From IMG/VR virus record IMGVR_UViG_3300029922_000279, positions 1-25,778 of that record: DNA of 25,778 bases; one strand, given 5' to 3'. The translations under genes and the position numbers were made by a program. Shown piece after piece: positions 1 to 25,778 of this stretch. The notes under the pieces were generated by a model. That model searched no databases. It was given only the letters and a program-made list of their open reading frames with translations, and was not told the origin of the DNA. The DNA is from a virus. Position 1 is the stretch's first letter; every line of letters starts with the position of its first letter.

Positions 1-2730
1 GTTCGTCGCGGTGTTCGAGCCGACTGTGAGATTGCCACTCGTACTCAGCGCCCCGGTTAGCGTGGTCGTGCCGCCGACAGTCAGGTTGCCCGAGGCCGAG
101 AGCGATGTGAAACTGCCTGCCGCTGCCGTCGTGCCGCCGATCGCGGGCGGGCTGGCGAGGTAGGACGAAAAACCCGCACCGCTGACAGTGCCCGAGGCCG
201 AGAGCGTGGTGAACGCGCCGGTGCTGGCGGTTGTTGATCCGACCGGCGGTGGCGTAGCAAACAGGCTGTTAACCCCCGTACCCGACAGCGTGCCGCCGCT
301 GACCACGAGACCCGCCTGGGCCGTGATCTGGCCAGCGAACGTCGCGTAGCCGGTGAAATTCGGCCCCGCCATCGGCGCATAGGGGGCCAGCAGCGACGTG
401 ATGCCTGCTCCGGAGACGGTGCCGCTCAACGTGGTCGTGCCGCCCACTGTCAGCGAGCCGGTTAGTGAAGTCGTGCCTGCCACCGAGAAAGTGCCACTGA
501 CCGCATAACCTGTCGTGCCGTTTTCGGTTTCAAGTGCGAGAACCCCGCCAGCACCACCAAAACCAATGTAGCCTTGCCGCACACCTGCCGGATTGAAAAA
601 CGAAATATAGCCGGTCGCGCTCGTGGACCCATTGTAAAGACCGACCGAACCGTTTCCCGTATACGCGGCCGAGACCGTCAGGCCAGTGATCGTGCCACTG
701 ACATTCAGCGCATTCGTTATACTGGCATTGCCCCCGGTGACACTGATCCCGTTCGGGAACGTCATCAATCCGGTCTGTGAAGCACTAAATGCCTGTACCG
801 CTGCAAGTGTCGCCCCAGCGGTTCCAGACGGCGCCACATTCAGGCTGACAACATCAGTGGTTAATCCATCAGCCCGGAAATACCATGCGAAACCAGTCGC
901 CAAATAAACGAAACTGGATGTATAAGCCGTGTTACTGCTCAGATACGACCCGGCCGTGCCGATATTGATTGTGCCCTGAGAGGCGGTGTTCGACACACCC
1001 AGTAGCAACTGACCAGAGGCCGTTAACAAGCCACTGACAGTCAGACCATTACTGACGGACAGATTACCGCCAGTGACGCTTAGGCCGTTCGCCATCGCCA
1101 CCAGCCCACTCGCACGGGTGATATAGAGCGGGGTCGAAAGATAGGCGCCAGCATCGGAAAAGGCGTTGATGCCGAAACCTGATCCGGCGTTGCTACCGGC
1201 CTCAGTTTGATTATCGCTATAGACCGACCAACGCCCCAAGCCGCCTGTGTAGAACTGGATAATCTTGTAATCACCCGCCAGCGCATTCAGATACAAACCT
1301 GCATAGATCGCGGTATTGGTGCCGATCGACATATTGCCGGTGCTATTGAGCGTCCCGCTAACGGTTACTGCACCGGAGGCGATCGATAAGACAGCCGTTC
1401 CGGCGATGTTGAAGTAGTGCTGCGAGCCAGTGGGAACGGTATAGTTCAGTGCGGACGAAGTGACATTGAAACCAAAAGTGGTTCCCCACAGAGCAATGCC
1501 ATGACTGAGATCAGTGGTGGATGCCCCGGCTGTTGAGCCAAGGCTAAGGCCATCGTTGATAAAGACCGAGCCAGTGGCACGACTAATTGAGAATACAGCC
1601 CCGTTCGAGACCCCGGCATCCGTAAACGAGTAAATCGAGAAATTACTTCCCGCATTCGAACCTGTTTCTGCTGTAGTATCAGCCCCGAACAACCAACGAG
1701 CCGCACCAGCAGTATAAGCGGAAACGGTCCTGAAGTTACCGGCGGTCGCATTGAGCGCGATCGAAGCTGTCGTGCTGGTGGCTGTTCCGACGAACAGGCT
1801 GCCGCTATTGGTAGCGAGAGCGCCTGTCACCGTAAACGCCCCTACACCGGTCAATGTGCCAATTACCGAAGTGCCTGCGTACCATTGGAACTGCGTGCTG
1901 CTATTGGGTACGCTCTGCCACATCGTGCTGCCAGACATGCCGAGCGCAAAATCAGCCGTGGTGCTGGTCAGTTGGTCGTAGAGGACAATTTTCGTTCCAG
2001 CAGATCGGGTTGTATAGGTCGGCGCGGCAATAGGAGTGGTGCCGAAATATATGAGATTTGAAACGAGATTCAGATAGCCATTTACATCGACCGAGAAACG
2101 CTGCGTCACACCCTGATAGAAATTGAGCGGGGCACTCGTGGTGGCGGAGCCGATGATGAAGCCTTGAGACACCCCGGCGCCGCAAGTCAACTGCATCAGG
2201 CTCGATCCCGAGCCACTTTCCGTTATCGTCCACAGACCATAGGAGTTGGATGTGCCAGTCGATATTTCCATCCGGCTCTGGGTACTCGCCGTGGTGTTGG
2301 GGTTGGACTGGCTAACTTGCCCGATGCCGCTTGAGATGGCATGAACCGAGTTGATATCGCCCGCTGTGGTGTTGATGGTGCCCGCACTGGTCACTGTCCC
2401 AGTGAAACTCGGACTGGCAAGCGGCGCTAAATTGGTGATCGTCGAAGCGGTCGGAACAATCGAGACAAACGCATTGCCGGACAGACTGAGCAATGAGCCG
2501 GTCGAACTGGAGCGCAGCACGCGAGTCAGAGTCGTTCCTGAACTGGTATAAACACCCGTGCCGATCTCCCACGCATTCGATACGTCTGAGATGAGATATT
2601 CAACCGTGTTGCCGTTGACGATGCCTGCCACTGCAAAGGTCTGGTAACCAGCAATCGCCGATCCCAGCGTTATCGTTCCACTTCCCGTGGTGGCAGTCGT
2701 CATTGACGCGCGATCAACGTAAACGGTCAT
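1..2730 (-). CDS. tail-fibre-like protein, C-terminus beyond the window
   Basis: The frame is open from an ATG at 2730 to the window edge, 910 codons with no stop, read codon by codon. Residues 1 to about 95 match the N-terminal module of the three tandem fibre genes at 13552-19533: short Gly/Thr strands, [26 protein letters not shown]. This is probably the virion-attachment or shared oligomerisation part. The rest is Gly/Ser/Thr-rich beta-repeat sequence such as [11 protein letters not shown], typical of trimeric fibres. A roughly 150-residue unit containing ETGSNAGS or EAGSNAGS recurs near residues 350 and 510. GAGGGA lies 10 bases before the ATG, inside the arm of a promoter hairpin. It likely encodes a receptor-binding or structural fibre; its terminal domain is not visible. 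The fibre call is strong, the exact role unknown. Confidence 0.8.
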
Positions 2731-2741
2731 CTAAAATATGT

Positions 2742-2773
2742 CCCTCGGGATAAGAATAGTATTTACCCGAGGG
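2742..2773 (-). promoter_or_regulatory. late promoter core inside a hairpin loop, upstream of the left tail-fibre gene
   Basis: The 8-bp arms CCCTCGGG (2742-2749) and CCCGAGGG (2766-2773) are perfectly complementary. The 16-base loop contains TAAATACT on the minus strand (TAAATA at 2765-2760). The arm nearer the gene carries GAGGG, the ribosome-binding site of the ATG at 2730. Promoter function is inferred from similarity to the T4 late core TATAAATA. Confidence 0.6.
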
Positions 2774-2864
2774 GTCAAAATCGGTCGATCCTCATCCGGT
2801 GAATTTCCCGCACGCCGTCAAAAAACCCCTGTTAGTCAAACGAAAGCGCTGCTATGAAGGTCCC

Positions 2865-3137
2865 ATGAACAAGAAAACACCTGTCCCATCCTATGAGGTT
2901 CTCTACGGGCATCGCGCGGTCTGGGTGAACAACGCGAGCGGGTGTCTGGGCCGCTTTGGGGTATTTGGCATTGATGTGCACCGCACGATCGAGGAACAGT
3001 CCCTGGGTCACGCGCCATGTCTCTATTGCACCCATGCCACGGTCACCTTGGATGATTGGCGGCGGTTCAAGGCCGCCATGCTGGAATTCCATCACATCGA
3101 TCTGTCTGATCAGCCAGCCCCGGTCTGGCTGGGGTGA
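2865..3137 (+). CDS. small conserved hypothetical protein
   Basis: The protein has 90 residues. I chose the ATG at 2865 because GAAGG lies five bases upstream; the frame is open further upstream but without a good ribosome-binding site. The sequence contains SGCLGRFGVFGIDVHRT followed by a CLYCTH pair of cysteines and a TLDDWRRFKAAM helix. This arrangement (GRFG-x-FGxDVHR, then CxxCTH and DWxxF) resembles small proteins I recall from phages and proteobacteria, function unknown. The Cys/His residues could bind a metal. Its 3' end overlaps the converging gene 3110-3337 by 28 bases. Confidence 0.7.
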   Translation: MNKKTPVPSYEVLYGHRAVWVNNASGCLGRFGVFGIDVHRTIEEQSLGHAPCLYCTHATVTLDDWRRFKAAMLEFHHIDLSDQPAPVWLG

Positions 3138-3337
3138 TCGCGACCGGCCTCGATGATCTGTTCCACCACACTGATGAATTCGTCGCGGTCGGTTTTTTCG
3201 AAGCTGCTCCAATGCGGCACCGAGCGGGGCCACCAATGATTGTGCCTGCCCAGTTCAAACAGTTTATCCGCTGCACGGGCAATCCCATCTTGATGGGTCA
3301 TTCTTCCCGGCGTAAGGCGTTGCCACCAGTTGAGCAT
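3110..3337 (-). CDS. small hypothetical protein, convergent with 2865-3137
   Basis: The protein has 75 residues, rich in Trp and His (LNWWQRL, RHNHWWPRS), with an acidic helix KTDRDEFISVVEQIIEAG near the end. AGGAG sits seven bases before the ATG at 3337, which favours this frame over the two overlapping minus-strand frames. No signal peptide or membrane segment is seen. I do not recognise a family. Expression could start from the late-like GATAAAT element at 3372-3400. Confidence 0.6.
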   Translation of the reverse strand: MLNWWQRLTPGRMTHQDGIARAADKLFELGRHNHWWPRSVPHWSSFEKTDRDEFISVVEQIIEAGRDHPSQTGAG

Positions 3338-3371
3338 GGGCTGTCTCCTACCTGACGATCATGAGTGTCCT

Positions 3372-3400
3372 TGGTTTCACCTGATGATTTATCAAAACCA
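3372..3400 (-). promoter_or_regulatory. possible late promoter variant in a hairpin loop
   Basis: On the minus strand, arms TGGTTT and AAACCA (6 bp) enclose a 17-base loop starting TGATAAATC. GATAAAT is the same variant as in the hairpin before 10103. It lies about 50 bases before the ATG at 3337. The stem is short, so this is a weaker member of the set. Confidence 0.3.
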
Positions 3401-3437
3401 GCGGGATCGCCCTCCAACCTCACTAAGAAGCAGAAAA

Positions 3438-3469
3438 TCCCAGCCCGGCATTTGACCCATATGCTGGGA
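3438..3469. repeat. inverted repeat in the divergent intergenic region
   Basis: TCCCAGC (3438-3444) and GCTGGGA (3463-3469) form a 7-bp stem with an 18-base loop, flanked by A runs on both sides. It lies between the minus gene ending its 5' side at 3337 and the plus gene at 3547. It could be a weak bidirectional terminator or an insulator between divergent units. The rest of 3338-3546 holds the two promoter elements and no gene I can support. Confidence 0.35.
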
Positions 3470-3506
3470 AAACCGCCTCGGTTCCGTTCGACCTGATGTA
3501 GGCAGA

Positions 3507-3529
3507 TTGCGCAGCCTAAATAGGCGCAA
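3507..3529 (+). promoter_or_regulatory. late promoter core inside a hairpin loop, upstream of 3547
   Basis: TTGCGC (3507-3512) pairs with GCGCAA (3524-3529), with loop AGCCTAAATAG holding TAAATA at 3517-3522. A second GCGCAA copy at 3537-3542, beside the weak ribosome-binding site GGGCG, could also pair with the upstream arm, so two alternative folds exist. The core ends 25 bases before the GTG at 3547. Confidence 0.55.
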
Positions 3530-3546
3530 CGATCGGGCGCAACATT

Positions 3547-4194
3547 GTGTATATCAATCTCTCATCCACGACCAAACTGAATCGGGCTGCGGTGATCAAC
3601 ACGGCAATCGCAAACGGCCTGCTCCAGGTCTACAGCGGCAGCCCACCCTCCAGCCCGGACTATCCCCCCACCGGCACCCTCCTGGCCACCCTAAACCTGC
3701 CTACACCGGCCGCAACAGCCGTTTATTCGGTGCAGCAGGCAACGGTCAATAATGCAGGCATGTATGGAACCGATGGTCAGGCATTGCTCACAGGGACGAC
3801 AGGAACCGGCGTGTTCTGCCAAGTCAATGTCCAGATTCTTATGGGGATCATCGTATCGATTCTCTCGATTGCCCTGGCCGGGGCCTATACCGTAATCCCG
3901 ATCGATATCACCAATGAGCCGGTCACCGGCAGCAGCCTTCAAGGCGCCACACTGGCCCTGGTGATGACCGGACAACTCATCTTCAATCCGATCCCGCAAA
4001 GCACCATTCTCGTCACCGGCATTGCCGGATACGCGCGCATCACCGATCCCACCGGGCTGATCGGTATCATGGACCTGGATATCGATATCGCTCAGCCGTT
4101 CGGCACCCCCAACCCCTCCGTGGTGGTCAATACCACGAGCTTGGTCGCAGGCGGCCCGATCAGCGTTTTGACAGATGTTTTAGTCGAGGCTTAG
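3547..4194 (+). CDS. probable phage virion structural protein
   Basis: The protein has 215 residues and a GTG start; the upstream in-frame stop at 3517 rules out a much longer form. The N-terminus (MYINLSSTTKLNRAAVINTA, then LLQVYSGSPPSSPD and TGTLLATLNLP) matches a common small phage structural family that starts with a short helix and a conserved L-x-I/V-YSG strand. A mid-protein hydrophobic stretch (about residues 99-120) is followed by an immunoglobulin-like, beta-rich C-terminus. A late promoter core precedes it, consistent with late virion expression. Its stop overlaps the stop of the converging gene 4191-5135. Exact position in the particle is unknown. Confidence 0.65.
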   Translation: MYINLSSTTKLNRAAVINTAIANGLLQVYSGSPPSSPDYPPTGTLLATLNLPTPAATAVYSVQQATVNNAGMYGTDGQALLTGTTGTGVFCQVNVQILMGIIVSILSIALAGAYTVIPIDITNEPVTGSSLQGATLALVMTGQLIFNPIPQSTILVTGIAGYARITDPTGLIGIMDLDIDIAQPFGTPNPSVVVNTTSLVAGGPISVLTDVLVEA

Positions 4195-5135
4195 CGCCTT
4201 TTCGTCACCTTGACCTTCTCGCGCCTCATATTGCGCAGCTTGGACGACAACACCACGATCTCGGTCTCGTTACGCCGGAGCAAATAGGCCAACACATCCG
4301 CCTTGGCTACCTCGGCCGTGGCGAAAAAATAGTGCGCTGATCTGACATAGCGATTACCAAACCAGTGCGCGGTCCGTGGGGTCAGGGTCCAGGACATGCC
4401 TCGCACATTGGACGCCGGGGTGGTCCCCCGGTAGATCGTCAAGGTCTCGGGCATCGCCGCAAAGGCCGCCCGTTCTTCTTCGTCCATGACGCACTCACGC
4501 GCAGGCCGCTTGCTGGACCAAAACTTTTTCCAGAGACCGATATTCTGATTGATGTTCTCCGAATCGGTCCAGATGCCGGACAACGTCTCCCAGTATTCCT
4601 CATCATCCATGTGTGCCGCAACATGGCCAAACGCTTCCAACCGGTAGGGCCGCTCATACAGGTGAATGTATTTGACCCAATTCCGTTCTTGGAGTGCGGT
4701 GTCAAGCTGTTTCGAGATATGTTCGAAACGCGCATTGGCCATCACGGCTTCATGCGATGAGGCTGAATAAGGCACCATGTAGACCAGCGGATGGCGCAGC
4801 ACGGGAAACGCCGTGTAGCCGAGATAGGCCCGCAATTCAGGATAAAGCAAATTCCGATCGCCATCGGTCAACGCTGATCCCGTGGCGATCTGCAACAACT
4901 GGCGTTCTACCATCGCCACGAGCGTCTTGATCAGGGACTTATGGACGAAACTGAGGACCTGGGCCGGGCCGATCTCCAATCCCAGCTTGGTGCCGTGCTC
5001 GGTCAGCTTCCAGGTCGAAAAATTCTCAGTGATGTCGATCCGGCCGACCGCCTCGCCATTCACACAGAGTTCTTCGACGGTGGCGTCACGCTGTTCTATG
5101 GTCACACTCACAGTGGACAGATCGTCCGGCATCAT
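4191..5135 (-). CDS. hypothetical protein with an ADP-ribosyltransferase-like C-terminal region
   Basis: The protein has 314 residues. The last 85 or so contain, in order, TIYRG (Arg near 236), GMSWT (Ser near 248), AHWFGNRY, KADVLAYLLRR and NETEIVV (Glu near 290 and 292). This order and spacing resemble the R-S-E triad of arginine-type ADP-ribosyltransferases and related short phage proteins with YRG ... SWT ... ExE. The first 230 residues are not recognised. ATG at 5135 (or 5132) overlaps the upstream gene's TGA as ATGATGA, with AGAGGA just before it, so the two are translationally coupled. A catalytic role is inference; the same triad can decay in non-enzymatic members. Confidence 0.5.
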   Translation of the reverse strand: MMPDDLSTVSVTIEQRDATVEELCVNGEAVGRIDITENFSTWKLTEHGTKLGLEIGPAQVLSFVHKSLIKTLVAMVERQLLQIATGSALTDGDRNLLYPELRAYLGYTAFPVLRHPLVYMVPYSASSHEAVMANARFEHISKQLDTALQERNWVKYIHLYERPYRLEAFGHVAAHMDDEEYWETLSGIWTDSENINQNIGLWKKFWSSKRPARECVMDEEERAAFAAMPETLTIYRGTTPASNVRGMSWTLTPRTAHWFGNRYVRSAHYFFATAEVAKADVLAYLLRRNETEIVVLSSKLRNMRREKVKVTKRR

Positions 5136-6208
5136 CCCGTCCTCTTTGCGAAGATTTCGTTCATGCGCTGCTCGGATGGCTGCGCCATTTTGACGCCACC
5201 GGTCATCACCACGTCATGGAACCGCAGCGGGAAGCGATAAAAGCGCTTGCCATGGATGCTATACGCGGTCTCCACCGTGTTGGTGACAGCGAACGACGCG
5301 CCGTCCTTGAAGGACAGATGAAAGTTGCCTTCCAGCCGGACCATGCTGAAATGATAGCCGATGATCTCGATGGCGACAAAATCACCTTTGGCTTCGACGA
5401 CTGAGTCAAGCTTCTTCAGGTTTTTGATCAGGAACTGATCGCGGACGTAATCGACTTCCCGCTTGGCGATCTTTCGGAGTCGTGCGTCCAACTTGTCGGC
5501 TGGCACATCATCAACTTCGCGCAGCAGCCTCAGCGCCTGCATGTGGGCACCGTCCTTGTGATAGGCGCGAGAGATATCATAGCTGCGCGCTGTGGGTTTG
5601 GCTGCGACGAACTCGGCGGCAAAGGTATTAAACTCAGCCACCATCTCATGGTAGGCCGCCACGGTTTGGTCGAACATCCGCTGGTAGGCCGCGTCGGTCA
5701 CCTGCATCAGCGCCTTCTGGACCAGGGCAACGGCATCATTGCCTGCGCGCGGAGCCAGATATTTCATCTGCACGTCTTCGGCAGGCTTCGGCTGACGCTT
5801 CACCGCGAGCGGCTTCAGCGCCATCATCAACTCGGCAATCGGCAGCACCTCGGTCAGAAACGTCCGCTCGGTTTCATCGGTGGTCTTCTTCAGACGACCG
5901 GCCATCTGGTGCATGTAGATCAGCCCCATCCAGTCCGTCCCTTGTGGCCTAGCGTGATTCACAACGTCGCGGGCTTCGTCGAGCCGATTGCCGATGGTGA
6001 ACATCAATTCCTTGAATGCCGCGTTCGGGATCGACCCGGCCGCCAGAGCATCGATCGCGGTTTGGATGGTCTCCCGAAATTTGGCGATCTGCTTGGCTTG
6101 CGCCTGTTCCAGAGCCACCGCGTCGAACTTGGACCCGCGCCGAACCACGATCGGGCGACTGGCCAGCAGGCTGGCTACGTAATCGGTGGCGGTTTGAATG
6201 GTCGGCAT
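5132..6208 (-). CDS. hypothetical protein, coupled to the ADP-ribosyltransferase-like gene
   Basis: The frame opens at an ATG at 6238, but I prefer the ATG at 6208 (MPTIQTATDY): AAGGA is eight bases upstream, and the ten residues before it look like a chance extension. That gives 358 residues, largely helical in the first 290 (repeated Ala/Glu/Gln/Lys heptads), then a short beta-rich part (FVAIEIIGYHF, RLEGNFHLSF, FYRFPLRFHDVVM). I do not recognise it. The stop overlaps the next start by four bases. It may be a partner or carrier for the downstream protein. No late promoter core was seen upstream, so timing probably differs from the neighbouring structural genes. Confidence 0.7.
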   Translation of the reverse strand: MPTIQTATDYVASLLASRPIVVRRGSKFDAVALEQAQAKQIAKFRETIQTAIDALAAGSIPNAAFKELMFTIGNRLDEARDVVNHARPQGTDWMGLIYMHQMAGRLKKTTDETERTFLTEVLPIAELMMALKPLAVKRQPKPAEDVQMKYLAPRAGNDAVALVQKALMQVTDAAYQRMFDQTVAAYHEMVAEFNTFAAEFVAAKPTARSYDISRAYHKDGAHMQALRLLREVDDVPADKLDARLRKIAKREVDYVRDQFLIKNLKKLDSVVEAKGDFVAIEIIGYHFSMVRLEGNFHLSFKDGASFAVTNTVETAYSIHGKRFYRFPLRFHDVVMTGGVKMAQPSEQRMNEIFAKRTG

Positions 6209-6295
6209 AGCGGATGTCCTTGTTCGAGGCCCCTTCATACCACCAAAACAGGCTTTGTCAACCGATAATCGATCGGAAAGAGAATATGTCTACAC

Positions 6296-6705
6296 GTGAA
6301 CTACCCCCGCCCTAAAGAGGCGGGGGCTTCCAAGACCATATTGTCTTGGAACTTTTCACGCTTCAACGATACATGTCTAGATATGTCAATTGCCATATCC
6401 CCGACAGAGGTATCTCCCCGTGCGTAGATTCGGGCGGTCCCCGCCCTATTCATCTCTCTCATCGCCCATAGTTTCAGATTAATCGCCGCATTCGCATCCC
6501 GATCCATTACGAAATCACATGTTTCGCACTCAAAGGTTCTTTGATTGAGTGGCATATCCTGCTTGTGTCCGCATGACGAACAGCACTTCGTACTCGGGTG
6601 AAAGCGATCTACCAGCAATACCTTGCCGCCTCTGGTGGCAAGTTTGTATGAAAGGCGCAATGCGTGTCGATTAGTTCGTGGGCTATTATGTCCTACATGC
6701 AACAA
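6296..6705 (-). mobile_element. remnant of an IS200/IS605-family (IS1341-like) element with its right end
   Basis: The 3' end of a tnpB frame runs into CCCCCGCC (6304-6311) / GGCGGGGG (6319-6326), an 8-bp stem with a CTAAAGA loop, then TAG and TTCAC on the minus strand (6300-6296). In this family the stem is both the DNA right-end hairpin and the 3' part of the guide RNA (omega/reRNA) scaffold, and the element ends just beyond it. I find no tnpA and no left end. The 5' boundary, near 6705, is uncertain. Confidence 0.6.
6301..6705 (-). pseudogene. tnpB: truncated TnpB, C-terminal RuvC-III and zinc-finger part only
   Basis: Only 134 codons remain against roughly 370-400 for a full TnpB. Visible are the VLLVDRFHPSTK strand, the four-cysteine ribbon (CSSCG ... 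CETC) and DRDANAAINL, which carries the third RuvC Asp. The first RuvC Asp, the RuvC-II Glu and the whole wedge/recognition half are missing. The frame opens with TTG at 6705 without a ribosome-binding site, and the 15 residues before ALRLSYKLATRGGK do not look like TnpB. The C-terminus EAPASLGRG is encoded by the right-end hairpin, as usual in the family. It cannot be an active nuclease alone; expression is doubtful. Confidence 0.75.
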
Positions 6706-6781
6706 ATGCCTACGGTTATTTCGATATGACGCGATGATTCTGCTCAGCGAAGCGCATTATGTCGCGACAAGCAATGTCCTG

Positions 6782-6789
6782 TATAAATA
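6782..6789 (+). promoter_or_regulatory. late promoter, full T4 consensus
   Basis: TATAAATA matches the T4 late promoter octamer exactly and ends 22 bases before the ATG at 6812. Unlike other copies here it is not enclosed in an obvious hairpin, so the gene should be expressed from it without a sequestration switch. Confidence 0.7.
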
Positions 6790-6811
6790 AAACCAAAGCG
6801 AAGGAATTTTC

Positions 6812-7261
6812 ATGTCTAAGATTCTTGTTACTAACAATGGGCCTCACCCCCCCGAGAAGTGGGCGATGACCAGCGCCGAAGAGATTTTCCCGATGCAGGA
6901 TGCAGCGTTGACCGGCGAGCATCTGATTGCCGCGCAACGCTTTCAACTTGATTTGGCGGAACTGCTTGAAGATCACCATGGCAATGTCCAGACGGGCGAG
7001 AAAGATTCGCTAACAAGCCATGATGATCATTGTGACAGTGCCCTCGATGTCGAACACCATGTCAAGGCGGCTCTGGCAGCCGTGGTGGAAAAGTCCAAGG
7101 GAACTGCGTGGGAAGCGCATTTCGCCAAGCCGGATGTCCAGGCGGCCGTTTCGAAGGTGCTGGATAGTCATTTCAAGTCATCGGCGCATATCGAGCGTCT
7201 CTGGCATGCCGACAAGAATCCCAACAATGGGGCGGCTCGAACCTACAAGAGCACACACTAA
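6812..7261 (+). CDS. conserved phage protein of unknown function, late expressed
   Basis: The protein has 149 residues. AAGGAA lies seven bases upstream of the ATG. It opens with ILVTNNGPHPPEKWAMTSAEEIF, then a helical GEHLIAAQRFQLDLAELLEDHH segment and several His-rich stretches (HDDHCDS, DVEHHVK). The N-terminal GPHPxEKWA pattern recalls small proteins of T4-like phages of alphaproteobacteria with no assigned role. The consensus late promoter and the downstream virion-type gene suggest a particle or assembly protein. No membrane segment or enzyme motif is visible. Confidence 0.75.
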   Translation: MSKILVTNNGPHPPEKWAMTSAEEIFPMQDAALTGEHLIAAQRFQLDLAELLEDHHGNVQTGEKDSLTSHDDHCDSALDVEHHVKAALAAVVEKSKGTAWEAHFAKPDVQAAVSKVLDSHFKSSAHIERLWHADKNPNNGAARTYKSTH

Positions 7262-7288
7262 TAAACTCGTTTCTAGAAAGGACACCCC

Positions 7289-7978
7289 ATGGCAGGCGTA
7301 ACTAGCGGCATGGCACAGACTTTTAAGGCTGAAATTTTGCAGGGTGGTCACTGCTTCAACGGCACAGTTACAACTGTTTGCACCACGACAAACAATAGCA
7401 CAGCGATCACCGCAATCACCTCAGGCTCCGGTATTTCTGTCGGCATGGGCATCAGCGGCACTGGGATTCCGACCAATGCAGTGGTGGCCGCCATCGTGTC
7501 CGCCTCGGCAGTGACTTCATCTCTACAATCGACGGCGTCAGGCAGTCCAACCCTGACGTTCACAGGCGATCTCTACAAAATGGCTCTATTCATACAGACG
7601 CCCCTCGGCACCTACACTGGTGGAGAGGTCGGTTCATGGAGTTATTCCGGAATAACTACCGATGAAGTGACCGGCACAGGTTACACGGCGGCCGGTAACC
7701 TGCTGGTTAACGTGACCCCCTCAGTTAACTCCACACAGGGTATCACCACGTTCTCGGTCAATCCATCGTGGACGACCGCGACATTCTCGACCAGCGGCTG
7801 CATGATCTACAATACCTCGACCCGCGTGATCGGCAACACCTCAACCGGCTCCACCACAGAAACAAGCGGCCGAGCAGCCGCCGTTTATTACTTCGGAACC
7901 CAGACCGTGAGCAGCGGGACGTTTACTGTCGTGATGCCTACGGCGGTGGCTAATACGAGTATACTTCAGATCCGTTAA
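7289..7978 (+). CDS. virion-type structural protein with an inserted Ig-like module
   Basis: The protein has 229 residues, with AAAGGA before the ATG. The outer parts (TFKAEILQGGHCF at residues 11-23; DLYKMALFIQTP near 95; VTGTGYTAAGNLL; AAAVYYFGTQTVSSGTF) follow a widespread phage structural family in which EILQGGH runs nearly straight into KxALY. Here about 70 residues rich in Thr/Ser/Gly (SGSGISVGMGISGTGIP and a following VTSSL strand) are inserted between these motifs. The insert resembles the small decorating domains with S-GTGIP turns found in many phage surface proteins. It is probably a head or tail decoration protein. Confidence 0.65.
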   Translation: MAGVTSGMAQTFKAEILQGGHCFNGTVTTVCTTTNNSTAITAITSGSGISVGMGISGTGIPTNAVVAAIVSASAVTSSLQSTASGSPTLTFTGDLYKMALFIQTPLGTYTGGEVGSWSYSGITTDEVTGTGYTAAGNLLVNVTPSVNSTQGITTFSVNPSWTTATFSTSGCMIYNTSTRVIGNTSTGSTTETSGRAAAVYYFGTQTVSSGTFTVVMPTAVANTSILQIR

Positions 7979-8021
7979 AGGTTGTAATGCCAACCTGATG
8001 GTTCCGAAAGGAATTATCTCG

Positions 8022-8079
8022 AAAAATCCCACCTGAAATGTCGAATAAATACCGACATAACAGATCAGGTGGGATTTTT
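8022..8079 (+). promoter_or_regulatory. hairpin with late promoter in the loop, controlling the GIY-YIG gene at 8081
   Basis: AAAAATCCCACCTGA (8022-8036) and TCAGGTGGGATTTTT (8065-8079) form a perfect 15-bp stem. Within the 28-base loop, TGTCG (8039-8043) and CGACA (8053-8057) form an inner stem around AATAAATAC (core 8046-8051). The downstream arm holds the ribosome-binding site AGGTGGG, seven bases before the ATG. Read-through RNA would hide that site; RNA started from the loop would lack the upstream arm. The T run could also make it a terminator for transcription from 7978. Confidence 0.75.
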
Positions 8080-8080
8080 T

Positions 8081-9112
8081 ATGCATAATTGTGGCGTGTA
8101 TCAGATTACGAATATTTTGACAGGCAAATTTTATATCGGGTCTTCGGTGAATATTGCACATCGTTGGCGGCATCATATTTGGCACGCTAAGGGCCAGACA
8201 AATGTCAGTCGTTATCGATTGCAACATGCTCTAGCCAAGCATGGAGAAGAGATGTTCGAATTTGAAGTTTTGGAAGAATGCGAGCCGATCAAAGAAGTCA
8301 TTTTGGCCCGCGAACAACATTACATCGATACATTAAAACCCGACTACAATATCCTACTGATCGCAGGATCGAGGTTGGGCACCAAGCATTCTCCTGAAAC
8401 GATCGAAAAAATGCGCGGTAAAACCCCCTGGAACAAAGGCACAGGGGCACCCAAACTACCTAAAACACCTGAGCAAGAAGAAGCCACCAGACGGGCGCGT
8501 AGTCTCGCTCAGATGGGTCGAATTCCCCATAACAAAGGAATACCTATGACCGAAGAAATGAAAAAACTTATTTCTGATGCCAAAATGGGTAAAAATCTTG
8601 GTCATGAACCCTGGAACAAGGGGATTGAAACTGGACCACAGAGTGCTGAGACTTGTGCTTTGAAGTCGCAGAACAGGAAGGGAAAACAACTTGGTCCGCG
8701 TGGTCCTAGATCGGCTGAAACCGTAAAGCGGATGTCGGAGTCGATGACGGGTATGGAGCGTCTGTATGCCAGAGGCAAGGCCAGTCCCAATAGCAAGAAC
8801 GGTCACTTCGGTATCTCCTGGCGTAAAGATACGCAGAAATGGCAGGTGCGTTTACCGAGTGAGTCATCGCCCGAACAAGATCGCAAATTTGGCTCATACG
8901 ATGTTCTAGAAGATGCTCTGGCACGGCGCGACGAAATTCTGGCAAGGGGTGTTGATAACGCCGTGGCGAACAATGAGAATGCTGGGCGGAGAGTATTGAT
9001 CGATCCGCAGGCTGTGCAGAGTCGTTTGATGTCTGGTATGACCGCATATGCTATTCAGCGCGAACTCGGGATCACCAAACCGACCTACTATCGACTGTTT
9101 GCAGCAGCCTGA
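8081..9112 (+). CDS. free-standing GIY-YIG homing endonuclease with NUMOD and AP2-like DNA-binding parts
   Basis: The protein has 343 residues from the ATG at 8081; a GTG at 8069 lies inside the ribosome-binding site and is rejected. Residues 1-90 are the GIY-YIG nuclease: GVY at 5-7, YIG at 18-20, Arg28 and Glu78 (REQHYIDTLKPDYN), all catalytic positions present. Next come two or three NUMOD3-type repeats (GTKHSPETIEKMRG, PWNKG twice, RSAETVKRMSESM), then a short AP2/NUMOD-like strand region (HFGISWRKDTQKWQVRL ... FGSYDVLEDALARRDE) and a C-terminal helix-turn-helix (MTAYAIQRELGITKPTYYRLF). It should cut one or both strands at a homing site in a phage relative. It sits between genes, not in an intron. 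The upstream hairpin suggests late-only translation, as for T4 I-TevI. Confidence 0.9.
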   Translation: MHNCGVYQITNILTGKFYIGSSVNIAHRWRHHIWHAKGQTNVSRYRLQHALAKHGEEMFEFEVLEECEPIKEVILAREQHYIDTLKPDYNILLIAGSRLGTKHSPETIEKMRGKTPWNKGTGAPKLPKTPEQEEATRRARSLAQMGRIPHNKGIPMTEEMKKLISDAKMGKNLGHEPWNKGIETGPQSAETCALKSQNRKGKQLGPRGPRSAETVKRMSESMTGMERLYARGKASPNSKNGHFGISWRKDTQKWQVRLPSESSPEQDRKFGSYDVLEDALARRDEILARGVDNAVANNENAGRRVLIDPQAVQSRLMSGMTAYAIQRELGITKPTYYRLFAAA

Positions 9113-9201
9113 TCACCGCAAGGAGGTCGCCAGCCATTGATCGCTGTGTCCGGCACCATATATGCAACAAACGCGCGTAACTGAAAGCAGTCTTGTTAAA
9201 G

Positions 9202-9447
9202 ATGAAACCTATTGATCTGTGTATTATTGGCGGCATAATGGCATCCTGTCTACTCATCGTTCTCACGCTGCCTGCTGCTTCGTTAGAGACTGACGACGTC
9301 GCACTTAAGAACTCGGTTGATCACACGCTTTGTGTATCCTTACTCGAAAATTCCCAAGATGCCCGACTGGAAACCATACCCGTCTGTGCAGGCGATCTGC
9401 GATATAACAGGATCGTTTCGCATCCCGATCCTGGTTCCCAGCAATAG
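9202..9447 (+). CDS. small membrane-anchored or exported protein
   Basis: The protein has 81 residues from the ATG at 9202 (a TTG at 9193 is possible). The first 27 residues form one hydrophobic segment, PIDLCIIGGIMASCLLIVLT then LPAAS, consistent with a signal sequence or anchor. The remainder is short and polar with two more cysteines (HTLC, PVC). The ribosome-binding site is weak. The size and topology fit a lysis accessory or superinfection-type envelope protein, but there is no motif to decide. Confidence 0.5.
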   Translation: MKPIDLCIIGGIMASCLLIVLTLPAASLETDDVALKNSVDHTLCVSLLENSQDARLETIPVCAGDLRYNRIVSHPDPGSQQ

Positions 9448-9480
9448 AAGCGTTTTCGCTATCACCTCAGGAGTTCACTT

Positions 9481-9714
9481 ATGGCGATCAAGGCATTTCA
9501 AAATACCAGGAACGACAATCGGGTGCGCTACACCCGGCACAACGACGTGCATCCGCCAGCGTCTGACTGGAAACTAATCGGTTCCTATGAGCCGAACGCG
9601 GACAACGCCGCTATGCCTTATCTGGCTCAGATCGAGACCGGATTAAGCGACCGCGACGTTGAGTCGGTCGAGGCGTTGATCAGTATCACGGTTCGGCGAC
9701 GGCAAAAAGCCTAA
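9481..9714 (+). CDS. small hypothetical protein
   Basis: The protein has 77 residues, with CAGGAG seven bases before the ATG. It is basic and soluble-looking, with an N-terminal RNDNRVRYTRHNDVHPP stretch and a helical C-terminus (LSDRDVESVEALISITVRRRQ). I do not recognise a family. It lies 33 bases after the exported protein 9202-9447 and probably shares its message. The TAAATA at 9712-9717 overlaps its stop codon, so a new transcript begins for the next gene. Confidence 0.6.
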   Translation: MAIKAFQNTRNDNRVRYTRHNDVHPPASDWKLIGSYEPNADNAAMPYLAQIETGLSDRDVESVEALISITVRRRQKA

Positions 9715-9717
9715 ATA
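9712..9717 (+). promoter_or_regulatory. late promoter core before 9738
   Basis: CCTAAATATT overlaps the stop of the preceding gene and ends 20 bases before the ATG at 9738, the usual spacing in this window. Only a weak 4-bp stem (GCAA/TTGC) surrounds it. Confidence 0.5.
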
Positions 9718-9737
9718 TTGCGGTGAGGGACAATTCA

Positions 9738-10001
9738 ATGAAATCATTAATCGCAGCGACTTTGATCTCCATATTCGCCTTCGGCTTTTCAGACAATGCT
9801 TCGGCCGAGCCGGGCGGCTGCCTGAAATACGGTGCCGGTGGCGCCCTGGCCGGACATTTCGTCGGTCAGGGGCATGCGGTCCTGGGCGGCGCCGCTGGAT
9901 GCGCGGCTGGGGCCTGGAAGCGACATCAATACCGCAAACACCAGAACACGGGATCATACGGCAACAGCAGCTATGGTCACGGTTATCACTCCGGATACTG
10001 A
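9738..10001 (+). CDS. exported glycine-zipper-like small protein
   Basis: The protein has 87 residues from the ATG at 9738, with GGTGAGGG upstream; an in-frame GTG at 9723 lies in that ribosome-binding site. Residues 1-23 are a signal peptide with a plausible cleavage after ASA (FGFSDNASA-EP). The middle (YGAGGALAGHFVGQGHAVLG then GAAGCAAGA) shows small-residue GxxxG spacing like glycine-zipper 2TM membrane proteins, and the C-terminus is His/Tyr/Gly/Ser-rich. Bacterial relatives sit in the envelope. In a phage it might act in lysis, exclusion or host-surface change. It may have been acquired from a host. A strong terminator follows directly. Confidence 0.65.
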   Translation: MKSLIAATLISIFAFGFSDNASAEPGGCLKYGAGGALAGHFVGQGHAVLGGAAGCAAGAWKRHQYRKHQNTGSYGNSSYGHGYHSGY

Positions 10002-10015
10002 GTAGCATCCTCAAC

Positions 10016-10050
10016 AAAACGCCAGACGCGCAATCGTCTGGCGTTTTTTT
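10016..10050 (+). terminator. intrinsic terminator after 10001
   Basis: AAAACGCCAGACG (10016-10028) and CGTCTGGCGTTTT (10035-10047) form a perfect 13-bp stem with loop CGCAAT, followed by T to 10050. It is GC-rich with a seven-T tract, a textbook intrinsic terminator that isolates the following GIY-YIG gene from upstream transcription. Confidence 0.9.
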
Positions 10051-10058
10051 GTCATCAT

Positions 10059-10097
10059 CTCGCTTTGATAAATGGTGGTAGATAACAATCAAGCGAG
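10059..10097 (+). promoter_or_regulatory. hairpin with late-promoter-like loop, controlling the GIY-YIG gene at 10103
   Basis: CTCGCTTTGAT (10059-10069) pairs with ATCAAGCGAG (10088-10097) with one bulged T. TTGATAAATG spans the upstream arm end and the loop. The downstream arm contains AGCGAG, the only plausible ribosome-binding site, five bases before the ATG at 10103. The layout repeats that at 8022-8079, although the sequences differ. Confidence 0.6.
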
Positions 10098-10102
10098 ACT
10101 TT

Positions 10103-10573
10103 ATGACTCTATCAGTTCAGCCCGGCATCTATCGGATTTCCAATCTGCTGTCGGGCAAGTTTTACATCGGCTCATCCGTCGATATTGCGCAACGCTGGGA
10201 CCAACATCAGTATCAGGCGATCAAAGCGATCCCCACGCGACGCTCCCATCTGTATTCGGCCATGCGTCTTTATGGCCTTGAAAATTTCATCTGCGAAGTA
10301 ATCGAACTCTGCGAACCCAATCGGAGCATGCTGTTCGAACGTGAGCAGCACTACATCGATACCTTGAAGCCGGAATATAATCTGCAATTGAAGGCGGGGA
10401 AGCATGCTCGGCCACAACCCAAACCGATCGCCCCACCTGCTCCGAAATGGACCCAATTGACCCCTCCCGTGCGCGGCAAGTGGCGCTTGGTGGGTGATCT
10501 GCCCGCCATGCCGGACGCCCCACGACGCTGGAGCGGGGTCTTGCCGGTCAGTATTGATGGCACGATTTGGTAA
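10103..10573 (+). CDS. short GIY-YIG endonuclease
   Basis: The protein has 156 residues. GIY is at 8-10, YIG at 21-23, Arg31 and Glu81 (REQHYIDTLKPEYN), so the nuclease core is intact and clearly paralogous to that of 8081-9112. After residue 98 there is only a Pro/Lys-rich linker (ARPQPKPIAPPAPKW) and a short Trp-containing tail, with no NUMOD, AP2 or helix-turn-helix. It could be a minimal endonuclease with relaxed specificity, or a degenerate copy that lost its targeting half. It lies between an intrinsic terminator and the TPR-glycosyltransferase gene, 12 bases before the latter. Confidence 0.85.
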   Translation: MTLSVQPGIYRISNLLSGKFYIGSSVDIAQRWDQHQYQAIKAIPTRRSHLYSAMRLYGLENFICEVIELCEPNRSMLFEREQHYIDTLKPEYNLQLKAGKHARPQPKPIAPPAPKWTQLTPPVRGKWRLVGDLPAMPDAPRRWSGVLPVSIDGTIW

Positions 10574-10585
10574 GGGCGACGCTTC

Positions 10586-11938
10586 GTGTTTGGCACTTTT
10601 GATGAAGTTTTCGCCGTTGGTGTGCGGCTCTATCAGGCGGGGAATGTCCAGCGTTCGGCGGATTATTTCGCACACGCGATCGAGATACAGCCGGACGCCA
10701 TCACCGCCTATGTCAACCTTGGTATGGTGTTGCGTCGGCTGAACCAACTAGACGCGAGTTTGGGCGTCTTATTGCGTGGCCTCGACGTGGCGCCACGCTC
10801 GCCAGAATGCCATATGGACCTTGCCCTGACCTATGGCGATCTCGACCGGTTTCCTGAGTCATTGCGTCATTTGACGTTGGCCAACGCGCTCTCCGACGCT
10901 TATCTGCCGCGTTACAACATGGCGGCGCTCTACGCCCGGATGGGCCATTACCAGGACTCGCTGTTTTGGTATGACAAGACCTTGGAAGTCGCGCCCGAGG
11001 ATCACGAGGCGCGGTTCTTCAAGGCGTGTGCGCTCTTAGCCCTTGGGCGGTTCGAGGACGGCTGGGCTGGTTATGAGTTACGCAGGAGCAAAACCAGTGA
11101 CACCGTGCCGCTGAGTGGTCCCGAATGGCGGGGTGAACGCTCCTGCCAGCAGTCACACGAGCATATTTTGGTGCATGCCGAACAGGGGTTCGGCGATACC
11201 ATACAAAGTGCCCGTTACATTGCGTTGGTGGCCTCCCGGTTTGGCAAAGTCTCCGTGGTGCCGGGGGGTGAATTGGTGCGTCTGTTCCAGCACAGTTTTG
11301 CCCATCTGACCAATGTCGCAGTGATGATCGACGTGCCCGAAGCGTATGATTGTCATGTCTGGATCGACAGTCTGATGGGGATTTTCGGCGCCGGGCTGGA
11401 CGATCTGTCGAATGCGCCCTATCTGTGCGCGCCATCGACCACGGAATGGTCTACTCGCTTGGCGGTCTTGGACGGCATTCGCATCGGCATCGTCTGGTCT
11501 GGTGGTCATAGCGAATATCGCGCCAACAAGTATCGTTCCTTACGGTTCGAGCAAATCGCTGGGTTGCTGGATGTGCCGGGATGTTCGTTCGTCTCTTTGC
11601 AGATGGGCGCGCATGCTGGTGTTTCGACCGGCATCTTCGACGCCAGCCCGTATATTGACGATTGGCAGGACACGGCGGCGGCGATCGCGGCGTTGGATTT
11701 GGTGATCTCGGTGGATACCTCGACGGCGCATTTGGCGGGCGCCATGGGGACACCGGTCTGGCTGCTCAATCAATTCCAATCGTGCTGGCGCTGGGGCCTC
11801 ACAGAGCCGTCTACGCGGTGGTATCCCAGCATGCGCATCATCCGCCAGCCCTGTCTGTTTGACTGGCCCAGCGTGCTTGCCGAGGCGCGTGACGGGCTAT
11901 TGGCGTTGACCGCACCGCTACATAGTTCGCTCGCATGA
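10586..11938 (+). CDS. TPR-glycosyltransferase (GT9/GT41-like) fusion
   Basis: The protein has 450 residues, GTG start, with AAGGG nine bases upstream. Residues 1 to about 165 form four TPR-like helix pairs (YQAGNVQRSADYFAHAIEIQ; NLGMVLRRLNQLDASL; YNMAALYARMGHYQDSLFWY; FFKACALLALGRFEDGWAGY). The C-terminal 270 residues are GT-B-like: EQGFGDTIQSARY, then RIGIVWSGG, a KYRSLRFEQIAGLL segment, and SVDTSTAHLAGAMGTPVWLL with a following WRWG ... WYPSMRI, the donor-side pattern of heptosyltransferase-like and TPR-linked transferases in proteobacteria. It may glycosylate a virion protein, host LPS or DNA; the target is not shown. Fibre genes nearby make fibre or receptor modification attractive. It was probably taken from a bacterium. 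Confidence 0.75.
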   Translation: MFGTFDEVFAVGVRLYQAGNVQRSADYFAHAIEIQPDAITAYVNLGMVLRRLNQLDASLGVLLRGLDVAPRSPECHMDLALTYGDLDRFPESLRHLTLANALSDAYLPRYNMAALYARMGHYQDSLFWYDKTLEVAPEDHEARFFKACALLALGRFEDGWAGYELRRSKTSDTVPLSGPEWRGERSCQQSHEHILVHAEQGFGDTIQSARYIALVASRFGKVSVVPGGELVRLFQHSFAHLTNVAVMIDVPEAYDCHVWIDSLMGIFGAGLDDLSNAPYLCAPSTTEWSTRLAVLDGIRIGIVWSGGHSEYRANKYRSLRFEQIAGLLDVPGCSFVSLQMGAHAGVSTGIFDASPYIDDWQDTAAAIAALDLVISVDTSTAHLAGAMGTPVWLLNQFQSCWRWGLTEPSTRWYPSMRIIRQPCLFDWPSVLAEARDGLLALTAPLHSSLA

Positions 11939-11964
11939 GCGAGTTAGAGCCGGTGGAGATTCCC

Positions 11965-12276
11965 ATGTATTATTTTAATGATTTGACCCCGGCAGAAGCC
12001 GAGCGCGTAGCATTGCTTGTCGAAGAATGCGGCGAGATCATCCAGATGGGCGGCAAAATATTGCGGCATGGTTATGAGAGCGTCAACCCGTTTGACGGGG
12101 TCAACGCATTGACCAATCGGCAGCGCCTACAAAATGAAATAGGCGATCTGCGTGCCGTGATCAAATTGATGATCCACAATAACGACATGCTGGAAGGCGA
12201 AATCATTGTCGCTACCCAAGCTAAGTTCAAGCGTATGGAACCATGGCTCCATCATCAGTTATCCTTGCCTGAATAA
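11965..12276 (+). CDS. MazG-like all-alpha nucleotide pyrophosphohydrolase family protein
   Basis: The frame opens with an ATG at 11935 that overlaps the TGA of the glycosyltransferase, but GGTGGAG stands eight bases before the ATG at 11965 and I prefer it (103 residues). The helix VALLVEECGEIIQMGGKIL carries the EExxE-type acidic cluster, and a second helix has EIGDLRAV, giving the ExxD pair expected in all-alpha NTP pyrophosphatases. Such phage proteins trim nucleotide pools or act on alarmones. This is a short, single-domain member; the substrate is unknown. If 11935 were used it would be translationally coupled to the upstream gene. Confidence 0.6.
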   Translation: MYYFNDLTPAEAERVALLVEECGEIIQMGGKILRHGYESVNPFDGVNALTNRQRLQNEIGDLRAVIKLMIHNNDMLEGEIIVATQAKFKRMEPWLHHQLSLPE

Positions 12277-12463
12277 GGATGCATCGCTTAGGGCGTGCTT
12301 CTGAGGTCCTGAAAGTTCTGCCATGTTCAGCTAAATGACATTCTTCGCACAAAGTTGTGCCGTTGTTAACGTTCCATAGGAAGGAACAATCTCTAGCTTC
12401 AGCACGGTTTTTGATGTCGAACATTACTTGGGAACCGCCCCATTCACACAAGGATGATTCAAT
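12227..12463 (-). pseudogene. degenerate HNH endonuclease remnant
   Basis: On the minus strand between two plus genes, a short frame (TTG at 12451) reads LCEWGGSQ, DIKNRAE, then LWNVNNGTTLCEECHLAEHG. HNH enzymes of the CxxCG ... DHIK ... NNGxTLCxxCH type show the same order. Here the second cysteine of the first pair is Gly, and the DHIK catalytic His is absent (FDIK), while the NNG-TLC-CH part is nearly perfect. There is no ribosome-binding site, and the 3' part runs into the antisense of the MazG-like gene. I read it as the eroded end of a former homing endonuclease gene filling the 190-base gap. Confidence 0.5.
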
Positions 12464-12466
12464 TCA

Positions 12467-13504
12467 ATGCCGATTAATCTGTATGAGGGCGATTGCCTCG
12501 AAATGATGAAAAGAATGCCAACCGAGTCAATAGACGCGATCGTGACAGACCCACCCGGTGGCATTTCGTTCATGGGAAAGGTTTGGGATTCTAACAAAGG
12601 CGGACGGGATGATTGGATTATGTGGATGACATATATTTCAGCCGAATGTCTCAGGCTTACCAAACCGGGTGGTTATGCTCTGGTGTGGAGCTTTCCCCGG
12701 ACATCACATTGGACAGCGACCGCCTGGGAGAACGCAGGTTGGGAGGTTAGAGATCGCATTGCTTACCTGTTTGGAAGCGGATTTCCCAAATCAAGCAATC
12801 ATCTAAAACCGGCGTGTGAAGATTGGTGGTTGTTGCGTAAGCCATTGAGTGGCACAGTGGCAGTAAACGTAATGACACATGGCACAGGTAATATCAATAT
12901 TGATGAGTGCAGGGTACCAACTGATGGGCCGCGTCCGGGTCGTTCAACCTCCCAAAGCAAAAGTGGCCTTACCGGGTCAGGTGGCGCGGTAACTTATGGA
13001 GCATTTGATGTACGTGGCAGTATCGCCGTTGAAGACACGATCCGAGGACGCTGGCCCACTAACGTAATCCATGACGGCTCAGACGAAGTGATGGAAGAAT
13101 TCGCCAAATATGGTAAACGAGGGGCTTCAGCACCGGTAAGAGGGCATGAACCTAGTCGGACTGGACAAAACGGCATCTACAATCATTGGGATCGTGTACC
13201 TGGCTCGTTTTTCGATGACACCGGCACTGCTGCTCGGTTTTTCTATACATCGAAGGTTTCGCCCAAAGAGCGTGAGGGATCGAAACATCCGACGATGAAG
13301 CCTTTGTCGCTGATCCGCTATCTGTGCCGCCTGATCACACCAACGGGCGGCACGGTATTAGACTGCTTTGCTGGATCGGGCACCACTGGATTGGCGGCTG
13401 TGGAGGAAGGTTTCAATGCCATTCTGATTGAACAGGAGAGCGAGTATATCGAGCATATCAAGAAACGCTTGGCTTTGTTCCTGAACCATTCCACGGAAGG
13501 CTGA
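12467..13504 (+). CDS. DNA methyltransferase, beta-class amino-methyltransferase
   Basis: The protein has 345 residues, with AAGGATG before the ATG. Motif IV (TDPPG, residues 27-31) precedes motif I (DCFAGSGTTG, from about residue 299), the beta-class order for N6-adenine or N4-cytosine transfer from AdoMet. DPPG replaces the usual DPPY; this variant with GISFMGKVWD, RDDWIMWM and KPGGYALVWSFPRTSHWTA is typical of phage and prophage solitary methylases. HPTMKP before motif I is the usual partner motif. No restriction gene is adjacent, so it likely protects phage DNA or alters regulation. The middle (residues 150-230) would carry target recognition. Confidence 0.9.
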   Translation: MPINLYEGDCLEMMKRMPTESIDAIVTDPPGGISFMGKVWDSNKGGRDDWIMWMTYISAECLRLTKPGGYALVWSFPRTSHWTATAWENAGWEVRDRIAYLFGSGFPKSSNHLKPACEDWWLLRKPLSGTVAVNVMTHGTGNINIDECRVPTDGPRPGRSTSQSKSGLTGSGGAVTYGAFDVRGSIAVEDTIRGRWPTNVIHDGSDEVMEEFAKYGKRGASAPVRGHEPSRTGQNGIYNHWDRVPGSFFDDTGTAARFFYTSKVSPKEREGSKHPTMKPLSLIRYLCRLITPTGGTVLDCFAGSGTTGLAAVEEGFNAILIEQESEYIEHIKKRLALFLNHSTEG

Positions 13505-13513
13505 TAGCATGGC

Positions 13514-13545
13514 TTGGTTGCCGCTAAATACCGGAAACCAAGGGG
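13514..13545 (+). promoter_or_regulatory. late promoter in a hairpin loop before the first tandem fibre gene
   Basis: TTGGTT-g-CCG (13514-13523) pairs with CGG-a-AACCAA (13532-13541), a 9-bp stem with one g/a mismatch. The loop is CTAAATAC (core 13525-13530). The ribosome-binding site AAGGGGA overlaps and follows the downstream arm, six bases before the GTG at 13552. Confidence 0.6.
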
Positions 13546-13551
13546 ACGGCG

Positions 13552-15198
13552 GTGGCCAATTTATATGCAGAACGGGTGCGGGCCAATACTTCGACACTGG
13601 GCACCGGCACGCTCAGCCTCGGCGCTGCGCCCATCGGCTTTCGCTCCTTTGGGCAGGCCTTGTTAGACGGCCAGTTAGTCAGTCTTGGCACGGTGTATTA
13701 TGCGATCGATGACGGTCTGAATTGGGAGGTCGGCAGCGGCATCTATACTGATCTCGCGACCGATACGCTGACCCGTACTGTGGCCGAATCCTCAGCGGGC
13801 GGCAGTGCGATTTTCCTCAGTGGCGCGGCTGTTGTGGCCCTTTCGTTAACGGCTGCGTTTGCCACGCAAAGCACCCTCGCCGCCCCGAGTGCCAACCCTG
13901 TGTTTACCGGCGTTGTGACGCTTACCGGTCCGTTAGCGCTGACCAATAGCACGACGCCGACCATCAACTTCCTCAATCCCGGCATTGCCGCGCCGAGTTA
14001 CACCACGCGTTCGGTTGGAACCAAACTGGTGCTGTATAATTCGCTCAGTAGCAGTTCGACGGATTATGCCCTGGGCATTACAGGCGGCACGTTATGGGCC
14101 TCAGTGCCAGCGAACACGCAGCAGTTTGTTTGGTATGCCGGAGTCACTCAGGTGGCCGTGCTGTCGGGGGCGGGCGTTTGGACGTTCAATGGGGGAATTG
14201 ACAACACGGTGATTGGCGGGGTTTCGCCAGCGGCCGGAACATTCACCTCGTTGATCGCCAGCACGCCGAGTCTTGGCACATCGAGTACACAGATCGCGAC
14301 GACTGCATTTGTGGCCCCGATGGTCTATAATATCGGACGCAATCGCTTGCACAATGCCCGCTTCCGCATTCAGAGCCGGGGCACCTCCTTCGTCAATCCG
14401 GCGTCGGTTTATACCGCTGATCGCTGGCTCGGGGCGAATGGTCCGGCGACCATATCGTTTGCTGCGCTCAGTGGGTATGGGCCATCACAATCGGTCTGTG
14501 TCATGACCCTGCCGGTGACTGGCAGTTCGACTGCCACGCAAATCATGCAGCGGATGAGCGCCAGCGATTGCCATGATCTATCGGGGCAGACGGTGACTGT
14601 CAGTTGGTATGGCTCAGTGGTTGCAAGTGGCACGACTATCAACCAGAATTCCGTGACGATCAGCATCCAGACGACTTCGGCGAAGGACAACTGGTCGGCC
14701 ACGCTCACCAATGCCATTTCGCAATCGGTCGCGAGTTTCCCGTTCGCTGCTCGGATGCAATTCAGTTTCGTCATGCCGAGTGTGACGAATGGCATGAACA
14801 TCATCTTTGGACTGACCTGTGCAGGCGGCACGGGTACTGTAGTTTATACGCTATCGAGTCTTCAGCTTGAGCTAGGCGGTAGTGCCACGGCGTTCGAGGA
14901 CAAACCTTTGGCCGAAGAAATGGTCGAGTGCCGCCGCTATTATCGCATAGTCGGCGTATCGGCGCGAGGCTGGCTGACCACGGCGAACGTCTCGAATGAT
15001 TCCAATATCAGTTTCCCGCGCATGCGGATCGCGCCATCTGCGACCTTGCTCACGACCGCGCAATACACCTCACCCAATCTGGCGACTGCCGGATTGTACG
15101 TGCAAGGCACATCGGATGCGCGTTACGAGATTATTTCAACTGCGGCAGGCGATACCTATAGTTTGTTTGCGCAGTATGGACTCTCGGCGGATTTATAA
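13552..15198 (+). CDS. tail-fibre-like protein, tandem copy 1
   Basis: The protein has 548 residues, GTG start (MANLYAERVRANTSTLGTG), with AAGGGGA upstream. Residues 1-110 are the shared N-terminal module (GFRSFGQAL, DDGLNWEVGSGIYT, DTLTRTVAESSAGG). Residues 110-255 are short beta repeats with an ATTFA-type linker. Residues from about 260 (IGRNRLHNARFRIQSRGTSF, YTADRW) to 470 form a jelly-roll-like domain common at fibre C-termini and suspected to bind carbohydrate. The end (CRRYYRIVGVSARG ... STAAGDTYSLFAQYGLSADL) matches copies 2 and 3. Host-receptor binding is the likely role. Confidence 0.8.
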   Translation: MANLYAERVRANTSTLGTGTLSLGAAPIGFRSFGQALLDGQLVSLGTVYYAIDDGLNWEVGSGIYTDLATDTLTRTVAESSAGGSAIFLSGAAVVALSLTAAFATQSTLAAPSANPVFTGVVTLTGPLALTNSTTPTINFLNPGIAAPSYTTRSVGTKLVLYNSLSSSSTDYALGITGGTLWASVPANTQQFVWYAGVTQVAVLSGAGVWTFNGGIDNTVIGGVSPAAGTFTSLIASTPSLGTSSTQIATTAFVAPMVYNIGRNRLHNARFRIQSRGTSFVNPASVYTADRWLGANGPATISFAALSGYGPSQSVCVMTLPVTGSSTATQIMQRMSASDCHDLSGQTVTVSWYGSVVASGTTINQNSVTISIQTTSAKDNWSATLTNAISQSVASFPFAARMQFSFVMPSVTNGMNIIFGLTCAGGTGTVVYTLSSLQLELGGSATAFEDKPLAEEMVECRRYYRIVGVSARGWLTTANVSNDSNISFPRMRIAPSATLLTTAQYTSPNLATAGLYVQGTSDARYEIISTAAGDTYSLFAQYGLSADL

Positions 15199-15215
15199 GC
15201 GAGCCTAAATATCGC
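15199..15215 (+). promoter_or_regulatory. late promoter core in a weak hairpin before fibre copy 2
   Basis: GCGA (15199-15202) and TCGC (15212-15215) flank a nine-base loop GCCTAAATA (core 15206-15211), just past the stop of copy 1. A second imperfect hairpin (CCCC..GATC / GATC..GGGG, 15221-15246) lies between it and the start codon. Confidence 0.45.
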
Positions 15216-15263
15216 AAGACCCCGTGATCCTGATTGATCGGGGGGCATGAGGGAGACGCAGGC

Positions 15264-16919
15264 TTGGCCGTTTTGTTCGCTGATCGAGTACGTTGCACGA
15301 CAGCCACTGTAGGTACGGGGACGATCAGTCTCTCGACCGCCACGGCTGGCTATCAGACGTTTGCCCAGGCGGTCGCGACCGGTCAATTGACTTCCGGATG
15401 CAGTGTTTACTATGTCATCCAGGACGGTTTGAATTGGGAATGTGGTGCTGGTGTCTATACGGCTGGATCGCCGGATACGCTCACACGGGGCGCCGTCTCG
15501 TCATCGAGTGGTCTTACAGCAATTGCGCTGAGTGGCGGTGCCCAGGTGGCGATTACCCTGACCACTCAGTTCGCCAATGCGGCGATGGCCGCCGCCCCGC
15601 TTGCCAATCCGGTGTTAACGGGTGGCGTGACCCTGACGAGTGGAACTTTGAACTTGTCCAATGCCACGGCAAATGTGATTTCGTTTCCCTATAGTGCGAT
15701 GGCGCTGGGGCCGCCCACCTTCACCACAAGCTCGGTTGGGACCAGACTGATCCTCTGGGCGAATGCTGGCGGCTCGACCACGGATTTCGCCATTGGGGTC
15801 GATCAGAACACGCTCTGGTTTGATGTCAATCAACCCACTGCGCAATTTCAATGGTTTGCCGGGACGGCCAGCATCGTCACCTTGAGTGGCACTGGCAGTC
15901 TGTACACGATCGGTGGCGTGTCCGGCGTGATTGGCCCCAATATTGGGGTGACCGGGACCTTCACAGCCTTACAGGCTTTGACACCGACTGCCGGGGACAA
16001 TTCGACCAACATCGCCACAACGCGCTTCGTGGCCCCGCTTATGGCCAATACTGGGCGCAATCGGCTGCATAATGGCCGCATGCAGGTGACCCAGCGCGGC
16101 ACCAGTTTTACTTTTGGTGCGGCAGCCGGAAATTACACAGCGGATCGCTGGAGCGTATCGGGCGCGGTCGCATCCAATGTTGCAGTAAATGGCACAACGG
16201 CCTTCGGTTCGGCGCCAAACTACTTGGCTGTAACTGGCACATTCACCGCGATTGGGCAGAATCTCTATTTGTTTCAACGACTCGAAGCGGCCGATTCGAT
16301 GGACCTTGCCGGACAGACGGTGACGGTCAGTTTTTATGCCAGTGGCACTGTCGCCACTGGCACCTACTCGGCGTTTTTCTATGTGCAATACCCGCCCTCG
16401 GCCGATAGTTGGACCAGCGGCACGAACAGCGCGACGGTGAGTGTGCCTTTGACTGGCAGCGTGAGCCGTCTGCAAGGCTCGGTCGGCATTCCCGCTGGGG
16501 CCACGACGGGGCTTGAATTGTGCATCGTGATGCAGCTTGTGAGCGGCACCGGCGGGGCGACAACATTCAACATTTCCAACATCCAGATGGAGGTCGGCAC
16601 CAAGGCTTCGGTGCCTGAAACGCGTGAGTTAAGTCATGAAGTGATCAATTGTGAACGATACTACCGGCAGATTCAGGTCAGTGCGCGGCAGTATTTTTCC
16701 GTGGCGGGGTATTTTTATGAAAGCAATGTGACGTTTGGGGCCATGCGGGTGGTGCCGACTTCGAGTTTCGTGAGCAGTGGCGGCGCGCTGAATGTCACCA
16801 TCACGAGTGGCAATTTGGTTCCGGTGACCAACACCAGTGGCCGATTCTTTCTGACGCCGAATGCAACAGGCGATTGTTACGCGTTTGGGCAGACCTTCGC
16901 GCTGTCGGCCGACCTCTAA
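15264..16919 (+). CDS. tail-fibre-like protein, tandem copy 2
   Basis: I use the TTG at 15264 (LAVLFADRVRCTTATVGTG) because it aligns with the start of copy 1 and has GAGGGAGA upstream; a longer TTG start at 15234 gives an unrelated ten-residue extension. The protein has 551 residues. It has the same N-terminal module (GYQTFAQAV, DGLNWECGAGVYT, DTLTRGAVSSSS), a middle beta region, GRNRLHNGRMQVTQRGTSF and YTADRW from about residue 275, and the CERYYRQIQVSARQYF ... LSADL end. The overall architecture equals copy 1, but the central and receptor-side sequences differ, suggesting duplication followed by diversification. Confidence 0.8.
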   Translation: MAVLFADRVRCTTATVGTGTISLSTATAGYQTFAQAVATGQLTSGCSVYYVIQDGLNWECGAGVYTAGSPDTLTRGAVSSSSGLTAIALSGGAQVAITLTTQFANAAMAAAPLANPVLTGGVTLTSGTLNLSNATANVISFPYSAMALGPPTFTTSSVGTRLILWANAGGSTTDFAIGVDQNTLWFDVNQPTAQFQWFAGTASIVTLSGTGSLYTIGGVSGVIGPNIGVTGTFTALQALTPTAGDNSTNIATTRFVAPLMANTGRNRLHNGRMQVTQRGTSFTFGAAAGNYTADRWSVSGAVASNVAVNGTTAFGSAPNYLAVTGTFTAIGQNLYLFQRLEAADSMDLAGQTVTVSFYASGTVATGTYSAFFYVQYPPSADSWTSGTNSATVSVPLTGSVSRLQGSVGIPAGATTGLELCIVMQLVSGTGGATTFNISNIQMEVGTKASVPETRELSHEVINCERYYRQIQVSARQYFSVAGYFYESNVTFGAMRVVPTSSFVSSGGALNVTITSGNLVPVTNTSGRFFLTPNATGDCYAFGQTFALSADL

Positions 16920-16947
16920 TCATGCCATCGAGTTTGGATAATCCGCA

Positions 16948-19533
16948 ATGACGACTCAAGCGCTCAGTGGCGCACCCTTAGGCTTTGATGGTCCGGCTAG
17001 CACGGTCGTGTTGCAATTTGCCGATCATGTGCAGTGCGCGACTGCGACCATTGGCACCGGCTCGCTGACGCTGGGGGCGGCGACCAGCGGCTACCAATCC
17101 TTCGCCCAAGCGGTCAGCAATGGTCAGTTGACCAGCGGCGGCACGATCTTCTACACGATCACGGACGGGGCGAATTGGGAATGCGGGGCTGGGGTTCTCA
17201 CCAATGCCACCTCGCTGACCCGAACTGTGGTGTCATCTTCGGCCGGAAATGCCGCCCTGCTCTCGCTCAGTGGCGCCGCCATTGTGTCTTTGACCTTGAT
17301 TGCCCCGTTTGCTCTGACGGCTGATGCCGCCGCGCCCTTGGCCAGCCCAACGTTCACTGGCACGGTCTCGCTGACCGGCGCCTTACAGTTGACCAACGCC
17401 ACGGCGAATACGATCTATTTCTTGGATGCTGGGGTGGCGCCGCCCAGTTACACGACGCCCTCGATCGGCGAAAAGCTCGTGTTATATCCGACCAGGGATA
17501 GCGGTCTGGTGGATTATGCGATCGGCATCGATTCCGGCACGCTGTGGTGCGGATTGCCTGCTTTTGGTCCGGCAACAAGTTTTAAATGGTATGGCGCCAC
17601 GACCTTAGCCGCCTCACTGACCGGTGATGGTATTTTCAGCGCGTCAGGCGGGATCGATAGCACTGTTATTGGCGTTGCGGGCACAGGAATGTGGACGCAG
17701 CGTCAAGGCGTGAGCCAGGGCAATTGGAATTCTGTATACTATGGCGGCGGTTTGTTCGTCATGGTCGCCTATGGAACGACTGCCACTGCGGTGTCGGATG
17801 ATGCGATGAACTGGACGCCCCATAGTCTCCCGAGCAGTGAGAACTGGACGGATATTACCTATGGCAATGGGATATTCGTGACGATTGCCTATAATTCAGC
17901 CGTTGCGGCCACTTCGCCAGACGGGGTGACTTGGACCCAACGCGTTTTGCCGACCAGTGGACCCTGGGTAACCGTCACTTATGGGGCGGTTGGATTTCTG
18001 GCCGTGATGCAGAACGCCACGATCATGGCGACTTCGCCGGACGGGATCACCTGGACCCAGCGCGCCCTTCCGGTCTCGGGCGCGTGGGTGCAGGTCTATT
18101 TTGGAAACGGCGCCTATCTTGTGTTCGCTGCCAATTCGACTGTGCTGCTGAAATCGGTCGATGGTATCAATTGGTATCAAAACGCCTTGCCGAGCAGTTC
18201 GAACTGGGTCTCGATGACGTATGGGTTGTTTTTGCCTTATGTTGCGGGCAATCTCGGTCTCTTCGTGATCATCGCGCAGAACTCAGCAATCGCTGCCACC
18301 TCGCCCGATGGGGTGACGTGGACTGTGCGGTCCCTCCCGGCCTCGCGCGCTTGGGTGTCGGTGACCTATGGCAATAACCTGTTCCTGGCGGTTGCGAATG
18401 GCACCACGGACGCGATCACCTCACCCGATGGCATCAATTGGTCGGCAACCCCGGCGACTGGTCTCACCACGCTTCTAGGCGTCATCTATGGCGCTGGGGT
18501 GTATGTGGCGGTAGCGCCCAATCCTGGTCTGGGCCAGATGGCCTCCTCGGTTTACGGTTTTGGCGTGGCTGCGGGGGTGTTTGCCACATTGCTCGCGCCG
18601 ACCCCGCTTGCTGGGGACTATTCCTCCCAGGCCGCCACGACCGAATTCGCCACCCCGGCATTTAGCAATATCGGTCGCAATCGGCTGTTTAACAGTTTGC
18701 TGCGGATCGCCCAGCGTGGCGCTTCCTGGAGCAGTGCCGGGCAGATTTATACGGCCGATCGCTGGATGGTAAACGGGACCACTACGGTAACCACGGCTCT
18801 GCTCACAAGCACTGGCTACGGGCCGAATAATCAGGTGCTATCCGCCAGTATGACTGCCACAGCAGTGGGCAATGTGATCAATCTCGGGCAGCGGCTCGAA
18901 GCGGCTGATATTGTTGATCTGGTGGGTCAGACTGTGGTGGCCAGTTGTTATGCCTCGGCGACACTATCGGCTGGAACGGTGACCTTGGCCTTTGTTACGC
19001 AAACGCCATCCATCAGCGATAATTGGGGCTCAACGCTCACCACGATCACGCAGGGAACTGTCGCGCTCACCAGCACGCCGACACGGCTGCAAGTCAGTTT
19101 CACAGTCCCGTCCGCTGCGAGTACGGGCCTGATGCTGTTCTTTCAGGCGATCGTCGCCACTGGTTCGGGTACTTTGGTCTATAAAACATCAGCGTTCCAG
19201 CTTGAACGGGGGTTAACGGCTTCCGCGATCGAGATCAAGGGCATCGCGCATGATTGGGCGGAATGCTGCCGCTACTACCGGCGCGTGTCGATCAATGCGC
19301 GGGGTCCGGCGATGGCTGCGAATGAGTATTTCGATAGCACGCTCGGTTTTGAGCAGATGCGCGCCACCCCGACCGCCGCTCTGATTACGCTGGGGACCGC
19401 TAGTAATGCCACTGCCTCGGCTGCCACTTTGAGCATCGGTTTCAATGGCAGTGGCCGATTTGAAATCGTTTCAACAGCGGCGGGTGATTGCTATGTTCTC
19501 AATCAAGTATACGAGCTTGCGGCTGAATTGTGA
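16948..19533 (+). CDS. tail-fibre-like protein, tandem copy 3, with an inserted seven-repeat beta-propeller
   Basis: The protein has 861 residues from the ATG at 16948. Residues 20-125 are the shared N-terminal module (GYQSFAQAVSNGQLTSGG, DGANWECGAGVLT, SLTRTVVSSS). After GGIDSTVIGVAG a block of about 280 residues (249-530) interrupts the layout seen in copies 1 and 2, then VYGFGVAAGVFATL rejoins it. The C-terminus has NIGRNRLFNSLLRIAQRG, YTADRW and CCRYYRRVSINARG, as in the other copies. The propeller probably adds a second binding surface for a glycan or protein on the host. No late promoter core is seen in the 28-base gap, so it likely shares the transcript of copy 2. Confidence 0.85.
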   Translation: MTTQALSGAPLGFDGPASTVVLQFADHVQCATATIGTGSLTLGAATSGYQSFAQAVSNGQLTSGGTIFYTITDGANWECGAGVLTNATSLTRTVVSSSAGNAALLSLSGAAIVSLTLIAPFALTADAAAPLASPTFTGTVSLTGALQLTNATANTIYFLDAGVAPPSYTTPSIGEKLVLYPTRDSGLVDYAIGIDSGTLWCGLPAFGPATSFKWYGATTLAASLTGDGIFSASGGIDSTVIGVAGTGMWTQRQGVSQGNWNSVYYGGGLFVMVAYGTTATAVSDDAMNWTPHSLPSSENWTDITYGNGIFVTIAYNSAVAATSPDGVTWTQRVLPTSGPWVTVTYGAVGFLAVMQNATIMATSPDGITWTQRALPVSGAWVQVYFGNGAYLVFAANSTVLLKSVDGINWYQNALPSSSNWVSMTYGLFLPYVAGNLGLFVIIAQNSAIAATSPDGVTWTVRSLPASRAWVSVTYGNNLFLAVANGTTDAITSPDGINWSATPATGLTTLLGVIYGAGVYVAVAPNPGLGQMASSVYGFGVAAGVFATLLAPTPLAGDYSSQAATTEFATPAFSNIGRNRLFNSLLRIAQRGASWSSAGQIYTADRWMVNGTTTVTTALLTSTGYGPNNQVLSASMTATAVGNVINLGQRLEAADIVDLVGQTVVASCYASATLSAGTVTLAFVTQTPSISDNWGSTLTTITQGTVALTSTPTRLQVSFTVPSAASTGLMLFFQAIVATGSGTLVYKTSAFQLERGLTASAIEIKGIAHDWAECCRYYRRVSINARGPAMAANEYFDSTLGFEQMRATPTAALITLGTASNATASAATLSIGFNGSGRFEIVSTAAGDCYVLNQVYELAAEL
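17692..18540 (+). repeat. seven tandem ~40-residue repeats encoding a beta-propeller
   Basis: Each unit follows WTxRxLP-x4-WxxVTYGNGxFVxVAxNSxxxATSPDGxT. Units begin near residues 249, 290, 330, 370, 410, 458 and 498 of the fibre protein. Unit 5 has an eight- or nine-residue insertion (FLPYVAGNLG) and unit 7 has lost the closing SPDG. The SPDGxxW step is the familiar blade turn of kelch/BNR-like propellers. DNA identity between units is moderate, so the expansion is not recent. Confidence 0.8.
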
Positions 19534-19550
19534 GCCGGTCGGTATTTTGA

Positions 19551-19566
19551 CGCGGGTGATTAAATA
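19551..19566 (+). promoter_or_regulatory. late-promoter-like TAAATA very close to the start of 19572
   Basis: TAAATA (19561-19566) ends five bases before the ATG, much closer than the usual 20-30. GTATTT (19551-19556) can pair with AAATAC, so here the core is in the stem instead of the loop and GGGTGAT lies in the loop. A transcript from it would be nearly leaderless, so it may instead be regulatory or fortuitous. Confidence 0.3.
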
Positions 19567-19571
19567 CTGCT

Positions 19572-20252
19572 ATGGCACATGCGTTTAGTTTCCAGCCCCG
19601 GCTCAATCCGAAACTGTGGCTTCACGGCCAGTTAAAACCGCTTGTGCGCCTTAAACTCTTTCAATCAGCGCTGGCGTTTTATAAGTTCCTCGACGTCGAT
19701 CGGCTGGTGGTCAGCGACCTCATTTTGACCGGCTCGAATGCGGCGTTCAACTACACCGCACTGAGCGATGTCGATGTGCATTTGATTGTCAACTTCGCGC
19801 AAACCTCCTGTCCCGATCTGGCGGCAAACGTGTTCACCACCAAAAAGGCGCTCTGGGGCCGGACCTATTCGATCAGCGTGTTTGGCTGTCCGGTCGAATT
19901 GTATGTCGAAGACGCCAATGAAGAAGTCATCGCCAATGGCATCTTTAGCATCCTGCACAATCACTGGATCGCGAAGCCTTCCCCCGATCGCCCGGAGGCC
20001 GACGACACCGCGATCGCCGCCAAGGTGGCCACGCTAGAAGCCGAGATAGAGGGTCTATTGGTGGGCGGCCCGGACGCCAAATCAATCGATCAGATGATCG
20101 ACCGGCTGCGCGCCATGCGGCAAAGCGGCTTGCTAAGCGGCGGCGAATTCTCCGACAACAATCTGGCGTTCAAGGCCCTGCGTGATCTCGGCCTGATCGA
20201 TAAATTGTACGCTAAACGCATCGAATCCTGGGATCAGACATTGTCACTATAA
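19572..20252 (+). CDS. nucleotidyltransferase-fold protein
   Basis: The protein has 226 residues. Residues 52-72 (LTGSNAAFNYTALSDVDVHL) contain the Gly-Ser and Asp-x-Asp signature (Asp66, Asp68) of the polymerase-beta-like nucleotidyltransferase fold, and VELYVED near 108-115 supplies a third acidic strand. The LNPKLW start and the ExEIEGLL ... RLRAMRQSGL helical tail fit a family I recall from T4-like cyanophages, annotated only as nucleotidyltransferase. The substrate (tRNA end, protein or small molecule) is unknown. The only in-frame start near the conserved N-terminus is the ATG at 19572, after a weak and distant GGGTGA. Confidence 0.7.
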   Translation: MAHAFSFQPRLNPKLWLHGQLKPLVRLKLFQSALAFYKFLDVDRLVVSDLILTGSNAAFNYTALSDVDVHLIVNFAQTSCPDLAANVFTTKKALWGRTYSISVFGCPVELYVEDANEEVIANGIFSILHNHWIAKPSPDRPEADDTAIAAKVATLEAEIEGLLVGGPDAKSIDQMIDRLRAMRQSGLLSGGEFSDNNLAFKALRDLGLIDKLYAKRIESWDQTLSL

Positions 20253-20268
20253 GCGGACAAAAAACGTG

Positions 20269-20298
20269 CGAAATCAAACCGCTAAATATTTGATTTTG
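20269..20298 (+). promoter_or_regulatory. late promoter core in a hairpin loop before 20312
   Basis: AAATCAAA (20271-20278) and TTTGATTT (20289-20296) pair perfectly, extendable to 10 bp with one wobble. The loop is CCGCTAAATA (core 20283-20288). GGTG of the likely ribosome-binding site touches the downstream arm. The stem is AT-rich, so an intrinsic terminator is unlikely. Confidence 0.6.
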
Positions 20299-20311
20299 GT
20301 GCGTAAATGTA

Positions 20312-20680
20312 ATGGATGACAATATCAAAAGCGTTCTCGAAACCTATCCGTTTTTGTCGTATGGGACGATGCTCAACACGCCCTATCTCGGCATTGTTCA
20401 AAACTGTGACGCGCAGTTGATTTCGATGTATTTGATCAGTTCTATTGGTGACGCAGGTCGGCGCAAAGATTTTCTGTTGTGCGGCGAAATGTGGTGGTGG
20501 GAGAGCAATCGATTGACGCCGATCAATGTGTTTTTAAAGAAAAGATTTGATTTCCGCGACTGTCTCAAGCATTTCAGTCGGAAGGATTTCAATCTGGAAG
20601 CTGGACCGGCCGTGTCATTGCAAGAGATCATCGCCCGCCGGGTCCGCAAGCGCCAGATCACCCTGGTGCGTAGATTGTAG
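20312..20680 (+). CDS. conserved T4-like phage protein of unknown function
   Basis: The protein has 122 residues. Conserved-looking blocks are YLGIVQNCDAQLISMYLI, KDFLLCGEMWWWESNRLTPI and a C-terminal GPAVSLQEIIARRVRKRQITL. This pattern (PYLGIVQN, WWWESNR, SLQE then a basic tail) resembles a small family I recall from T4-type phages without a known role. The basic C-terminus could contact nucleic acid. It follows the nucleotidyltransferase gene and converges with the leftward cluster; 20681-20724 shows no clear terminator. Confidence 0.7.
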   Translation: MDDNIKSVLETYPFLSYGTMLNTPYLGIVQNCDAQLISMYLISSIGDAGRRKDFLLCGEMWWWESNRLTPINVFLKKRFDFRDCLKHFSRKDFNLEAGPAVSLQEIIARRVRKRQITLVRRL

Positions 20681-20724
20681 ATCACGCCTCACACTCTGAC
20701 GCCATGGACGCGAACGCCTAGCCA

Positions 20725-20970
20725 TCACGATGGGCGCATCCGACTATACAAAGCGAACATCGTCGCCTCGGTTTCGTCGTTGAACTCCACCGCAAATTCA
20801 AATTGCGCTAGATTCACCTGGGTGCGCGGCGTGACAAAATCTGGATAGACATAGTGTCTGACTTTAAAGTCAAGCCGACTTTCAGTCAACCACCAATAAT
20901 GCTCGGGATACCGATCCTCAAACCGGATGTTCCGGACGCCGAGTTCAGACGGGTAGTTGAACACACGCAT
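20725..20970 (-). CDS. small hypothetical protein at the end of the leftward cluster
   Basis: The protein has 81 residues; ATG at 20970 with GAGGGA about 12 bases upstream. It is aromatic-rich (EDRYPEHYWWLTESRLDFKV) with FEFAVEFNDETEATMFAL near the end, a pattern like a short alpha/beta protein. I recognise no family. It lies 35 bases after the stop of the polymerase-III-like gene and is the last leftward gene before convergence. Confidence 0.6.
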   Translation of the reverse strand: MRVFNYPSELGVRNIRFEDRYPEHYWWLTESRLDFKVRHYVYPDFVTPRTQVNLAQFEFAVEFNDETEATMFALYSRMRPS

Positions 20971-21005
20971 GATTTTGTTGGTCCCTCAGATTGAGTTGTC
21001 CGATC

Positions 21006-21575
21006 CTATTCGCTCATCAACGCTTGTTCGACCAGAAGATTCAGTTGAACGACTATTGCTGTGGCAAACGCGACAGCGTGGGCCTTTTTATAGTAGTATT
21101 TTTCGGTCCTGATCCACACTTCTTTATCAATCGTTTCGCGAGAACACCCCACAAGATGTCGCTTGCCCGGTCGAATCAGGGCGATGCAAATCGCTAGATC
21201 AATTATGCTTCTTGGTCGGATCATGCGCGCGATTTCATGATGGCCGCCGATATGAGCCAGCGCGGCAACAATATCCCGGTCAGCAAAGGCATCCCACGGC
21301 GGGTCGCGCACCAGCAGGTCGATCAAATGCGCCTCATCCCGCACCCCTGTGTAGATCAGGTTGTTGAGACAATCAATCTTGAAATACCCCCGATCGGCAG
21401 CGTCTTCGTAATCCCACACCGCCATGCCATCGAGCGGGTCAATCGGAATATCTTGGAAGTAGACGCCGGAGACATGCCGCTCGCGATGGGCGTTCCGCCT
21501 CTGCACAGCGGCAACCCACCGCAGGCCCGCCAGTGCCGGAGTCCGATCGGCAAAATCGATATCGATGTCGGTCAT
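21006..21575 (-). CDS. small protein with DNA polymerase III alpha-like active-site motifs
   Basis: I start at the ATG at 21575, which overlaps the previous TGA (ATGA); the longer frame to 21638 is antisense-like sequence. The 189 residues show, in the order found in bacterial Pol III alpha (C-family), DIDIDFADR (Asp3/5/7, like the PDxDxDF catalytic pair), VSGVYFQDIPIDPLDG, GYFKIDCLNN (Asp68, like the third catalytic Asp in KFDFLGL), PRSIIDLAICIALIRPGK (like the ALxRPG finger helix) and YKKAHAVAFA (like the NKSHAAAY helix). Full alpha subunits exceed 1100 residues; PHP, thumb and OB parts are all missing. Similar short proteins occur in T4-like phages, to my recollection as hypothetical. Polymerase activity is unproven; it may bind DNA ends or nucleotides. 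Confidence 0.65.
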   Translation of the reverse strand: MTDIDIDFADRTPALAGLRWVAAVQRRNAHRERHVSGVYFQDIPIDPLDGMAVWDYEDAADRGYFKIDCLNNLIYTGVRDEAHLIDLLVRDPPWDAFADRDIVAALAHIGGHHEIARMIRPRSIIDLAICIALIRPGKRHLVGCSRETIDKEVWIRTEKYYYKKAHAVAFATAIVVQLNLLVEQALMSE

Positions 21576-22015
21576 ACGACGATCAGTCGCAACGATGACA
21601 CCGGGGTGGGCGCGATCTCGATGTCGAGCGTGGCACAATAATCATACACCACGTTATCCACCGTCATGCGGGTGACCCGCAGCAGATCGATATGCACGTC
21701 CTTGCGTCGCAGCCGCCCGAGCAAGGCACAGAGCAAGAAGGTCAAACTCTGCACCGCTTGATTGGCGGGATTGACCTGTTGTTCGTCCGAGGACTCGCCG
21801 ACGATCTGCAAGACATTGACGATCATGACATGCAGATGGCGTAATTCGAGATCGCCCCAATGCCGACAGCCTTCGAAGAACGGATGGTCCTGCATGGCGA
21901 CCAGCAGCTTATCGGTCTGGTCACAGCGTGCGGTATACTCGGCAAAATCCGCTGCCGTCAGTGTGTAGATCATCCGCTGTTTGACATAATAATCGTAAAT
22001 GATGACCTCGGTCAT
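21572..22015 (-). CDS. hypothetical protein, coupled to the polymerase-III-like gene
   Basis: The protein has 147 residues; GGAG six bases before the ATG at 22015. It begins MTEVIIYDYYVKQRMIYTLT, has a helical centre (ELRHLHVMIVNVLQIVGESS, AVQSLTFLLCALLGRLRRK) and ends with VTRMTVDNVVYDYCATLDIE. No catalytic motif is visible. The tight spacing on both sides (three bases to the gene before, a four-base overlap with the gene after) puts it in one translational unit with the small polymerase-like protein, so it is a candidate partner. Confidence 0.65.
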   Translation of the reverse strand: MTEVIIYDYYVKQRMIYTLTAADFAEYTARCDQTDKLLVAMQDHPFFEGCRHWGDLELRHLHVMIVNVLQIVGESSDEQQVNPANQAVQSLTFLLCALLGRLRRKDVHIDLLRVTRMTVDNVVYDYCATLDIEIAPTPVSSLRLIVV

Positions 22016-22018
22016 AGA

Positions 22019-22345
22019 TTACTCCATGGTGCGGCCGATTTTGGTGTCCATTTGCGCTCTGACATCGCGCATGGCGCCGGATTGGCGATTCAAGGTGTTA
22101 CGGGTATTGACGCGATCGTCCAGCAGGCTATTCAGCAGACGTTTCTGCCGGACCAGTTCGACGCCCTGGATCGCCACCAGCCGTTCCAAGGTTTCCACAT
22201 AGGCCATCGTCGGGACTTCGTATTCGACGATGCCGACGCGAATTTTGCGGCTTTTGCCAGCCGGGGTCTCAACCCGCTGGGTCGGTTGGCGTTTGGGTTC
22301 TTCGCGGTACATGGCGGCGATAAACGCCGCGCGTTCGTTATCCAT
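22019..22345 (-). CDS. hypothetical coiled-coil protein
   Basis: The protein has 108 residues. After a disordered basic start (EEPKRQPTQRVETPAGKSRK) comes a short beta segment (IRVGIVEYEVPTMAYV) and then a long helix with coiled-coil spacing (ETLERLVAIQGVELVRQKRL onward). The ATG at 22345 is three bases past the upstream stop. It could be a small adaptor in the replication or recombination cluster; no family is recognised. Confidence 0.6.
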   Translation of the reverse strand: MDNERAAFIAAMYREEPKRQPTQRVETPAGKSRKIRVGIVEYEVPTMAYVETLERLVAIQGVELVRQKRLLNSLLDDRVNTRNTLNRQSGAMRDVRAQMDTKIGRTME

Positions 22346-22348
22346 CTG

Positions 22349-23131
22349 TTATATCCCATGATCGGTGAGCATCGCCCGGATGATATCCACGTCGTGCTGA
22401 TGATGTTTGATTTTCAGGCGCCAAAAGCCCAGATCAATGGCGGCATCGAGAATGGCGTGTTGCTCCGGGCTGAATCGGTTCAACAGGTCATGCGCACTGG
22501 ACGCCACAAACAACACCCAGGGGCTGATCCGGCCGCTGGCGATCCATAAAGCGGCCAATGGCGGTTCGACCCGGCGAAAGAAATCCTGCCAATGATCGCC
22601 GGTATCGTTGGCCCATTGCTGCATAAGTAGAAAGTTCCGTTCCAATGCGTCAAGCGGCGTTTCGTTCTTGTTTAACTCCCGTATATACGTTTCGTACAGC
22701 AATGGTTTCGTCCAGCGATCTATTGGCGCCTCGATACCGAGGAGAAAATCAAGAAAGCTCAGCGGCTTCGCCACGCGCAGGTCGATGACGTAGCGACCAA
22801 AGCGCACGAAGGCGGGATACAGGCTGCTGCGGGAAAACGCCTCGTACAAGGGCGGTTTTTTGCGCATGCTGCGGAGATAGAATTGCTGGAATGCCATGAA
22901 GCCGAGTTTGACCGGTTTGTCATCGCGTTGCAGAAAGCGCCGTTTTGCCTCGCACCCATGCCGCATAAACCGCGTTTCGCTCTGATAGACTTTGCCACAA
23001 AATTCACATTTGTGCAGTGGCGGCTTTGGTTTTTCGGCCTTGGGCGGGGTTGCCTTGGCCCGAGGTTTCGCTGCCTTGCGGATTGGTTTTACTGGACTGT
23101 CCGTTGAAGGCGGCGAGGATCGCTTTGGCAT
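22349..23131 (-). CDS. conserved phage protein with an N-terminal CxxC-H-C zinc finger
   Basis: From the ATG at 23131 (GGAG 12 bases upstream; longer starts at 23185 and 23215 lie deeper in the preceding gene) the protein has 260 residues. Residues 1-38 are a Pro/Lys-rich linker, then HKCEFCGKVYQSETRFMRHG with a final Cys (Cys42, Cys45, His58, Cys60) forms a zinc finger. Downstream motifs AKRRFLQRDDKPVKLGFMAF, YPAFVRFGRYV, ALERNFLLMQQWAND and GRISPWVLF recall a conserved but uncharacterised family in T4-like phages. Nucleic-acid binding is likely from the finger. The 5' end overlaps the upstream gene by 128 bases in another frame. Confidence 0.7.
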   Translation of the reverse strand: MPKRSSPPSTDSPVKPIRKAAKPRAKATPPKAEKPKPPLHKCEFCGKVYQSETRFMRHGCEAKRRFLQRDDKPVKLGFMAFQQFYLRSMRKKPPLYEAFSRSSLYPAFVRFGRYVIDLRVAKPLSFLDFLLGIEAPIDRWTKPLLYETYIRELNKNETPLDALERNFLLMQQWANDTGDHWQDFFRRVEPPLAALWIASGRISPWVLFVASSAHDLLNRFSPEQHAILDAAIDLGFWRLKIKHHQHDVDIIRAMLTDHGI

Positions 23132-23582
23132 CGTCGGGTTGCACTCCGCATTCGTCGATGAACTGCTTGAAGCTGACGCGGTCATGCAGGCTGAGCAGCG
23201 TGGTGATTTCGTCATCGTTGCACTCGGGATGCATATCCGCGACCAGGGCGCGCGCCTTGTCCGCTACGCCGCGCCCGCCCGGTCCGGCGAGCCACCGATG
23301 CTCCAGCGCAGTGCCAAAGCCGCACGAGGCGAGCAGGCGAAAGAGCAGGTCGGGATGGCGTTGTTGCAATTTCCACAGATGGATATTGACCCGCTCATTC
23401 ACCAACCACAGATTATAACAGGCCATCTCCGAGTCGGGCACCGAAACCGTCCATCGCAGGGCCGTCAAGGGGATAAATTCCCGGCGCACAGCATCCGGTT
23501 GTTTCGCCAGCCAGCCACCCTCGCATTGATCGATCTTGGCCAGGGCCTGGAAAATGTTCAGCTTGTATGATTTTGCCATCAT
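23004..23582 (-). CDS. possible sliding-clamp-loader small subunit (gp62-like), or unknown
   Basis: The protein has 192 residues; two adjacent ATGs at 23582 and 23579, with GAGGA upstream fitting the second best. The N-terminal half (FQALAKIDQCEGGWL, EFIPLTALRWTVSVPDSEMA, LWLVNERVNIHLWKLQQRHP, LLFRLLASCG) loosely follows the pattern of short gp62-type subunits (F-L-I, P-F-hydrophobic-RxLS, D, NExN, L, P/Y-LLN). The C-terminal 30 residues are Gln/Gly/Lys-rich and probably disordered where they overlap the next gene. The clamp-loader identity is tentative; the position in a leftward replication-type cluster is compatible. No gp44 or gp45 is in view. Confidence 0.45.
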   Translation of the reverse strand: MMAKSYKLNIFQALAKIDQCEGGWLAKQPDAVRREFIPLTALRWTVSVPDSEMACYNLWLVNERVNIHLWKLQQRHPDLLFRLLASCGFGTALEHRWLAGPGGRGVADKARALVADMHPECNDDEITTLLSLHDRVSFKQFIDECGVQPDDAKAILAAFNGQSSKTNPQGSETSGQGNPAQGRKTKAATAQM

Positions 23583-23609
23583 GAAATCCTCACCTTGCGC
23601 GCCGTGATC

Positions 23610-23700
23610 TAAATACCAGCGGGCAGACTTGCATGTGCTGCTGTCCCACGGTTGCTAGGAACCCCGTCGCGTGATTTGATCATCGGCGGGGTTTCCGATT
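23610..23700 (+). ncRNA. possible small RNA: late-like core followed by a terminator-like hairpin
   Basis: The plus strand has TAAATA at 23610-23615 with no plus gene downstream. About 43 bases further, GGAACCCCG (23658-23666) pairs with CGGGGTTTCC (23687-23696), one bulge. A smaller hairpin (GGGCAG / CTGTCCC) lies between. A transcript of about 75 bases would be antisense to the leader of the gene at 23582. The same hairpin could instead terminate the minus message after 23709. Evidence is only positional. Confidence 0.2.
23658..23696. terminator. GC-rich hairpin between two leftward genes
   Basis: AACCCCG / CGGGGTT with GGA / TCC extension, a 20-base loop and no long T run. It sits in the 126-base gap after the gene ending at 23709, the largest break within the leftward cluster apart from 24653-24798. 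It may attenuate or stabilise mRNA. Confidence 0.4.
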
Positions 23701-23708
23701 CAGCACGC

Positions 23709-24104
23709 TTACTTGCGGAGCCTGGGTCGAATCACCCCAGGAACGCCGATGCGACGCCCGAGTTTATTCAGTCTCTCGGTCGCCGGAAACGCATCCTCAG
23801 GAGCGGCAATCTCAGCGGCAGTCTCGCCAAACAAGTCCAATTGGTCGCGGCCATCCAGCGGCGCGGGAGCGGCTGAATGCTCGACAAATGGCGCCCCCGG
23901 CAGATAATCACTGAGCGCTTGGTAAGTACAGTTATCGAACGACCCAACCCCATTGGTGGGCAGCGCCCTGACATCGTCAAAGCGCTCGCTGAGCAACATG
24001 AACAGTTCGGCCATCAACAGGCTAGCGGCTTTCATGTTTCCCTTGCCGATCAGTCGGTAATATTCTTCCAGCAATTGATCACGTCGATCGTGAAAAGATG
24101 TCAT
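23709..24104 (-). CDS. hypothetical protein with a QLDLF clamp-binding-like motif
   Basis: I use the ATG at 24104 with AAAGG seven bases upstream; a TTG at 24122 overlapping the previous stop would add six residues. The protein has 131 residues. The first 45 are helical (RRDQLLEEYYRLIGKGNMKA, LLMAELFMLLSERF). Residues 88-92 read QLDLF, identical to the bacterial beta-clamp-binding consensus QL(S/D)LF, in a Pro/Ala-rich, probably unstructured region. The C-terminus is basic. No other family signal. It could tether something to a host or phage clamp. Confidence 0.65.
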   Translation of the reverse strand: MTSFHDRRDQLLEEYYRLIGKGNMKAASLLMAELFMLLSERFDDVRALPTNGVGSFDNCTYQALSDYLPGAPFVEHSAAPAPLDGRDQLDLFGETAAEIAAPEDAFPATERLNKLGRRIGVPGVIRPRLRK

Positions 24105-24118
24105 AATAGGGCCTTTGA

Positions 24119-24652
24119 TCAAGAGAAAATCTTAGTTATATCAAGCACTTCGGGTAACCGATGTACATCCTTGACGCAACATATACACGGTGGATTCGGG
24201 CGATTTTCCAAGGGCACCACCAGGATATGCCCGTATTTTAATTTAGGCAGTGTCCAGGTCACGTCCGGGAAGTTGTTCACGTGCACGATCTCGCCGAAAT
24301 CCGGCATATAGCTGGTAATCGGATTCAAGATGAACGCCTCGAACGGCCGATCGCGCAGGTCCTTCAGTTCGATAATCTCGACATAGCCAAAATCCTTATC
24401 GGCGATCACGATCGACCAATCGAGCGGAAGCTGCACCCGGTATTTGCCGATTTGCAGGTCGGCGGACGGCCGCGAGAACGCGTCGAGAAAGATCAACGGA
24501 ATGAAATAGAAATCGACTTCCTCCTGATCACTGTAATCCAACACACAATACCGTAAATCCTCGATCTCATCCACCGTCGAAGCATTGGCCGATGGCAACG
24601 GAATGCGATTCATGTCAAACGCGACGTTTTGATTGGTCAAAATTAAAACCAT
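24119..24652 (-). CDS. conserved T4-like phage protein of unknown function
   Basis: The ATG at 24652 has AAGGAA six bases upstream; the 21-residue extension to 24715 is Pro/Arg-rich and encoded in a structured leader, so I reject it. The 177 residues include VDFYFIPLIFLDAFSRPSA, YRVQLPLDWSIVIADKDFG, FILNPITSYMPDFGEI and PKLKYGHILVVPLE. This order (FYFIPL, PLDWS, NPxTxxxP, PKLKYGHxLxVPLE) matches a family I recall as hypothetical in T4-like marine phages. It is beta-rich with no catalytic signature visible. It sits directly downstream of the helicase half, separated by the structured 146-base leader. Confidence 0.7.
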   Translation of the reverse strand: MVLILTNQNVAFDMNRIPLPSANASTVDEIEDLRYCVLDYSDQEEVDFYFIPLIFLDAFSRPSADLQIGKYRVQLPLDWSIVIADKDFGYVEIIELKDLRDRPFEAFILNPITSYMPDFGEIVHVNNFPDVTWTLPKLKYGHILVVPLENRPNPPCICCVKDVHRLPEVLDITKIFS

Positions 24653-24701
24653 TTTTATTCCTTGATAAAACCATCCATCAAATACAGGCTTCTGAGGCGG
24701 T

Positions 24702-24802
24702 CTACGCGGCGTCACTGAACGGGTGGCGCCCAGCTAGCTAAAATGTCCTAGACGCCGCGTAGCCCCCGCTGGAAGCCCGTAGTGGGGGTGTTGCGTGGCT
24801 AC
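24702..24802 (-). other. structured intergenic region downstream of the helicase half
   Basis: CTACGCGGCGTC (24702-24713) and GACGCCGCGTAG (24751-24762) form a perfect 12-bp inverted repeat with a 37-base loop that itself holds GGG..CCC (24721-24731) and the palindrome AGCTAGCT (24732-24739). Immediately beside it CCCCC (24763-24767) pairs with GGGGG (24784-24788), and GTAGCC with GGCTAC (24797-24802, spanning the helicase stop). There is no T tract. It could be an mRNA 3' structure, a leader element of the gene at 24652 or a scar of an inserted element. Confidence 0.5.
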
Positions 24803-25641
24803 GGATACCGCAGCCGGACTTTCTGTACTGGATAGCCCGCCTCGGCGTAATAGGTTTTGCGTTTCGTCAGGTGCCGTGCCGAGAATTTCAATGACGAACA
24901 GACATCATAGATCACGGCATCGCTTTTGTCATTGGCCCGGCGCAGAATCCGTCCCGCCGCCTGGGTGTTACGCACGTATGACTTTCCCGGTTCGAGGATC
25001 ACCAAGTTGAACAGGCGCGGAATATTGATTCCGACTGCGGCGATGCCATAGGTAGCTACTATGATCTTGTTTGTCGCGGTCTGAATGGAATTATATTCGC
25101 GTTGCCGGGTAGTTTCTTTAGTACTGCCTGACACGAACACCGAGTCAGGGATCAGCTTTTGCAGCCGTTTGCCGCTTTCGATCCGATCGACCAGCACCAT
25201 GGTATTGCCGGTGGCCGCCCAGCCTTCGATCAACTTGGCGACATAGGCCAGCCGCTGCGGATCAGTCAGCAGGAATTCATGTTCTTCCTGATAGTCCGCG
25301 AATTCATAGTCCGGGTCGATCAACTGGCGGATTTCGATCTTGCAGTTTGCCAGCACGCCCTTTTCTTGCAGTTCGGCCGCCGAGAGGGTGCCGATCAATG
25401 GCCCGATCGCCGCCAACAGACAAATCGACTCGTGATCTTCCTTGGGCACACTGCCAGTGACGCCCCAGCGGATCGGCACATCCGATAACGCGCCGCATAG
25501 TAACGATTTGAGTTCCTTTCCCTTGATGGTGTGGCAATTCGCCACCACGGCGCCATTGGCTACGTAATTATGGTCGCGTTCAATATGCAGATTATAGGTC
25601 TTTTGCGGCGTGTCGATCTGCGATCGACGGATGAGTTTCAT
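24799..25641 (-). CDS. uvsW: split-intein C-half fused to the C-terminal half of a UvsW-like DExH helicase
   Basis: The protein has 280 residues, ATG at 25641 with AGGAAG four bases upstream and an in-frame stop 15 bases before the ATG, so it is a separate gene and not a frameshift. Residues 1-35 are an intein C-terminal segment: YNLHIERDHNYVANGAVVAN, with the block-F ERDHNY and terminal Asn, followed by Cys36. The +1 Cys continues as CHTIKGKELKSLL, the end of helicase motif II (DE-CH). Then come motif III (GVTGSVPK), IV (TMVLVDRIESGKRL), V (IIVATYGIAAVGINI) and VI (QAAGRILRR), as in T4 UvsW. The length equals a typical naturally split IntC of about 35 residues. The penultimate intein residue is Ala instead of His. 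Trans-splicing with an IntN-tagged N-half is required to rebuild motif II. Confidence 0.88.
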   Translation of the reverse strand: MKLIRRSQIDTPQKTYNLHIERDHNYVANGAVVANCHTIKGKELKSLLCGALSDVPIRWGVTGSVPKEDHESICLLAAIGPLIGTLSAAELQEKGVLANCKIEIRQLIDPDYEFADYQEEHEFLLTDPQRLAYVAKLIEGWAATGNTMVLVDRIESGKRLQKLIPDSVFVSGSTKETTRQREYNSIQTATNKIIVATYGIAAVGINIPRLFNLVILEPGKSYVRNTQAAGRILRRANDKSDAVIYDVCSSLKFSARHLTKRKTYYAEAGYPVQKVRLRYP

Positions 25642-25656
25642 ATAACTTCCTAATAC

Positions 25657-25778
25657 TCATAATACCAGCGGCTCCGTCTCTACAAACGCAATATCTCCCA
25701 GATAGATATTGGATGTTGCGTTCATCCGATCTGATATGGATCGCCAGCGATCTAACTTCAATGATACCCAGCACTCGC
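25657..25778 (-). CDS. C-terminal end of the upstream gene, possibly the IntN-bearing helicase N-half
   Basis: An open frame enters from the right edge and ends at TGA 25657, 15 bases before the IntC start. About 40 residues are visible, ending RMNATSNIYLGDIAFVETE then PLVL. The W, then L-GD step resembles the last strands of intein N-halves, where a LxxGD turn is common, so this could be the IntN tail of the helicase N-half. It could equally be an inserted homing endonuclease or an unrelated gene. The start lies outside the window. Confidence 0.45.
   Translation of the reverse strand, partial: ECWVSLKLDRWRSISDRMNATSNIYLGDIAFVETEPLVL

What the first reader, a model, noticed from the sequence alone, without database searches (positions are those of the whole stretch)
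24799..25641. UvsW-like helicase split inside its DExH box by a naturally split intein
The gene starts with its own ribosome-binding site and a 35-residue IntC (ERDHNYVANGAVVAN), and the +1 Cys is the C of the DE-CH motif II. Neither half alone can form the ATP-hydrolysis site, so helicase activity should appear only after trans-splicing. Split inteins with fractured genes are known from phage metagenomes (gp41, NrdJ and IMPDH types described by Dassa and colleagues). I do not recall one placed at motif II of a UvsW-type helicase. The intein C-terminus also has Ala at the usually His penultimate position.
Basis: partly seen in the sequence, partly recalled or inferred. Interest (0 to 1): 0.93.

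Follow-up and report, generated by a model that had tools for sequence, protein, structure and literature searches.

The report
Phage repair helicase split by intein
A phage makes its UvsW repair helicase as two separate proteins that are predicted to find each other and splice together at the enzyme's catalytic motif; the same split is widespread in other phages, but here the selfish nuclease gene that normally sits between the halves is gone and three unrelated genes lie there instead.

Summary
24799-25641(-) encodes a 35-residue intein C-half followed by Cys-His and the C-terminal half of a UvsW helicase. The window ends 137 bp upstream. Two overlapping contigs (99.94-99.97% identical) continue it and hold the predicted partner: a UvsW N-half ending VICVICDE, then a 99-residue IntN starting with Cys, then a stop, 2881 bp away on the same strand. 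The rejoined extein matches T4 UvsW (2OCA, E 1e-21); the rejoined intein matches solved mini-inteins. So this is a naturally split intein at DE|CH.

It is not a one-off. The same site with a homologous intein occurs in Salmonella phage S16 relatives, Proteus phage PM2 and about 50 IMG/VR loci; PHROGs already holds both halves as 'DNA helicase'. In 45 of 58 loci a NUMOD3/TnsA-like endonuclease gene lies between the halves ('fractured gene' layout). Penultimate Ala is common in this family (16 of 55). This locus differs in that the endonuclease is gone, leaving a 13-nt relic that is now the likely IntC ribosome-binding site, and three unrelated genes fill the gap, two on the opposite strand. I found no paper on it, but the key one (Dassa 2009) was not readable here.

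The parts
24799..25641 (-). C-half gene: IntC followed by UvsW C-terminal extein (280 aa)
25537..25641 (-). IntC, 35 aa, MKLIRRSQIDTPQKTYNLHIERDHNYVANGAVVAN; catalytic terminal Asn, block F His
   Evidence: TIGR01443 27.3 bits; family alignment
24802..25536 (-). UvsW C-extein, 245 aa, starts at +1 Cys of DE-CH motif II and carries the C-terminal helicase motifs (QAAGRILR etc.)
25642..25654 (-). ATTAGGAAGTTAT directly before the IntC ATG: likely ribosome-binding site, identical to the 3' end of the endonuclease gene in relative L081, read as a relic of a lost homing endonuclease
   Evidence: best match of 666 ATG starts in L002; all others match 5 nt or fewer
25657..25659 (-). in-frame TGA upstream of the IntC ATG, so the C-half is a separate gene
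   Evidence: same in L002 and L003
25655..25778 (-). end of the 2881-bp inter-half gap inside the window; the start of the divergent adenine-methylase gene (L002 8772-9929, minus strand of L002) lies here; the N-half itself (L002 6022-7119) is outside the window

Best explanation
This is a naturally split intein that interrupts a UvsW-type SF2 helicase between the E and C of its DECH motif II. The phage makes two proteins: UvsW N-half with IntN (266 + 99 aa) and IntC with UvsW C-half (35 + 245 aa). IntN and IntC should bind each other and fold into one Hint domain. Cys1 starts an N-S acyl shift, +1 Cys takes over the N-extein, the terminal Asn cyclises, and the exteins are joined as ...ICDE-CHTI..., giving a 511-aa UvsW. 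Only then are motif I and the DE (N-half) in one chain with the H of motif II and the C-terminal motifs (C-half), so full ATP hydrolysis should need splicing. The intein belongs to a mobile family that normally carries a homing endonuclease gene between its halves. In this phage that gene was lost, leaving its last 13 nt as the likely IntC ribosome-binding site, and three unrelated genes occupy the gap. Two of them are on the opposite strand, so the C-half probably has its own promoter. Shown by sequence: both halves, the site, the catalytic residues, the family, the gap content, the relic. Inferred: expression, splicing, dependence of activity on splicing, loss of the endonuclease.
For: Both halves with intein and helicase matches. 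Rejoined extein to T4 UvsW 2OCA, E 1.1e-21 over residues 36-495. Rejoined intein to the Spl DnaX mini-intein E 9.8e-12, Npu-type DnaE and NrdJ-1. 55 family members with invariant Cys1, TxNH, block F His, terminal Asn and +1 Cys. Uninterrupted DECH at the site in Agrobacterium phage Atu_ph07 and Xanthomonas phage XaC1. Three contigs agree. Endonuclease between the halves in 45 relatives but not here; 13-nt relic.
Against: No protein or splicing data exist. Individual Pfam intein matches are below the curated cut-off. The query intein is the most divergent of the family (long branch), so reduced activity cannot be excluded. The relic is a short match.
Confidence: 0.9

Rival explanations
1. Decaying element: both halves are still present, but after loss of the endonuclease and separation by 2.9 kb the halves are no longer co-expressed or no longer splice, and another helicase does the job.
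For: Gap filled by unrelated and opposite-strand genes; query intein branch unusually long; the genome is incomplete.
Against: All catalytic intein residues and the main helicase motifs are intact in both halves, both frames are open in all contigs that carry them, and the IntC start keeps a strong ribosome-binding site.
Confidence: 0.07
2. Assembly artefact: a cis-intein or intact helicase gene broken by misassembly or chimerism.
For: All sequences are metagenomic contigs and the window itself ends near the split.
Against: Three records agree at 99.94-99.97%; a fourth holds a 99%-identical N-half start at its edge. The same two-gene layout recurs in isolate genomes S16 and PM2 and in dozens of other contigs.
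Confidence: 0.02
3. The two halves work as a non-covalent complex without splicing, the intein pieces serving only as a dimerisation clamp.
For: Splicing has not been measured; the break lies between the two RecA-like lobes' shared motif region.
Against: Splice-junction and catalytic residues are invariant in all 55 members, which a mere clamp would not require.
Confidence: 0.03

Closest known systems
Split UvsW genes of Salmonella phage S16 group (NC_020416 gp114/gp114.1/gp115) and Proteus phage PM2 (NC_055727)
   Same: Same helicase family, same DE|CH split site, homologous intein (48% identical), IntN 97-98 aa and IntC 35 aa
   Different: 828-bp gap holding a 291-aa endonuclease-like gene in the same direction; penultimate His; exteins only about 25% identical to the query
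phrog_16259 (N-half) and phrog_9690 (C-half), both annotated 'DNA helicase'
   Same: Profiles cover extein plus intein half of each query protein
   Different: Not labelled there as split inteins
'Fractured genes' with split inteins (Dassa et al. 2009, doi 10.1093/nar/gkp095; recalled from memory, paper not held)
   Same: Enzyme gene broken in two by a split intein in phages, usually with a free-standing endonuclease between the halves; true of 45 relatives of this locus
   Different: In the query the endonuclease is absent and three unrelated genes fill the gap. Whether UvsW was among the eight enzyme types I recall from the abstract could not be checked
Npu DnaE, gp41-1, NrdJ-1 canonical split inteins
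   Same: Canonical split point (long IntN, about 35-aa IntC), Cys1; detectable sequence similarity to DnaE and NrdJ-1 structures
   Different: Different host protein and insertion site; gp41-1 was not among the hits
Cis inteins at helicase motif II (Vibrio phage 1.088 helicase L134; IMG/VR L055, L056, L032, L107)
   Same: Same insertion point, DE|CH
   Different: One reading frame, not split; L134, L055 and L056 are other helicases with longer inteins

Membership tests
Naturally split intein (canonical split) | Two separate ORFs carrying IntN (block A Cys/Ser, block B TxxH) and IntC (block F, G with terminal Asn, +1 C/S/T) | tested here: met
Naturally split intein (canonical split) | Both extein pieces together make one complete, known protein | tested here: met
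   T4 UvsW 2OCA E 1.1e-21, residues 36-495
Naturally split intein (canonical split) | Trans-splicing activity | not testable with these tools
   needs co-expression
UvsW helicase (SF2) | UvsW N-terminal domain, motif I, DExH motif II, C-terminal helicase domain in UvsW order | tested here: met
   UvsW_N 20.3 bits, below its 25.3 cut-off; phrog_16
UvsW helicase (SF2) | Branch migration / R-loop unwinding activity | not testable with these tools
   no biochemical data
Fractured gene locus (split intein plus endonuclease between halves) | Enzyme gene broken by split intein in a phage | tested here: met
Fractured gene locus (split intein plus endonuclease between halves) | Free-standing endonuclease gene between the halves | tested here: not met
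   gap ORFs do not match the S16-type endonuclease; none in the phage records. Only a 13-nt 3' relic. Met in 45 relatives

The most novel reading that the evidence does not exclude
After losing its homing endonuclease, this split intein no longer spreads and has been kept as a regulatory device: the two UvsW halves are made from separate transcription units, 2.9 kb apart and separated by opposite-strand genes, so that active helicase appears only when both units are expressed.
Probability: 0.12. Interest if true: 0.75.

Novelty: new variant of a known kind. Interest (0 to 1): 0.5.

Why it matters
It identifies a large, recurrent split-intein family at the catalytic motif of a phage repair helicase, present in cultured Salmonella and Proteus phages where it can be tested at once. 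The relatives show nearly every stage of gene breaking: empty site, endonuclease between the halves, IntN fused to the endonuclease, endonuclease deleted with a relic left, halves re-fused into a cis mini-intein, and here halves separated by unrelated genes. That makes the question of how split inteins arise and persist directly testable, and adds about 55 new IntN/IntC pairs with non-His penultimate residues for protein engineering.

Tried and rejected
(1) Bacterial and archaeal genomes for the IntN region: 61 pattern matches, none confirmed. (2) The 258-aa gap ORF as a diverged endonuclease: hhalign probability 0.2%, no Pfam/NCBIfam/PHROG/PADLOC/PDB match worth reporting, no viral relative beyond the same phage, AlphaFold pLDDT 40, so uninterpretable. 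(3) Tree conflict as proof of horizontal transfer: extein distances between T4-like and other members are far larger than intein distances (8.49 against 1.77; within the core 1.19 against 0.95), but the AU test does not reject the T4-like inteins as one clade (p 0.77) and the extein estimate is saturated, so transfer is likely rather than proven. (4) Streptococcus phage GXN1 hit: a split or cis intein in a terminase-like gene, not this family. (5) A promoter for the C-half: consensus scan found nothing convincing in the 71-bp divergent region before it. (6) Literature: no held paper joins 'split intein' with UvsW; Dassa 2009 and Carvajal-Vallejos 2012 are not held.

Full report
What was claimed.

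Observation. The ORF is as described: 280 aa, ATG start, in-frame TGA 18 nt upstream. TIGR01443 (intein C-terminus) passes its cut-off on residues 15-36, and the rest is a helicase C-terminal domain. The window is a 25,778-bp linear virus record, so the sequence right of 25778 is not in it.

The missing half. A scan of IMG/VR returned two contigs that overlap the window at 99.97% (10,977 bp) and 99.94% (5,133 bp) identity and run past its end. In L002 the N-half is at 6022-7119(+): 266 residues of helicase ending VICVICDE, then a 99-residue IntN beginning CFAADTPVL and containing the block B motif VTGNHRFLT, then a stop. Intein N-terminal and helicase models match it. A 99%-identical start of the N-half lies at the edge of a further record (L006). 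The C-half starts at L002 10001, so the gap is 2881 bp.

What the halves make. Joining the exteins at DE|CH gives 511 aa that align to T4 UvsW 2OCA over 460 residues (E 1.1e-21). Joining IntN and IntC gives 134 aa that match mini-intein structures, best Spl DnaX (E 9.8e-12), then DnaB, Npu-type DnaE and NrdJ-1. The nearest uninterrupted UvsW proteins are in Agrobacterium phage Atu_ph07 and Sinorhizobium phage Phosso (48-50% identical on either half); there motif II reads VMVDECHGSS and IIDEAHQAK with no insert.

A family, not a one-off. PHROGs contains both halves as separate 'DNA helicase' clusters whose profiles include the intein parts. tblastn finds the same arrangement in eight Salmonella phage records of the S16 type and in two records of Proteus phage PM2, annotated only as two DNA helicase genes with a hypothetical protein between. 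Scans with alignments of the junction regions gave 46 N-half and 194 C-half matches in IMG/VR, of which the best 80 C-half loci were kept. After removing duplicates, 58 loci held both halves. In the 55 that could be cut cleanly, every one has DE before and CH after the intein, and Cys1, the block B T, N and H, the block F His and the terminal Asn are invariant. The penultimate residue is Ser 33, Ala 16, His 3, Lys 2, Thr 1.

What normally lies between the halves. In 45 loci the gap holds one ORF of about 300 aa that matches the S16 protein (phmmer E below 1e-26). It has a NUMOD3 DNA-binding motif and a TnsA-like PD-(D/E)xK nuclease domain; matches pass or approach the Pfam cut-offs depending on the member, and PHROGs calls the related cluster 'endonuclease'. 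This is the layout I recall as 'fractured genes' (Dassa et al. 2009; not readable here). Its endonuclease gene overlaps the IntC start codon in the other frame.

Other stages among the relatives. L095: IntN and endonuclease in one ORF, IntC separate. L030, L065, L067: no endonuclease, the two halves overlap by a few bases. L101 and L102: short gaps that still hold the endonuclease's 3' end. L032 (and L033-L036, same intein): a cis mini-intein whose DNA aligns to L103 in two blocks, 89% and 91% identical, joined across a deletion of about 0.9 kb with a short TCACG repeat at the join. This is a split intein that became one chain again. L107 is also cis.

What is different here. The query gap holds an orphan 258-aa ORF on the same strand, and on the opposite strand a protein with a weak WLM-peptidase match and a D12-class adenine methylase. 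None resembles the endonuclease and the endonuclease is not elsewhere in the three records searched (that search had no positive control). The 13 nt before the IntC ATG, ATTAGGAAGTTAT, equal the end of the endonuclease gene of L081 exactly. Of 666 ATG codons in L002 no other matches any endonuclease 3' end by more than 5 nt, and with a position-weight matrix of the 44 cleanly cut endonuclease-type loci this start ranks first of 666. I read this as a relic of a lost endonuclease, kept because it supplies the AGGAAG ribosome-binding site of IntC. Because the methylase is transcribed away from the C-half, the C-half probably has its own promoter; none was recognised.

Spread. S16/PM2 inteins are 48% identical to the query's while the exteins are 25% identical. 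Median ML distances between S16/PM2 and the core group are 8.49 for exteins and 1.77 for inteins, against 1.19 and 0.95 within the core. This favours transfer of the intein between UvsW lineages; the AU test neither proves nor rejects it. The query and its UvsW lie outside the core on long branches in both trees.

Mechanism. Split-intein trans-splicing: association of IntN and IntC, N-S shift at Cys1, transfer to the +1 Cys, Asn cyclisation, ligation. All residues needed are present. Expression, splicing and the dependence of helicase activity on splicing are inferred.

Verdict. Observation confirmed and interpretation essentially right. It is a divergent member of a widespread phage family, notable for having lost the endonuclease and for the genes that separate its halves. 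I could not establish whether the UvsW site was described in 2009; the papers I could search do not mention it.

Noticed in passing
L032 2935-3351 (same intein in L033-L036): Cis mini-intein at the same UvsW site that appears to have arisen by an approximately 0.9-kb deletion fusing IntN to IntC through the last codons of the endonuclease gene, with a short TCACG repeat at the join: a split intein turned back into a contiguous one.
   Followed up: partly
L095 5037-7020: IntN and the endonuclease form one continuous ORF, with the IntC gene overlapping its end: another arrangement in the gene-breaking series.
   Followed up: partly
L008 2182-2817 and L009 5549-6259: uvsW attracts several homing endonucleases: a SegE-like GIY-YIG gene lies just before it in S16, and an HNH/NUMOD3 gene just after the C-half in PM2.
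   Followed up: no
L134 2108-4810; L055 6601-9223; L056 2199-4833: Long cis inteins at exactly the same DE|CH point of motif II in other phage helicases.
   Followed up: partly
window 6301-6705 (-): C-terminal fragment of a TnpB/OrfB-like protein (Cas12f1-like TNB zinc domain, E 2e-18), apparently a decayed insertion element in the phage.
   Followed up: no
window 8069-9112 (+) and 10103-10573 (+): Two GIY-YIG endonuclease genes, the first with a NUMOD3 motif.
   Followed up: no
L002 7186-7962 (+): Orphan 258-aa ORF right after the N-half, with no relative found outside this phage.
   Followed up: yes
window 12467-13504 (+); L002 2594-4261 (+) and 8769-9929 (-): At least three different DNA methyltransferase genes in this phage: two N6_N4 type, one D12 adenine type.
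   Followed up: no
L010 2759-5720: Streptococcus phage GXN1 carries apparent IntC-, IntN- and second IntC-type sequences in a terminase-like gene set, mostly unannotated.
   Followed up: no
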